Shown piece by piece: positions 1 to 64,000 of a stretch of 64,000 nucleotides of DNA (the stretch's first letter is position 1; every line of letters starts with the position of its first letter). Under the pieces are notes generated by a model. That model was not told where the DNA came from, did not search any database, and saw only the letters and a list, made by a program, of their open reading frames with translations. A program made the position numbers and the translations under genes. Source of the stretch: Devosia sp. 66-14 (lineage in GTDB: Bacteria > Pseudomonadota > Alphaproteobacteria > Rhizobiales > Devosiaceae); the NCBI GenBank assembly GCA_001899085.1, contig MKVB01000001.1, positions 959,333-1,023,332 of the forward strand. Direction: 5' to 3'.

Positions 1-1
1 C

Positions 2-436
2 AGCCGCAGCCTCGAGGTCGAGCTCGCGCCCGACGCCAGCTTCTTTGCCATCGAAGCGATCATTCTCGGCCGCGAGGCCATGGGTGAGGCCGCCCGCGGC
101 GCACGGCTCACCGACAGCTGGCGCATCCGTCGGGGCGGCCGGTTGATCCACGCCGAAGCGACCCGGCTCAGCGCCGACCCGCTGGAGCGCGACGGGCTGT
201 CGCTGCTCGCCGGCGCCGGTGCCTTTGCCACGCTGCTCTATGTCGGCGCCGATGCCGAACGAAGGCTCGATCCCGTCCGCGCCCTGCTGACCGGCGAGGC
301 TGCCGCCAGCGTCGTCGGCGAGCGGCTCATCATCCGCGCCATGGCCCCATCCGGGCTTGCGCTGCGCCGCACCATCACCCCAATAATCGCTGAACTCTCC
401 GGCGCCGGCACCCTGCCCCGCCTCTGGCATCTCTAG
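2..436 (+). CDS. ureD: Urease accessory protein UreD/UreH, C-terminal part (5' end outside window)
   Basis: This is the last 144 codons of a UreD protein. The frame is open from base 2, so the start lies before the window. UreD is the scaffold that binds apo-urease and recruits UreF and UreG for nickel delivery. The visible part has the segment [16 protein letters not shown] followed by a conserved region ending in a short Leu-rich tail, as in rhizobial UreD. It stops with TAG 8 bases before ureA, so it is surely cotranscribed with ureA and ureB. The identification uses both the residual sequence and the ureDAB order, which is standard in Hyphomicrobiales. Confidence 0.9.
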
Positions 437-444
437 GATATTCG

Positions 445-747
445 ATGAACCTGACGCCCCGCGAGAAAGACAAGCTGCTCATCGCCATGGCTGCCATCGT
501 GGCGCGCAAGCGCCTCGAGCGCGGTGTGAAGCTCAACCACCCCGAGGCGATCGCGCTGATCACCGACTACGTGGTGGAAGGGGCTCGAGATGGCCGTTCG
601 GTTGCCGACCTGATGGAGGCCGGCGCCCATGTGGTCAGCCGTGCCCAGGTGATGGAAGGCATCGCCGAGATGATCCACGACGTGCAGGTCGAAGCGACAT
701 TCCCCGACGGCACCAAGCTGGTCACCGTCCACGAACCGATCAGGTGA
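445..747 (+). CDS. ureA: Urease subunit gamma
   Basis: The 100-residue product has the usual length of UreA, the small structural subunit of bacterial urease (urea hydrolysis to ammonia and carbamate, cytoplasmic). Family hallmarks are the N-terminal [10 protein letters not shown], the central [14 protein letters not shown], and the end [18 protein letters not shown]. The ATG follows ureD by 8 bases. The stop codon TGA (745-747) sits inside the Shine-Dalgarno AGGTGA used by ureB, so translation of the two genes is probably coupled. Confidence 0.97.
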
Positions 748-752
748 ACGAA

Positions 753-1064
753 ATGGCCCTCATCCCAGGCGAGATCCTCACTGTCCCAGGCGATATCGAA
801 CTCAATGTCGGCGCGTCGCAGCTGACGATCGAGGTCGCCAATGCCGGCGACCGCCCGATCCAGGTCGGCTCGCACTACCATTTCTATGAGACCAATGCCG
901 GGCTGCGCTTCGAGCGCGAGAAAACCCGCGGCATGCGGCTCGATATCGCCGCCGGCACCGCGGTGCGCTTCGAGCCCGGACAGGCCCGCGAGGTACGATT
1001 GGTGCCGCTCTCGGGGGAGCGTGTGGTTTATGGCTTCCAGCAGAAGGTGATGGGGAAGCTCTGA
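753..1064 (+). CDS. ureB: Urease subunit beta
   Basis: UreB is the beta structural subunit that packs with UreA and UreC in the (abc)3 urease. The product (103 residues) starts [17 protein letters not shown] and has the conserved block [19 protein letters not shown], then [13 protein letters not shown] chose the ATG at 753 because AGGTGA at 742-747 stands 5 bases upstream; a GTG at 744 in the same frame would add three residues and overlap the ureA stop. Unlike most clusters, ureC does not follow: the plus-strand run ends here at a hairpin and ureC lies 2.5 kb further on. Confidence 0.96.
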
Positions 1065-1084
1065 CGCCGCCCTGCATCCAGAAA

Positions 1085-1115
1085 ACAAAAAGGCCGGGCA
1101 TCAGCCCGGCCTCTT
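1085..1115. terminator. Rho-independent terminator, bidirectional but stronger for the minus strand
   Basis: Perfect 8-bp stem GGCCGGGC / GCCCGGCC (1092-1099 and 1104-1111) with loop ATCA. On the minus strand it is followed by a T run (AAAAA at 1087-1091 on plus), so it ends the secreted-protein gene at 1132-1446. On plus it is followed by TCTT and lies 28 bases after ureB, so it may also end the ureDAB transcript. Confidence 0.85.
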
Positions 1116-1131
1116 GCAGTTCAGGGACAGA

Positions 1132-1446
1132 TCAGCCCTGAACGAGGATGGTCACGTCGGTGGCATCGGTACCGGTGATGCCCACGACATCGTCAAGCGT
1201 CGCACCGAAGCTCTCGAGCTGGGCGAGCAACGACGGGCTGCCCTGGATACGGGCCTTCAGCGAGTCGAGATCGACCAGTTCATAACCCGGGCTCAGGGGA
1301 TTGAGCTCAGCCGCGGTCACGGTCTTGAAGTTGACGGTCGACGCCGAGCCCAGCGCATCCATCGCGCTGCCTTCCGCCGCCAGGGCGAAGCCCGCAGTGG
1401 AAAGAGTGAGAGCGGCAGCGACAGCAATAGCCTTGAGATTCAACAT
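1132..1446 (-). CDS. Small secreted hypothetical protein
   Basis: The 104-residue product has a clear Sec signal peptide (MLNLKAIAVAAALTLS core, cleavage probably after FALA). The mature part is about 80 residues, acidic, without cysteine, and ends DDVVGITGTDATDVTILVQG. The ATG at 1446 is chosen because GGAG lies 7 bases upstream and it gives a clean signal peptide; the frame extends 17 codons further. I do not recognise a family. Its C-terminal half looks distantly like that of the next gene (1581-1964): both have a QG or QGN step, then GxxLxxVVxI, then a short strand. It is transcribed against the urease genes and lies between ureB and ureC. Confidence 0.72.
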   Translation of the reverse strand: MLNLKAIAVAAALTLSTAGFALAAEGSAMDALGSASTVNFKTVTAAELNPLSPGYELVDLDSLKARIQGSPSLLAQLESFGATLDDVVGITGTDATDVTILVQG

Positions 1447-1497
1447 TTTATGTCTCCATTCGTCATCAAAAAACGCACTGGAGATACGCATGAGCAA

Positions 1498-1519
1498 GGG
1501 CAGAGGTTTCCCCCTGCCC
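1498..1519 (-). terminator. Weak hairpin between the two secreted-protein genes
   Basis: GGGCAG (1498-1503) pairs with CTGCCC (1514-1519), with further partial pairing inside. It lies downstream of the 1581-1964 gene and upstream of the 1132-1446 gene on the minus strand. No strong T run follows, so it may be an attenuator or only a partial terminator. Confidence 0.3.
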
Positions 1520-1580
1520 GTTCACTCTATTTTGCGCGTTCCCGAGGGAACCCGCCGCAGGGCCTATGTGAATCCTACGA

Positions 1581-1964
1581 TCAGAGATCGTTGGCGTAGA
1601 TCACCCCGCCGCCGTCGCCGGCCAGATCGATCGAGACGATCTGCTCGAGGCTGACGCCGGAATTGCGGATCACGCTGGTGGCCAGCGGGTTGATGATCAG
1701 GTTGCCCTGCAGATAGGCCACGTCGCGCTGCTTGATCTCGAGCGCCCGGGCCAGCAGCCCCGCATTCATCTGGGCGCCGGCGAGGCTCGAGAGCCGCACG
1801 ACGCGCAGGCCTGACGCACTGTCGGCCCGGCCGGCATCGTGCAGGAACTCCGATCCGCCGATCCCGCCGATGATCCGGACAATATCCATGCTTTGCGCCT
1901 GGGCGAGTTGCGGTGCGGCCATCAGCAGGCTGGCGGCCAGTGCGGCGACGAATCGGGATTTCAT
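1581..1964 (-). CDS. Small secreted hypothetical protein
   Basis: The 127-residue product begins with a Sec signal peptide (MKSRFVAALAASLLMAAP, cleavage likely after AQA). The mature part has no cysteine and no domain I recognise. It holds SGLRVVRLSSLAG, a short helix and the segment GVSLEQIVSIDLAGDGGGVIY near the end. The ATG at 1964 has GGAGG five bases upstream, which decides the start over one four codons earlier. It is the upstream member of a minus-strand pair with 1132-1446 and may be its distant paralogue. The location in a urease cluster is notable, but nothing in the sequence links it to nickel or urea. Confidence 0.72.
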   Translation of the reverse strand: MKSRFVAALAASLLMAAPQLAQAQSMDIVRIIGGIGGSEFLHDAGRADSASGLRVVRLSSLAGAQMNAGLLARALEIKQRDVAYLQGNLIINPLATSVIRNSGVSLEQIVSIDLAGDGGGVIYANDL

Positions 1965-2096
1965 GTGAGCCTCCAAACAGGTAGCGCCAATAGAACAGCC
2001 CGTTGTGGCAAAATCCGGACACGGCAGCCACGGAGCTTTGGCAATCAGCAGAGATTTCGGTTAGGGATGCGCCGGTTTCAATGGGCAGAGACGGCA

Positions 2097-2498
2097 ATGA
2101 CCACCAAAGAGGAAGATTTCAAGGACCGCTTCGTGGCCGTGCTGCAGGATCTGCGCAGCAACGGCGGCAAGGACCCGGAGGCGATGTTCCTGATCGGCAG
2201 CCTCGCCGCCCGCCTGCTCGACCGCGCCAAGCAGCCCACCTGGGCGGCCTACAAGGCCGCGATGGCCCCCGAGGCTTACAGCAAGCTGCTGAGCGATTTC
2301 CAGAAACAGGGCAACGGCTTTCACCGCGAAGGCAAGGACAAGCACGCCTATGCCGTCCAGGTGCTGGCGATCTCGCTGATCGCCCGTACCCAGCAGGACC
2401 CTGAAATACGGGCCGGCAATGGCCTCCTCGATGAGATGCTGGGCTTCCTGATCGCCGCCTATCGCAAGGCCGAGGCGATGACACCCAAGCCGCACTGA
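2097..2498 (+). CDS. Hypothetical cytoplasmic protein
   Basis: The product of about 133 residues is soluble, helical and charged, starting MTTKEEDFKDRF. It has no signal peptide, membrane segment or cysteine, and I do not recognise a family. The open frame begins well upstream (1839); I start at 2097 because the sequence before it is atypical, but no good Shine-Dalgarno is seen there. ATG at 2067 (MRRFQWAETAM) is an alternative. It is the only plus-strand gene between ureB and ureC, divergent from the secreted protein gene at 1581 and convergent with the cytochrome gene. Confidence 0.6.
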   Translation: MTTKEEDFKDRFVAVLQDLRSNGGKDPEAMFLIGSLAARLLDRAKQPTWAAYKAAMAPEAYSKLLSDFQKQGNGFHREGKDKHAYAVQVLAISLIARTQQDPEIRAGNGLLDEMLGFLIAAYRKAEAMTPKPH

Positions 2499-2550
2499 GG
2501 CCGGCAGTCCAGGCACCTTGCCCGGCGGTCGGGAAAGAATCCTCCGCCAC

Positions 2551-2576
2551 GGTCCTTCCCCGCAAAGGGGAGGACC
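2551..2576. repeat. Hairpin between convergent genes
   Basis: GGTCCTTCCCC (2551-2561) pairs with GGGGAGGACC (2567-2576) with one bulged base. No T run follows on either strand. It sits between two convergent genes and resembles the CCTTCTCCCC-type palindromes seen at 8374 and 24068, so it could be a repeat remnant serving as a weak terminator. Confidence 0.4.
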
Positions 2577-2608
2577 AGAACACCGATGTCCGTGAGGACG
2601 TCTGCCGT

Positions 2609-3445
2609 TTACGGCTTGGGCGGCAGCGAGCGCAGATAGAGGATGATCGCGCTCACATCGTCGGGCTTGATGTGCGCGTAATAGCCATACGGCATCGGCG
2701 GCAGCATGGCGCTGCCGTCAGGCCGCGTGCCGGTGGTGATCATCTTGGCGATATCGGCGTCGCTGAACTCCGCCAGCCCGGTCGGCGTGATGTTGGCCGA
2801 CACCGACACGCCCCACGGCCCGGGGAATTCCACGCCACCCTGCCCCAGATGGGTCTCGAACATCGGGCCCATCGGACCGAAAGTGGTGTGGCAGACAGTG
2901 CAGTGACCCATCGGGCCGGCCAGGTAAGCGCCATACTCGACCGTCACACCCTCCGGCACATCTGCAACGGTGGTGATCGGCGGCCCCCAGGCGGGCGGCA
3001 GCGGAATCTTGTACTCGGATTTGCCGGGATCGTTCTCCACCGCCGGCACGGTGCGCAGATACATGACGATCGAGCTGAGGTCGCTGTCCGACAGGCCCTT
3101 GTAGACCTCGAACGGCATCGGCGGCCCGAGCACCTTGCCGTCGGGGCGAATGCCTTCACGGATCGCCTTCATCAACTGCGCGTCGGTCCAGTCCTTGATC
3201 TCGCCGGCCGGCGTCAGGTTCGGCGCAATAGCAGTATACTGATCGCTCTGTTCGACCAGACGACCCGACAGCGCCTTGTCCATCTCCGGACCGTTCGGGC
3301 CGAGCGGGGTATGGCAATTGCCGCAGCCGGCAATCGAGTTGACCAGATAGTCGCCGCGCTCCACTGACGGGGCCGCCTGGGCGCTCGTCATTGCGCCGCC
3401 GACGCTCATCAGCGCCGCGAGGCCGAACATCACTACATTGCGCAT
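2609..3445 (-). CDS. Diheme c-type cytochrome
   Basis: The product of about 278 residues has a signal peptide (core VVMFGLAALMSVGGAM, cleavage after AQA) and two c-type haem sites, CGNCH and CTVCH, in two similar halves. The repeated features VERGDYLVNSIAGCGNCH and VEYGAYLAGPMGHCTVCH suggest internal duplication of one cytochrome c domain. It should act in the periplasm as an electron carrier, like the cytochrome subunits of alcohol or gluconate dehydrogenases, but no dehydrogenase lies beside it. GGAG lies 7 bases before the ATG at 3445; ATG at 3448 is equally possible. It is transcribed away from ureC. Confidence 0.88.
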   Translation of the reverse strand: MRNVVMFGLAALMSVGGAMTSAQAAPSVERGDYLVNSIAGCGNCHTPLGPNGPEMDKALSGRLVEQSDQYTAIAPNLTPAGEIKDWTDAQLMKAIREGIRPDGKVLGPPMPFEVYKGLSDSDLSSIVMYLRTVPAVENDPGKSEYKIPLPPAWGPPITTVADVPEGVTVEYGAYLAGPMGHCTVCHTTFGPMGPMFETHLGQGGVEFPGPWGVSVSANITPTGLAEFSDADIAKMITTGTRPDGSAMLPPMPYGYYAHIKPDDVSAIILYLRSLPPKP

Positions 3446-3627
3446 CATAGATCTCCAGGACCTGCAGAGGTCCAATGCATTCCCGGCGCCGACCGTAGCT
3501 TTATACTCGCGAACCGCAATTTGTTTCTTTTGGTCAACTTTTGGCTGCGCGTTTTTGCGCCAGATGGCTGGACAGCCTCATTATTAGGCGGTCAGATGGC
3601 GGCGACGCGTCGCCCGGAAGGACCATC

Positions 3628-5337
<1,710 letters not shown>

Positions 5338-5428
5338 GGCCAGCGGACGCTCGGCGCTGATCTCCGCTCGGCCGTCATATGGCTGAAACCTCGATGTGCT
5401 CGGTAGGCCGCTTCCTGCCGAGCCCTCC

Positions 5429-6658
5429 ATGTCACACTTCCCTTTGCGCATGCCCGTGGCGATTGCCGCCTTCGCCCTGGCCCAGGCTGTCTGCTGGGGC
5501 ATGACGTTCAACCTGCCGGCAGTCACCGGCGGCGCCATGGCTGCCGCGCTGGAGCTGCCTTACGCCGCGGTAATGGCCGGCCCGACTGTGATGCTGGTGG
5601 TGATGGCGGCCGCCGCGGTGCCGTTCCTGACGCTGTTCGAGCGGTTCGGTGCCCGCCTGGTGATGACCTCGGGCACCGCGGTCGCCGGGCTCGGGCTGGT
5701 GGCGATCGCCACTGCCACCACGGCCTGGAGCTACTTCGCCGGCTGGATGCTCGTCGGCATCGCCGGGGCCGGCATGCTGACCACCGCCATGCAGATCGGC
5801 ATCGCCGAACTGGCCGGGCCGCAGGCTCGGCAGGCAATCGGCGCGCTGCTCATCCTCGGCGGGCTCTCGGCCACCCTGTCCTGGCCGCTGCTGGGCGCGC
5901 TGCAGGCGGCCTTCGGCTGGCGTGCGGCGACCCTGCTCGGCGCGGCGCTGCTGCTTGTGGTGGCGGCACCGATCTACTGGCTGCTGCTGGCGCGACGCCC
6001 CACCGGGGCGGCCAGGCCGAGCGCGTCGGGCCCGGTGCCGCCGCTCGACCGCATCGCCTTTGCGCTTCTCGCCTTTGCCAGCGCCGCCAATGGCGTCGTC
6101 ACCTGGGGCTTCTCGCTCACCATCATCAGCCTGTTCGAGGGGCGCGGCCTCGAGCACGGCACGGCGGTGCTGATCGCCTCGTTCATCGGGGTCACCGCCC
6201 TCCTAGCGCGACTGGTCGAGTTCACCGCCGGCAAACGCTGGAACAGCCTCGCCACCGGCCTTGTGGCGGCGCTGGCCCTGCCGCTCAGCTTCGCCGTGCT
6301 GATCGGCGGCACCGGCACTTCGGCGGCGATCGGCTTTGTCGCCATCTATGGCCTCGCCAGCGGCGTGCTCGCCGTTGCCCGCTCGACCATGCCGCTCGAA
6401 CTGTTCCCGCCAGCCGCCTATGCCCGCGCTTCCTCGATGCTGGCGCTGCCGCTCAACCTCAGCTTCGCCTGCGCCCCACCTTTGTTTGCGGCAATTCTCG
6501 CCGGACCGGGCAGCGATGTGGCATTATGGGTGGCAACCGGTTCGTCGCTGAGCGCTTTGCTGAGCATGGGCCTGCTGGTGCTGCGCCATCGCCGGACTGC
6601 GGCAGTGCAGCACGGGGCGGCCGACGCGGACAGAAATCCGCCACAGCGAATCGGCTAG
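5429..6658 (+). CDS. MFS transporter
   Basis: The 409-residue product has about 12 hydrophobic segments and the layout of a major facilitator superfamily carrier: two six-helix halves with a central loop near residue 195 (LARRPTGAARPS). The substrate cannot be told from sequence. It lies directly after ureC on the same strand and before the ureE block, so cotranscription is likely, but it does not resemble known urea or nickel carriers (UreI, Yut, UreH/HupE, NiCoT), so a urease role is only contextual. The start ATG 5429 is preferred over GTG 5396; no strong Shine-Dalgarno is seen. Confidence 0.85.
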   Translation: MSHFPLRMPVAIAAFALAQAVCWGMTFNLPAVTGGAMAAALELPYAAVMAGPTVMLVVMAAAAVPFLTLFERFGARLVMTSGTAVAGLGLVAIATATTAWSYFAGWMLVGIAGAGMLTTAMQIGIAELAGPQARQAIGALLILGGLSATLSWPLLGALQAAFGWRAATLLGAALLLVVAAPIYWLLLARRPTGAARPSASGPVPPLDRIAFALLAFASAANGVVTWGFSLTIISLFEGRGLEHGTAVLIASFIGVTALLARLVEFTAGKRWNSLATGLVAALALPLSFAVLIGGTGTSAAIGFVAIYGLASGVLAVARSTMPLELFPPAAYARASSMLALPLNLSFACAPPLFAAILAGPGSDVALWVATGSSLSALLSMGLLVLRHRRTAAVQHGAADADRNPPQRIG

Positions 6659-6686
6659 GCTCAGCCAGCCCAAGGAGGATTGGCCG

Positions 6687-7025
6687 ATGGAAGAACTCGC
6701 TACTGCCGCCATGATGCAGAACGTCGACGTTTCCGCCCAGGTGGTCCTGTCGCTGCAGGGCAGCTTCGAGCGCAACATCGTCGAGTACCAGTGCGAAGGG
6801 CTGGAGCCCTTCAAGGTGGACTTCATCAACGCCAAGCCGAACTTCATCGCCATTGTTCCCGTCGGCCCGGAGAAGCTGGTCTTCGTCAACGTCATGGCCG
6901 CCTCCGGCGCCAAGTACGTCGCCGGCCAGTATGAGTTCTGGACCAAGGGCAGCGAGGCGACGCTCACCGACCTGCAAGCCGATCCGCAGTCGGTAAACTG
7001 CACGGAAGCCACCAACACCCCCTGA
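6687..7025 (+). CDS. MliC-family (c-type lysozyme inhibitor-like) protein without signal peptide
   Basis: The 112-residue product matches the MliC/PliC pattern: EYQCEGLEPFKVDFINA, then VNVMAASGAKYVAGQYEFWTKGSEATL. In MliC the SGxxY and following segment insert into the lysozyme active site. Known members are lipoproteins or periplasmic. Here the start at 6687 is fixed by AGGAGG at 6672-6677, yet the first 25 residues are not a signal peptide or lipobox. Either the protein is exported another way, or it has another role. The gene lies 28 bases after the MFS gene and 7 bases before the next membrane protein gene. Confidence 0.75.
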   Translation: MEELATAAMMQNVDVSAQVVLSLQGSFERNIVEYQCEGLEPFKVDFINAKPNFIAIVPVGPEKLVFVNVMAASGAKYVAGQYEFWTKGSEATLTDLQADPQSVNCTEATNTP

Positions 7026-7032
7026 GGCTGCG

Positions 7033-7620
7033 ATGGAAGCTGGCGTAGCGCATGACGTGTTCGTCCATGTGCGCATCGTCATGGGGACGGTGATCGGCCT
7101 CGGCCTGACCCGTCTGCTGATGGGCACCGCCGGGCTGATCCAGCATCCCAAGCGCGCCAGGCTTTCGCTGCTCCACCTGCTCTGGGTGCTCTCGCTCAGC
7201 GTCGAGCTCATCCTGTTCTGGTGGTGGGAATACGACCTGTCCCGGCTGCCGAGCTGGAACTTCGGCATCTTCATCTTCCTGATCGGCTATGCGGTGACGC
7301 TGTTCGCCCTCGCCGCCCTGCTGTTCCCCGACAACCTCAACGAGTATGACGGCTACGAAGATTTCTTCATCAAGCGCCGGCACTGGTTCTTCGGTATCTT
7401 CGGGCTGACGTTTCTCCTCGATCTGGTCGATACGCTGATCAAGGGGGCGCCGTATTTCCAGACGATGGACCTGCTCTATCTGGCGCAGATCCCGTTCGGG
7501 CTGGTGCTGTCGGGCATCGCCATCTGGACCCCGAACCGACGCTTTCACCTCGCCTTTGTCATTATCCACCTGATTTACCAGGCGTGGTCGATCGGCTTCT
7601 ACTTTGAAACCCGCGGCTGA
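7033..7620 (+). CDS. Multi-pass membrane protein, unknown function
   Basis: The 195-residue product has about five hydrophobic segments (around residues 15-35, 45-65, 75-98, 122-140 and 150-190) and is rich in Trp and Phe. I do not recognise a family. It follows the MliC-like gene by 7 bases and precedes ureE by 50 bases on the same strand, so it belongs to the same transcript. Such a protein inside a urease locus might be a small permease, but no channel motif of UreI or the UT family is seen. Confidence 0.75.
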   Translation: MEAGVAHDVFVHVRIVMGTVIGLGLTRLLMGTAGLIQHPKRARLSLLHLLWVLSLSVELILFWWWEYDLSRLPSWNFGIFIFLIGYAVTLFALAALLFPDNLNEYDGYEDFFIKRRHWFFGIFGLTFLLDLVDTLIKGAPYFQTMDLLYLAQIPFGLVLSGIAIWTPNRRFHLAFVIIHLIYQAWSIGFYFETRG

Positions 7621-7670
7621 CCCGCTAAGCTGACGCTGAAGGTTGGGAAGCCTCGAAGACCTGGTAGTTG

Positions 7671-8147
7671 ATGATGCCGCAAACCTTTCGCGCCGTTGGC
7701 TATTTGCCGCCCGGCGCCGCCGGGGTTCCCTTTGATCTCGCCGTCCTGCTGCACGACGAGCGCCGGGTGCGCCGACGCATGCTGACCCTGGTGCACGGCG
7801 ACAGCGTGCTGGTCGATTTCCCCGAACCCGTGACCCTCGCCGATCGCTCGTCGCTGACGCTCGAGGACGGACGGCTGGTGGAGATCGTCGCCGGCGAAGA
7901 ACGGCTCTATGAGGTCCGCGGTCGCGACCCTATCCACCTGATGCGGCTCTGCTGGCACCTGGGCAACCGCCACCTGAAGACGCAGATCGAGGCCGACCGC
8001 GTGCTGATCCTGCGCGACCACGTCATCGGCGACATGCTGCGCGGCCTCGGCGCGACCGTGACCGATATCTCCGAGCCCTTCCATCCCGAAGAAGGCGCGT
8101 ACTCGCACAGTCACGCCGAGCCTGCGCACGCCCTCCTCAACCGATGA
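7671..8147 (+). CDS. ureE: Urease accessory protein UreE (nickel metallochaperone)
   Basis: UreE delivers nickel to the UreDFG complex. The product of about 158 residues has an N-terminal UreE domain with DLAVLLHDERRVRRRM, and a C-terminal metal-binding domain with the conserved HLGNRH motif, which holds the interface His ligand. The C-terminus has only a short His cluster (EEGAYSHSHAEPAH), not the long poly-His tail of Klebsiella UreE. Start codons TTG 7668, ATG 7671 and ATG 7674 are adjacent and cannot be told apart. The stop overlaps ureF by four bases (ATGA). Confidence 0.93.
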   Translation: MMPQTFRAVGYLPPGAAGVPFDLAVLLHDERRVRRRMLTLVHGDSVLVDFPEPVTLADRSSLTLEDGRLVEIVAGEERLYEVRGRDPIHLMRLCWHLGNRHLKTQIEADRVLILRDHVIGDMLRGLGATVTDISEPFHPEEGAYSHSHAEPAHALLNR

Positions 8148-8860
8148 CCGACCCCGCTAACCTGCAGAAACTGGTCACCTGGCTGTCGCCCGCCTTTCCC
8201 GTCGGCGCGTTCGCCTGGTCGGCCGGACTTGAGACCGCAATTGCAGATCGTCGCGTAACCAACGCCGAACGCTTGCAGAACTGGATCGAAGGCGCGCTTG
8301 CCCATGGCGGGACACGCACCGACGCGATCCTGTTGGCCGAGGCGTGGCGGGTGACAGGAGAGTCTGCGTTTGCGGCCTCCCCCCTCCCAACCTCCCCCCT
8401 TGTGGGGGAGGCCACACGCACCGAGCTTCGGGATCTCGCAGACCTCAGCCTCGCCCTCACCGCCAGCCGCGAGCGCTGGATGGAAACCACTGTCACCGGC
8501 GACAACTACGTGCTCGCCGCCAAACACTGGCCCAGCGGCATCCTGGTGCTGTTGCCAGAACCCTGCCCCTACCCCATCGCTGTCGGTGCCATCGCCGCCG
8601 CTCACGATATCGACCTCGTCGACACCCTGCTCGCCTGGCTCACCGCCACGGTGCACGGCCAGATTTCGGTGGCGGTGCGCCTCGTGCCGCTCGGCCAGTC
8701 CGACGGCCTTCGCGTCCTCGCGGCGCTCGAGCCGCGCGTTGCGGCGCTGGCAGCGTCGGCGGCGACGGCCACTCTTGCCGACCTCGGCGCAATCGCCTAC
8801 GCCGCCGATATCGCGCAGATGCGCCACGAGACGCTGGAACCTAGGATTTTCCGTTCATGA
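8144..8860 (+). CDS. ureF: Urease accessory protein UreF with an in-frame repeat insertion
   Basis: UreF regulates the UreG GTPase and links it to UreD during urease activation. Hallmarks are LVTWLSPAFPVGAFAWSAGLE at the N-terminus, then LALTASRERWMETTVTGDNY and the end [24 protein letters not shown]. Between ILLAEAWR and DLADLSLAL lies an extra stretch of about 20 residues (near 70-93, SPLPTSPLVGEA) encoded by a GC-rich palindrome at 8374-8413. This looks like an intergenic repeat captured in frame at a surface loop. The gene overlaps ureE and the next gene by ATGA at both ends. Confidence 0.93.
   Translation: MTDPANLQKLVTWLSPAFPVGAFAWSAGLETAIADRRVTNAERLQNWIEGALAHGGTRTDAILLAEAWRVTGESAFAASPLPTSPLVGEATRTELRDLADLSLALTASRERWMETTVTGDNYVLAAKHWPSGILVLLPEPCPYPIAVGAIAAAHDIDLVDTLLAWLTATVHGQISVAVRLVPLGQSDGLRVLAALEPRVAALAASAATATLADLGAIAYAADIAQMRHETLEPRIFRS
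8374..8413. repeat. Palindromic repeat inserted within ureF
   Basis: GGCCTCCCCC (8374-8383) and GGGGGAGGCC (8404-8413) form perfect 10-bp inverted arms around an inner CCTCCCCC / GGGGGAGG palindrome (8391-8398 and 8404-8411). The core CCCCTTGTGGGG resembles the ends of the intergenic element at 24068-24247. It is translated in frame as part of UreF. Confidence 0.75.
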
Positions 8861-9285
8861 GCATGCTGATTGCCGCCCTGATCTTCGTCGTGCTGCTGGC
8901 GGTGGCCATTGCCCACTTGCTGTGGTCGATCGGCAGCCGTTGGCCGATCCGCGATCCGGAACTGCTGGCGCGCACCGTGGTCGGCAAGCCAGGCGTTACC
9001 CGCGTGCCCAAGCTCGCCTCCTTCGTCATCTCGCTGCTGGTGCTCGCCGCCGGGGTGCTGGCGCTGTCGCTTGCCGATCACAACGCGGGCGGCTGGTGGC
9101 TGACGCTGATCGGCGTGGCGCTGGCCGCCCTGTTCCTCGGCCGCGGCGCCATCGGCTACACCGAACGCTGGCGCGCCACCTTCTCGGCTGAACCGTTCGC
9201 AACGCTCGACCGCAAGAACTACTCGCCGATCTCGATCGCGCTGGGTGTCGGCTATCTCCTCCTCGTCATCATGAGGCTCATATGA
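8857..9285 (+). CDS. DUF3995-like membrane protein
   Basis: The 142-residue product has four hydrophobic segments (about residues 2-22, 52-72, 78-98 and 123-141). The motif [24 protein letters not shown] near the N-terminus resembles the DUF3995 family, whose function is unknown. It overlaps ureF and ureG by ATGA on both sides, so it is translated as part of the accessory-gene run, and it may have a role tied to urease, for instance metal or ammonia passage. That role is inference from position only. Confidence 0.75.
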
Positions 9286-9914
9286 AATCGCTCAACGGTC
9301 CCCTGCGCGTCGGCATTGGCGGTCCTGTCGGTTCCGGCAAGACGACGCTTTGCGAAATGCTGCTCAAGGCGATGCGCGACCGCTACTCGATGGCGGTGGT
9401 CACCAACGACATCTACACCAAGGAGGACGCGCTGATCCTCAACCGGGTGCAGGCGATCTCCGAGGATCGCATCGTCGGGGTGGAAACCGGCGGCTGCCCG
9501 CACACCGCCATCCGCGAAGACGCCTCGCTGAACCTCGCGGCGATCGCCGACCTGAACCGCAAGTTCCCCGACCTCGACATCATCCTGATCGAATCCGGCG
9601 GCGACAATCTCGCGGCAACCTTCTCGCCCGATCTCGCCGACATCACGCTCTACGTCATCTCGGTGGCGCAGGGGGAAAAGATCCCGCGCAAGGGCGGGCC
9701 GGCGATTACCCGCTCGGACCTGCTGATCGTCACCCACACCGACATCGCGCCCTATGTGAACGCCAGCCTCGAGGTCATGGAGGCCGATACCCAGCGCGTG
9801 CGTGAGGGCCGCCCCTACGTCTTCGCCGACCTGTTGCGACGGGAGAATCTCGACCAGATCATCGGCTTCATCGAGCAGCAGGGCGGCCTCGTCGCGGCAC
9901 AGGCGGCGGAGTAA
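9282..9914 (+). CDS. ureG: Urease accessory protein UreG (GTPase) with altered G4 motif
   Basis: UreG is a SIMIBI-class GTPase that hydrolyses GTP to drive nickel insertion. The 210-residue product has the P-loop GPVGSGKTT (14-22), the metal-binding CPH motif in [13 protein letters not shown] (71-83), and IESGGDNL (103-110). The G4 motif that reads guanine is normally NKxD in INKTDLAP; here residues 151-154 are THTD ([11 protein letters not shown]). The Asp is kept, but Asn and Lys are replaced. The rest is well conserved, so the protein is probably functional, perhaps with changed nucleotide preference. It overlaps the DUF3995 gene by ATGA and closes the cluster. Confidence 0.95.
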
Positions 9915-9917
9915 CCC

Positions 9918-10634
9918 CTACCCACCGATCGAGATCAGGTGGGTGACGAGGTGACCGCCCTTCAGATGATGCACCAGCAGGCCGGGCGGGTCGCTCGCCG
10001 GCATCTTGCGGCCGTCTGCGGCGAGCCCACCCATCGGCGCGATCGCCGGCGCGAGGCTCGCCGGCACCCCAGCAAAGCGGGTGAACATCGGCCGATGGAG
10101 GTGCCCGCAGCTGATGCCGAGCACCGTGTCGCTGGCCGCCGCGATCACCGAGGCGAGGCCCTCCTTGTTGCGGCAGTCGATGGTCTCGTAGTGGTCCATG
10201 CCGCTGTCGAACGGGTGCTGGTGGAGAAACAGCAGCGCCGGCGCGCCGCCCGAGTTGAGGGCCGCCTCGAGCCAGCCAACCACCGGAGCGGCGTCGCCAT
10301 GCACAGCGCCGGGGACGATCACGTCGAGCCCGATCAGCCTGATGCCACTCACCTCGATAACCCGATTGAGCGGTCCCTGGGCCGGCCCGCCGAACACTTC
10401 GCGCATCGCCTCGCGACTATCGACATTACCCGGCACCACCAGCAGCGGCGCGCCGAGCGCCTCGAGCCGCGCCTTCAATACGGCGTAGTTGGCGACATGC
10501 GCGTTGTTGGCAAGGTCGCCGCTCACGGCGACAGCGTCGGGCCGCAGCTCGGCCACCCATTGCAGCACCCGATCAAGCCGCTGCAGCGAGGAGACACCGT
10601 CAAGATGGATGTCACTGAGTTGGGCGATCAGCAT
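9918..10634 (-). CDS. Calcineurin-like metallophosphoesterase (CpdA-like)
   Basis: The 238-residue product has the metallophosphoesterase motifs in order: QLSDIHLD, SGDLANN, PGNVDSRE, HQHPFDSG and CGHLHRP. The closest known type is the 3',5'-cyclic AMP phosphodiesterase CpdA, which lowers cAMP in the cytoplasm. The third motif is GNVD instead of GNHD, so the usual catalytic His is replaced by Val. The open frame runs 40 codons further upstream; ATG 10634 is chosen because MLIAQLSDIH is the normal start. It converges on ureG with 3 bases between stops. Confidence 0.85.
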   Translation of the reverse strand: MLIAQLSDIHLDGVSSLQRLDRVLQWVAELRPDAVAVSGDLANNAHVANYAVLKARLEALGAPLLVVPGNVDSREAMREVFGGPAQGPLNRVIEVSGIRLIGLDVIVPGAVHGDAAPVVGWLEAALNSGGAPALLFLHQHPFDSGMDHYETIDCRNKEGLASVIAAASDTVLGISCGHLHRPMFTRFAGVPASLAPAIAPMGGLAADGRKMPASDPPGLLVHHLKGGHLVTHLISIGG

Positions 10635-10738
10635 GGCGAACTCGCTGGTTGGGGCTTTGGCGGAGCTTGACGCGCCGCCGCTGGCAAGACAAGCAAGTGT
10701 CCCGGCAAACTGCCACAAACCGTCGACGGAGCGACCTC

Positions 10739-11209
10739 TTGGTAAGCTCGGCAAAGCCGGATTTCGTTACTCTGCGGTGCGACCTGACAGCGCTTCTCCC
10801 CGTCCCGGCATGGCCCGCGCAGGCGCGCCCCGTGGCTTTCGAGGTCGCCGATCTCCGGGCCATACATGCGCTGCTGCAGCGTGCCTACAGCAACGGCTTC
10901 GGCCGCGTCGTGCCCGACTGGCTGGATTGGTGGGAAGCTTTGCGCGCCGACAGCGAGTTCGACCCTAGCCTCTGCTTCGTCGCCAAGGCCGAAGGCGAGG
11001 TGATCGGTTTCTGCCTCTGCTGGACTTCCAGCTTCGTCAAGGACCTGGTGGTCGCGCCGGAGTGGCAGGGCCGCGGCCTTGGCGCAGCGCTGCTGGCGAC
11101 GGCGATGGCCGCGCTGTGGGAGCGCGGGGCGACTGTCGTTCAGCTGAAAGTAGTGACGGCCAATGCCGGAGCGCGGCGGCTCTATGAGCGGATGGGATTC
11201 GTCGGCTGA
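10739..11209 (+). CDS. GNAT-family N-acetyltransferase
   Basis: The product of about 156 residues has the acetyl-CoA site VVAPEWQGRGLGAALLATAM (the Q/RxxGxG/A signature) and the typical end NAGARRLYERMGFVG. It transfers an acetyl group from acetyl-CoA to an unknown amine. There is no ATG near the domain start. I propose TTG at 10739 because GGAG lies 7 bases upstream; a TTG at 10649 gives a longer form that overlaps the leader of the divergent phosphoesterase gene. Convergent with the CNNM gene downstream. Confidence 0.78.
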   Translation: MVSSAKPDFVTLRCDLTALLPVPAWPAQARPVAFEVADLRAIHALLQRAYSNGFGRVVPDWLDWWEALRADSEFDPSLCFVAKAEGEVIGFCLCWTSSFVKDLVVAPEWQGRGLGAALLATAMAALWERGATVVQLKVVTANAGARRLYERMGFVG

Positions 11210-11218
11210 ACGAACGCC

Positions 11219-12529
11219 CTAGGAGACCCGTGGTGCCGATTTCGAGCTGATCTTGGTCACCAGCAGCTGGTTGAGCCGCAGCTTGTCGGCATCGACCACT
11301 TCGAACAGGTAACCGCCGGCTTCCACCTTGTCGCCCTTGCGCGCAGCGCGGCGGAGATTGTGCACGATGAAGCCGCCGATCGTCTCGTAGGCTCCCTCGT
11401 GCGGAAAGCTCTTGATGTTGAGGGCCCGCACCACGTCCACCACCGGGGCGACGCCGTCGACCAGCCAGCTGCCATCGTCGCGGCGCATGATCGCCTCTTC
11501 CTCGAACGGGTTGGCGAGCCCCTGCATCAGCGCGCTCATCAGATCCTTGAAGGTGACGACGCCGACCACATGCGCATACTCGCTGACCACCACGGCAAAT
11601 CCGGTGCCCTTGGCCTGGAACTCGGCCAGCACTTCCCAGACGTTGAGCGTGTCCGGCACCGACAGCACGTCGCGGCGCGCCTTGGCGAAATCCACCGGCG
11701 CCTCGCGATCCATCACGGTCGCCAGCACGTCCTCGGCCCGCACGCAGCCGATCACCTCGTCGATGCCGCCATCGCAGATCGGATAATGCGAGAACGGCCG
11801 ACGGCGGACCTTCTCCTGCTGCACCTCGAGCGGGTCGCTGAGGTCGAGATAGACGATCTCGTCGCGCACCGTCATCACCGAGGTGACGCTGCGCAGCTCG
11901 AGCCCGAGCACGTTCTCGATCAGCCGGCGCTCCTTCTTCATCAGCGCGCCGGATTTCTCGCCGCCGGCGAGGATCATGCGGAAATCCTCGGTGGTCACCT
12001 CGTCGGCAGGGCCTGACGGAGCCAGATGCAACCGGGCGATGAGCCAGTCCGAGATGCCGCTGAACAGCCAGACCAATGGCCGCAGCACCACCACGGCCGC
12101 CTCGGGAAACCACACCAGGGCCAGCGCCACCTGTTCGGGGATCAGCATGCCGATGCGCTTGGGAATCAGGTCGGCGAACAGGATGAACAGCGTCGTGGTC
12201 AGGCAGAAGGCGAGGATCGAGCCGACCGGTCCGGCAAAGCTCCCGGCCCCGGCGCCGGCCAGCGCATCGGCGAATGTCGGGCCCACCAGCCCGTCGCCGA
12301 TCACACCGGCGAGAATCGAGATCGAATTGATGGCGATCTGGAACGCCGTGATGATGTTGCCGGCATCGGCGCGCAACGCGGTGAAGCGGATCGCCCGCGC
12401 GTCACCACTCTCGGCCAGCGAACGGATCCGCACCTCACGGGCCGCGGCAAAAGCGATCTCCGACATGGAAATGATGGAACTGGCGCCCACCAGCAGCGCC
12501 AGCAGGATGAGCCCGAGCAACGGTGACAT
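11219..12529 (-). CDS. HlyC/CorC (CNNM) family CBS-domain membrane protein
   Basis: The 436-residue product has a DUF21/CNNM transmembrane domain (about 1-190: MSPLLGLILLALLVGAS, SEIAFAAARE, FADLIPKRIGM), two CBS domains (about 200-335) and a CorC_HlyC transporter-associated domain at the end (about 345-430, DGSWLVDGVAPVVDVVRAL). The family is linked to magnesium or cobalt efflux and, less securely, to haemolysin. It lies 71 bases downstream of glgX on the same strand, so partial readthrough from the glycogen operon is possible, but the function is unrelated. Confidence 0.92.
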   Translation of the reverse strand: MSPLLGLILLALLVGASSIISMSEIAFAAAREVRIRSLAESGDARAIRFTALRADAGNIITAFQIAINSISILAGVIGDGLVGPTFADALAGAGAGSFAGPVGSILAFCLTTTLFILFADLIPKRIGMLIPEQVALALVWFPEAAVVVLRPLVWLFSGISDWLIARLHLAPSGPADEVTTEDFRMILAGGEKSGALMKKERRLIENVLGLELRSVTSVMTVRDEIVYLDLSDPLEVQQEKVRRRPFSHYPICDGGIDEVIGCVRAEDVLATVMDREAPVDFAKARRDVLSVPDTLNVWEVLAEFQAKGTGFAVVVSEYAHVVGVVTFKDLMSALMQGLANPFEEEAIMRRDDGSWLVDGVAPVVDVVRALNIKSFPHEGAYETIGGFIVHNLRRAARKGDKVEAGGYLFEVVDADKLRLNQLLVTKISSKSAPRVS

Positions 12530-12600
12530 GCGGAACCTCGTGCAACATGCTGGAACGAACCATCAATGTCACATCGGCGGGCCGCGGCCAAACCGCGACT

Positions 12601-14754
12601 TTACTCCTTCGGCGTCTCCTCGGGCGGCGCCTTGTCGGGCACTTCCTGCGGCGGGTTGCCGGGCACGTCGTCCGGCTGCGGTAGGGGCTGCGGCGTCTCC
12701 GGTTGCACCGGCACTTCCTGCGGCGGCTGCGGTATCTCGGGCGTCGAGGGCGGAATCTGGCCCTTGAGCAGCACCACGACCGAGCGAGGCGGCAGCGTTG
12801 CCGCCCGATCGGCGAGCGGCAGCACGGCCTGGTCGTCCGAAACGAGCCCCACCGTCCAGTAGCCCTCCGGCAGGCGGGCAAGCACCGGATCGATGCGGCG
12901 GTTGAACCAGACGATCAGGTCTTCCTCGGTCGTCTGCAGCCGCATCCCGAGCACCGAGGCACCGGCATCGTTCCAGTCGCCCTCGTTCATCTCCCGCCCG
13001 TCAGGGTGCAGCCAGGCGACATCCCGCGCGCCGTGCTTGGTCTGTCCCGTCAGGAAATGGTCGTGCGTCAGCGCCGGGTGCAGGCGGCGGAACTCGGCTA
13101 ACGCCGAGACGAAATCCACCAGCGTGCCGTCGGCGCGTTCCCAGTCGACCCAGGTGATCTCGTTGTCCTGGGCATAGGCATTATTGTTGCCCTGCTGGGT
13201 CCGGCCGAACTCGTCGCCCTGCTGGATCAGCGGCAGGCCGCGGCTGAGGAACAGCGTCGCCAGCAAGGCCCGCACGTCGCGCCGGCGGGCGGCATTGATC
13301 GTCTCGTCCTCGGTCGGCCCCTCGTGTCCGCAGTTCCAGGAATGATTGTTGTTGTGGCCGTCGCGATTGCCCTCGCCGTTCGCCTCGTTGTGCTTGTCGA
13401 GGTAGGAGACGAGATCGGCGAGGGTGAAGCCATCATGCACGGCCAGCATGTTGACCCCGGCGCTCGGCTTCCTGCCGGCGAAATCGAAGATCTCGGCCGA
13501 ACCGGCAACCTTGCCCGCCAACGCTCCGATCTTGCCCTGGTCGCCCCGCCAGAACGAGCGCACGTCATCGCGATAGGTGTCGTTCCACTCGCGGAATTCC
13601 TTGCCGAATTGGCCGAGCTGATAGCCGCCCGGACCCGGGTCCCATGGTTCGGCGACGAGGATCGATCTGCCCAGCACCGGATCGGACTTGATCAGCTGCA
13701 GCATCCTGGCGTTCGGGTTGAACCCCGGCTCGCGCCCGAGGATCGGCGCCAGGTCGAAGCGGAACCCGGAAACGCCCATCTCCTCGACCCAGTAGCGAAG
13801 GCTCTCGATCACCAGCCGCTGCGTCGCCGGGTGGTCGGCGCGCAGCGTATTGCCGGTGCCGGCATCGTTGACCAGGTGCTGCTTGCCGTCGACTTCGACG
13901 AACCGGTAATAGGTCCTGGCGTCGAGCCCCATCAGGCTCAGCATCGGCCCGTTGGCGTCGCCTTCGCCGGTGTGGTTGTAGACCACGTCGAGGATCACCG
14001 AGATACCGGCCTTGCGGTACACATCGGTCATGTTGCGCAGTTCCTGCGGGCCCCGCGGCGCCAGCCGCGGATCGACCGCGAAATAGCTGACCGGGTTATA
14101 GCCCCAGGCATTGGTGAGCCCCATCGCCGGCAGGTGCCCGTCGTCGATGAAGGCGGCGATCGGCATCAGTTCGACCGTGTCGACACCCAGGTAGCGCAGG
14201 TGATCCACCACCCGCTTGGTGGTGAGGCCGGCCAGCGTGCCGCGCAGCGGCCCCTGCACCGAGGGGTGGCGCATGGTGTAGCCGCGCACATTGAGCTCGT
14301 AGAACAGCCCCGGCGCCTTGCGACGCGGCGCCGCCGGCTTGTTGATCGCTCCGAGGACTATGGCCTTGGGGATCAGCGGTGCGGTGTCGACCGCCTCGTC
14401 GCGGTGCAGCCGCAGCCGCGGCGAGCGCACATAGGGCCGGTCGAGGCGCTTGGCATAGGGGTCGACCAGCAGCTTGTTGGGATCGAAGAAATAGCCCTGG
14501 TCGGGATCGTAGCGGCCATCCGCGCGGAAGCCATACTTCGCCCCTGCCCCGATGCCGGCGATCAGCCCATGCCAGATATGCTCGTCATGCCCGTCGAGTT
14601 CATAGCGGCCGATCTCGTTGTCGAGCTCGTCATAGAGCGACACCCACATTGCCGTCGCCGTCTCCGAATAGACGGCGAAGTTCACACCCTCGGCGGTGAT
14701 CGTCGAGCCGAGCTTCTCCGGGCTGCCTGCGCCCAGCACCAGCACTGGTTTCAC
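12601..14754 (-). CDS. glgX: Glycogen debranching enzyme GlgX with Pro-rich tail
   Basis: The 717-residue product is a GH13 debranching enzyme with an N-terminal CBM48 domain (LGSTITAEGVNFAVYSETA). Catalytic motifs are DVVYNHTGEG (256-265), GFRFDLA with nucleophile Asp334, VAEPWD with acid Glu369, and VHDGFTL with His440-Asp441. The last 52 residues (from about 665) are Pro/Glu-rich with repeated PQPPQEVP-like steps, an unusual extension of a cytoplasmic enzyme. I start at GTG 14754, since GAAGG stands 10 bases upstream and the conserved domain begins soon after; a longer frame would run deep into pgm. It trims branches of phosphorylase-limited glycogen. It is last in the glg operon. Confidence 0.94.
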   Translation of the reverse strand: MKPVLVLGAGSPEKLGSTITAEGVNFAVYSETATAMWVSLYDELDNEIGRYELDGHDEHIWHGLIAGIGAGAKYGFRADGRYDPDQGYFFDPNKLLVDPYAKRLDRPYVRSPRLRLHRDEAVDTAPLIPKAIVLGAINKPAAPRRKAPGLFYELNVRGYTMRHPSVQGPLRGTLAGLTTKRVVDHLRYLGVDTVELMPIAAFIDDGHLPAMGLTNAWGYNPVSYFAVDPRLAPRGPQELRNMTDVYRKAGISVILDVVYNHTGEGDANGPMLSLMGLDARTYYRFVEVDGKQHLVNDAGTGNTLRADHPATQRLVIESLRYWVEEMGVSGFRFDLAPILGREPGFNPNARMLQLIKSDPVLGRSILVAEPWDPGPGGYQLGQFGKEFREWNDTYRDDVRSFWRGDQGKIGALAGKVAGSAEIFDFAGRKPSAGVNMLAVHDGFTLADLVSYLDKHNEANGEGNRDGHNNNHSWNCGHEGPTEDETINAARRRDVRALLATLFLSRGLPLIQQGDEFGRTQQGNNNAYAQDNEITWVDWERADGTLVDFVSALAEFRRLHPALTHDHFLTGQTKHGARDVAWLHPDGREMNEGDWNDAGASVLGMRLQTTEEDLIVWFNRRIDPVLARLPEGYWTVGLVSDDQAVLPLADRAATLPPRSVVVLLKGQIPPSTPEIPQPPQEVPVQPETPQPLPQPDDVPGNPPQEVPDKAPPEETPKE

Positions 14755-14767
14755 GTCAACCGGGCCT

Positions 14768-17843
<3,076 letters not shown>

Positions 17844-17867
17844 GGTGGCCAGTTACTTGCTCGCCGG

Positions 17868-19139
17868 TTACTTGCTAGCGACGTACTTGTCGATCATCGG
17901 CTGGGTGACCAGCGTCACCCCGTCGGCGGTGCGGCGGAACCATTGCGCGTCGAACACCGGGTCCTCGCCCACCACCAGCCCTTCGGGCACGTGCACCCCG
18001 CGATCGACCACCACTTTCTTCAGCCGCGCCCCGCGTCCGATCGTGCAGTAAGGCAGCACCACGGCCTCGTGCAGTTCGGAGTAGGAGTGCACCCGGCTGC
18101 CGGTCGACAGCAGCGTGCGGTCCAGCGCGCCGCCCGAAATGATGCAGTCGCCCGAGACCAGCGAGTTGACCGCCGAGCCGCGGCGACCATCGAAATCGTG
18201 CACGAACTTGGCCGGCGGGGTGATCTCGGCAAAGGTCCAGATCGGCCAGTCGCGATCATAGAGGTCGAGCTGCGGGGTCACGTCGCAGAGGTCGATATTG
18301 GCCTTCCAGTAGGCGTCGACCGTCCCCACGTCGCGCCAGTAGGCCACGTCCTCGTTGGCCGAGCGGACGCAGGAGCGCGGGAAGCGGTGCGCCCAGGCCG
18401 AGCCGTTCTTGACGATATAGGGGATGATGTCCTTGCCGAAATCGCGCGACGAGCCCTCGGTGGCGGCGTCGCGGCGCAACTGCTCCATCAGGAAGCGCGT
18501 CTCGAACACATAGATGCCCATCGAGGCCAGCGCATAATCCGGCTTGTCGGGAATGCCCGGCGGATCCTTCGGCTTTTCGACGAAATCGACGATCCGGTCA
18601 CGCCCGTCCACTGCCATCACGCCGAACCCGGTAGCTTCCATGCGCGGCACCTCGAGGCAGCCGATGGTCACGTCGGCCCCGGTGTCCACATGCTGCCGCA
18701 GCATGATTTCGTAGTCCATCTTGTAGATGTGGTCGCCGGCCAGCAGCACGATGTAGCGCGGGCCGTAATCCTCGATGATGTCCATGTTCTGGTACACGGC
18801 ATCGGCAGTGCCCTCGTACCATTGCGTCTCCGAGACGCGCTGCGAAGCCGGCAGCACGTCGAAACTCTCGTTTCGCTCGGTCCTGAGGAAGTTCCAGCCG
18901 CGCTGCAGATGCCGGATCAGCGAATGCGCCTGATACTGCGTCGCCACCGAGATCCGTCGGATGCCGGAGTTCAGCGCGTTCGAAAGCGCAAAATCGATGA
19001 TGCGGGACTTGCCGCCGAAATACACCGCCGGCTTGGCGCGCCGGTCGGTCAATTCGAACAGGCGGGTCCCTCGTCCGCCCGCCAGCACATACGCCATCGC
19101 CTCACGCGCCAGCGGCGACGGTGTCCGGTAGTCTGCCAT
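17868..19139 (-). CDS. glgC: Glucose-1-phosphate adenylyltransferase GlgC
   Basis: GlgC makes ADP-glucose from glucose-1-phosphate and ATP, the committed and allosterically controlled step of bacterial glycogen synthesis. The 423-residue protein has the nucleotidyl-transfer loop [40 protein letters not shown], and VEKPKDPPG, followed by a left-handed beta-helix with [25 protein letters not shown] lies 5 bases before the start. About 100 bases separate it from glgB, including a small hairpin (GTGATC/GATCAC near 19158-19179). Confidence 0.97.
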
Positions 19140-19241
19140 GCTTCCCTCCCCAGGTGACGTGATCCTCTGTTCCGATCACGCGGCACTCACAAAGCACTTC
19201 TACGTCCCGTTCTCTCGGGATCGTATCCAGTCGCCCGCCGC

Positions 19242-21434
19242 TCAGGCGGGGTCATACTTCAGGTAGAGCGTCGACATCGGCGGCAGGTACAGGTCGGCGT
19301 AGGGCCCAAGCCCTTCGACCTCGCTCGCCTTCGCCAACACGCGCCCCTGGTTCCCCTTGTTGGTTCCGCCGTAGAATCCGGCGTCGGTGTTCAGCCGTTC
19401 GACCCAGCGTCCGGCGAGCGGCATCGGCACCCGGTAGTTCTCGCGCGGCGTCGGCGTCATGTTCGAGATCACCACCACCGGATGCTCACCCGGCGCCTTG
19501 CGCGCCCAGGCAAACACAGAGTTGTTCTGGTCGTTGGCGATCAGCCACTCGAAGCCCTCGGGCTCGTTGTCGCGCGCATAGAGTGAGGGCAGCTCGCGAT
19601 AGAGCGCATTGAGATCGGTGACGAGGCGGCGGATGCCCTCATGCGAGGGCGCATCGAGCAGCCACCAGTCGAGCCCCTTGGCCTCGTTCCACTCGTCGCG
19701 CTGCGCGAACTCCTGGCCCATGAACAACAGCTTCTTGCCCGGCCAGCCCCACATGAAGCCGTAATAGGCGCGCAGGCCGGCGAACTGGCCCCAGTCGTCG
19801 CCGCCCATCTTCGACAGCAGCGTGCCCTTGCCGTGCACCACCTCGTCATGGCTCAGCGGCAGGATGAAGTTCTCCGCGTAGCCGTAGAGCGAGGCGAAGG
19901 TCATGTCGTTGTGGTGGTACTTCCGGTGCACCGGGTTGCGGCTCATGTAGCGCAGGGTGTCGTTCATGAACCCCATGTTCCACTTGAACCCGAAGCCCAG
20001 CCCGCCCTTGTCGACCGGTGCGCTGACGCCGCTCCACGAGGTCGATTCCTCGGCGATCATCATCACGCCCGGATGCAGCCGATAGGCCTCCGCATTCACC
20101 CGCTTCAGGAACTCCACCGCCTCGAGGTTGTGGTTGCCGCCGAACTGGTTGGGAATCCACTGCCCCGGCTGGCGCGAGTAATCGAGATAGAGCATCGAGG
20201 CCACCGCATCGACGCGCAGCCCGTCGAGGTGGAAAGCCTCGAGCCAATAGAGCGCATTGTTGACGAGGAAGCTCACCACTTCCTTGCGCCCGAAATTGTA
20301 GATCGCGGTGTTCCAGTCCGGGTGGTAGCCCTTGCGCGGATCGAGATGCTCATAGAGCGCCGTGCCGTCGAAGCGGGCCAGCCCGTGCTCGTCGGTGGGG
20401 AAATGCGCCGGCACCCAGTCGAGGATCACCCCGAGCCCCGCGGCATGAGCCTTGTCGACGAAATGCGCGAAACCCTTGGGGTCGCCGAAGCGCGCCGTCG
20501 GCGCATAGAGCCCGGTCGGCTGGTAGCCCCAGCTCGGATCGAACGGGTGCTCGGTGATCGGCAACAGCTCGATATGGGTGAAGCCGCTGTCGGCGGCATA
20601 GGGGATCAACTGCTCGGCCAGTTGCTCGTAGCTCATGAACGAGCCATCGGCGCGCCGCCGCCAGGAGCCCAAGTGCACCTCGTAGATCGATACCGGCCTG
20701 CGCCGCCAATCGATCTTGGCGCGCTCCTTCATGTACTTGGCGTCACCCCATTCGAACGGCTTGGGATCGGCGATCACCGAGGCGGTCTTGGGCCTCAGCT
20801 CCGATTGCCGCGCGTACGGGTCTGCCTTCAGCGGCCTGAGCTTGCCATCCGGCCCGACGATCTCGAACTTGTAAACCTCGCCCGGCCCGACATTGGGGAC
20901 GAACACTTCCCAGACGCCGGTATTGATCCGCACCCGCATCGGGTGGCGCCGGCCATCCCAGTCGTTGAACGGCCCGACCACGCTGACGCGCCTGGCGTTC
21001 GGCGCCCACACCGCAAAATGCGTGCCGTCGACGCCCTCGAACTCCATGGCATGGGCGCCGAGCTTGTCGAACAGCCTGAGGTGCGAGCCCTCGCCGATAT
21101 AGTAATCGTCCATCGGCCCGAGTACCGGCCCGAAGCTGTAGGGGTCGAGGACGTTCCACTCCCCGCCCTCGTTGCGGGCGTGGTAGTTCACCGGCTGCAG
21201 CTTGGTGAGCTTGACGACGCCCTCGAAGAAGCCGTCGCCGCGCGGCTCCAGCTCGCCCAGGATCCGGTTGTCCATGGTGCGCGCCGACACCGACTCCGCA
21301 TGCGGGATGAAGGTGCGCGCCACCCAGGCGCCATCGACCTCATGCAGGCCGAGGATGCCGAACGGATCGGAATGGCGGCCTGCGACGATCGCCTTGATGT
21401 CGCTGTCAGCTGCCTGCCACTTGGACTTGGTCAA
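19242..21434 (-). CDS. glgB: 1,4-alpha-glucan branching enzyme GlgB
   Basis: The 730-residue GH13 enzyme makes alpha-1,6 branches in glycogen. It has two N-terminal carbohydrate/E-set domains (to about residue 220), the barrel with DWVPAHFPTDEHGL, GLRVDAVASMLYLDYSR (nucleophile Asp), MIAEESTSW (acid Glu) and LPLSHDEVVHGKGTL, and a C-terminal beta domain. The only start near the conserved N-terminus is TTG at 21434; no ATG or GTG is available. It lies three codons after the glgP stop and in the same reading frame, so readthrough of that TAG would give a GlgP-GlgB fusion. Confidence 0.95.
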   Translation of the reverse strand: MTKSKWQAADSDIKAIVAGRHSDPFGILGLHEVDGAWVARTFIPHAESVSARTMDNRILGELEPRGDGFFEGVVKLTKLQPVNYHARNEGGEWNVLDPYSFGPVLGPMDDYYIGEGSHLRLFDKLGAHAMEFEGVDGTHFAVWAPNARRVSVVGPFNDWDGRRHPMRVRINTGVWEVFVPNVGPGEVYKFEIVGPDGKLRPLKADPYARQSELRPKTASVIADPKPFEWGDAKYMKERAKIDWRRRPVSIYEVHLGSWRRRADGSFMSYEQLAEQLIPYAADSGFTHIELLPITEHPFDPSWGYQPTGLYAPTARFGDPKGFAHFVDKAHAAGLGVILDWVPAHFPTDEHGLARFDGTALYEHLDPRKGYHPDWNTAIYNFGRKEVVSFLVNNALYWLEAFHLDGLRVDAVASMLYLDYSRQPGQWIPNQFGGNHNLEAVEFLKRVNAEAYRLHPGVMMIAEESTSWSGVSAPVDKGGLGFGFKWNMGFMNDTLRYMSRNPVHRKYHHNDMTFASLYGYAENFILPLSHDEVVHGKGTLLSKMGGDDWGQFAGLRAYYGFMWGWPGKKLLFMGQEFAQRDEWNEAKGLDWWLLDAPSHEGIRRLVTDLNALYRELPSLYARDNEPEGFEWLIANDQNNSVFAWARKAPGEHPVVVISNMTPTPRENYRVPMPLAGRWVERLNTDAGFYGGTNKGNQGRVLAKASEVEGLGPYADLYLPPMSTLYLKYDPA

Positions 21435-21440
21435 AACCCA

Positions 21441-23918
21441 CTACCCCCCGACAACCGGGACACCCCAGATTTCCTTGGCGTACTGCGAAATCGTACGATC
21501 CGAGGAAAACCAGCTGACATGAGCAGTGTTCCGGATAGCCATGGAATACCATTTGCGAGGCTTGTTCCAGAGCTCATCGATATCCCGCTGCGCCGCCGCG
21601 TAGGCGTCGAAATCCCGCGCCACCATGAACCAGTCATGGTCGTAGAGCCCGCCGATCAGGTCGCGATAGCGGTTCGGATCATCGGGAGAGAACACCCCCG
21701 ACGAAATCGCCTCGAGCGCCTCGCGCAGCGCCGGCGACGCATCGATCGCCGAGCGCGGCACTTCGCTGCGGCTGCGCTTCTCGGCCACCTTGTCGGCGGT
21801 GAGCCCGAAGATCACCATGTTCTCGGGCCCCACCTGCTCGAGCATCTCGACATTGGCGCCGTCGAGCGTGCCGATGGTGATGGCGCCGTTGGCCATGAAC
21901 TTCATGTTGCCGGTGCCGGAGGCTTCCATGCCGGCCGTCGAGATCTGCTCCGACAGGTCCGCTGCCGGAATGATCTGCTCGGCGAGGCTGACATTGTAAT
22001 TTGGCAGGAACACCACCTTTAAGAGACCACGCACGGCCGGATCGTTGTTGATGACCTTGGCCACATCGTTGATCAACTTGATAATGAGCTTTGCGTTCCA
22101 ATAGCCCGGCGCCGCCTTGCCGGCGAACACCTTGACCCGCGGCACCCAGTCCTTCTCCGGATGCGAACGCATCATCGAATATTGCGCCACCGCCTCGATG
22201 ACGTTGAGCAGCTGGCGCTTGTATTCGTGGATGCGTTTGACCTGCACGTCGAACATGGCATCGGGCGACACCACGATCCCCAGCCGGTCCTTGATCACCT
22301 GGGCCAGAGCCATCTTGTTGGCGCGCTTCACCGCCTTGAACTGATCCTGGAAGGTCGGATCGTCGGCATGCTTGTCGAGCTTCGACAGCAGCGAGAAATC
22401 GTCCTGGAACTCCGGCCCGATCCGCTCGCTGATCAGCCGCGTCAGCCCCGGGTTGCACTGCAGCAGCCAGCGCCGCGGCGTCACCCCGTTGGTCTTGTTG
22501 TTGATCCGCTCCGGATAGAGCCGGTCGAGATCGGCGAACAGCGTCTTCTTGAGCAGTTCCGAGTGCAGCGCCGAGACGCCGTTGATCGAGTGCGAGCCGA
22601 CAAAAGCCAGTTGCCCCATGCGGACGCGGCGGCTGCCATGCTCGTCGATCAGCGACAGGTTGGCGATCTGGCTGTCGGTGAAGCCACCCATCTTGCGCGC
22701 CTCACCGAGCACTTCGGCATTGATGGCGTAGATGATCTGCATCTGCCGCGGCAGCATCCGCTCGAGCAGCCCGACCGGCCAGGTCTCCAGCGCCTCAGGC
22801 AGGAGCGTATGGTTGGTATAGCCGAACGTCGCCTTGGTCAGCTTCCAGGCCGGCGCCCAGGCCATGCCATGCACATCGATCAGGATGCGCATCAGCTCGG
22901 CGATCGAGATCGCCGGGTGCGTGTCGTTGAGCTGGATCGCCACCTTGTCCGAGAGCGAGCCGAGATCGCCATAGGCCTGCATGTGCCGACGCACGATGTC
23001 CTGCAGCGAGGCCGAGGAGAAGAAGAACTCCTGCCGGAGCCGCAGTTCCTGCCCCGACGGCGTCGAGTCGGCCGGATAGAGCACCCGCGTCACCGCCGCC
23101 GCACGAGAGCTCTCCTCGAGCGCGCCGATATGGTCGCCGGCATTGAACTTGTCGAGCAGGATCGGATCGATCGGCTGTGCCGACCAGAGCCTGAGCGTAT
23201 TCACCCGCTTGCCGCGCCAGCCGACAATCGGCGTGTCGAATGCCACGGCGAGCAGGTGCTCGGCCGGCCGCCATTCGAGCCGGGTCGAGCCATCCGGCTC
23301 CTGCACCGGCTCGACATGCCCGCCGAAGCCGATCTCGTAGCTCGACTCACGCCGCTCGAATTCCCACGGGTTGCCGTGCGCCAGCCAGTCCTCGGGCAGT
23401 TCGACCTGCCAGCCCTCGCTCATTTCCTGCCGGAACAGCCCGTGCACATAGCGGATGCCGTAGCCATAGGCCGGAATATTGACCGTCGCCATCGACTCCA
23501 TGAAGCAGGCGGCGAGGCGGCCGAGGCCGCCATTGCCCAACGCCGCATCGGGCTCGAGGTTGATCAGGTCGCCCAGGTCGACATTGAAGTTCTTGAGCGC
23601 GGCGCGCACCGGCTCCATCACCCCGATATTGCTCATCGCATCGCGCATCAGCCGGCCGATGAGGAATTCGAGGCTGAGATAATAGACGCGCTTGTTGGAG
23701 GTCCGCCAGGTCTCGCGGCTCGACTCCATCCACTGGTCGATGATCCGGTCGCGCACCGTCAAGATCGTCGCCTTCAGCCAGTCATGCGGCCGCGCGACGA
23801 TCGGATCCTTGCCGACCGAATAGGTAAGTTTTTCGAGGATTTCCGATTGCAGCGCTTCGGTGGTCAGCGCGCGCCGTTCAGGGACCGGGGCATCCAATAC
23901 GAGGGGCTTTTGCGGCAT
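21441..23918 (-). CDS. glgP: Glycogen phosphorylase
   Basis: The 825-residue GT35 enzyme releases glucose-1-phosphate from glycogen ends, using pyridoxal phosphate. Family motifs include NGGLGRLAACFMESMATVNI, GYGIRYVHGLFRQ, NDTHPAISIAELMRIL and the PLP-lysine segment EASGTGNMKFMANGAITIGTLDGANVE in the last quarter. It is the first gene of the glg operon, so its promoter should lie in the 365-base region upstream that also holds the palindromic repeat. Having the degrading phosphorylase head a synthesis operon suggests that synthesis and breakdown are regulated mainly at enzyme level. Confidence 0.97.
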   Translation of the reverse strand: MPQKPLVLDAPVPERRALTTEALQSEILEKLTYSVGKDPIVARPHDWLKATILTVRDRIIDQWMESSRETWRTSNKRVYYLSLEFLIGRLMRDAMSNIGVMEPVRAALKNFNVDLGDLINLEPDAALGNGGLGRLAACFMESMATVNIPAYGYGIRYVHGLFRQEMSEGWQVELPEDWLAHGNPWEFERRESSYEIGFGGHVEPVQEPDGSTRLEWRPAEHLLAVAFDTPIVGWRGKRVNTLRLWSAQPIDPILLDKFNAGDHIGALEESSRAAAVTRVLYPADSTPSGQELRLRQEFFFSSASLQDIVRRHMQAYGDLGSLSDKVAIQLNDTHPAISIAELMRILIDVHGMAWAPAWKLTKATFGYTNHTLLPEALETWPVGLLERMLPRQMQIIYAINAEVLGEARKMGGFTDSQIANLSLIDEHGSRRVRMGQLAFVGSHSINGVSALHSELLKKTLFADLDRLYPERINNKTNGVTPRRWLLQCNPGLTRLISERIGPEFQDDFSLLSKLDKHADDPTFQDQFKAVKRANKMALAQVIKDRLGIVVSPDAMFDVQVKRIHEYKRQLLNVIEAVAQYSMMRSHPEKDWVPRVKVFAGKAAPGYWNAKLIIKLINDVAKVINNDPAVRGLLKVVFLPNYNVSLAEQIIPAADLSEQISTAGMEASGTGNMKFMANGAITIGTLDGANVEMLEQVGPENMVIFGLTADKVAEKRSRSEVPRSAIDASPALREALEAISSGVFSPDDPNRYRDLIGGLYDHDWFMVARDFDAYAAAQRDIDELWNKPRKWYSMAIRNTAHVSWFSSDRTISQYAKEIWGVPVVGG

Positions 23919-24067
23919 TGTCGCAATCCAGCATCATGACGATGTATTCCCCTCTAGAGCACCACGCTTGCATGGAATGCGTGCTCTGTGAAGCCCCGTT
24001 GAGAACGGTTCTAAGGCACGCTGCCTAAAGCGTAGACGATTTTTGCCTGCGCTGGTGTCGAGGGGTC

Positions 24068-24247
24068 GCCTTCTCCCCTTGCGGGAGAAGGTGGCCGAAG
24101 GCCGGATGAGGGGTTCGCGCAACGCAGTGTAGCGCGATCGGAGCGTGAGCGACGAGCGACTGAGGACGCCGAGAGCCCCTCATCCGCCCTTCGGGCACCT
24201 CGCGGCGAGGGCTACGCCCTCGACGGCTGACCACAAGGGGAGAAGGC
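24068..24247. repeat. 180-bp palindromic intergenic repeat (MITE-like)
   Basis: The outer arms GCCTTCTCCCCTT (24068-24080) and AAGGGGAGAAGGC (24235-24247) are perfect 13-bp inverted repeats. An inner pair GATGAGGGG (24105-24113) and CCCCTCATC (24176-24184) extends the symmetry, and each arm has its own small hairpin (GGCCGAAGGCC; GCCCTTCGGGC). No coding frame of note lies inside. It fills most of the gap between glgP (promoter side) and the CPA2 antiporter gene (3' side). The flanks 23919-24067 and 24248-24283 show nothing else I can name. Confidence 0.8.
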
Positions 24248-24283
24248 CATGGAAACGACAGGTCCAGTGACCCGGACGAACGC

Positions 24284-26134
24284 CTAAGCCTTCGCCTCTT
24301 CCTCGGGTGCGATGATCGGCGTCGACGGGCCGGCGACGGTGCCGCTCTCGCGGGCCTGGTCTTCGGCGTTGGCGCGCAGCAGATCCCGGCCCGCCATCAA
24401 CCCGCCCACCATCTGCGCCGCGAAGCGCTGGCGGTCGCGTTCGCGCACGCCTTCGATGATCTCTCCGACTTCGACCATGTCGACATCGAGCTGGCGCAGC
24501 GTCTCGGCGCCGAACTCCAGCGCGCTCTCGAACACCTCGCGCAGCTGGTAGTCGGCGCCGGCCTTGACCAGCTCCAGCGCGTGGCCGCGGTCGAAGGCGC
24601 GCGCCATCACCTTGGCCAGGGGGAATTCCGACTTCACCAGTTCGGTGATGCGCGTCGCCGAGTCCTTCTTGTCGACGCAGACGAGCACCAGGTCGGCGGT
24701 CCCTGCCCCCGCCGCATGCAGGATGTCGAGCCGTGTGCCGTCGCCATAATAGATCTTGAAGCCGAAGGTCTGGGCCACCTCGATCATCTCGACATCGTTG
24801 TCGATGATCGAAATCGAGTGCTGGCCCTTGGCGATCAGCGGCTGGCTGGCGATCTGCCCGAAGCGGCCGAAGCCGATCAGCAGCACGTTGCCGGTGAGCC
24901 CTTCTGGCTTCTCGACCCCCGCCAGCGATTGCACGGGCTTCGGCACCAGCTTGAGCAGCATGGTCGAGAACGGCGTCAGCACCATCGAAATGATCACCGT
25001 GGCGGTGAAGATGGCGTTGAGCTCGCCGGTCAGCAGCCCGCCGGCGGTCGCCGTGGTGAACAGCACGAAGGCGAATTCGCCGCCCTGCGCCATCAGCACC
25101 GCGCGCTCCAGCGCCAGCGCATTGCCGCTGCCCAGCACCCGCGCCAACCCATAGATCGCGCCGCCCTTCAGCAGCATGTAGAGCACCACCGACAGCGCGA
25201 TGAACTGCCAATTGGCCGCCACTACCGCGAGATCAAGCGACATGCCGACGGCAAGGAAGAACAGCCCCAGCAACAGGCCGCGGAACGGCTCGACATCGGC
25301 CTCGAGCTGATGCCGGAAGGTCGAGGTAGAGAGCAGCACGCCGGCCATGAAGGCGCCCATCGCCATGCTGAGCCCGCCCGCCTCCATGATCAGCGCCGCG
25401 CCCAGCACCACCAGCAGCGCCGCCGCGGTCATCACTTCACGCGCCTTGGATTCGGCGAGAATCTTGAACACCGGGTTCAGCACCCAGCGGCCGGCAAAGA
25501 TCACCGTGACGATCGAGGCGGCGGCGACGCCGACGCTGATCCAGCGCTGCGTCATGCTCACATCGGTATCGACACCCGGCGACAGCAGCGCCACCACCGC
25601 CAGCAGCGGCACGATGGCGAGGTCCTCGAGCAGCAGCACCGAGACGATCTTCTGCCCGGCCGGTGTCTGCAGCTCCCCGCGTTCCGACAGGATCTGCATG
25701 ACGATGGCCGTCGAGGTGAGGACGAACCCCATGCCGGCGACGAACGCCACCGCCGGAGCCAGCCCGAGCAGGAAGATGCCGGCGAGCGTCAGCAGCAGCC
25801 CGCACAGGCCCACCTGCAGGATGCCCAACCCGAAGATTTCCTTGCGCAGCCCCCAGAGCTTGGCCGGCTCCATCTCCAGCCCGACGATGAACAGGAACAG
25901 CACCACGCCGAGTTCGGCCGCATGCAGCACCGCCTGCGGATCGCCCACCAGCTTCAGCCCGAACGGCCCGATGACCAGCCCGGCGGCGAGGTAGCCCAGC
26001 ACCGAGCCCAGCCCCAGCCGGCGGAACAGCGGCACGGCAATGACCCCGGCTCCGAGCAGCGCAACCACCTGCATGAGGTCGACCCCGCCATGCGAAGCCA
26101 CCTCTGCTGCATGCGCCACCACTTCACCGGCCAT
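24284..26134 (-). CDS. CPA2-family cation:proton antiporter with RCK domain (KefB/KefC-like)
   Basis: The 616-residue product has about 12 transmembrane segments of the Na+/H+ exchanger domain (residues 20-390), including VLTSTAIVMQIL and LLLEDLAIVPLLA with the conserved acidic residues. It is followed by a TrkA-N/RCK domain (from about 415: NVLLIGFGRFGQIASQPLIAKG, IDNDVEMIE, YYGDGTR), which binds NAD(H). KefB/KefC proteins export potassium in answer to glutathione adducts; whether this one does so cannot be told, and no KefF/KefG partner is adjacent. GAGGTGAG precedes the ATG. Confidence 0.92.
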   Translation of the reverse strand: MAGEVVAHAAEVASHGGVDLMQVVALLGAGVIAVPLFRRLGLGSVLGYLAAGLVIGPFGLKLVGDPQAVLHAAELGVVLFLFIVGLEMEPAKLWGLRKEIFGLGILQVGLCGLLLTLAGIFLLGLAPAVAFVAGMGFVLTSTAIVMQILSERGELQTPAGQKIVSVLLLEDLAIVPLLAVVALLSPGVDTDVSMTQRWISVGVAAASIVTVIFAGRWVLNPVFKILAESKAREVMTAAALLVVLGAALIMEAGGLSMAMGAFMAGVLLSTSTFRHQLEADVEPFRGLLLGLFFLAVGMSLDLAVVAANWQFIALSVVLYMLLKGGAIYGLARVLGSGNALALERAVLMAQGGEFAFVLFTTATAGGLLTGELNAIFTATVIISMVLTPFSTMLLKLVPKPVQSLAGVEKPEGLTGNVLLIGFGRFGQIASQPLIAKGQHSISIIDNDVEMIEVAQTFGFKIYYGDGTRLDILHAAGAGTADLVLVCVDKKDSATRITELVKSEFPLAKVMARAFDRGHALELVKAGADYQLREVFESALEFGAETLRQLDVDMVEVGEIIEGVRERDRQRFAAQMVGGLMAGRDLLRANAEDQARESGTVAGPSTPIIAPEEEAKA

Positions 26135-26240
26135 CGCTCACCTCAATGCAAATCGGAAGGGACCGAGCGTGAAGCTTGCGTGTGACAGCGTCAAGGCTGG
26201 CTTTATGGGGAGGTGCCGTGCGCTCGAGCGAAGACGAGGC

Positions 26241-27488
26241 TTACGACGCCGATGCTGGTTTCGCCGCTCGTGTACGGCGCGTAGGCAGTTTCGCCGGCTC
26301 TGGCGGCGCTGCCCTCGGTTCGGCTTCGTCGGCATCCCGGCTGGCCTTCTGCGCCACCAGCCGGCGCATCTTGCGCGGCGCCACGGTGCGGGTGGGCAGG
26401 ATGTGGGTGACGATCGAATAGAGCACGAGCAGCGAGGGGACGGCGATCAGACCCCCGACCGGCCCCCAGGCCCAGATCCAGAAGGTCAGCGACAGGAAGA
26501 TCATGAACGGGTTGATCGTCATCGTCCGGCCCAGGAGGTTCGGGGTGACGAAATTGCCCTCGATGAAGTTGATGCCGAAATAGAGCGCCATCGGCAAAAG
26601 GCCGCCGAACAACTCGCCGGTGGTGCCCAGCCCGACGAGGAACAGCACCAGCGCCATGAAGGCCTGGCCGATGAACGGGATGTAGTTGAGCACGGCCGCC
26701 ATGGCGCCCCACAGCAGCGGCGACGGCAGGCCGACCGCCCAGGTCATCAGCGTCACCACCGCCCCGACCCCGAGATTCACCATCGAGATGGTGAGCAGGT
26801 ACTTCGACACCTTCTGCTCGACGTCGCGGAACACATGCGCCGTCCGCCAGCGCATCCGGCGGCTGACGCACAGCGACAGCGTGGCGATGCGGATACTGTC
26901 GCGCGTCGCGAGGAAGAAATAGAGCGAGACGAGAAACACGCCGATCTGCGCCAGGATCGCCGGCGCCAGCATGGCGATGCCGGTGACGGTGCTGCCGTCC
27001 TCGACCCGCACCTCCATCTTGTCGCCGCCCCCCAGAACGCCCTTCACCTGCTCCTGCAGGGCGCCGATCGCGGCGATCGGCTCCTTCCAGTTGGCGAGTT
27101 CGCTCTGGATGCGCTCCCACACCGTCGGGATCCGTGCCGCCCACTCGCTCAAGGGCCCGTAGAACAGGGCCCCGCCCACCACGATGATGACGATGAACAG
27201 CAGCACCACCACCCCGGCCGACAGCGCTTCGGGCACCCCACGCTGCTCCAGCATGTCGGCAACCGGGCCGAACATCAGCCCGACCGTGACGGCAAGGAAC
27301 AGCGGCGCCAGCACCACCTGCGCCTCGCGCACGGCGACAAAGGCGACGACGATACCGATGGTGACGATGGAGAACTGCGCCGCGTTGCCCAGCACCCGCT
27401 CGAAATTGGTGCGCTGGATATCCTTGATCAACCCCTGGCGGGGCCGCGACGCTACTGCTTTGCGCAAGACGGTGTCCTCTGCCGGCAT
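26241..27488 (-). CDS. AI-2E family transporter (UPF0118)
   Basis: The 415-residue product has the family layout: a pair of N-terminal membrane segments (SIVTIGIVVAFVAVREAQVVLAPLFLAV), a further pair, an extracytoplasmic loop (about 110-175), and a C-terminal cluster of four or five segments with LLWGAMAAVLNYIPFIGQ and GNFVTPNLLGRTMTINPF, both typical. The tail after residue 375 is charged and Ala/Pro/Arg-rich. Members include TqsA (AI-2 export) and Na+/H+ antiporters, so the substrate is open. It follows in the same direction as the CPA2 antiporter gene but is upstream of it by about 100 bases. Confidence 0.9.
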   Translation of the reverse strand: MPAEDTVLRKAVASRPRQGLIKDIQRTNFERVLGNAAQFSIVTIGIVVAFVAVREAQVVLAPLFLAVTVGLMFGPVADMLEQRGVPEALSAGVVVLLFIVIIVVGGALFYGPLSEWAARIPTVWERIQSELANWKEPIAAIGALQEQVKGVLGGGDKMEVRVEDGSTVTGIAMLAPAILAQIGVFLVSLYFFLATRDSIRIATLSLCVSRRMRWRTAHVFRDVEQKVSKYLLTISMVNLGVGAVVTLMTWAVGLPSPLLWGAMAAVLNYIPFIGQAFMALVLFLVGLGTTGELFGGLLPMALYFGINFIEGNFVTPNLLGRTMTINPFMIFLSLTFWIWAWGPVGGLIAVPSLLVLYSIVTHILPTRTVAPRKMRRLVAQKASRDADEAEPRAAPPEPAKLPTRRTRAAKPASAS

Positions 27489-27592
27489 GCATCAACGCGT
27501 CACGAACCCGGGATGTTCCGCCCGTCGACTGGCGCTGGCGCTGCGACTAACATGCCACCGGAATCATTCTCTCAGGGGCTGGCGCTAAACCT

Positions 27593-28534
27593 ATGGCACG
27601 CAAGATCATTATCGACACCGACCCGGGCCAGGACGACGCCGTCGCCATCCTCATGGCGCTCGCCTCGCCGGCCGATTTCGACATCCTCGGTATCGTCGCG
27701 GTGGCCGGCAATGTCGGCCTCGCGCAGAACGCCCGCAATGCGCTCAAGGTGGTCGAGCTCTCGGGCCGCAAGGACATTGCCGTTTATGCCGGTTGCGAGC
27801 GCCCGATCCGCCGCACCCTCGTCACCGCCGAGCATGTGCACGGCGAAACCGGCCTCGACGGCCCCGACCTGCCTTTGCCCAAGCTGCAGATCGAGGATCA
27901 GCACGGCGTCGATTTCATCATCGACACGCTGATGGCGCACGAAGCCGGCACGGTGACGCTCGCCACGCTCGGGCCGCTGACCAATGTGGCCATGGCCATG
28001 ATCAAGGAGCCGCGGATCATCGGCCGTATCCAGGAAATCGTCATGATGGGCGGCGGCTATTTCGAGGGCGGCAACATCACCCCGGCGGCCGAGTTCAACA
28101 TCTATGTCGACCCCGACGCCGCCGATGTGGTGCTGCGCTCGGGCGTGCCCATCGCCATGCTGCCGCTCGATGTCACCCACATGATCCTCTCGACCCCGGA
28201 GCGGCTGCAGAAAATCCGCGCCCTCGGCAACAAGGCCGGTGAAGCGGTCTACCAGATGCTGAGCTTCTCCGAGCGCTTCGACCTCAACAAGTACGGCTCC
28301 AGCGGTGCCCCGCTGCACGACCCCTGCGTCATGGCCTACATGCTGAAGCCCGACCTGTTCCAGGGCCGCCTCATCAACGTGGTGATCGAGACCACCAGTG
28401 AACTGACCATCGGCATGACCGTGGCCGACTACTGGGGTGTCACGGGCCGCGCCAGGAACGTCACTTACCTGCGCTCAGGCGATGCTGCCGGCTTCTATGA
28501 ACTGCTGACCGAACGGCTGAGCCGCCTGCCCTGA
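27593..28534 (+). CDS. Inosine/uridine-preferring nucleoside hydrolase
   Basis: The 313-residue product has the calcium-binding N-terminus KIIIDTDPGQDDAVAIL, then TLATLGPLTNVAMAM, MMGGGYFEGGNITPAAEFNIYVDPDAA and the C-terminal Asp in LHDPCVMAYML. These are the signature motifs of the family, which splits ribonucleosides into base and ribose in purine and pyrimidine salvage. It stands alone; the AI-2E gene is divergent. The substrate preference is not fixed by these motifs. Confidence 0.95.
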   Translation: MARKIIIDTDPGQDDAVAILMALASPADFDILGIVAVAGNVGLAQNARNALKVVELSGRKDIAVYAGCERPIRRTLVTAEHVHGETGLDGPDLPLPKLQIEDQHGVDFIIDTLMAHEAGTVTLATLGPLTNVAMAMIKEPRIIGRIQEIVMMGGGYFEGGNITPAAEFNIYVDPDAADVVLRSGVPIAMLPLDVTHMILSTPERLQKIRALGNKAGEAVYQMLSFSERFDLNKYGSSGAPLHDPCVMAYMLKPDLFQGRLINVVIETTSELTIGMTVADYWGVTGRARNVTYLRSGDAAGFYELLTERLSRLP

Positions 28535-28570
28535 TCCGCCAAGGGCTGCGAAGTATTCGGCGGCTTCGCA

Positions 28571-28586
28571 ATCACATCGTTGTGAT
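28571..28586. promoter_or_regulatory. Perfect palindrome upstream of the FAS1 gene, possible operator
   Basis: ATCACA (28571-28576) and TGTGAT (28581-28586) form a perfect inverted repeat around TCGT. It lies 86 bases before the FAS1 gene start. It could be a dimeric regulator site or a chance palindrome; it is not a terminator since no T run follows. Confidence 0.3.
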
Positions 28587-28671
28587 CAGGCAAGTGAAAC
28601 CGCCGATCGGACGCTTCCGTAATCTTCCGCAGGGAAAGCGCAGCGCTGTTCCCGCTACAGGGAGCGAAATA

Positions 28672-29763
28672 ATGCGTATGAAATCTATTCGGGGCCTGCT
28701 CATGTCAGGCGCCATGGTTCTGTTTGGAACCGTAGCAGCATTCGCCGAGAATCCGATGGTCGGCGGCGCGCCGATGCTCGAGACCAAGGACATTATCGAC
28801 AACGCAGTGAACTCGGCCGACCACACCACGCTGGTCGCCGCTGTGAAGGCCGCCGGCCTCGTCGACACCCTGAAGGGCCCCGGCCCGTTCACCGTTCTTG
28901 CCCCGACCAACGAAGCCTTCGCGGCGCTTCCGGCCGGTACCGTCGAAAACCTGCTGAAGCCCGAGAACAAGGCGATGCTGGTGAAGATCCTGACCTGCCA
29001 CGTCATCGCGGCCAAGGCCCTGTCCACCGATATCGCCTCGATGGCCATGGCAGATGGCGGCACGCATATCGTCGATACCGTCGGCGGCTGCAAGCTGGCG
29101 TTGAAGGCTGAAGGCGGCAAGGTCACCATCACCGACGAGACCGGCGGCGTCGCCAACGTCACCATCGCCGACGTGATCCAGTCGAACGGCGTGATCCACG
29201 TTATCGACAAGGTGCTGCTGCCCAAGGCCGACGATACCGCAATGGCCGCCCCGATGGCCTCTGGTGACGCCATGGCGGGCGATTTCCCGATGGTTGGCGG
29301 CGCTGCCATGTATCCCACCAAGAACATCATCGAGAACGCGGTCAATTCAGCCGATCACACCACACTGGTCGCCGCAGTGAAAGCCGCGGGCCTGGTCGAC
29401 GCGCTCTCCGGTCCCGGCCCGTTCACCGTCTTCGCGCCGACCAACGAGGCCTTCGCCAAGCTGCCGGCCGGCACCGTCGACACCCTGCTGAAGCCCGAGA
29501 ACAAGGACCAGCTGGTCAAGATCCTGACGGCGCACGTGGTGTCGGGCAAGTACTCCGCCGCCGACCTTATGAAGAAAGCCAAGGCCAATGGTGGCCGCTA
29601 TAACCTCGATACGCTCAGCGGGGACAGCCTGACGGCGGTGGTTCGCGGCAAGCATCTCTACATCTTCGATGAAGCCGGCGGCGCGGCCCTCGTCACCATC
29701 GCCGACGTCAATCAGTCGAACGGCGTCATTCACGTCGTGGATGATGTCCTGCTGCCGAAGTAA
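28672..29763 (+). CDS. Secreted protein with two FAS1 (fasciclin) domains
   Basis: The 363-residue product has a signal peptide (LLMSGAMVLFGTVAAFAE) and two FAS1 domains (about 30-185 and 210-362). The two are nearly identical over long stretches, for example NAVNSADHTTLVAAVKAAGL and GPFTVxAPTNEAFAxLPAGTV occur in both, which points to recent duplication or gene conversion. FAS1 domains mediate adhesion to matrix or other cells. A lone Cys pair is in the first domain only. GGAG stands 7 bases before ATG 28672; an ATG at 28678 is also possible. A strong terminator follows. Confidence 0.92.
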   Translation: MRMKSIRGLLMSGAMVLFGTVAAFAENPMVGGAPMLETKDIIDNAVNSADHTTLVAAVKAAGLVDTLKGPGPFTVLAPTNEAFAALPAGTVENLLKPENKAMLVKILTCHVIAAKALSTDIASMAMADGGTHIVDTVGGCKLALKAEGGKVTITDETGGVANVTIADVIQSNGVIHVIDKVLLPKADDTAMAAPMASGDAMAGDFPMVGGAAMYPTKNIIENAVNSADHTTLVAAVKAAGLVDALSGPGPFTVFAPTNEAFAKLPAGTVDTLLKPENKDQLVKILTAHVVSGKYSAADLMKKAKANGGRYNLDTLSGDSLTAVVRGKHLYIFDEAGGAALVTIADVNQSNGVIHVVDDVLLPK

Positions 29764-29784
29764 GTCCGCTGCTTCGGTCGCGTT

Positions 29785-29812
29785 AAGGCCCTGCTCCGGC
29801 GGGGCCTTTTCT
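29785..29812 (+). terminator. Rho-independent terminator after the FAS1 gene
   Basis: AAGGCCC (29785-29791) pairs with GGGCCTT (29802-29808), followed by TT and CT. It lies 22 bases after the stop codon. Confidence 0.8.
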
Positions 29813-30123
29813 ATGGGGCGGCGTGCCGAACGTGATCGAAAAGCCGACCGTCGCCGATTGCTCGCCGCCTGACCCTCCCGTTGTGACATGGGAAACCATT
29901 TCACACATCCGCAGGGTCCGGGCGACCGGGCTAAGGAAATCCATAACCAGCCCTTCCTACCCTCATCGACATGATGCGGGAGAGCCGAAGCCAAAGCACC
30001 CACCTGCCCCGTCGGCGCGGATCGTCCACCGCGCCCGAAGTCGTGGCCGTTGGCGACGGCGCGGCAACGGTCGGCCAGGTGGGCCGGCAGTTTCGGCGGC
30101 AGGCGGCACGCTGGCTGTGCCGC
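29813..30123. other. Intergenic region with no supported gene
   Basis: No recognisable gene, repeat or RNA. An ATG at 29971 opens into the small membrane protein gene that follows, but the first 51 codons are Arg/Ser-rich, atypical and lack a ribosome site, so I leave them out. Confidence 0.5.
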
Positions 30124-30372
30124 ATGATGGTGCGCGCCTTCGCGCTGCTCTATCTCGCGGCCCTGGCTTTCACCGGCATCAGCGCCCTCGGCTGGTTCGA
30201 TTTCGCGCGTCCGGCACTGGCCGGTGTCTTCCTCGTCGTCATCGGCCTGCCCTGGACGCTTGCCGCCGCCTGGTTTCCCGATCCGCTGCAACCGCTGGTT
30301 GCAGCGCTCGCGCCGCTGGTGACGCTCGTCCTGCTCTGGACCTGGTGCCACTGGCCGCGCCGACGCGACTGA
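30124..30372 (+). CDS. Small membrane protein, unknown
   Basis: The 82-residue product has about three hydrophobic segments (residues 5-20, 27-45 and 52-75) and ends CHWPRRRD. I do not recognise it. The start at ATG 30124 (or 30127) is chosen because the hydrophobic part begins there, though no good ribosome site is seen; the frame is open from 29971. The gene is 83 bases before lysE and on the same strand. Confidence 0.5.
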   Translation: MMVRAFALLYLAALAFTGISALGWFDFARPALAGVFLVVIGLPWTLAAAWFPDPLQPLVAALAPLVTLVLLWTWCHWPRRRD

Positions 30373-30455
30373 CGCCAACCGGTATCCCCACCCCGCCGGC
30401 CCCTTGCCCACCAGCTCCAGCCGGCGCTAGAAGGCTGCCAGCTCAGGAGCTCGCC

Positions 30456-31073
30456 ATGGACCTCGTCACCCTCGCCGCCTTCACCATCGCCTACGCCATC
30501 GCGGTCATCGTGCCCGGGCCCGGCGTCGCGGCGGTCGTGGCGCGGGCGCTCGGCGGCGGCTTCCGCTCCGCCTTCCCGATGGTGCTCGGCATCCTCGCCG
30601 GCGATCTCGTCTATCTGGTCTTCGCGCTGTTCGGGCTGGCCGCCATCGCCACCTGGTTCGGTCCGGTCTTCTTCGTGGTCAAATGGGCCGGCGCGCTCTA
30701 CCTGCTCTATGTCGCCTGGCAGTTCTGGAGCGCCAAGCCCGGCTCGGAACAGATCGGCGCCAAGACCGAAGCGAGCCGCTGGAAGACCTTCCTGTCCGGC
30801 TTCGCCCTCACCATGGGCAACCCCAAGACCATCGTCTTCTACCTCGCCCTGCTCCCCACGGTGATCCCGCTCGACAAACCGATCACCGCGCTCGGCTTCG
30901 CCGAACTCACCGGCATCGTGGTGGTGGTGCTTCTCGCCATCGGCTGCGCCTATGCCGGCTTGGCGGCCGCAGCCCGCGACTTCTTCAAGTCGAGCAAGGC
31001 GCTCCGCATCCTCAACCGCACCGCCGGCGTGATCATGGCAAGTGCCGCAGCCTTCGTGGTGGTGCGGGAGTAA
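30456..31073 (+). CDS. LysE-family translocator
   Basis: The 205-residue product has about six membrane segments and the LysE/RhtB hallmarks VIVPGPGVAAVVARALGGG near the N-terminus and FALTMGNPKTIVFYLALLPTVI in the middle. Members export amino acids or homoserine lactones; the substrate is unknown. AGGAG lies 7 bases before the ATG. It converges on the NYN gene with only a few bases between the stops. Confidence 0.93.
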   Translation: MDLVTLAAFTIAYAIAVIVPGPGVAAVVARALGGGFRSAFPMVLGILAGDLVYLVFALFGLAAIATWFGPVFFVVKWAGALYLLYVAWQFWSAKPGSEQIGAKTEASRWKTFLSGFALTMGNPKTIVFYLALLPTVIPLDKPITALGFAELTGIVVVVLLAIGCAYAGLAAAARDFFKSSKALRILNRTAGVIMASAAAFVVVRE

Positions 31074-31077
31074 GCTT

Positions 31078-31857
31078 TCAGTCCCGGGCCTTTGGCGCTT
31101 TCGGCGCCTTCTTTGCTTGGGGCTTTGGCTGGCTGACCTCGGGAAGCGACGACGGCGTTGTGAGCCGGACGGCGAGTTGTCCATCTCGATCTCGGACCTC
31201 AAAGCCAAAGAACTTCCGTACCAATTCACTGAGCTTCTTCTCTCCGTAGCTGCGAGGATCGAAGTCGCTTTCAAGTTTGATCAGGTGACTACCCAGGGCG
31301 GCGAGATTCACCCATCCACCTTCACCCTCCACCTCGCGAATGGCTCGAACGACAAGCATCCTAGCCTCGCCCAGGTCAGCGCGTTTTGGGGGAGCTTGCA
31401 CTGCCTCGGGCGCTGCGAGGCCCAGATTCTCGGTGTAGATGAACCGGGTGCATGCTTGGCGGAAGCTGGGCGGCGTCTTCTGCTCCCCGAAACCGTAGAC
31501 TTCAACACCTTCCTCGCGCAGCCGCCCGGCGAGGCGCGTAAAATCGCTGTCGGATGAGACAAGGCAGAACCCATCGAGCCGGGCTGAATGCAGAAGATCC
31601 ATTGCGTCGATCACCAACGCGATATCGGATGCGTTCTTTCCCTTGGTGTTGGCAAACTGCTGCTGCGGCGCGATCGCATGCTTGGCCAGAACATCGACCC
31701 AACCGCCAAGGCTAGCGCTCGAGAAGTCGCCATACACTCTCCGCACAGTTGCCGATCCGAACTTGGCAATCTCCTCGAACAGTCCCTCGACTATTCTGGC
31801 TGACGCGTTATCCGCGTCGATCAGCACCGCAAGTCGCGCCTGCTTGCCATTCGCCAT
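31078..31857 (-). CDS. NYN-domain putative ribonuclease with C-terminal LOTUS/OST-HTH domain
   Basis: The 259-residue product starts with a NYN (PIN-like) nuclease domain: LAVLIDADNAS (8-18, first Asp), NASDIALVIDAMDLL with further acidic residues, and CLVSSDSDFTRLAGRLRE. A helical OST-HTH/LOTUS domain follows (about 160-240, including LGEARMLVVRAI and GGWVNLAALGSHL), then a Lys/Pro/Ala-rich basic tail. This matches the bacterial limkain-b1-like group. The NYN part is predicted to cut RNA and the LOTUS part to bind it, but the target is unknown. The codon use is milder in GC than the neighbours, which may mean transfer. Confidence 0.88.
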   Translation of the reverse strand: MANGKQARLAVLIDADNASARIVEGLFEEIAKFGSATVRRVYGDFSSASLGGWVDVLAKHAIAPQQQFANTKGKNASDIALVIDAMDLLHSARLDGFCLVSSDSDFTRLAGRLREEGVEVYGFGEQKTPPSFRQACTRFIYTENLGLAAPEAVQAPPKRADLGEARMLVVRAIREVEGEGGWVNLAALGSHLIKLESDFDPRSYGEKKLSELVRKFFGFEVRDRDGQLAVRLTTPSSLPEVSQPKPQAKKAPKAPKARD

Positions 31858-31960
31858 TGCATAGCCCCATTAGCACCCAATGAGTTCAATATGGCGACCT
31901 ACTGCCGCGCGGGGAGTACTCCCGCCGCACGACCTGCAAACTTACTTAATCAACTGAGTA

Positions 31961-33364
31961 TTACCGCACCACCGCGCTCGCGGCGGCGAGCCCCCAGTCC
32001 AGCAGCTCTTTCGCCCGTTCGGGCGTCACGCCCTCGACATAGCAGCGCAGCTCCGGCGCGTTGCCGGAGGCGCGATAGTGCACGGTATCGCCGGACGCCA
32101 GCGAGAAGCGCGGCCCGTCGATGGTCGAGACCGATTGCACCTCGCCCACCGGTGCGAAAAACTGCGTGGCGTAGCCGGGCTGTTCGACCAGCCCGGTGAG
32201 GAACGCGGCGCTGCGCTCGCTCGCCACATGGGCCAGCCGGTCGCTGAGCGCGGCGCGCACCGGCAGCGTCCGCACCAGCCCGGCGAGGCTTTCACCGAGC
32301 TTGGCGGCCGTGCCGAGTACCGCGAGGATCGGCAGCACCGCATCGCGCGTCGGCAGCGGGCTCAGCACTCGGCCGTTGATCGTCACCTCGCTGCCCAGCA
32401 GCAACCCGCCATTCGCCTCGAACCCGACCACCGCGCCGGGCGAGCCTGCCGCCGCGTCCTCCATGCCGGAAATGACATAGGGCGAGCCGACCCTGGTCCG
32501 ATCGACGCGGCCGAACCAGCCGACGCCCTCGATCGCCGAGTTGGAGGTGACCGGCGTCACCACCCGGTCCGCCCCCAGGAAGCGCGCCGCCAGCATGCCG
32601 AGCACGTCGCCGCGCACGAAATTGCCCTCGCCATCGATCAGCAGCGGCCGGTCACCATCGCCATCGGTCGAAACCACGGCATCGAGCTGGTGTTGCCGGA
32701 TCCAGCTGAAGCGCGGCTCGAACAGCGCATCGGAGAACGCCTCGGTGTCGACAGCAACAAAGCTCTCCGACCGCCCGAGCCGCACCACGTCGGCGCCGGC
32801 ACGGGTGAGGAACGACGCCAGGAGGTCGCGCGCCACCGATGAGTGTTCGAACACCCCGACGCGCCAACCCTTCAGCGCCGCCGGGTCGAGCAGGCCGCGA
32901 TAGCGCTGCCGATAGCGGTCACCGGCCGCGATGCTGCCGTCCTCCACCGCCCCCTCGCCCGCCGGCACCACCTCACGCAGCGCCGCGGCGATTCCGGTCT
33001 CATCGGCCTTGGTGATCTCGCCGGCCGCCACATAGAACTTCAGCCCGTTGCGATCGGCCGGGATGTGGCTGCCCGTCACCATGATCGCCGGTCCGCCCAG
33101 CGCCACGGCGTGGAGCGCCAGGGCCGGGGTCGGCAGCACGCCGCAATCGACCGGCACCAGCCCGGCCGCCCGGATCGCTGCAGCGCAGTCGGCGACGATG
33201 GCCGGGCTCGAGGCGCGCAGATCGCGTCCCAGATAGACGCGCCCTCCGGCCACCGTGCCGATATGGGCGAGAAACGCGGCCGTGTAACGGCGCGCCGCGC
33301 CACCGGTGAGATCGACCGCGAGACCGCGCAGGCCGCTGGTGCCAAACTTCAGAGAATCCGCCAT
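31961..33364 (-). CDS. Phosphomannomutase (PMM/PGM superfamily)
   Basis: The 467-residue product has the alpha-D-phosphohexomutase layout: FGTSGLRGLAVDLTGG at the N-terminus, the phosphoserine loop MVTGSHIPADRNG, the metal loop STDGDGDRP, the sugar loop GFEANGG, and the phosphate loop YRASGNAPELRCY. The TGSHIP loop in place of TASHNP is typical of ManB-like phosphomannomutases. It would make mannose-1-phosphate for exopolysaccharide or LPS. GGAG 7 bases before ATG 33364 decides the start. Confidence 0.9.
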   Translation of the reverse strand: MADSLKFGTSGLRGLAVDLTGGAARRYTAAFLAHIGTVAGGRVYLGRDLRASSPAIVADCAAAIRAAGLVPVDCGVLPTPALALHAVALGGPAIMVTGSHIPADRNGLKFYVAAGEITKADETGIAAALREVVPAGEGAVEDGSIAAGDRYRQRYRGLLDPAALKGWRVGVFEHSSVARDLLASFLTRAGADVVRLGRSESFVAVDTEAFSDALFEPRFSWIRQHQLDAVVSTDGDGDRPLLIDGEGNFVRGDVLGMLAARFLGADRVVTPVTSNSAIEGVGWFGRVDRTRVGSPYVISGMEDAAAGSPGAVVGFEANGGLLLGSEVTINGRVLSPLPTRDAVLPILAVLGTAAKLGESLAGLVRTLPVRAALSDRLAHVASERSAAFLTGLVEQPGYATQFFAPVGEVQSVSTIDGPRFSLASGDTVHYRASGNAPELRCYVEGVTPERAKELLDWGLAAASAVVR

Positions 33365-33523
33365 GCCGCACTCCCGTGGCGCGCCTTGGGAGGGCTGCGG
33401 GCCCTTCCAACTCAACGGCGCGACAAACTAGATTGCCGCAGCTTTGTCATGGGCCTGGCGGCTTGGGCAAGCGGGGAAGCGCCCATTAACGTTTCGTTCA
33501 TCCCGCAACCGCAGTCTCGTGCC

Positions 33524-33754
33524 ATGCAGATTCAGAAGCGCACCATGAACTGGCTCCCGCGCGCCTCGCTCTACGACGAGGCCGAGACGGCGCGCCTGAA
33601 GCGTCGGGCCCAGGCTCAATCCGACCTTGCCACTTCCGCCAACAACAATGCGACGCTGATCTCCACCGGCATTTCCAACACCGGCGAATCGATCAACCTG
33701 ACGCTTCGCATCGGGGCCGCCCGCATTCAGGCCGGCACCACCAAAAAGGTCTAG
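33524..33754 (+). CDS. Small hypothetical protein
   Basis: The 76-residue product begins MQIQKRTMNWLPRASLYDEAE and ends RIGAARIQAGTTKKV, with a Ser/Thr/Asn-rich middle (SANNNATLISTGISNTGESIN). There is no signal peptide or membrane segment and no family I recognise. ATG 33545 is an alternative start. No convincing ribosome site is seen, so the gene is supported mainly by an open frame with typical GC-rich codon use. It lies 39 bases before the glycosylase gene. Confidence 0.5.
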   Translation: MQIQKRTMNWLPRASLYDEAETARLKRRAQAQSDLATSANNNATLISTGISNTGESINLTLRIGAARIQAGTTKKV

Positions 33755-33793
33755 CGGCTTGCACCCGCGGGGATAATTCCCCAGTCTGCACCC

Positions 33794-34366
33794 ATGCCGT
33801 CATTCGATCCCATCGCCTTTTTCGGCCGCGACGTTACCGTGGTCGCCCGCGAGCTGCTGGGCGCCGAATTCCTCGTCGATGGCGTTGGCGGCATCATCGC
33901 CGAGACCGAGGCCTATCATCCGACCGAGCCGGCCTCGCACGCCCATCGCGGCCGCACCGAGCGCAATGGCTCGATGTTCCTCGGCCCCGGGCACGTCTAT
34001 GTCTACCGCTCCTACGGCATCCACTGGTGCTTCAATTTCGTCTGTGCCGACGCCTCGGCCGTCCTGATCCGCGCCATCGAACCCACTGCCGGCATCGGGA
34101 CGATGGTTGAACGCCGCGGCCTCGCCGATCCGCGGGCCCTCTGTTCCGGCCCGGGAAAGCTCGGCCAGGCGCTCGGCATCAGCCGGGCCGTCCATGACGG
34201 CTTGCCGATCGACGCGCCGCCCTTCCGGTTCCGCCCTGCCCCGACCCCGCCTCCGCTGGTGATCGGGCCTCGCATCGGCATCACAAAGGCGGCTGATCTG
34301 CCCTGGCGTTTCGGCATCGCCGGTTCGGCCTTCCTCAGCAAGGCGTTTCGATCTGCGCCGGAGTGA
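33794..34366 (+). CDS. DNA-3-methyladenine glycosylase (AAG/MPG family)
   Basis: The 190-residue product removes alkylated purines from DNA. Family motifs are [33 protein letters not shown] (with the catalytic Glu in ETEAY), [23 protein letters not shown] and [12 protein letters not shown]. The length fits bacterial AAG. It is followed by two GC-rich hairpins before the next gene. Confidence 0.95.
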
Positions 34367-34385
34367 CGCACATGGTGGCCCACCG

Positions 34386-34407
34386 GCGTGAAAGAGGACT
34401 TTCACGC
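34386..34407. terminator. Hairpin downstream of the glycosylase gene
   Basis: GCGTGAAAG (34386-34394) pairs perfectly with CTTTCACGC (34399-34407) around AGGA. A second, similar hairpin (GCGCGAAAG...CTCTCGCGC, about 34420-34438) lies just after it. No T run follows, so termination is not certain. Confidence 0.45.
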
Positions 34408-34513
34408 GGGGTTCGGGGCTTTTCGGCGCGAAAGAAGGCTCTCGCGCGGTCGCGCCGGGTTTCCCTTTCCGGCGGCTTTGGGTAGGTTGCGCCGAACTCA
34501 GAAGGAGATACCC

Positions 34514-34819
34514 GTGGCGGTCGATGCGTTGATCAAGGAATTGCTGGCAACCGGCAGCATGAACGAGGAAACCACCGCCGACCTGAACCGCTGGCAGACC
34601 GAGTTCGCCGACGGCACTCTGCATGCCGACGACGCCGCCTATATCGAGGCGCTGCACGCCAAGCTGACCGGCGCCCCGCTGCCCGAAGTCGAAACCGCCG
34701 CGCCGGCGGAGCCGACCCGCATCGATGGCCTCACCATAGAAGAGTGGCGCGACCGCGCCCTGCGCGCCGAGAGCCAGCTCGCAGCCCTCGAGGACAGCGT
34801 CAGCAGCACCAGCGCTTGA
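34514..34819 (+). CDS. Small hypothetical protein
   Basis: The 101-residue acidic product starts at a GTG with AAGGAG 7 bases upstream. It is helical and without membrane segments (AVDALIKELLATGSMNEE..., ending in a Ser-rich tail). I do not recognise a family. Its stop overlaps the TTG start of the next gene (TTGA), so the two are probably translated together, and it may be a partner of that protein. Confidence 0.75.
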   Translation: MAVDALIKELLATGSMNEETTADLNRWQTEFADGTLHADDAAYIEALHAKLTGAPLPEVETAAPAEPTRIDGLTIEEWRDRALRAESQLAALEDSVSSTSA

Positions 34820-36141
34820 GTACGGCCCGACCACCCGCGCGGCCGCTGAGCCCATGGCGCGCGGCGGAGATCGCTTATACCCGCCACCGCGCGGTGCAGC
34901 GCTACAATCGCGATTTCGGCCGCATTCCCGACCTCGTTTCGCCGCGCACCTACAATGAGCGGATGCTGCACCGCCTGGTCTATGACCGCGACCCGCGGCT
35001 GACCACGCTGAGCGACAAGGTGGCAGCCAAGGACTATGTCGCCGACAAGGTCGGCAATGCCTACAACGTGCCGCTGCTGGGCCAGTGGCGCGATCCCGCC
35101 GAGATCGACTGGTCCACCCTCCCCGACCGATTCGCCCTGAAGCCGAGCGGCGATTCCGGCCGCTTCGTCCTGGTGCGCAGCCCCGCCGATCGGAACACCG
35201 AGAATCTCACCGCCATCGCCCGCAATTGGCTGAGCGCCCGCCGCACCGGCAGGCGGCACGCCGAATGGGGCTATCGCGGCGTCCCCCGGCGCATAATCGC
35301 CGAACCGCTGCTGACCGGGCCTGACGGCAATACGCCGCCCGAGATCAACGTCTACACCTTCGGCGGCAAAGCCGCGCTGATCCGCCGCTTCACCGGCCGC
35401 AAGACCCTGCCCGAGCGCCGGGACGCCTGGTTCGACCCGACCGGACGGCAGATCGAAATGGGCGTCGTTTCGATCCGCAGCGCCCGCATGGAGCTGAGCG
35501 ACGCGCTGCGCGCCGAGCTGATCGATGTGGCGGAAGCACTGTCGGCCGGGCTCGAGCATTTGCGGGTCGATTTCTACCTCACTGCGGACGGTCTCAGGGT
35601 CGGCGAACTGACCCCCTACTCCTGGGGCGGTCACTGCAAATGGCGCCGGCCCGAGTTCGATGCCAGCGTGGGCGATCTCTGGGGCGGCGCAACCGACTAT
35701 TCGGTGTTCGCCGACTTCGCCGAACCGGATCTCATCGCCTCTCCGCCCACCGATCCCCATTCGTGGCTGCGCGCCTGGGAGAAGCTGATCAACGCCGGTG
35801 ACTTCGAGACGGCCCGCCAGTTGTTCGCCCCCGAGATCGTCGCCTTTGGCTCGCTCGCCCGTACGATGACCGGGCTCGATGCACTCGAGCAGGAACAGTG
35901 GCGGAAGATCTGGCGCTCCACCCGCGGCTTCGCCTTCGATGCCCCCATGCATGTCACCATGGGCCCCGAGACCACGACCCTCGCCCTGCGCTGGCGATCC
36001 GAAGGCCGGACCGAGGATAACGGCTGGTACGAACGCCGCGGCCGCTGCACACTGGTGCTCGAACGTCGCAATGCGGGCCTAGTCTGCACCCACAGCCATT
36101 TTTCGATGGATCCCGGCGTCCCGCCACGCCGTTCCGACTGA
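34816..36141 (+). CDS. TupA-like ATP-grasp protein fused to an NTF2/SnoaL-like domain
   Basis: The 441-residue product starts at TTG 34816, which overlaps the previous stop (TTGA); no ATG is near. The first 320 residues look like the TupA-like ATP-grasp group of polysaccharide-biosynthesis proteins: YNRDFGRIPDLVSPRTYNERMLHR, KVAAKDYVADKVG, FALKPSGDSGRFV, RIIAEPLL and HLRVDFYLTADGLRVGELTPYSWGGH. The last 110 residues (from about LINAGDFETARQLF to the end) look like a SnoaL/DUF4440 NTF2-like fold. I know no such fusion as standard. A role in cell-surface glycan work is inferred from the first domain. Confidence 0.8.
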   Translation: MSTARPPARPLSPWRAAEIAYTRHRAVQRYNRDFGRIPDLVSPRTYNERMLHRLVYDRDPRLTTLSDKVAAKDYVADKVGNAYNVPLLGQWRDPAEIDWSTLPDRFALKPSGDSGRFVLVRSPADRNTENLTAIARNWLSARRTGRRHAEWGYRGVPRRIIAEPLLTGPDGNTPPEINVYTFGGKAALIRRFTGRKTLPERRDAWFDPTGRQIEMGVVSIRSARMELSDALRAELIDVAEALSAGLEHLRVDFYLTADGLRVGELTPYSWGGHCKWRRPEFDASVGDLWGGATDYSVFADFAEPDLIASPPTDPHSWLRAWEKLINAGDFETARQLFAPEIVAFGSLARTMTGLDALEQEQWRKIWRSTRGFAFDAPMHVTMGPETTTLALRWRSEGRTEDNGWYERRGRCTLVLERRNAGLVCTHSHFSMDPGVPPRRSD

Positions 36142-36160
36142 AACGACGAACGACAGGAGT

Positions 36161-37297
36161 ATGCCCGTGCGCCCCACCCTCAGCGTCGCCATCGGCCTTT
36201 TGAGCCTCGTTCTTGCCGTTGGCCCGGCCTTCGCGCAGCCGGTGGCCCTCACCACCCGGCTCATCACCGACGCGCTCGACCAGCCGCTCTATGCCACCGC
36301 GCCGGCGGCCGATCCGCGGCTGTTCGTCGTCGAGCAGACCGGGCGCATCCGCATCATCGTCGACGGCAAGCTCAGCGACGCGCCGTTCCTAGATCTCAGC
36401 GGCAGCATCAGCAGCGGCAACGAACAGGGCCTGCTCGGCCTCGCCTTCCACCCCGACTACGCCAATAACGGCCGCTTCTTCGTCGACTACACCGACAAGG
36501 ACGGCAACACCCACGTGGTCGGCTACAAGGTCTCGGCCGACCCTGCCGTGGCCGACCCCGCCTCGGCCACCGAACTGCTCCGCGTCGATCAGCCCTATGC
36601 CAACCACAATGGCGGCTGGCTCGGCTTCGGGCCCGACGGCTACCTCTATATCGCGATGGGTGACGGCGGCTCGGGCGGCGATCCGCAGAACCGGGCGCAG
36701 AACCCCGACGAGCTGCTCGGCAAAATCCTGCGCCTCGATGTCAACGGCGCCGCGCCCTACGCCATCCCCGAAAGCAACCCCTTCGCCGAAGGCGGCGGCC
36801 GGCCGGAAATCTTCGCGCTCGGCGTCCGCAACCCCTGGCGCCCGTCCTTCGACGGCGATGATTTCTACATCGCCGATGTCGGCCAGAACGCTTACGAGGA
36901 AATCACCGTCATCACCGCGGAATCCGCCGGCGCCAATCTGGGCTGGAAGATCATGGAGGGCCCATCCTGCTTCGAGGCCCAGAGCTGCGAGCAGACGGGC
37001 CTCGTGCCGCCGACCTACAGCTACTCGCACGATACCGGCGGCTGCTCGATCACCGGCGGCTATGTCTACCGCGGCAAGGCCATCCCTGAGATTTCCGGCC
37101 AGTATTTCTTCGCCGATTTCTGCGACAGCCGCGTCAACTCCTTCGCCTATGCCGATGGCGAGGCAGGCGACGTGTTCGACTGGACCAAGCAGCTGGGTGG
37201 CATCGGCGCCATCACCTCGTTCGGCGTCGATAGCCAGGGCGAGCTCTACATCACCACCATCGAAGGCAATCTGTTCGAGGTGGTGCGAGCCGAGTAA
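36161..37297 (+). CDS. PQQ-dependent sugar dehydrogenase (YliI/Asd family)
   Basis: The 378-residue product has a signal peptide (LLSLVLAVGPAFA, cleavage after AQP region) and the glucose/sorbosone dehydrogenase beta-propeller: EQGLLGLAFHPDYANNGRFFV, HNGGWLGFGPDGYLYIAMGDGGSGGDP, GVRNPWRPSF and GGYVYRGKAIPEISGQYFFADFC. Such soluble aldose dehydrogenases oxidise sugars in the periplasm with PQQ as cofactor. Four Cys in the C-terminal third may form disulfides. It follows the ATP-grasp gene by 20 bases. No PQQ biosynthesis genes lie in the window. Confidence 0.92.
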   Translation: MPVRPTLSVAIGLLSLVLAVGPAFAQPVALTTRLITDALDQPLYATAPAADPRLFVVEQTGRIRIIVDGKLSDAPFLDLSGSISSGNEQGLLGLAFHPDYANNGRFFVDYTDKDGNTHVVGYKVSADPAVADPASATELLRVDQPYANHNGGWLGFGPDGYLYIAMGDGGSGGDPQNRAQNPDELLGKILRLDVNGAAPYAIPESNPFAEGGGRPEIFALGVRNPWRPSFDGDDFYIADVGQNAYEEITVITAESAGANLGWKIMEGPSCFEAQSCEQTGLVPPTYSYSHDTGGCSITGGYVYRGKAIPEISGQYFFADFCDSRVNSFAYADGEAGDVFDWTKQLGGIGAITSFGVDSQGELYITTIEGNLFEVVRAE

Positions 37298-37343
37298 CGG
37301 TTCGCCGTTGACCTCCCCTGCCCGCCTGCTATTGAGGCGGCCG

Positions 37344-37419
37344 GGGCCCATAGCTCAATGGTTAGAGCCGACCGCTCATAACGGTCTGGTTCCAGGTTCG
37401 AGTCCTGGTGGGCCCACCA
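37344..37419 (+). tRNA. tRNA with CAU anticodon, probably tRNA-Ile2
   Basis: A full cloverleaf of 76 bases including encoded CCA: acceptor GGGCCCA/TGGGCCC, D-arm with AGCTCAATGGTTAGAGC, anticodon stem GACCG/CGGTC around CTCATAA, and T-arm CCAGG-TTCGAGT-CCTGG. CAU is shared by tRNA-Met and tRNA-Ile2 (lysidine at C34). The acceptor and D-arm look more like Ile2 than elongator Met, but I cannot prove it. Confidence 0.9.
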
Positions 37420-37599
37420 CCCCAGTTCCCCGTCGGGATGAGCGGTCCCTTCGCCCTCGCGCGGGGGCTGGTCACGATGGTCTGGTTCCACCATCCTCCC
37501 CGCGCCACGATTTTTCTGCAGCTCGTGTCGATCGCGTCGAAAGCCGTTCGTCGTGTTGATGAACGGCCCAGTGGCGGGCCGGCAAACAGGAGAAATGAC

Positions 37600-38154
37600 A
37601 TGCGCAAGATCACTGCAGGCTTCTTTCACTCGGTCGATGGCGTCATCGAGTCGCCCAATCTCTGGCAGTTCGATGCCTTCGACGATGAGCTGGGTGCGCT
37701 GCTCGGCGAGACCATGCCCAGGATCGATACCGTGCTGCTCGGCCGCGTCGGCTTCGAGGAGTGGGCGGGCTACTGGCCGAATGCCGAAGCTGACCAGGAC
37801 TTCGCCCAGTTCATCAACAACATGCCCAAGTTCGTCGCCTCGCGCAGCTTGAAGCAGGCCGACCTCAAGTGGCAGAACTCGACGCTGATCGAGGGCGACG
37901 TGATCGAGTTCGCCCGCAAGCTCAAGGCCCAGGACGGCGGCGAGATCGCGGTGATGGGTGGCATCTCGCTGGCCCGCCAGCTGTTCTTTGCCGGCCTGCT
38001 CGAGGAGCTGACGCTGATCACCCACCCGGTGGTCGCCGGCAAGGGCAAGCGGATGTTCGAAGCCACCGACCCGGTCACCCGGCTTGAACTGAAGCGCTCT
38101 TCGACCACCAGCAAGGGCAATGTCGTGTCGGTCTACGGCCTGAAGCCCGAATAA
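37600..38154 (+). CDS. Dihydrofolate reductase family protein (RibD C-terminal domain)
   Basis: The 184-residue product has the RibD_C/DHFR fold features: MRKITAGFFHSVDGVIESP, DTVLLGRVGFEEWAGYW, KFVASRSLK, and GEIAVMGGISLARQLFFAGLLEEL with the NADPH-binding Gly pair. It is a stand-alone reductase of unknown substrate, common in actinobacteria and rhizobia. AGGAG lies 8 bases before ATG 37600. The frame is open further upstream over the tRNA flank, but that part is not coding. Confidence 0.9.
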   Translation: MRKITAGFFHSVDGVIESPNLWQFDAFDDELGALLGETMPRIDTVLLGRVGFEEWAGYWPNAEADQDFAQFINNMPKFVASRSLKQADLKWQNSTLIEGDVIEFARKLKAQDGGEIAVMGGISLARQLFFAGLLEELTLITHPVVAGKGKRMFEATDPVTRLELKRSSTTSKGNVVSVYGLKPE

Positions 38155-38156
38155 GC

Positions 38157-38195
38157 AAAAAGGCCCGCACATCCTCTCGGTGCGCGGGCCCCAAT
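38157..38195. terminator. Bidirectional terminator between convergent genes
   Basis: GGCCCGCAC pairs with GTGCGCGGGCC across a nine-base loop; five A on the left give a T run for the minus strand. It ends the aldehyde dehydrogenase gene (minus) and probably the DHFR-family gene. Confidence 0.75.
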
Positions 38196-38213
38196 TCATT
38201 GCTGCGGCTATGC

Positions 38214-39653
38214 TCAGCCGGCTGCGGTGTAAGCCGTCTTCACCTGGGTGAAGAACTCCGCGGCATACTTGCCCTGCTCCTTGGGACCGTAGCTCGAGCC
38301 CTTGCGGCCACCGAACGGCACGTGGAAATCGACGCCGGCGGTCGGCACGTTGACCATCACCATGCCGGCTTCGGCGTTGCGCTTGAAGTGCGTGGCGTAT
38401 TTCAGCGAGGTGGTGACGATGCCGGCCGAGAGGCCGAACTCGGTATCGTTGGCCACGGCCAGCGCCTCGTCATAATCCTTCACCCGGATCACCGCCGCCA
38501 CCGGCCCGAAGATTTCCTCGCGGGCGATACGCATCTGGTTGGTCGCTTCGGTGAACAAAGCCGGCTGCAGGAAGTAGCCGGGGTTATCGCGCTTCACCAG
38601 CTCGCCGCCGACCACCAGCTTGGCGCCCTCACCCTTGCCGATCTCGATATAGTCGGTGTCCTGCTTGAGCTGGCCGGGATCGACCACCGGGCCGATCTCG
38701 GTGTCCTTGGCGATGGCGTCGCCCACCTTGAGGTTGCGGATGCGCTCGGTGAGCGCCGCGACGAACTGGTCGTGGATGCCCTCGGTGACGATCAGGCGCG
38801 ACGAGGCGGTGCAGCGCTGGCCGGTCGAGTAGAAGGCGCTCTGCGCCGTGGTTTCCACCGCCACCTTCAGGTCGGCATCGTCGAGCACGATGGTCGGGTT
38901 CTTGCCGCCCATTTCGAGCTGGAACTTGCGCATCACCTTGACGCTGGCTTCGGCGACGCGCCGGCCGGTATTCACCGAACCGGTGAAGGTCTGCGCCACG
39001 ATGTCCTTCGAATCCAGCATGGCCTGGCCGACCACGGAGCCGCGGCCCATCACCAGGTTGAGTACGCCCTTGGGCAGCCCGTTGCGGTGGAGGATATCGA
39101 CGATCGCCCACGAGCAGCCCGGCACCAGGTCGGCCGGCTTGAACACCACGGTATTGCCGTAGCAGAGCGCCGGCGCGATCTTCCAGGCCGGGATGGCGAT
39201 CGGGAAGTTCCACGGCGTGATGATGCCGACCACGCCCATCGCCTCGCGCGTCATCTCGACGCCGACGCCCGGACGCACCGACGGCACGCTCTCACCCGAA
39301 AGGCGCAGCGCCTCACCGGCGAAGAACTCGAAGATCTGTCCGGCGCGGGTGACTTCGCCGATGCCTTCGGCGAGCGTCTTGCCCTCTTCGCGGCTCAACA
39401 GCTCGCCGAGTTCGGCCTTGCGGGCGAAGATCTCGTGGGCGGTCTTGGACAGGATTTCCCAGCGCTGCAGGATGCCCGAATGCGACCAGGCCGGGAACGC
39501 CGCCTTGGCCGCCGCGATGGCGTCGAGCGTGTCCTGCTGGGTGGCGCGGGCATAGACCCCCACCACCTCGTTGGTGTTGGACGGGTTGATATTGTCCGCC
39601 CCGTCTCCGCCGACCCATTCGCCGTTGATGAGATTCTTGTGCAGTTCGGTCAT
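38214..39653 (-). CDS. Aldehyde dehydrogenase, likely alpha-ketoglutaric semialdehyde dehydrogenase
   Basis: The 479-residue product has the aldehyde dehydrogenase motifs GIITPWNFPIAIPAWKIAPAL, FTGSVNTGRRV, LEMGGKNP (catalytic Glu) and STGQRCTASSR (catalytic Cys). Its N-terminus (LINGEWV...NINPSNTNEVVG) and the adjacent FAH-family gene suggest the enzyme that oxidises 2,5-dioxopentanoate to 2-oxoglutarate in oxidative sugar or sugar-acid breakdown. It lies about 140 bases downstream of the FAH gene, with a palindromic repeat between them. Confidence 0.92.
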   Translation of the reverse strand: MTELHKNLINGEWVGGDGADNINPSNTNEVVGVYARATQQDTLDAIAAAKAAFPAWSHSGILQRWEILSKTAHEIFARKAELGELLSREEGKTLAEGIGEVTRAGQIFEFFAGEALRLSGESVPSVRPGVGVEMTREAMGVVGIITPWNFPIAIPAWKIAPALCYGNTVVFKPADLVPGCSWAIVDILHRNGLPKGVLNLVMGRGSVVGQAMLDSKDIVAQTFTGSVNTGRRVAEASVKVMRKFQLEMGGKNPTIVLDDADLKVAVETTAQSAFYSTGQRCTASSRLIVTEGIHDQFVAALTERIRNLKVGDAIAKDTEIGPVVDPGQLKQDTDYIEIGKGEGAKLVVGGELVKRDNPGYFLQPALFTEATNQMRIAREEIFGPVAAVIRVKDYDEALAVANDTEFGLSAGIVTTSLKYATHFKRNAEAGMVMVNVPTAGVDFHVPFGGRKGSSYGPKEQGKYAAEFFTQVKTAYTAAG

Positions 39654-39701
39654 GGTCGATTCCTTGCTAGCCGGTGCATCTGCACCGCATTCTCAACAAC
39701 C

Positions 39702-39789
39702 TCGATGTCATCCCGGCGAAGGCCGGGATCCATCTCGCCGCCCGCGCGGCAGCAGGCCTGGGTCCCTGCCTTGGCAGGGATGACATCGA
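39702..39789. repeat. 88-bp palindromic intergenic repeat, copy 1
   Basis: The ends TCGATGTCATCCC (39702-39714) and GGGATGACATCGA (39777-39789) are perfect 13-bp inverted repeats. Inside each arm is a small hairpin (CGGCGAAGGCCG; CCTGCCTTGGCAGG). Same family as the copy at 45889-45966. Confidence 0.82.
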
Positions 39790-39795
39790 GTATCC

Positions 39796-40950
39796 TTACA
39801 GCAACCCGGCCTTGGCCAGGTCGCGCAGCAGCTGGCTGCTGCCATAGGTCCACGGCGCCACCTCGGTGGCGAGGCGCACGGTGTTGGACAGGGTGCCGAG
39901 CGACGGCGTCGAGATCGACACCACGTCGCCGAGCTTGTGGGTAAAGCCCTTGCCGGCGCCGCCGCGATCCTTCACCGGGGCGAACATGGTGCCCAGATAG
40001 ACCACCAGCCCATCCGGATACTGGTGATGCCGGCCGATCGTCGCGCCGACAATGGCTTCGGGCGAGCGCGAAATCTGGCTCATGTTGGAAACGCCCGTCA
40101 GCTCGAACCCGTCTTCGCCGGTGACGCTGAGCGCGATATCGGCGGCCTTCACCGTCTCGATGGTGAAGGTGCCGTCGAACAGCCGGATGAACGGGCCGAG
40201 CGAGGCCGAGGCGTTATTGTCCTTGGCCTTGCCCAGCAACAGCGCCGAGCGGCCCTCGACGTCGCGCAGGTTCACGTCGTTGCCGAGCGTTGCGCCGACA
40301 ATGGTGCCCCTCGAATTCACCACCATCGCCACTTCCGGCTCGGGGTTGTTCCACTCCGAGATCGGCAGGATGCCGACATCGGCGCCGTAGCCGACCGAGG
40401 CCATCGGCTGGCACTTGGTAAAAATCTCGGCGTCCGGCCCGATACCGACCTCGAGATACTGGCTCCACACGCCGCGCGCGATCAGCGTCTTCTTGACTTC
40501 CATCGCCGCGGGCGAGCCCGGCTCAAGCTGGCTGAGATCGGTGCCCACCAGCCCCAGAATATCCTTGCGCAGCTCGTCCGCCTTGGCCTTGTCGCCGCGC
40601 GCCTGCTCCTCGATGACGCGCTCGAGCAGCGACACCACGAACGTCACGCCGGCTGCCTTCACGGCCTGCAGGTCGATCGGCGACAGCAGCGACGGCGCCG
40701 ACAGGTCGGTCTTGCCCGACCACGAGTTGGCGAGGAGATCGTGCAGCTTGCCGATCACCGGGCCCTTTGCCGAAGCCACGTAGGCGGCTGGGTCGGCCTG
40801 CTCGGCAATGTCGCGCGAGGTCGGCGCCGCTTTCGAGGTGATATCGACGATGTCTTCGCCGCGCACGGTGATCACCCGTGGGTGCTCGGATCCGGGCACC
40901 CTGGCCCGGCCGAGCAGAACGCCTTCGCTTGGAACTTGTCGATTGGCCAC
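39796..40950 (-). CDS. FAH-family protein, likely 2-keto-3-deoxy sugar-acid dehydratase
   Basis: The 384-residue product has a C-terminal fumarylacetoacetate-hydrolase fold: SYLGVG-like GIGPDAEIFTKCQPMASVGYGADVGILP, WNNPEPEVAMVVNSRG, GATLGNDVNLRDVEGRSALLLGKAKDNNAS. It resembles fumarylacetoacetate hydrolase family proteins that dehydrate 2-keto-3-deoxy-L-arabonate or related acids, which would feed the adjacent semialdehyde dehydrogenase. GTG at 40950 with GGAG upstream is chosen; a longer frame reaches 41031. The substrate (arabinose, xylose or galacturonate route) is not fixed. Confidence 0.85.
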   Translation of the reverse strand: MANRQVPSEGVLLGRARVPGSEHPRVITVRGEDIVDITSKAAPTSRDIAEQADPAAYVASAKGPVIGKLHDLLANSWSGKTDLSAPSLLSPIDLQAVKAAGVTFVVSLLERVIEEQARGDKAKADELRKDILGLVGTDLSQLEPGSPAAMEVKKTLIARGVWSQYLEVGIGPDAEIFTKCQPMASVGYGADVGILPISEWNNPEPEVAMVVNSRGTIVGATLGNDVNLRDVEGRSALLLGKAKDNNASASLGPFIRLFDGTFTIETVKAADIALSVTGEDGFELTGVSNMSQISRSPEAIVGATIGRHHQYPDGLVVYLGTMFAPVKDRGGAGKGFTHKLGDVVSISTPSLGTLSNTVRLATEVAPWTYGSSQLLRDLAKAGLL

Positions 40951-41178
40951 GGCACTCCCCCGGTTTTCGGACGGGCTACCTAACCTGCCGTCCCAAAGCC
41001 TGTCCAGCGCGGGTCGAGGCACGTAACTCAAACTTTCGTCGGTTCGCGACCCAAGCTTGGCGCAATGTCCGGCGTCTTATCTCCCGGAAGCGGCGTTCAA
41101 ATTCCATTCAGGTACGCCGCACTAACACCCGCTTTGGCTGGGACATCTTTCCCGCCAAAGGCCACATAGGAGAGACGC

Positions 41179-41913
41179 ATGCGTCCGATTACCGCCGCCC
41201 TCATTCCCCTGCTCTTCGCCACCGCGCTGAGCGCCACCCCCGTCTTCGCACAGGAGGCCACGATGAGCGGCAACATCTCGATCAGCGGCATTGGCGAAGT
41301 CACCGCAGCTCCCGATACCGCGTTCGTCAACTCCGGCGTCACCAGCCAGGGCGCCACTGCCCGCGAGGCGCTCGACGCCAATACCAAGGCGATGGGCGAG
41401 CTGATCGAAACGCTGAAGGCCGCCGGCATCGAAGCGCGCGACATCCAGACCTCGGGCTTCTCGGTCAACCCGAACTATGTCTATTCCGACGCCCGCGATG
41501 CCAATGGCTACCAGCTGCCGCCCAAGATCACCGGCTACCAGGTCTACAACAACGTCAACGTGCGGGTGCGCGAGCTGGCCAAGCTCGGTTCCGTGCTCGA
41601 CAAGGCGGTGACCGTCGGCGCCAACACCATCAACGGCGTCAGCTTCTCGGTGGCCGATCCCAGCAAGCTCTATGACGAAGCCCGCAAGGCCGCCTTCGCC
41701 GACGCCAAGAGCAAGGCCCAGCTCTATGCGGAAGTGGCCGGCGAAGAGCTCGGCAAGATCCGCGCCATCAACGAGACCCAGGGCATGGGTACGCCGATGC
41801 CGCAGATGATGAAGGCCTCGGCCGATGCTCTCTCGGCAGGTGCGGTGCCGATCGAAGGTGGCGAACTCAGCTACTCGATCAACGTCCAGGTCACCTGGGA
41901 CATCGCGCAGTAA
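41179..41913 (+). CDS. Periplasmic SIMPL (DUF541) domain protein
   Basis: The 244-residue product has a signal peptide (ITAALIPLLFATALSATPVFA) and a SIMPL domain: ISISGIGEVTAAPDTAFVNSGV, NTKAMGELIETLKAAGIEARDIQTSGFSV, YQVYNNVNVRVREL, and VQVTWDIAQ at the end. The family is widespread; some members are linked to oxidative stress tolerance (YggE type), but the activity is unknown. AGGAG lies 7 bases before the ATG. Confidence 0.93.
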   Translation: MRPITAALIPLLFATALSATPVFAQEATMSGNISISGIGEVTAAPDTAFVNSGVTSQGATAREALDANTKAMGELIETLKAAGIEARDIQTSGFSVNPNYVYSDARDANGYQLPPKITGYQVYNNVNVRVRELAKLGSVLDKAVTVGANTINGVSFSVADPSKLYDEARKAAFADAKSKAQLYAEVAGEELGKIRAINETQGMGTPMPQMMKASADALSAGAVPIEGGELSYSINVQVTWDIAQ

Positions 41914-41994
41914 GCGATCACTATTTCGGATGGGCGCCGTCGGCGCCCATCCAACTGCGGCTTTCCGGGCAGCCGCAAGGACGCCAAGACCCGC

Positions 41995-42819
41995 CTACCC
42001 CGCGATCGCCTTCCAGATCATATTCAGTCCGACCAGCGCCAGGAACGCGGCGAAGGCCAGTTTCAGCGTGCGCTGCTGCAGCCGGTGCGCCAGCGCTGCG
42101 CCCCATGGCGCGCAGACCGCGGCGGTCACCCCGATCAGCACCAGCGCCGGGATATTGATGTAGCCCAGGCTCAGCGGCGGACGGCCCTCGACGCTCCAGC
42201 CCGAGATGATGAAGCCCAGCGTCCCCGACAGGGCGATGAACACCCCGATCGCGGCGCCTGTCCCCACCGCCTTGTGCATCGAGGCCCCGAAGGCATGGAT
42301 GGTCGGCACGCTCAGCGAACCGCCGCCGACCCCCATCAGCGCCGAGATGTAGCCGACAACTGCCGCCGAGATACGATGCGTCGGCGCGGAATCCCCCAGA
42401 TGCCCCATCAGCCGCTCCTGGAACGGCAGCACGATATTGGCGGCGATGAACAGCGCCACCACGCCGAATACGATGCGCAGCACATCGCCGGTATAGAGCC
42501 CCGCCATCAGCCCGCCGATGAAGGTGGCGACCACCACGACCGGCGCCCAGAGCTTGAGGATGCGATGGTCCACCGCACCGCGCTTGTCGTGCGCCCTGGC
42601 GCTGGCGATGCCGGTGGGAATGATGATGGCGAGCGACGTGCCCACGGCGATATGCTGCACCACGTCGCTGTCATAGTGCAGAAAGGCCAGGGCCGACGCC
42701 AGCGCCGGCACGATGATGGCGCCGCCGCCAATGCCCAGCAGCCCTGCCGCAATGCCCGAGATCACCCCGGTGGCGAGCAGGCCCAGGACAAACGGCCAGT
42801 AGCTCAGAAGGTCGCCCAC
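41995..42819 (-). CDS. TSUP-family (TauE/SafE) membrane transporter
   Basis: The 274-residue product has about eight membrane segments and the two-fold family repeat: GIAAGLLGIGGGAIIVPAL near the N-terminus and ISALMGVGGGSLSVPTIHAFG in the middle. TSUP proteins export sulfite, sulfoacetate or other sulfur and organic anions. GTG 42819 with GGAG 5 bases upstream gives a start right before the first segment; ATG 42855 would add 12 residues. It converges on the SIMPL gene. Confidence 0.9.
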   Translation of the reverse strand: MGDLLSYWPFVLGLLATGVISGIAAGLLGIGGGAIIVPALASALAFLHYDSDVVQHIAVGTSLAIIIPTGIASARAHDKRGAVDHRILKLWAPVVVVATFIGGLMAGLYTGDVLRIVFGVVALFIAANIVLPFQERLMGHLGDSAPTHRISAAVVGYISALMGVGGGSLSVPTIHAFGASMHKAVGTGAAIGVFIALSGTLGFIISGWSVEGRPPLSLGYINIPALVLIGVTAAVCAPWGAALAHRLQQRTLKLAFAAFLALVGLNMIWKAIAG

Positions 42820-43107
42820 ATCGACTCCATCTGCGACTCCATGAAGAACCCACATCGGATCGCACGAATTGGGCCGGGCACTCTAGGCCGTCACGACCGA
42901 ATCCGTCCATTGAACCTCGGGCTGCCGCGGCCCCACTGGCGCCACGATTGCCCGGTCCTGTCGCGCTGAGGGAACCGCCGATGGGCTTCGGCGTTCGGCA
43001 ATCGATGGGGCTGACTCACATCGCGGCAGGTCTTCGGACGTTCAGGTTCGGTTCAGCAGGTCTGCGCCACTTCTCGTACAACTGACTCCAAAACAAGGAT
43101 AAAACCC

Positions 43108-45747
43108 ATGCGCTTTCGAAACTGGCTCCTGACCGGCACCAGTCTCGCCGTTCTCGCATTGGTGCCGGGCGCCGCTTTCGCGCAGCAGGCCGAGTACCAG
43201 GCCCTGCAGGAAGCACAGGCTTCGGGCGACGCAGACGCGATCAGCAATGCCCAGCAGGCGCTGACCGATACCTGCATTGTGAACGGCTATTCCAGCGTGC
43301 AGGAATGTATCGCGGCCATCACCGGCGGCGGTCAGCCTGCTGCCAATTCGAGGGCAGACGAAGAAGCACGGGCCGCCGAAGAGGCGCGCGCGGCTGAGGA
43401 AGCCCGCGCCGCCGAGGAGGCCAAGGCCGCCGCTGAGGCCCAGGCTGCTGAGGAAGCCAGAGCGGCTGAAGAAGCCAAGGCCGCCGAGCAGGCGCGCGCG
43501 GCTGAGGAAGCTCGTGCTGCCGAGGAAGCCAAGGCCGCTGCAGACGCGCAGGCCGCCGCCGAGGCTGAAGCGCAGGCTGCCGCCGACGCCAAGGCCGCCG
43601 AGGACGCGCGCGCCGCGGAAGAAGCCAAGGCTGCTGCCGAGGCCCAGGCCGCCGCTGACGCTCAGGCTGCCGCCGATGCCAAGGCTGCCGCTGACGCACA
43701 GGCTGCCGCCGATGCCAAGGCTGCCGAGGAAGCCAAGGCGGCTGAAGACGCAAAGGCCGCCGAGGATGCCAAGGCCGCCGGCGATGCCCAGGCCGCATTC
43801 GTCGCCGACCTGCAGGCGGCGCTCGACCAGTACCAGGCCGCGCTGAACCAGGCCGCCGCCGGCGACTATGCCGGTGCCAAGCCCATCGCCGATGCCGCTG
43901 CCGCCCGCATCCAGGAGCTGTGCACCGCCAACGGCTACGCCGATATCAAGTCGTGCATCGGCCAGGATCTGCCGCCGCTGCCCGAGCCTGCCGCCGAACA
44001 GCCGGCGCAGGAACCGGCAGCCGAACAGCCCGCGACCGAACAGCCCGCGACCGAACAGCCCGCCACTGAACAGCCGACGACTGAACAGCCGGCCACCGAA
44101 CAGCCGACGACCGAGCAGCCTGCTGCAGAGCAGCCGGCAACCGAACAGCCGGCCGAGGCCGGCCCCACCGATGAGCCTGCCGATGCCAACGCCCCCGATC
44201 CGGTGGCCGCCGCGCAGGATCAGCTGGGCACGGCCGTCGAACTCTACAATGTGGGCGTCGGCCAGCTCGATGCCGGTGACGTCTCGGGTCAGTCGACCAT
44301 CGACGCCGCCAACAAGCAGTTCGCCACCATCTGTGCCGCTCTTGGCGTCGCCGATGTGGCGCAGTGCCTTGCCCAGTACGGCATCACCCTGCCCCCGATC
44401 CCGCAGGTAACGGCTCCGGCCGAACCGGCATCGACGCCGATCGCCGAGCTGCCCGGCGCGCAGGAAGCGGTGACCCCGCTGGCCGTCGAAGTGCTGCCCG
44501 AGACCGTTGCCCCCGAGGAAGCGGCGCCGGTGCTCGACAGCGCCAAGGACACCGCCAAGTCGGTGGCCGATGGTCAACAGCCGACCGAACAGCCGGCCGC
44601 ACAGGAGCAGCCGACCGCTCCGCCGCCGACCGACGACACCGCAGCCCAGGCCGACATCACCCCGGTCGAGGTGCAGTCGCTGGCCAAGCTGGAAGGCGAG
44701 AAGATCGCCGTCGACGCCCTGCCGCCCATCGAAGTGCCGCAGAACGTCACGATCATCAACAACATCACCAACGTGACGAACGTCACCAACGTCACCAACA
44801 ACACGACCAACGTCACCAACAACAACAATTCCAACAACAACAATAACAACAACAATGGTGGCCCGGGCCCACGCCCCGGCAACAACTTCACCAACTCGGG
44901 CTTTATCTTCCAGATCGGCATCAACCTGGTGATCTCGAACCCGGCCCAGGACTTCGACCGCATTCGCGACAGCAATGAGGATGAGGTCTACTACGAGCGC
45001 CTGCCGGGCGGTCGCGTCAAGGAGACCATCGAGCGCCCGAACGGCGTGCAGATCGTCACCATCCGCGACCGTTGGGGCAACGTGCTGAAGCGTTCGCGCA
45101 TCATGCCGGACGGCCGCGAGTACATCCTCGCCTACCAGGACGAGGACGATTTCGAGGTCGATGACGACTACTTCGGCAACTGGCGCGACCCGGGCGACGA
45201 CCTGCCGCCGCTGCGCCTGACCATCCCGATCCGCGACTACATCCTCGATGCCGGCGATGCCGACGAGGAAGAAGTCGAACTCTTCTTCCGTGAACCGCCG
45301 GTGGAACAGGTTCGCAAGATCTATACCATCGAGGAAGTGAAGCGTTCGGCCCGTATCCGTGACTCGGTGCGTCGCGTCGAAGTCGGCGGGCTGACCTTCG
45401 ACTCCGGTGCCGCCACCATCGCCCGCAGCCAGGTCGGCGCGCTCAGCAAGGTCGCCAACGCCATGCTGGCGATCCTCGAAGACAATCCGGGCGAGACCTT
45501 CCTGATCGAAGGCCACACCGACGCCGTGGGTTCGGACCAGTCCAACCTGATCCTTTCGGACCAGCGCGCCTCGACTGTCGCCCGCATCCTGACGGACTTC
45601 TACGACGTGCCGCCCGAGAACCTGGTCACCCAGGGCTATGGCGAGCGCTACCTCAAGGTGAAGACCGACAAAGCCGAAAAGCTGAACCGTCGCGTCTCGA
45701 TCAAGCGCATCACGTCGCTGATCACGGTTGCCGACAAGCGCAACTAA
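43108..45747 (+). CDS. Large OmpA-family protein with three CX10C modules and low-complexity linkers
   Basis: The 879-residue product has a signal peptide (1-26) and then a repeated module seen three times: Y30...C56-x10-C67, Y242...C272-x10-C283 and Y380...C409-x10-C420. Each has Y-x9-GD, 14-18 residues, C-x10-C. Between modules 1 and 2 lies an Ala/Glu-rich coiled-coil stretch (about 84-235) made of AEEA/KAA steps. Between 2 and 3 lies an EQPAT/EQPTT repeat (about 292-350). After module 3 come an acidic Pro/Gln-rich linker and an Asn-rich run (about 549-585), a conserved domain of about 150 residues, and a C-terminal OmpA peptidoglycan-binding domain (about 752-877; IEGHTDAVGS, LILSDQRASTVA). 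It should tie the outer envelope to peptidoglycan. Confidence 0.9.
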   Translation: MRFRNWLLTGTSLAVLALVPGAAFAQQAEYQALQEAQASGDADAISNAQQALTDTCIVNGYSSVQECIAAITGGGQPAANSRADEEARAAEEARAAEEARAAEEAKAAAEAQAAEEARAAEEAKAAEQARAAEEARAAEEAKAAADAQAAAEAEAQAAADAKAAEDARAAEEAKAAAEAQAAADAQAAADAKAAADAQAAADAKAAEEAKAAEDAKAAEDAKAAGDAQAAFVADLQAALDQYQAALNQAAAGDYAGAKPIADAAAARIQELCTANGYADIKSCIGQDLPPLPEPAAEQPAQEPAAEQPATEQPATEQPATEQPTTEQPATEQPTTEQPAAEQPATEQPAEAGPTDEPADANAPDPVAAAQDQLGTAVELYNVGVGQLDAGDVSGQSTIDAANKQFATICAALGVADVAQCLAQYGITLPPIPQVTAPAEPASTPIAELPGAQEAVTPLAVEVLPETVAPEEAAPVLDSAKDTAKSVADGQQPTEQPAAQEQPTAPPPTDDTAAQADITPVEVQSLAKLEGEKIAVDALPPIEVPQNVTIINNITNVTNVTNVTNNTTNVTNNNNSNNNNNNNNGGPGPRPGNNFTNSGFIFQIGINLVISNPAQDFDRIRDSNEDEVYYERLPGGRVKETIERPNGVQIVTIRDRWGNVLKRSRIMPDGREYILAYQDEDDFEVDDDYFGNWRDPGDDLPPLRLTIPIRDYILDAGDADEEEVELFFREPPVEQVRKIYTIEEVKRSARIRDSVRRVEVGGLTFDSGAATIARSQVGALSKVANAMLAILEDNPGETFLIEGHTDAVGSDQSNLILSDQRASTVARILTDFYDVPPENLVTQGYGERYLKVKTDKAEKLNRRVSIKRITSLITVADKRN

Positions 45748-45766
45748 GGCCGGCGACTGAACTGAG

Positions 45767-45798
45767 AACGGGCCGGGGAGCAATCCCCGGCCCGTTTT
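45767..45798 (+). terminator. Rho-independent terminator after the OmpA-family gene
   Basis: AACGGGCCGGGGA (45767-45779) pairs with TCCCCGGCCCGTT (45784-45796), loop GCAA, then TT. The rest of this 325-base gap (45748-46072) holds only the palindromic repeat at 45889. Confidence 0.88.
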
Positions 45799-45888
45799 GG
45801 TTTGGGGTAAGGTCTTCGCGCCCATCACCGGCCGTCACCCCGACGACGGCCCAGATGGCTAAGTCACGATCGCGCCCACCCACCGGGT

Positions 45889-45966
45889 GTCATCCCTGCG
45901 AAAGCAGGGACCCATCTATCCACTTGCACGGGCTGTGAGTTGGGTCCCCGCTTTCGCCGGGATGAC
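45889..45966. repeat. 78-bp palindromic intergenic repeat, copy 2
   Basis: The arms GTCATCCC (45889-45896) and GGGATGAC (45959-45966) are inverted. Internal parts (CCTGCGAAAGCAGG; CCCGCTTTCGCCGGG) form hairpins, and the segments GGGACCCATC and TGGGTCCC recall the copy at 39702-39789. Confidence 0.8.
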
Positions 45967-46072
45967 GGCCGGGGTGAGATCGACCTTACCGCCCCCAAAC
46001 TGCGTCACCCATGCCACTTGCCTCCCTCCACAGATCCGCTATCCCTCAGCGAACCACCCTGTCGGAGCCAAC

Positions 46073-46627
46073 ATGCCCAAGCGTCTCGAACTCGTCATCG
46101 AAGCGGTGATCCTCGCCTCGCGCTGGCTGCTGGTGCTGTTCTATCTGGGCTTGGCGGTGGCGCTCGCGGTCTATGCCGCGACCTTCGGGGTGAAGCTCTG
46201 GGACTTCATCAGCCATGTCTTCGTCATCGACGAGGCCGATGCGATCCTCAAGATGCTGGCGCTGATCGACGCTGCGCTGGTCGCCAGCCTCGTCGTCATG
46301 GTGATCATCTCGGGCTACGAGAACTATGTCTCGCGCTTCGACAATGGCGAGGCCGTGCATTGGCTGGGCGAGATTGACGCCGGCTCGCTCAAGATCAAGG
46401 TGGCCTCGACCATCGTGGCCATCTCCTCGATCCACCTGCTCCAGGTCTTCCTCAACGTTTCGAGCTACACCGCCGACAAGCTGATGTGGTTCACCCTGAT
46501 CCACCTGGCCTTCGTCGTCTCGGCGCTGTTCCTCGCTTTCATCGATCGCATCTCGGCGCAGACCAAGTCGATCGGCAAGGCAAACCGCGCCGGCGACGAA
46601 AAAACCGAAAAATCGTCGGCAAGCTGA
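46073..46627 (+). CDS. UPF0114 family membrane protein (YqhA-like)
   Basis: The 184-residue product has about four membrane segments (residues 15-40, 60-78, 105-125 and 140-160). The family features are the segment SRWLLVLFYLGLAVAL and SGYENYVSRFD. UPF0114 proteins are of unknown function and found in many proteobacteria. CGGAG lies 6 bases before ATG 46073; the frame is open upstream over the repeat but not coding there. Confidence 0.88.
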   Translation: MPKRLELVIEAVILASRWLLVLFYLGLAVALAVYAATFGVKLWDFISHVFVIDEADAILKMLALIDAALVASLVVMVIISGYENYVSRFDNGEAVHWLGEIDAGSLKIKVASTIVAISSIHLLQVFLNVSSYTADKLMWFTLIHLAFVVSALFLAFIDRISAQTKSIGKANRAGDEKTEKSSAS

Positions 46628-46797
46628 GCTATCGGCGACAGCTTTTCTTCACTCCTTGCGGAGTGAAATCACGTTGAGACTCAGCATCTTGCAGGGTGCC
46701 GCTGAATCATTTCCGCAATCTGTCACGATTTCGGGAACAATTCCGACGGCTACCGAGTTATTGCCGCCATACGGTACTCAAACAAAGGAGCTTGATC

Positions 46798-47187
46798 ATG
46801 GCTGTCCCCGAACGCGATACCGTCTATTCGAGCGATGACGTCAACCGCACTGTCTATACCCGCGAGTCGAGCGCGACTGGCTGGTTTGTAGGCATCATCG
46901 TTGCGCTGGCGCTGCTCGCCATTGGCTATCTGGTGTTCTCTGCCAATTCCGGCCCGTCTTCGACCACGACGACGGTGAACAACACCCCTGCCATTGAAGC
47001 TCCGGCCACCCCGGCCCCGGCTCCGATGACTGAGGCCCCGGCGACTGGCACCGAGACCACTCCGATGGCTCCGGCCGCTGAGCCTGCTCCGGCTGCCCCG
47101 GCCGACGCCGCTCCGGCGACTGAAGCTCCGGCCGCCCCGGCTACCGAGGCTCCGGCCCCGGCGACTGAGGCCCCGGCCGCCAACTAA
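46798..47187 (+). CDS. Single-pass membrane protein with Ala/Pro/Thr/Glu-rich tail
   Basis: The 129-residue product has a short cytoplasmic part (MAVPERDTVYSSDDVNRTVYTRE), one membrane segment (about residues 28-48, GWFVGIIVALALLAIGYLVF) and a low-complexity extracytoplasmic tail of repeated APATEAPA-like steps (about 63-129). No family is recognised. AAGGAG lies 8 bases before the start. A strong terminator follows. The tail recalls the EQPAT linker in the OmpA-family protein, both perhaps spacers in the periplasm. Confidence 0.82.
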   Translation: MAVPERDTVYSSDDVNRTVYTRESSATGWFVGIIVALALLAIGYLVFSANSGPSSTTTTVNNTPAIEAPATPAPAPMTEAPATGTETTPMAPAAEPAPAAPADAAPATEAPAAPATEAPAPATEAPAAN

Positions 47188-47255
47188 GCCCGATTTCCGG
47201 GTCACGAAAGAATAACAGCATCTGAGCGGAGGATCCTCCCCCGACGCTCACCCTG

Positions 47256-47289
47256 AACCCCGGCAGCCCGCTGCCGGGGTTATTTCTTT
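47256..47289 (+). terminator. Strong rho-independent terminator
   Basis: AACCCCGGCAG (47256-47266) pairs perfectly with CTGCCGGGGTT (47271-47281) around CCCG, followed by ATTTCTTT. It overlaps the stop of the convergent GyrI-like gene. Confidence 0.9.
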
Positions 47290-47906
47290 GTATCGTTCCG
47301 CCGCACCGGCTGCCTGAGGATGGTCTTGAGCTTTTCCGGCGGCACCTTGCGCGGATCGGACAGGTAGATCTCGTGGTGGTGACCGGTTTCCTCGAGCCCG
47401 TTCGCCGGCAGGAATTCCTGGTGCAGCCGCGCCAGCGTCGGTCCCTCGTCGTCATAGCTGCCCACATGCAGCGTCTGCACCGAAAGCCCCTCGTCGAGCG
47501 GCGCGAAACGGAGGCCAGGGTGCGGCGCGCCGAGTTTCCGGCGGGCCTTGTCGAGCGCGCCGACGAACAGCTCGGCCGTGACGAAATCCGGCTGCAGGAT
47601 CATGATGGTCCAGCGCCAATCGTCCTTTGTGCGCCGCTCGAAGCTCGACATGTCGTCGGCCCACCACAGCGCCTCGAGCGGCCCCACGACATAGTCGCGG
47701 CCCAGCTCGGCCTTGGCCGCGAACTTCATCGCGTAGCTCACCGAATAGAGCCAGCCCACACCGGTCCGATACGTCTCGGCACTGTTCGGGTCGCCCTCGC
47801 CATCGAGCTGCACAAAGGAAAGCGCCGGCACGTCGACGATCGCGAACGTGTCCCTGGGCGCGCTGTAGAGCGATCTGTAGTGCTTCTTGAGGTCGAGCTT
47901 TTCCAT
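47280..47906 (-). CDS. GyrI-like domain protein
   Basis: The 208-residue product looks like the GyrI-like small-molecule-binding fold: the strand PALSFVQLDGEGDPN, the segment LEALWWADDMSSFE, DWRWTIMILQPDFVT and LHQEFLPANGLEETGHHHEIYLSDP. Members are often the effector domain of MerR-like regulators; here it stands alone, so it may bind or degrade small compounds. ATG 47906 is chosen over the longer frame because MEKLDLKKHY is a typical start for this group. Confidence 0.85.
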   Translation of the reverse strand: MEKLDLKKHYRSLYSAPRDTFAIVDVPALSFVQLDGEGDPNSAETYRTGVGWLYSVSYAMKFAAKAELGRDYVVGPLEALWWADDMSSFERRTKDDWRWTIMILQPDFVTAELFVGALDKARRKLGAPHPGLRFAPLDEGLSVQTLHVGSYDDEGPTLARLHQEFLPANGLEETGHHHEIYLSDPRKVPPEKLKTILRQPVRRNDTKK

Positions 47907-48052
47907 CTCACGCCCCTGAACCATTGCGGGGCCAACCTACCCGGCGAGCAATCAAAGGCAACCATTCGCACCTGCGCGAACTTGTCATCCTTGCGCAGCC
48001 GGCGGGCGCTACCTAACTCCCGGTGCGAAGCAAGAAAAACCGGGAGACAGCC

Positions 48053-48748
48053 ATGTTCAACATCGACGGCATCATCAAGGCCCTGCAGACCGACCCCAAC
48101 ACCCAGCGCACCGCCATGACCGGCGCCGCAGGCCTTGCCGCCGGCATGCTGCTGTCGGGCGGCGGGCTGGGCAAGCTGGTCGGCAATGTCGCCAAGGTCG
48201 GTGCAGTGGCCGCGGTGGGCGGGCTGGCCTATTCGGCCTGGCAGCAGCACCAGAAGAACCAGCAGCAGGCCGGCGCCGCCTCGGACGGTGCGCCGCCGCC
48301 GGCGCGCGATGCGTTCGTTCCGCCGCCGCAGGCAGCTTACCAAAGCGAGGAACTCGGCAAGACCCTGGTGCGCGCCATGATTGCCGCCGCCAAGGCGGAT
48401 GGGCAGATCGATGCCGAGGAGAAAGAGCGCATCTTCAAGCGGCTCGAAACCATGCCGCTGTCATCCGAGGAAAAGGCCTTCGTGTTCGATGAGCTGGCGA
48501 GCCCGCTCGATATCGACGCCGTGGTGGCGCGCGCCGATACGCCGGAGCACGCCTCGGAGATCTACGCCGCCTCGCTCGTGGCGATGACCCCGGACAGTGC
48601 CGCCGAGCGGACCTATCTCGAAGCGCTGGCCTTCAAGCTCAAGCTGCCGGCCGGGCTTGTTGCCGAAATCCACCGCCAGGCCGGACACGAGGTACCCGCC
48701 CCCGCAGCCTCGCCCGCCGCGTCCTACGTGCCAACCAGCAGCGTCTGA
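48053..48748 (+). CDS. TerB/DUF533 family protein (YebE-like)
   Basis: The 231-residue product has a Gly/Ala-rich hydrophobic segment (GAAGLAAGMLLSGGGLGKLVGNVAKVG) near the N-terminus, a Gln/Pro-rich linker, and a C-terminal TerB-like helical domain with AMIAAAKADGQIDAEEKERIFKRLE and ERTYLEALAFKLKLPAGLV. The DKxD-like acidic residues after KADGQID may bind metal. It is an inner-membrane-associated protein of unknown function. GGGAG is 7 bases before ATG 48053. Confidence 0.9.
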   Translation: MFNIDGIIKALQTDPNTQRTAMTGAAGLAAGMLLSGGGLGKLVGNVAKVGAVAAVGGLAYSAWQQHQKNQQQAGAASDGAPPPARDAFVPPPQAAYQSEELGKTLVRAMIAAAKADGQIDAEEKERIFKRLETMPLSSEEKAFVFDELASPLDIDAVVARADTPEHASEIYAASLVAMTPDSAAERTYLEALAFKLKLPAGLVAEIHRQAGHEVPAPAASPAASYVPTSSV

Positions 48749-48866
48749 GTTACAAGGCTGTGCGTTCTTGCGCCGCTCGAAGCGCACGGCCATGTAGAGC
48801 GCAGTCAGGAACAGGGCCTGTCCCCGCGTGGGCGCGGGCGCAGGCCCGTCCACTCAGGATTGCGCC

Positions 48867-49907
48867 ATGGAAATCGGTCTCTACTCGTTCGCCGAAAACA
48901 CCCCTGATCCCTTGAACGGCGGGCGGCTGCAGTCGCCGGCCGAACGCCTCAGGGACCTGCTCGAGGAGATCAAGCTCGCCGACGAGGTCGGGCTCGACTT
49001 CTATGGCCTCGGCGAGCACCACCGCCCGGACTTCGTCGCCTCGGCGCCGGTGACCATCCTCGCCGCCGCGGCGGCCATCACCAAACGCATCCGCCTCTCC
49101 ACTGCCGTCACCGTGCTGAGCTCGGACGATCCGATCCGCGTCTGGCAGCAATTCGCGACACTCGACCTGCTGTCGAGCGGCCGCGCCGAGATCATGGCCG
49201 GTCGCGGCTCGTTCATCGAGAGCTTCCCGCTCTTCGGCTACGAGCTCGAAGACTACGACACCCTGTTTGAGGAAAAGCTGGCCGAACTGCTGAAGATCCG
49301 CGAAGGCGGCAAGGTCCAGTGGGAGGGTTCCGAGCACACCAAGCCGATCCCCGGTATCGCCATCTATCCCAAGCCGATCCAGGAGCCGCTGCCGCTCTGG
49401 GTGGCGGTCGGCGGCACTCCCAACTCGGTGGCCCGCGCCGCCTATTACGGCCTGCCCCTGATGCTCGCCATCATCGGCGGCAACCCCGAGGCGTTTACCC
49501 AGTTCACCGAGCTCTACCGGCGCACCGCCGAGAAGGTCGGCCACGATGTGTCGAAGCTGCCCATCGGCATCTCCTCACACGGTTTCATCGCCGAGAATTC
49601 GCAGGACGCGCTCGACACCGCCTTCCCGGCGCATCACGAAGCCATGAGCCGCATCGGCCGCGAGCGCGGCTGGCCGCCCACCACGCGGGCCCAGTTCGAA
49701 GCCGGCGCCGGGCCGTCCGGCGCCTATTTCATGGGCTCGCCGCAGCAGGTCATCGACAAGATTCTGATGCAGCACGAGTGGTTCAAGCATGATCGCTTCG
49801 GCCTACAACTGAGCGTCGGCACCCTGCCCCACGACAAGGTCATGAAGGCCATCGAACTCTTCGGCACCGTGGTGAAACCAGCGGTGAACAAGGCCCTCAG
49901 CAGCTAG
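48867..49907 (+). CDS. LLM-class flavin-dependent oxidoreductase
   Basis: The 346-residue product has the luciferase-like monooxygenase features: [75 protein letters not shown] and [10 protein letters not shown]. It uses reduced FMN from a partner reductase. The substrate is unknown. The AGGA before ATG 48867 is weak, but the frame upstream is not conserved in character. Confidence 0.93.
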
Positions 49908-50047
49908 GCCATAGACACGACCACTGCCTTGAGGCATGTCAGCGCGATGGAAACGTCGGCGCAGGCGATCAGCCGATCGCTCGCGGCGATGAGCGTCAAC
50001 CGGCGCCTGCCGGCGTACGATAGTGGTCCACGCTGGAGCTGCCCGCA

Positions 50048-50869
50048 GTGCTTCCCATCTTCTTCATCAACATGGCGTCACGGCCCGACCGCCTGCAGCA
50101 TATCGAGCAGCAACTGAACGCGCTGGGCCTGACGGCAACCCGGGTCGAGGCGGTGACGCCTCGCGACTTTTCGGCCGCGCTCGAGGAGCGCCGGCGCTCC
50201 GGCCTCGTGCGGCTCAATGCCGGCGAGATCGCCTGCAGCCTCAGCCACCAGAGCATCTGGCAAACCATGCTGGACCAGCAGATTCCCGCCGCCCTGATCC
50301 TCGAGGACGACGTCGTGCTGGCGGCGGATCTGCCCGCCGTGCTGCGCGATCCACACCTGCTGGACCACGATCCCGATGCGATCCAGCTCGAAACGCACGC
50401 CACCGCAGCGCTGGTCGGTCGCCCCGTGCCCACGGCCGTCAGCGGGCTGTCGCAGAACCGGCTGATGTCTTCCAGCCTGGGCACCGCAGCCTATGTGATG
50501 ACCAGCCGTCTCGCCCGTCGCGTGTTGCAGCGCGACGATCTCGAGCAGATGTCGGTGGACAGCCTGCTGTTCGGACGGCCCGGTGGCCTGTTCTACCAGG
50601 CGCGCATCTACCAGGCGGTGCCGGCGCTCGCCATCCAGCTCGACCAGACCCGCGAGGGCAAACTCAGCGTCGGCCAGAGCGACCTGACCGGGCAGCGCCC
50701 GCCGCATCGCCCGGCCGGGCCGATGCCCTTGCAGGCCCGCCTGAAGCGGACCGCCAACCATTGGAGCCATCATCTGCGCATCCTCACGACGTTCGGTCCG
50801 ACCGGCGAGCTGTGGGGATCGCGCAAACTGTGGCTGCCGGTGACCGATGACCTGCAACGGCTGATGTAA
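50048..50869 (+). CDS. Glycosyltransferase family 25 protein (1 of 3)
   Basis: The 273-residue product starts LPIFFINMASRPDRLQHIEQQL and has the GT25 motifs AGEIACSLSHQSIWQTML and the nucleotide-sugar acid motif ALILEDDVVL, then SSLGTAAYVMTSRLARRVL. GT25 enzymes (LgtB/LpsA type) add galactose or other hexoses to lipooligosaccharide or other glycans. It uses a GTG start. It is the most divergent of the three tandem copies. The next gene begins one base after its stop. Confidence 0.9.
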   Translation: MLPIFFINMASRPDRLQHIEQQLNALGLTATRVEAVTPRDFSAALEERRRSGLVRLNAGEIACSLSHQSIWQTMLDQQIPAALILEDDVVLAADLPAVLRDPHLLDHDPDAIQLETHATAALVGRPVPTAVSGLSQNRLMSSSLGTAAYVMTSRLARRVLQRDDLEQMSVDSLLFGRPGGLFYQARIYQAVPALAIQLDQTREGKLSVGQSDLTGQRPPHRPAGPMPLQARLKRTANHWSHHLRILTTFGPTGELWGSRKLWLPVTDDLQRLM

Positions 50870-50870
50870 C

Positions 50871-51686
50871 GTGCACGCCATCCCCGTTTACTACATCAAC
50901 CTTGCGTCGCGCCCCGACCGCCGCGCCTTCATGGAGCGCCAGTTCGCGCAGCTGGGCATTGCCGCCGAGCGCATCGAAGCGGTGCGCATGGATGAAGTGC
51001 CTCGCCCCCTCGTCGCCTGGCATGAGACGACGCACAGCCTGTGGCGACTGGCCGAGGGCGATCTCGCTTGCGGGCTCAGCCATCAGCGCAGCTGGGAGCA
51101 ACTGCTCCGGAGTGGCGCTCCGGCCGCGCTGGTGCTTGAAGATGATGTGCAACTGGCTGCCCCGGTGCTCGATTTCCTCGATCCGGAACTGCCCCGGCGG
51201 CTGGGAGCCGACCTCGTGAAGCTCGAGACCTTCCACAGCCCGGTGAAGCTCGGCAGCGCCGCGCAACGCGTCGGGACCATCGAACTGCGTGAACTATGCT
51301 CCTCGCAGATGGGGGGCGCCGCCTATATCCTGACCAGCGAAATGGCGCGGCGCTCGCTCGACAGCCCGCTCCGCAACCAGATGGGTATCGACCGCTTCCT
51401 GTTCGGCCGCGGCGGCTATCACCTGCTGCGCAGCCGGGTGCTGCAGGCCATTCCCAGCCCCTGCATCCAGATCGACAAGCTCGATGCCGCCGACCATATC
51501 GGCGAGAGCAACATCGCCGTGACCCGCACCCCCTCGGCATCTCGACCGGCACGCGATCTGAGCGCCGTCATCGGCCTGCATCTCGACCACGTCGCCCGTC
51601 TCGCGCGACTGGCCACCCGGGACCTCGCGGCAGTGCGCGGACCTCGCGTCGTCATTCCGTTCGCCGGCGTGCCGGAGCCCAGATGA
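50871..51686 (+). CDS. Glycosyltransferase family 25 protein (2 of 3)
   Basis: The 271-residue product starts AIPVYYINLASRPDRRAFMERQF and has AEGDLACGLSHQRSWEQLL, ALVLEDDVQL and MGGAAYILTSEMARRSL. It begins with GTG one base after the first copy ends. It is closer to copy 3 than to copy 1, which suggests stepwise tandem duplication. All three likely act in the cytoplasm on surface glycan; acceptors may differ. Confidence 0.9.
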   Translation: MHAIPVYYINLASRPDRRAFMERQFAQLGIAAERIEAVRMDEVPRPLVAWHETTHSLWRLAEGDLACGLSHQRSWEQLLRSGAPAALVLEDDVQLAAPVLDFLDPELPRRLGADLVKLETFHSPVKLGSAAQRVGTIELRELCSSQMGGAAYILTSEMARRSLDSPLRNQMGIDRFLFGRGGYHLLRSRVLQAIPSPCIQIDKLDAADHIGESNIAVTRTPSASRPARDLSAVIGLHLDHVARLARLATRDLAAVRGPRVVIPFAGVPEPR

Positions 51687-52522
51687 CCGCGTTTCCCGCC
51701 GGCCAGATCCCGGTCTACTACATCAATCTGGCCCCCCGCACCGATCGCCGCCAATTCATGGAGGAGCAGTTCAGCCGACTGGGTATCGTGGCCGAACGGA
51801 TCGACGCCGTGACCATTGCCGATGTCGGCGAGACCCGCATGGCGCTGCATGCCGACCCACGCAACCCATGGGCAATGACCCGGGTCGAGGTGGCCTGCGG
51901 CATGAGCCACGAGAAAGCCTGGCGGCATATGCTCGACGCCGGCCGGGAGTTCGCCCTGATCCTCGAGGACGACGCCGTGCTGGGCGACGGCGTAACGGCG
52001 TTTCTGGATCCGGCGTTCACGGCCGATCTCCGACCCGACCTGGTGCGGCTCGAAACCATGTACGAGCGCGTGCGGCTGGGCCGTGCGGTGCGGGTGGTGG
52101 ATGGCCGGTTCGGCGTGCGCCGGCTGCTCGCCTCCCACATGGGAGCGGCGGCCTACATCATCTCGGCCGGCATGGCGCGTCGTGCCCTGGCCGACCCCCG
52201 GTTGCCGCGCATGACGGTGGACCGCTATCTGTTCTCGCGCGGCGGCCCGATCATTCCGCATCGCGGTCTCTATCAGGTCGAGCCGGCCCCTGCCGTGCAG
52301 CTGGAGCACTATCGCGGCGCCAGGCCGCCGAATGCGGAGCGGAGCGACCTCAAGCGCGATCGCGACAACAGCGCCGCTGCGCCGCGCCCCCTGCGTCACC
52401 GCTGGCGCGATTCCATCGGCCGGGTGGCCTATACGCTGCGGCTCATCGCCCACACCCTGCCCGATGCCGAAGCGCGGCGGCAGAAGCGCCGCGTGGTGCC
52501 CTACGAAGGCGACCTGCAGTAG
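51683..52522 (+). CDS. Glycosyltransferase family 25 protein (3 of 3)
   Basis: The 279-residue product starts QIPVYYINLAPRTDRRQFMEEQF and has RVEVACGMSHEKAWRHML, ALILEDDAVLG and HMGAAAYIISAGMARRAL. ATG 51683 overlaps the stop of copy 2 (ATGA). An upstream open frame exists but runs through copy 2, so it is not coding. The C-terminus is Arg-rich (RRQKRRVVPYEGDLQ), which could hold it to the membrane. Confidence 0.9.
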   Translation: MTAFPAGQIPVYYINLAPRTDRRQFMEEQFSRLGIVAERIDAVTIADVGETRMALHADPRNPWAMTRVEVACGMSHEKAWRHMLDAGREFALILEDDAVLGDGVTAFLDPAFTADLRPDLVRLETMYERVRLGRAVRVVDGRFGVRRLLASHMGAAAYIISAGMARRALADPRLPRMTVDRYLFSRGGPIIPHRGLYQVEPAPAVQLEHYRGARPPNAERSDLKRDRDNSAAAPRPLRHRWRDSIGRVAYTLRLIAHTLPDAEARRQKRRVVPYEGDLQ

Positions 52523-52533
52523 GCAGACTGCGC

Positions 52534-52755
52534 CTACTTGCCGCTGCGCTTGATGCTCTTGATCTGCAGCGGCGGCAGGCCGGACTTTTCGGCGATGGCG
52601 CGATCCTGTTCCATGATCGCGGCACGCGCTGCGTCATCGCCATCGAGGCCGCCGAGCAGGCCGGCATCGACCTTGCGGTTGGAGCGCTGGCTGCCGTCTT
52701 CATAGACGATGTCGAACAGCACGAACTCGGTGCGGGCGGTGGGTTTCTTGGCCAT
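52534..52755 (-). CDS. Small hypothetical protein
   Basis: The 73-residue product starts AKKPTARTEFVLFDIVYEDGSQRSNRKV and ends in a basic stretch (LQIKSIKRSGK). It has no membrane segment or cysteine and I recognise no family. AGGAG lies 8 bases before ATG 52755, which decides the start over a frame 20 codons longer. It converges on the third GT25 gene. Confidence 0.75.
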   Translation of the reverse strand: MAKKPTARTEFVLFDIVYEDGSQRSNRKVDAGLLGGLDGDDAARAAIMEQDRAIAEKSGLPPLQIKSIKRSGK

Positions 52756-52880
52756 TTCTGGAACTCCTGTTGGCAGCGCCTGCGGCGCGCACGGGCAATC
52801 TTGGGAACGCGGCAAGACGTCCCCGGGGCGGAACCGCCCGCGGAGGACGCCAGCATTGTTTGCGCGAGGCGGCTCGCCGG

Positions 52881-53183
52881 TTACGGCCGGTAGATGCCGT
52901 CGCCCTGCTCGTCGATGATCTGGCGGCCCTTGGCCAGTGCGAAACTGACCACGTCCTCCTTGGAAGAAAACCGGTCGGCGCGCACGAACTTGTAGCTCTT
53001 GAGCTCGCCGTCGATCTCCTTCTCGATCAGCCCGGCGAGCTGATACTCGCTCCCCACCGGCATGATCAGCGACTTCACGGTAAAGCCCTTATAGGCCTCT
53101 TCCGCCACCACGGCCGGCTCGATCGACTTGCCCGCCGATCCGCTGCCGCCGCCACCGCCGAAAAGATTCTTCCAAAAGGACAT
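52881..53183 (-). CDS. HlyU-family protein
   Basis: The 100-residue product starts SFWKNLFGGGGGSGS and has EEAYKGFTVKSLIMPVGSEYQLAGLIEKEIDGELKSYKFVRADRF, the core of the HlyU Pfam family. In Vibrio another HlyU is a virulence regulator; this family in alphaproteobacteria has no known role and no DNA-binding domain is seen. GAGG lies upstream of ATG 53183. The frame runs far upstream over the AraC gene but is antisense-frame shadow there. Confidence 0.85.
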   Translation of the reverse strand: MSFWKNLFGGGGGSGSAGKSIEPAVVAEEAYKGFTVKSLIMPVGSEYQLAGLIEKEIDGELKSYKFVRADRFSSKEDVVSFALAKGRQIIDEQGDGIYRP

Positions 53184-53290
53184 AGGCGCGCCTCGGGCAA
53201 AGGGAAAGTTCGACCGATTTAGGCCGCCAGCGCCAGTTTGTCCACCATGCACCGGGCGGCCTGGTCGGCCGGCGCCATCGCCGCGCCCGT

Positions 53291-54295
53291 TCAGCCCCGT
53301 CCGGTAGCCCGCCATTGCGCCGGCGACCTGCCGACATGGCGGTGAAAGGCGCGACTGAACGCGGCTTCCGAGCTGTACCCGATCTGCTCGGCGACAGCCG
53401 AAAGTCTCAGTTCGGTCGCGACCAGCAGGTTTGCCGCCAGTTGCATGCGCCATTCGGCGAGATAGCGGATCGGCGACTGCCCGAGCAACTCGCGGAAGCG
53501 TTCTCCCAGCACCGAGCGCGACGTCGCCGCGGCGCGCGAAAGCTCGGCGACACTCCACTCCCGGATCGGCTCGTCGTGGATCAGCTTCAGCGCCCGGCTG
53601 ACAATCGGATCGTTGGCGGCCGCCAGCCAGCCACTGGCCAGCGGTGCCTCGGACGAATAGAGCCGCAGCGCCTCGACCAGCAGCAGTTCCGGCAGACGCG
53701 CCGTGGTGCCGTCTCCCGACGGCCCATCCTCCAGCGCCCGGCTCAGCACCACGTCGAACAGCGTGGCGGCATTGCCGGTGGGGCGTATCCTGATCACCGG
53801 CGGCAAGCTGCGCAGGAACGAGTTGAACAGCAGCTCGTCGCTGCTGAAGTAACCGCAGACCAGCTCGGTCACCTCCCCATCGCCGCCATGATGCAGGACC
53901 GGGATCTCGTTCCATGGCGCCGGCGGCAGCAGCTCGCTGATCTGGACCGGCGCCACCATTTCGTGGCTGCCCATCAGGTGCTGATGCGAGGCCGGCAGAA
54001 TGGCGAGATCGCCGGCCTCCAGTTCGACGCGATGGCCGGCGGCGGTGATCCAGAGCCGACCGCGCCGCACGCTGTGAAACACGATCAACCGCTCGGCGCC
54101 CGGCGCGAGCAGGTCGATCAGCGCACAGTTCCCGGGCGAGTCGAACGCCCAGGGCGAGCCATACGCCCCCTTTAGAAACAGCGAACCGGAGAGCCGCACG
54201 CGCCGCAGCACGTCCGACAGCAATCCGCTCGCAGTGGTGGCAACCCCGCGATACGGCGTTCCGGTCACGCCAGCCGGCGTTTCGATCATGGTCAT
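53291..54295 (-). CDS. AraC-family regulator with N-terminal cupin
   Basis: The 334-residue product has an N-terminal cupin_6-type domain (FDSPGNCALIDLLAPGAERLIVFHSV, LEAGDLAILPASHQHLMG) and a C-terminal AraC double helix-turn-helix (WSVAELSRAAATSRSVLGERFRELLG and RLSAVAEQIGYSSEAAFSRAFHRHVGRSPAQWR). It is divergent from the secreted protein and DUF4242 genes with 82 bases between starts, so it probably controls them and itself. ATG 54289 is an alternative start. Confidence 0.93.
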   Translation of the reverse strand: MTMIETPAGVTGTPYRGVATTASGLLSDVLRRVRLSGSLFLKGAYGSPWAFDSPGNCALIDLLAPGAERLIVFHSVRRGRLWITAAGHRVELEAGDLAILPASHQHLMGSHEMVAPVQISELLPPAPWNEIPVLHHGGDGEVTELVCGYFSSDELLFNSFLRSLPPVIRIRPTGNAATLFDVVLSRALEDGPSGDGTTARLPELLLVEALRLYSSEAPLASGWLAAANDPIVSRALKLIHDEPIREWSVAELSRAAATSRSVLGERFRELLGQSPIRYLAEWRMQLAANLLVATELRLSAVAEQIGYSSEAAFSRAFHRHVGRSPAQWRATGRG

Positions 54296-54377
54296 GTTGG
54301 TGGTCCGAATAGATGGTTGCCCCACCGCGGCAGGAGTTCTGCGCCCGGTACCTGACAATCGTCAATACGAGGAATCT

Positions 54378-54983
54378 ATGCGGAATATCCAAACCACCGG
54401 GAATAAGTCGCTGCTGGCCGGTGTTAGCGCCAAGGCGGGCACTTCGACTTTGCGTTACAACCCACGGCGGGCCCGGGTGCTTGCTGCGGGCGCGCTATTG
54501 CTTGCGCTGGTCGCCGCCCCGGCATTCGCCCACGGCGATGTCGCAGTGGATGCCGGGCCGAACCCGCTCGCCGACAGCGTACGGCAGGCAAACGCCCGCT
54601 TCTCCGACGTGGCAGCTGCCCTCTCCGAGGGCTATGCGCCGATCCCTTGCGTCTCCGGCACCGACGGCGGTGCCATGGGTATCCACTACGTGAACGCCAA
54701 GCTGATCGAGGACGAGGCAATCGACATCGCCCATCCCGAGGCGGTGATGTACGAGCCTGGCCCCGACGGCAAGCGCACCCTCATCGCGGTGGAGTACATC
54801 ACCACCAAAGGCCCGGCGGAGCTCGACGGGCACCTGTTCAGCTTCACCAACGCCCCTAACCGTTACGGGCTGCCGGCATTCTACGAGCTGCACGTCTGGG
54901 CCTGGCGGCCCAACCCCACGGGGACCTTCTCCGACATGAACCCCAACGCCTCCTGCGACGCAGTAGCAGCCGGCACCAACTGA
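54378..54983 (+). CDS. Secreted hypothetical protein
   Basis: The 201-residue product has a long N-terminal region of about 33 residues before the hydrophobic core of a signal peptide (VLAAGALLLALVAAPAFAHG). The mature part has ALSEGYAPIPCVSGTDGGAMGIHYVN, EAIDIAHPEAVMYEPGPDGK, and FYELHVWAWRPNPTGTFSDMNPNASCD; one Cys pair may form a disulfide. I recognise no family. GAGG precedes ATG 54378. It is 22 bases upstream of the DUF4242 gene and divergent from the AraC gene. Confidence 0.82.
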   Translation: MRNIQTTGNKSLLAGVSAKAGTSTLRYNPRRARVLAAGALLLALVAAPAFAHGDVAVDAGPNPLADSVRQANARFSDVAAALSEGYAPIPCVSGTDGGAMGIHYVNAKLIEDEAIDIAHPEAVMYEPGPDGKRTLIAVEYITTKGPAELDGHLFSFTNAPNRYGLPAFYELHVWAWRPNPTGTFSDMNPNASCDAVAAGTN

Positions 54984-55005
54984 GACCTCAACCAGGAATA
55001 CTGCC

Positions 55006-55281
55006 ATGAAGCGCTATGTGATCGAACGCGAAGTGCCGAGCTTCGGCGCCAACGACAATGCCGGCTTCTGCGACGCCGCAAAAACCTCCAATGCCGCTCT
55101 CGCCAAGCTCGCCCCGCGTGTGCAGTGGGAACACTCTTACGTCATCGGCAACGGCACGTTCTGCGTCTACCTCGCCGAGGATGAACAGGCCATCCGCGAG
55201 CACGCACGCCTCAGCGGCTTTCCGGCGAACCGCATCACCGAAGTCGTTCGGATGATCGACCCCACCACCGCGGCAACCTGA
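55006..55281 (+). CDS. DUF4242 (nickel-binding SCO4226-like) protein
   Basis: The 91-residue product matches DUF4242: KRYVIEREVPSFGANDNAGFCDAA, SNAALAKLAPRVQWEHSYVIGNGTFCVYLAEDEQAIREHARLSGFP. Some members bind nickel, and a urease locus lies in the same window, though 45 kb away. It follows the secreted protein by 22 bases and is probably cotranscribed. A strong terminator follows. Confidence 0.88.
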   Translation: MKRYVIEREVPSFGANDNAGFCDAAKTSNAALAKLAPRVQWEHSYVIGNGTFCVYLAEDEQAIREHARLSGFPANRITEVVRMIDPTTAAT

Positions 55282-55305
55282 CCCGGCTCAGGCTGCGACG
55301 AACGA

Positions 55306-55334
55306 AAAGGGCGGCGCCATGGCGCCGCCCTTTT
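55306..55334. terminator. Strong bidirectional terminator
   Basis: A long self-complementary stem AAAGGGCGGCGCC / GGCGCCGCCCTTT with AT at the turn and T run on both sides. It lies between the convergent DUF4242 and rpoD genes. Confidence 0.9.
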
Positions 55335-55358
55335 TCCTGTTCGGCGCGAGCGCCTGTC

Positions 55359-57440
<2,082 letters not shown>

Positions 57441-57611
57441 CTAGCTTGCTGCTCCGGGTGCCCGATCGGGAGGGCGCCGATAGTCGTTAAGTGGTCACGG
57501 CTTGAAACATCGTAAAGGGACGGGCTGGCGCGACGGTTTCCGATATGCCGTCACTTGTTCGTCACCGGTGCTGATTCGCCCATAAGCGAAATCGCGCGTA
57601 CCCGCAGCCAC

Positions 57612-59573
57612 CTAGAAGCTCCGTGTCGCGCGCCCCGATAACGAACCAAACCCTTCGATCAATGCCTCTGTGCCATCGACGGTGGTGATCTGGTTCTGGA
57701 TGTCTCGCAGCCGTTCGAATGTTTCCTCGCTCGGGTCGTCGCCCAGCGCCAATTCGGCTGCCTTCAGGGCCTTATTTAGCTCAACAGATTTGTAATGCAA
57801 GGCCAGGGCATGACGTAATCCGATCTCGGCGTCCGGATCGGCGATCTCGGCGCCGGTCTGCCAAACCCCCTGACGGGCCAGCAAATCCCGCATTTTCTCC
57901 AGTGGCTCGCCGAAGCCGCGGGCCCCGAGCGCGGCGTTGAGTGCCTCGGCTGTGATCTCGTGATCGCGGGTCACGAGGTCAAGCATAGTGCCCAACAGGT
58001 TGCGCGAGGTCGGCGACGACAGTTCCAGCGACGCAAGTGATTCGAGCCGGCTGTCCGCCAGCGCCGGATGGTTCACGAGGCTGACGAGGATCGCCGCCTC
58101 GCGCGGCGTCGCATCCACGCCCCTGCCCGGCTTCAGGAGCCGCGAGTTCCGCAGCGTATCGGACACCACCACCCGCGGACTGCCTCGACTGCCGACCTGA
58201 GGAGCATTGCCGCCCCTCGGGTTGCGCCGATCGAAGCCGCCGCGTTGCCCGCCGCCGCCGCCCCGCTGTTCCCAGCGCTGGTTGCGCACCGGCGCAAAGA
58301 ACGCCTGGAGCTTCTCGTCGAACGCCTGCATGTAGTGCCGCTTCACCGACGCCTCGGCGATGGCGTTGGCCCGCGCCTTGAGCCGCGCCTCGAGCGCGGC
58401 CCGCGCCTCCGGGGTTTCGGGCACGATACCGCCGGTCTCGATGCTCCAGATCACGTCCGACAGCGAGCGCGCCCGCTCGATCACGTCGGCAAAGGCGCCA
58501 CGGCCCTGCGCCTTGATCAGGTCGTCCGGGTCCTGCCCCTCCGGCAAGGTGGCGATCCGCACCGTCCGCCCCGGCTGCAGGTGCGGCAGGACGATCTCGG
58601 TCGCCCGCGCGGCCGCGCGCTGCCCGGCGCCGTCGCCGTCGAAGCAGAGCACCGGCTCGTCGCTCATCCGCCATAACAGCTGCAGGTGCTCCTCGGTCAA
58701 CGCCGTCCCCAGTGGCGCCACCGTGCCCTCGAAGCCCGCCGTTACCGCCGCGATCACATCGAGATAGCCCTCGACCACGATCACCGACTTGCCGGACCGC
58801 GCCGCCTCGCGCGCCGTCTGCCCGTTATAGAGCGTCATCCGCTTCTTGAAGAGTTCGGTCTCGGGCGAGTTGAGATACTTGGCCGGCACATCGGCCGACA
58901 TCGCCCGGCCACCAAAGGCGATCACCTTGCCGCGGAAATCGGTGATCGGGAACATCACCCGGTTGCGGAACCGATCATAGGGCAGCGGCGAGTCCTCGCG
59001 CACCACCACGAGGCCGGCATCCACCATTTCCTGCGCCGACACACCATTGGCGGCGAGATGCTCCTTCAGGCCGTTGGCGCTGTCGGGCGAATAGCCGAGC
59101 CGGAACTTGCTCTGCGCCGCCGCGCTCACCCCGCGCTCGTTGAGATAGCCGCGCGCCCGCGCCCCGATATTGTGGCTCAGCGCCGCCTCGAAATACTGGG
59201 TCGCGACCTCCATCACATCGTAGAGCGAACGCCGGCTCTCCTGCCTCGCCTCGTCGCGTTCGTCGCGCGCCGGCATCGGCACACCGGCCATGCCGGCAAG
59301 CTTTTCCACCGCCTCGGGAAAACTCATCCCGGCCTTTTCGGTCAGGAAGCGGAAATGGTCGCCGGACACCCCACAGCCGAAGCAATGGTAGATGCCGCGC
59401 CGATCGTCGGCATGGAAGCTCGGGCTCTTTTCGCCGTGGAACGGACAGCAGGCCCACATGTCGCCACGCTGCGGCTGGCTCTTGCGCTTGTCCCAGATGA
59501 CGTGCTCGCCCACCACCTGCGAGATCGGCAGGCGCTGCCGGATCTCATCAAGGAAGCCGTCGGAAAAGCGCAT
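57612..59573 (-). CDS. dnaG: DNA primase DnaG
   Basis: The 653-residue product makes RNA primers for replication. It has the zinc-binding domain CCPFHGEKSPSFH...YHCFGCGVSGDHF (about 40-65), the TOPRIM core with VIVVEGYLDVIAAVTAGF and DGDGAGQRAAARA, and the C-terminal DnaB-binding helical part. ATG 59573 (MRFSDGFLDEIRQRLP) is the normal start; a longer frame to 59729 is not conserved in character. It is divergent from the YihY gene and upstream of rpoD. Confidence 0.97.
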   Translation of the reverse strand: MRFSDGFLDEIRQRLPISQVVGEHVIWDKRKSQPQRGDMWACCPFHGEKSPSFHADDRRGIYHCFGCGVSGDHFRFLTEKAGMSFPEAVEKLAGMAGVPMPARDERDEARQESRRSLYDVMEVATQYFEAALSHNIGARARGYLNERGVSAAAQSKFRLGYSPDSANGLKEHLAANGVSAQEMVDAGLVVVREDSPLPYDRFRNRVMFPITDFRGKVIAFGGRAMSADVPAKYLNSPETELFKKRMTLYNGQTAREAARSGKSVIVVEGYLDVIAAVTAGFEGTVAPLGTALTEEHLQLLWRMSDEPVLCFDGDGAGQRAAARATEIVLPHLQPGRTVRIATLPEGQDPDDLIKAQGRGAFADVIERARSLSDVIWSIETGGIVPETPEARAALEARLKARANAIAEASVKRHYMQAFDEKLQAFFAPVRNQRWEQRGGGGGQRGGFDRRNPRGGNAPQVGSRGSPRVVVSDTLRNSRLLKPGRGVDATPREAAILVSLVNHPALADSRLESLASLELSSPTSRNLLGTMLDLVTRDHEITAEALNAALGARGFGEPLEKMRDLLARQGVWQTGAEIADPDAEIGLRHALALHYKSVELNKALKAAELALGDDPSEETFERLRDIQNQITTVDGTEALIEGFGSLSGRATRSF

Positions 59574-59687
59574 GGGGGATAAGTAGGCGTTTCCATCCGC
59601 CGCCGCCATCCCCGCCTGCGGCAATCCCCGCTGTCCGTCCGCGCAACCCTCGGTGGTCATACATCGTTTGGAGCTGGAGGGGCGTCC

Positions 59688-60572
59688 ATGTCCGCAGACC
59701 GCGCAACAGCTCGAGGCAACTGGTTCCAACGCTGGCGTGCCATCGTGCTGGCGACGCTGCGCTCGTTCTTCTTCGAGCGCGACAACGCTCCGCGTTGCGC
59801 CGCCGTCGCCTTTTTCGGCTTTTTGTCATTCTTCCCCGCCATTGCCACGGTGGCGCTGATCTACGGCATCGTCGCCAACCGCCAGATGGTGGCCGATACC
59901 ATCGAGGAGGTCGGCGACGTCGTTCCGCAGCTGGCCCAGCGGATCATTGCCGAGCAGCTGACCATACTCGCCAGCCAGCCGCCGGTGACCCTCGGCCTGG
60001 GGCTGCTGATCACCGTGCCCTTCGCCCTGTGGAGCGGCTCGCGCGGCGTCGATTCCCTGCTCTATGCCATGTCGCGCATCCGCAACGAGGCGCCGCGGCG
60101 CGGCTTCTTCAAGTCGCTCGCCTATGCCATCGGCCTCAGCATCGGCGGCGCCGTCTTCGTGGCCCTCGCCCTGCTGGCGGTCGCCGGCCTTCCGGCGCTG
60201 ATCCCGTGGCCGTCGGGCGAGGAGGTGGTGGCCCTGGCGCTGCGCTGGCCCATCTTGCTGGTGCTCAGCATCTTCGTGTTGGCCGGGCTCTACCGCTGGG
60301 GCCCTGACCGCCACCCGCGGAAATTCCGCCACATCTGGCCGGGCGCCGCCCTCGCCTCGCTGCTCTGGCTGCTCGCCGGGGCGGTGTTTTCGATCTATGT
60401 CGAAAACTGGGGCCACTACGAGGCGACGTTCGGTTCGGTATCGGCCGCCGTGGTGCTGTTGCTGTGGCTCTACAACTCCGCGCAGATCCTGGTGCTCGGC
60501 GCCGCCTTCAACACCGAGATCGAGCGCGCCGCGCACCAGCGGGACGCGGCGACCCCGCCTCCCGCCGATTGA
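59688..60572 (+). CDS. YihY/BrkB family membrane protein
   Basis: The 294-residue product has about six membrane segments and the family features APRCAAVAFFGFLSFFPAIATVALIYG, LWSGSRGVDSLLYAMSRI, and a C-terminal ASLLWLLAGAVFSIYVENWGHYEATFGSVSAAVVLLLWLYNSAQILVLGAAFNTEIER. Once thought to be RNase BN, the family has no proven activity. It converges on the HdeD-like gene. Confidence 0.93.
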   Translation: MSADRATARGNWFQRWRAIVLATLRSFFFERDNAPRCAAVAFFGFLSFFPAIATVALIYGIVANRQMVADTIEEVGDVVPQLAQRIIAEQLTILASQPPVTLGLGLLITVPFALWSGSRGVDSLLYAMSRIRNEAPRRGFFKSLAYAIGLSIGGAVFVALALLAVAGLPALIPWPSGEEVVALALRWPILLVLSIFVLAGLYRWGPDRHPRKFRHIWPGAALASLLWLLAGAVFSIYVENWGHYEATFGSVSAAVVLLLWLYNSAQILVLGAAFNTEIERAAHQRDAATPPPAD

Positions 60573-60589
60573 TCCCGCGGGTCGGCCGG

Positions 60590-61159
60590 TCAGCCGACCT
60601 TGGCGTCGAGGCCCCTCAGCTGCCAGGCGATATAGAGCTGGAACAGCCCATAGAGGATCATCAGCACGCCCACGATGCTCACCAGCGCCAATGCACTCTG
60701 CAGTGGCATCACCAGCAGCAGCACGCCGAACACCAGGTAGGCGCATGCGCTCAGCACCTCAGGCCAGAACGTCCCCTGCCGCAGCAGCGCCCGACCGACG
60801 ATGGTGACGTAGAGCGCGAACGCCCCGATCAGGATCATCAGGATCCCGACCACGATCACCAGGGTCGAGATGCCGATTGCCGCCGCCAGCGCCGGAAACG
60901 CCACGATCAGGATGCCGGCAAGGATCGCGAGGATGTGCCGGGTGATGGCGACGCCCAGCCGCGTGCTGGTACGGCCGCCGAACAGCAGCCCCCACAGTCC
61001 CAATGCGCCATCGATGATGACGATCACGCCGCCGACCCACACCAGGGTCGCCAGCGCCAGTTGCGGCGAAATCAGTGCGAACAGTCCGCCTGCCAGCATC
61101 AGCACGCCACGGATACCGGCGAAGATGCTCGGCCAGGCCAGAGCGTTGTCGTTAGCCAT
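60590..61159 (-). CDS. HdeD/DUF308-family membrane protein (1 of 2)
   Basis: The 189-residue product has six short hydrophobic segments and the DUF308 pattern FAGIRGVLMLAGGLFALISPQLALATLVWVGGVIVIIDGALGLW. HdeD of E. coli helps with acid resistance at high cell density. GGAGG lies 5 bases before the ATG. The downstream paralogue (61176-61757) is upstream in transcription, 16 bases away, so the two form an operon. Confidence 0.9.
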   Translation of the reverse strand: MANDNALAWPSIFAGIRGVLMLAGGLFALISPQLALATLVWVGGVIVIIDGALGLWGLLFGGRTSTRLGVAITRHILAILAGILIVAFPALAAAIGISTLVIVVGILMILIGAFALYVTIVGRALLRQGTFWPEVLSACAYLVFGVLLLVMPLQSALALVSIVGVLMILYGLFQLYIAWQLRGLDAKVG

Positions 61160-61175
61160 TCTGTCCTCCGTCAGG

Positions 61176-61757
61176 TCACACCGACTTGCCGCCCGCCATA
61201 TCGCCGGCCGATTTGAACATCCGCCATGCGAGGCCGAACAGGCCGATGGCGAAAATCACCGCGAGGATGCCCGCGAGCGTCACGAACACCAGGGCGCTGA
61301 ACACCGGCCAGAACAGCAGCGCGATGCCGAACAGCACATAGAGCGCGCCCGACAGCAGCACCGGCCAGATCCGCGCGTAGTGCTCGCGTTCCCGGATGAT
61401 CACCCAGATCTCCATCACCCCGACGAAGATCGACTGGAACGCCACGAGATAAACGAGGAGCGTCGCGGTCAGCAGCGTTGCAAAGAACGGCGACAGGAGG
61501 ATCAGCACGCCGGTGATGATCGCCAGCACGTTGCGCACCACGTCGAACCAGAAATTGCCGGTCTTGGCCCCGCCGAAGGTGAGGCTCCACAGCCCCAATA
61601 CGCCATCGACCAGCAGCAGCACGCCGCCGGCGATCACCAGGATGGCGAGCGCCTGGGCCGGAAAGAAAATGGCATAGAGCCCCGCCAGCAGCATCAGCAG
61701 CCCCCTGAGCCCGGTGATCCAGGCCCAGCGTTTCCTCGTGTCGCTCGATACAGCCAT
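61176..61757 (-). CDS. HdeD/DUF308-family membrane protein (2 of 2)
   Basis: The 193-residue product has the same layout: WITGLRGLLMLLAGLYAIFFPAQALAILVIAGGVLLLVDGVLGLWSL, then further paired segments. GGAGG 7 bases before ATG 61757 decides the start over a longer frame. It is a paralogue of the following gene and first in the pair. Confidence 0.9.
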   Translation of the reverse strand: MAVSSDTRKRWAWITGLRGLLMLLAGLYAIFFPAQALAILVIAGGVLLLVDGVLGLWSLTFGGAKTGNFWFDVVRNVLAIITGVLILLSPFFATLLTATLLVYLVAFQSIFVGVMEIWVIIREREHYARIWPVLLSGALYVLFGIALLFWPVFSALVFVTLAGILAVIFAIGLFGLAWRMFKSAGDMAGGKSV

Positions 61758-61907
61758 CGGTCCGCCTCCAATGTTGTTGCCTGATGGGAGGTTAGCCCTT
61801 TTTGCCGCGCCGCCAAGCCTCGTGTCGGCTTTAGACACCGCTGCTTATCCGGCTTGCTTCCTGTCGCCCGGCATGGTCTGACCGCGCCGGATATTTTGAG
61901 GATAGTC

Positions 61908-63086
61908 ATGCCGATCGCCATTTACGCCCTGGCGCTGGCTGCGTTCGCAGTCGGCTCGGCCGAGTTCGTCATCTCCGGCATCCTGCCGCCGCTCGCCGAG
62001 GATCTGTCGGTGACCATCCCGGTCGCGGGCCTGCTGGTCAGCGCCTATGCCATCGGCGTCGCCATCGGTGGGCCGGTGCTGACGGTATTCACTTCGCGAT
62101 TCTCGCAGCGCAATGTGCTGATCGGCCTGATGATCGTGTTCTCGATCGCCCAGGTGCTGTGCGCCATCGCCCCCGACTACGGCCTGCTGCTGCTGGCGCG
62201 GCTGCTTTCGGCCTGCGCTCACGGCGTGTTCTTCGGCGCCGGCAACGTGGTCGTCGTCGGCCTCGTGCCGCCGGAACGCCGCGGCGCCGCCTTCTCGCTG
62301 TTCATCTCCGGCATCACCGTCGCCAACCTGCTGGGCCTCCCCGGCGGCAGCGCCATCGGGCTCAATTTCGGCTGGCGCATCCCCTTCCTCGCCGTCGCTG
62401 CGCTTGGCGCCATTGCCGCCGTGGTGCTGTTCCTCAAGCTGCCGCACGACAAGCGCCAGGAGGGCGAGCGCCACGCCACCTTCGGCGAGCAGGTGCGCGA
62501 GCTGCGTCACCAGCAGGTCTGGCTGTCCTACCTCACCATCACCTTCGTGATGATCGGCGCCCTTGCCTTCGGCACCTTCCAGGTGCCGATCATGCTCAAC
62601 GTCACCCGGCTGCACCCTGATATCATCCCGGTCTACCTGCTGATCGGCGGCCTCGGCTCGATGCTGGGTATTTTCCTCGGCGGCCGCGGCACCGACTGGA
62701 AACCGATGCCGACGCTGCTGACAGTGCTGCTGCTGCAGGCGCTGCTCTACTTCACCATGCTGTTCGCCATGCACGACAAGGTGTGGATGACGGTGAACCT
62801 GCTCGGCACCTCGATCCTCGGCTTTGCCTTCTCGACCCCGCTGCAGGCGCGTGTCATCACCGCGGCGCACGCGGCCCCCAACCTCGCCTCCTCGCTGATC
62901 TCCACCGCCTTCAACATCGGCATCGCCGGCGGCGCCTTCATCGGCGCCATGCTGCTCAGTGCCGGCGTCTCCTATGCCGATATTCCGGCGGTCGGCGTCG
63001 TCACCAGCCTCTGCGCCGCCGCGACAGCGAGCCTTTCCTGGTGGCTCGAGCGGCGCAGCACGGTCGCCGCACCCGGCAACGCCTAG
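61908..63086 (+). CDS. MFS transporter (DHA1 type)
   Basis: The 392-residue product has 12 membrane segments and the drug:H+ antiporter-1 features: AVGSAEFVISGILPPLAEDLSV at the start, SAYAIGVAIGGPVLT, LLLLARLLSACAHGVFFGAGNVV and GLNFGWRIPF. It resembles AraJ/YdhP/NepI-like sugar or nucleoside exporters; the substrate is not known. GAGG precedes ATG 61908. Divergent from the HdeD-like pair. Confidence 0.92.
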   Translation: MPIAIYALALAAFAVGSAEFVISGILPPLAEDLSVTIPVAGLLVSAYAIGVAIGGPVLTVFTSRFSQRNVLIGLMIVFSIAQVLCAIAPDYGLLLLARLLSACAHGVFFGAGNVVVVGLVPPERRGAAFSLFISGITVANLLGLPGGSAIGLNFGWRIPFLAVAALGAIAAVVLFLKLPHDKRQEGERHATFGEQVRELRHQQVWLSYLTITFVMIGALAFGTFQVPIMLNVTRLHPDIIPVYLLIGGLGSMLGIFLGGRGTDWKPMPTLLTVLLLQALLYFTMLFAMHDKVWMTVNLLGTSILGFAFSTPLQARVITAAHAAPNLASSLISTAFNIGIAGGAFIGAMLLSAGVSYADIPAVGVVTSLCAAATASLSWWLERRSTVAAPGNA

Positions 63087-63096
63087 GATATTCTTT

Positions 63097-63128
63097 ACCA
63101 TCGGGGGGCACATTTCCCCTCCGATGGT
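63097..63128 (+). terminator. Hairpin downstream of the MFS gene
   Basis: ACCATCGG (63097-63104) plus GGGG pairs with CCCC plus CCGATGGT (63121-63128). No T run follows, so it is only a possible terminator. Confidence 0.45.
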
Positions 63129-63155
63129 GCCCATCCGGTACGATGCACCTACCCC

Positions 63156-64000
63156 GTGTCCGATCCGATTCCGCCAGTGCTCGACCAGACATCCCTGCTC
63201 ATCGCCATCGGCTTTTCGGCCACCGCCCTGATGCTGACCCTGGTCATCACCTGGCTGGGGACCCGGCAGGATCACTATCTGCTCAGCTGGGGCCTGGGCC
63301 TCGGCTTCGTCGCGCCGGGCTCGATGCTCTATGGCTGGTTCGAGGCCTATGACCCCGCCGTGCAGTGCATTGCCTTCGCGCTGTTGCTGGCCGGCTTTGC
63401 CTTCATCTATGTCGGTTGCACGCAGTTCTCGACCGGCCGCACCCCCTGGCGCTCGGCGCTGATCGGCTGGACGGCGGCCTCAGCCAGCATGGCCGTACTG
63501 TTCGCCGTCGGCCTCAGCGGCGTCGGCACCATGGTGATGAACGTCGCCGCCGCCGGCTTCTTCCTCGCCGCCGGCCGCGAACACTGGCTGGCTCGCGCCA
63601 ACACGCCGCTCGCCATGCTCGCCAAATCGGCGCTTTACGGCTGCACTGCGGTAACCTTCGCCCTCTGCGCCATCGTGCTGTTCATCGAGGGCCAGTGGGT
63701 GCTGACGGCCCGCCCGCACAACTGGGCCGAAGACCTCAACTCGATCGCGCTGCTCGCGGCGCTCGCCGCCGCCGGCGCCGTCACCATGGCGCTGCATCAG
63801 TTCCGCATCACCGAGGCGCATCGCCGCCTCGCCATGACCGACGCATTGACCGGCTTGCTCAACCGCCGCGCCCTGTTCAGCCTCGCGGGCAGTGCGCCGG
63901 TGGCGCCGGCCACCGCGGTGATCATGCTCGATCTCGATGACTTCAAGACCATCAACGATCGCTTCGGCCATGCCCTCGGCGATGAAGTGCTGGTCCGCTT
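63156..64000 (+). CDS. Membrane-bound GGDEF-domain protein, N-terminal part (runs off the window)
   Basis: The frame is open from GTG 63156 to the window end (281 full codons). About six membrane segments (to about residue 220) precede a GGDEF-type domain start: [17 protein letters not shown], then [28 protein letters not shown], which contains the metal-binding Asp and the DxxKxxND segment. The GGDEF signature itself lies beyond the window, so diguanylate cyclase activity cannot be checked. It has no stop in the window, so it is easily missed. No strong ribosome site is visible before the GTG. Confidence 0.88.

Follow-up and report, generated by a model that had tools for sequence, protein, structure and literature searches.

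An 879-residue protein of Devosia sp. 66-14 carries, between a signal peptide and a carboxy-terminal OmpA domain, three copies of a small module with a fixed pair of cysteines (C-x10-C) for which our searches gave no named domain. The gene occupies positions 43108-45747 of the forward strand of the window, by which we mean the whole 64,000-nucleotide stretch of DNA that was analysed. Our preferred reading, to which we give a probability of about 0.6, is that the protein is a peptidoglycan-anchored periplasmic tether with three disulfide-stapled alpha-hairpin beads, which are likely to be contact units.

Parts of the protein and its probable anchoring

The translation begins with a signal peptide (residues 1-25, 43108..43182, forward strand like all features that follow), for which we placed the cleavage site by eye between GAAFA and QQ; the region is near-identical among close orthologues. 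Inspection of the sequence gave no lipobox cysteine at the cleavage site, the first cysteine being residue 56, and the protein is therefore probably soluble and secreted. Module 1 (43186..43332, residues 27-75, C56/C67) follows directly after the signal peptide. Linker 1 (43333..43782), which is made of Ala/Glu/Lys/Asp-rich tandem repeats with periods of 18, 36 and 54 bp and is probably a long helix, leads to module 2 (43822..43983, residues 239-292, C272/C283). Linker 2 (43984..44199) consists of EQPAT repeats with a period of 15 bp, and the score of Extensin_1 on part of it (22.3 bits against a cut-off of 105 bits) was read as a low-complexity resemblance. Module 3 (44233..44394, residues 376-429, C409/C420) is followed by linker 3 (44395..44742), Pro/Ala/Glu-rich and with fewer repeats, and by an Asn/Thr/Val-rich run (44743..44898, residues 546-597) delimited from the sequence and a tandem-repeat search. 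An earlier note on this DNA had called the protein giant, which at 879 residues it is not, long as it is. It had also described three different low-complexity linkers between the modules; the Ala/Glu and EQPAT linkers do separate modules, but the Asn-rich run comes after module 3 and separates none.

The carboxy-terminal part consists of a conserved unnamed region (44899..45387, residues 598-760) and, as the earlier note had said of the end of the chain, an OmpA peptidoglycan-binding domain (45394..45687, residues 763-860). The unnamed region is common to many homologues in the order and matched nothing in Pfam at E<=1 or in the PDB at E<=10. The OmpA domain matches PF00691 of Pfam with an E-value of 5.7e-15 (55.9 bits, cut-off 27.2). 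It contains a GHTD and NLxLSxxRA pattern, which we take to be typical of the family, and it should hold the chain to peptidoglycan, a function that is established for the domain family. Identity with an OmpA-type lipoprotein (Pal, YiaD, PA1041/Pba) was rejected, since the lipobox cysteine is missing and the NCBIfam models Pal, YiaD and PA1041 all score the protein under their cut-offs. The genome also encodes a DsbB homologue (E 8e-25), so that disulfides could form. Among named records, the closest one found stems from Devosia sp. Root413D1, with 89% over its best segment; the Devosia host is a soil bacterium, and the genus is placed in Devosiaceae, Hyphomicrobiales. A TauE-type gene lies upstream on the opposite strand and was matched at 22 of 50 loci, many of which have a short flank and some of which are paralogues; this suggests an orthologous locus and says nothing on function.

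The repeat and its cysteine pairs

In the translation, the three segments read Y30-x9-GD(40-41)-x14-C56-x10-C67, Y242-x9-GD(252-253)-x18-C272-x10-C283 and Y380-x9-GD(390-391)-x17-C409-x10-C420, exactly as the earlier note stated. The NGY or similar triplet that it reported before the second cysteine is NGY in modules 1 and 2 and LGV in module 3. The whole protein contains only six cysteines, all in modules. Scattering six cysteines at random over 855 residues never gave three C-x10-C pairs in 500,000 trials, and gave two pairs in 203.

That the repeat is real and its copies are homologous follows from a profile built without the window's genus. This independent profile, for which 38 modules of the family's other genera were used, matched exactly three modules in the 879-residue protein: module 3 with 36.5 bits (residues 385-429), module 1 with 35.8 bits (27-74) and module 2 with 20.1 bits (241-284). 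The best scores of shuffled controls were 9.1 bits (2000 global shuffles) and 8.8 bits (2000 local shuffles, 20 residues). Without the composition correction of HMMER the margin is smaller, with 44.7, 38.1 and 32.8 bits against 15.8 and 23.4 for the shuffles. A second profile, A1, gave E-values of 4.7e-14, 5.2e-15 and 8.7e-17 for modules 1, 2 and 3, and itself contains all three of them. A1 comprises 63 of 67 representatives (four rows that lack the first helix pair were omitted, signal-peptide letters were cut from six rows, and the first row was extended); another alignment, A2, was made from 58 of 67 rows.

Across the family, the cysteines occur almost exclusively in such pairs. For 44 family proteins whose start could be assigned, C-x10-C pairs account for 200 of the 207 cysteines in the estimated mature chains, and the number of cysteines is even in 41 of these proteins; without two duplicate pairs, the figures are 192 of 199 cysteines and 39 of 42 proteins. 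By our reading, the seven exceptions are one signal-peptide cysteine (L002), three cysteines due to a wrong start (L028), a lone cysteine (L024) and the two cysteines of a C-x8-C pair (L107). The 44 proteins come from 54 eligible loci, of which ten that are partial or have no assigned start were omitted (L011, L019, L025, L026, L029, L033, L062, L064, L108 and L109). The omitted locus L029 has one C-x7-C module. A chance origin of the spacing in low-complexity sequence is ruled out by the independent profile, which finds all three modules far above the shuffles, and by the random placements; the proportion of paired cysteines and the conserved columns described below also speak against it.

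Signature and predicted fold of the module

We aligned 93 full modules from 43 loci without gaps on the first cysteine. They represent 106 distinct module stretches minus 13 rows that are bare cores or lack the first helix, and as they were selected by C-x10-C, their cysteines are invariant by construction, so that the proportion of paired cysteines given above is the less biased figure. Relative to the first cysteine, glycine is found at +4 in 91 of the 93 modules, leucine, phenylalanine or isoleucine at -4 in 88, alanine at -8 in 86, aspartate, serine or asparagine at +7 in 86, and leucine or isoleucine at +12 in 84. Of the Y-x9-GD part of the pattern first described, GD holds up (between -24 and -11 in 67 of 93 modules), but the tyrosine is weak, being present in 26 of 93 modules in the column where it is most frequent. 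A better signature, with the helices as predicted elements, is helix-(S/G)GD-helix-C-x3-G-[YF]-x-[DS]-x3-C-[LI]-A.

This pattern suggests a module with helix 1, a GD turn, helix 2 with the first cysteine, a glycine turn and helix 3 with the second cysteine, and probably one disulfide within each module. The hydrophobic positions of helix 2 (-11, -8, -4, -1, 0 and +3) lie on one face, and its 100-degree moment is equalled by 3.1% of shuffles. For ungapped column averages, the amphipathicity of helix 3 is not significant (12% of shuffles are as high), and helix 1 has none (78% of shuffles are as high). The earlier note's view of the module as a small disulfide-held helical unit is supported in part.

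Searches of Pfam, NCBIfam and the sequences in the PDB gave no useful match, in agreement with the earlier note, which did not know the module as a named domain. For 63 modules, the best E-value was 0.017 in each of the Pfam and NCBIfam libraries. TPR_21 (best E 0.021, 2 of 63 modules) was the only weak Pfam match common to two modules, TPR_4 scored weakly in single modules, and Sel1 was not among the best 25 of the 28 Pfam families matched. The whole 879-residue protein matched neither Sel1 nor TPR families of Pfam at E<=1. A PDB profile search up to an E-value of 10 returned 12 sequences, with no Hcp structure among them; the best, a neural haemoglobin with 0.22, was judged to be a chance match. 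Twin CX9C (CHCH) domains have two C-x9-C motifs and four cysteines; identity with these was rejected because the module has one C-x10-C pair only. We recognised no description of the module or of a Devosia OmpA protein in the accessible parts of the open-licence PMC literature, which is weak evidence of absence.

Distribution

In its own genome, the A1 profile finds five copies at E<1e-10, all in two OmpA paralogues: three in the 879-residue protein and the remaining two in another OmpA-family gene, L002 (C6:355862 region). Nothing else in this genome was convincing, two further matches having E-values of 0.96 and 1.3. The expectation that the module would recur in other secreted alphaproteobacterial proteins therefore fails; as far as the context was checked, convincing matches are only in OmpA-family genes of Devosiaceae.

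Within Devosiaceae, matches at E<=0.001 occur in 112 of the 136 genomes, which represent 11 of the 16 genera (the match in G083 is marginal, E 9.7e-4), with the OmpA context checked for part of the matches listed. Of the 24 genomes without a match, four of which were taken by exclusion from the list, 20 also have no close homologue of the carboxy-terminal half, their best E-value being weaker than 1e-10 where there was a match at all. Such a homologue is present in the remaining four (G012, G067, G074, G089), three of which (G012, G067, G089) have bare C-x10-C cores only. The order sample yielded 12 matching genomes out of 297, each from the module's own family, and all 28 matches among those listed adjoin OmpA-domain matches on the same contig, as judged by eye. 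The class sample (289 genomes, E<=0.01) gave a convincing match in the own genome only, and the phylum sample likewise one genome out of 398, the own. Three weak matches in the class (E 0.0026-0.0096) were judged to be chance; their frames, named by eye, are an efflux periplasmic subunit, a sugar-phosphate isomerase and a low-complexity protein. A profile of the core only (24 positions) found one weak match outside the family in the order (E 0.0075, an 81-residue frame) and one weak match in the own genome (E 0.083). The family, order, class and phylum samples overlap partly, and in each genome a capped number of preselected candidates was scored.

The carboxy-terminal half is more widespread, with homologues in 177 of 199 sampled genomes of the order at E<=0.001, many of them by virtue of the OmpA domain alone. 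OmpA-family homologues of the order that have no module share the unnamed region, the carboxy-terminal OmpA domain or both with the 879-residue protein. Of 80 loci from outside the family, our script recognised 77 homologues; none of these has C-x10-C, and 66 have no cysteine at all in the estimated mature chain. This estimate is rough: for five homologues no start was assigned, contig ends truncate a few others, and a wrong start accounts for the cysteine in part of the 11 cysteine-bearing ones. Other amino-terminal cysteine pairs do occur outside the family: C-x8-C in L111, L112, L136 and L115, C-x5-C in L138 and C-x6-C in L219. L118, from another family of the order, has two copies of C-x17-C, in which the loop G-L-S-x-[ED]-E resembles the G-[YF]-x-S-x-[ED]-E of the Devosiaceae core and each cysteine is displaced outward by about one helical turn. 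The L118 unit, two copies in one genome, would fit a stapled hairpin that was reached separately.

Evolution of modules and linkers

In each of four comparisons within the genus, with L006, L007, L009 and L010, the modules share 74-98% identity and have dN/dS values of 0.02-0.27 (49-66 codons each), which indicates purifying selection. Linker 1 is 43-80% identical over the part that can be aligned (74 of 150 residues for L009), and its make-up is Ala/Glu-rich in L007 and Pro/Glu-rich in L009 and L012; in some relatives of the genus, Pro/Glu/Ala-rich sequence takes its place. Since linkers, too, have a low dN/dS wherever a value could be calculated, the contrast between modules and linkers is one of length and make-up, not of dN/dS, and amino acid identity separates the two only in part.

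The number of C-x10-C copies differs among the 44 proteins, with a range of 0 to 6. Between genera, ungapped identity is 0.34 for pairs of first modules (93 pairs) and 0.31 for pairs of last modules (93 pairs), against 0.24 for first with last (186 pairs), so that the positions hold a modest separate identity. In 17 proteins, two of which belong to the paralogue group, the first and last modules of the same chain have an ungapped identity of 0.32, which leaves the positional signal against a mere spacer modest. Some paralogues have bare C-x3-G-x6-C cores of 20-24 residues, and L024 has six copies.

Tentatively, and with the odds against it, this variety could be taken as the birth of a domain in the low-complexity amino-terminal half of one family's tether, where an Hcp-like stapled hairpin would have been reached independently and intermediates would have survived. 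The proposed surviving stages are the bare cores of some paralogues, the full three-helix module of most proteins, and the C-x17-C unit of L118.

Model and alternatives

Together, our data suggest a model in which the OmpA domain binds the cell wall and the amino-terminal half extends through the periplasm like a string with three small folded beads, on linkers that would be disordered or helical. In each bead, helix 2 would end at the first cysteine after the (S/G)GD turn, and the Gly-aromatic-x-Asp/Ser turn would cap helix 2 and begin helix 3, with the second cysteine in the first turn of helix 3. The periplasmic Dsb system would then make one intramolecular disulfide, stapling helix 2 to helix 3. 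The beads would serve as protein-protein contact units, to a partner in the outer membrane or envelope or to each other, at variable reach from the wall. The partner-binding role is the least certain part of this explanation, most likely as we consider it by analogy; published hairpins act in tandem arrays, and a contact role for single beads is thus an extrapolation. According to the available part of one report, Lpp homologues are absent in most Alphaproteobacteria, and the peptidoglycan-binding outer membrane lipoprotein DalA is described there with no OmpA domain ascribed to it (PMC10470522). Because most Alphaproteobacteria would then have no Lpp homologue, OmpA-type anchors may matter more in this class.

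The main rival to a contact role is that the modules are passive: inert beads that act as spacers or as stability knots, giving the chain its length and resistance to proteolysis, with no partner. The variable copy number and the change of the linkers between Ala/Glu-rich and Pro/Glu-rich within the genus are what such a spacer would lead one to expect. An inert spacer has no need, however, for modules that are more alike at the same position between genera than at different positions, and we regard this alternative as possible but unlikely. With six cysteines per chain and a DsbB homologue in the genome, the cysteines could also form intermolecular disulfides and join several chains in a cross-linked network in the periplasm. 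Free intermolecular cysteines would not require a spacing of ten residues that is nearly constant over copies and genera, and the even cysteine number in 41 of 44 proteins is as expected for intramolecular pairs, which makes such a network quite improbable. More improbable still is a metal, haem or redox site. Two conserved cysteines in an exported protein might suggest one, but histidine, methionine and further cysteines are missing from the common residues of every column of the 93 modules, and C-x10-C is no CXXC motif.

A different kind of alternative concerns descent: the module may be a true Sel1 or TPR repeat that has diverged from a common ancestor with Hcp-type repeats. The predicted topology and stapling do resemble Hcp and Csep1, and the low scores that single modules reach with TPR_21 and TPR_4 point the same way. 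Against this stand the missing Sel1 among the best 25 of 28 families, the PDB search that reached no Hcp structure up to an E-value of 10, the single beads on long linkers in place of a continuous solenoid, and the occurrence in one bacterial family only in the samples searched; we think such descent doubtful. Should the module be a new invention and not a diverged Sel1 or TPR repeat, it would offer a case for studying the origin of small disulfide-held domains. Under the tether model, beads and linkers that vary independently in related species would allow the roles of reach and contact to be separated in a wall-bound protein. In any case, an unnamed and clearly bounded domain family is added to the annotation of envelope proteins in Devosiaceae.

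Comparison with known systems

The Hcp/Sel1-like proteins (PF08238; HcpB 1KLX, HcpC 1OUV) have an order of parts similar to that predicted for the module, which differs in having no detectable Sel1 match and a fixed x10 spacing of its cysteines. In Hcp proteins, the disulfide is described as bridging the last part of each repeat and the beginning of the one after it, and a role in protein contacts is ascribed to arrays of such hairpins (PMC3851747). A contiguous solenoid array of the Hcp type was rejected for the 879-residue protein because its modules are single and set apart by linkers of about 50-270 residues; it also differs in its fused OmpA domain and in the occurrence of its module in one family only among the genomes searched.

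Csep1P of Campylobacter concisus comes close in its cysteines: the available text reports three hairpins stapled by cysteines 59/68, 97/106 and 156/165, in which the Sel1 repeat was not detected from sequence (PMC12904459). As would be the case in the module, each alpha-alpha hairpin has a closely spaced cysteine pair (C-x8-C in Csep1P). Unlike the module protein, Csep1P is a compact solenoid with a helical subdomain, and the same text, as far as available, describes neither an OmpA domain nor linkers. COA7, from what its report offers in the part accessible, has modelled Sel1-like hairpins with disulfides between cysteines nine or eleven residues apart (PMC6505684); eleven, if meant as a difference of positions, equals the C-x10-C of the module. 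This likeness rests on the description and not on direct sequence comparison, and COA7, unlike the module protein, is eukaryotic, resides in the mitochondrial intermembrane space and is described as interacting with MIA40 via disulfides.

For the anchor, the closest comparison is Pba (PA1041), for which an OmpA domain, measured peptidoglycan binding and a role in the envelope are reported in the portion of the source available (PMC7947798). Both proteins thus have an OmpA domain (PF00691 in the 879-residue protein), but Pba is a lipoprotein, whereas the 879-residue protein has no lipobox and a far longer, modular amino-terminal half. Judging by sequence, the module within that half is best filed as a lineage-restricted, probably disulfide-stapled helical hairpin that stands outside detectable membership of the Sel1 and TPR families.

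Additional features of the protein and its flank

Homologue comparison delineates a conserved, unnamed region of about 160 residues on the N-terminal side of the OmpA domain (window 44899-45387, + strand), and a homologue search shows its conservation across many homologues of the order. Searches with this region returned zero matches in Pfam at E<=1 and zero in the PDB at E<=10. Judged by eye from its residues, the region looks beta-rich, and it may merit a separate family name.

Linkers 1 and 2 contain tandem repeat arrays (window 43363-43796 and 43994-44153), which differ in length and composition among related species. In linker 1, the Ala/Glu-rich array between modules 1 and 2, synonymous divergence is high, with dS >1.3 in three of the four comparisons with relatives of the same genus, the fourth not being computable. 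Such high dS is what repeat slippage or misalignment would produce.

Downstream lies a small predicted protein (window 46696-47187), for which a Pfam search gave zero matches at E<=0.001. Its sequence includes a hydrophobic segment and a TVNNT stretch, and its tail is rich in Pro, Ala and Glu. It is matched at 10 of 50 loci around OmpA genes, many of these loci having only a short flank.

Variants of the cysteine module and a similar unit

The C-x10-C module also varies in copy number. A divergent paralogue (L024, genome G007) has six bare cores, spaced some 30-50 residues apart and devoid of the first helix pair. The homologue at L062 (genome G068) carries four modules within the part examined, three of them near-identical, and a profile search of that genome gave five module matches; the modules of L062 have apparently undergone recent expansion.

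A C-x17-C unit occurs twice in L118, a homologous locus from another family (genome G291), at mature residues about 8-26 and 89-107, with the pattern C-x7-GLS-x-[ED]-E-x4-C and the first copy close to the signal peptide. This unit resembles the C-x10-C core, but its cysteines lie one helical turn further out.
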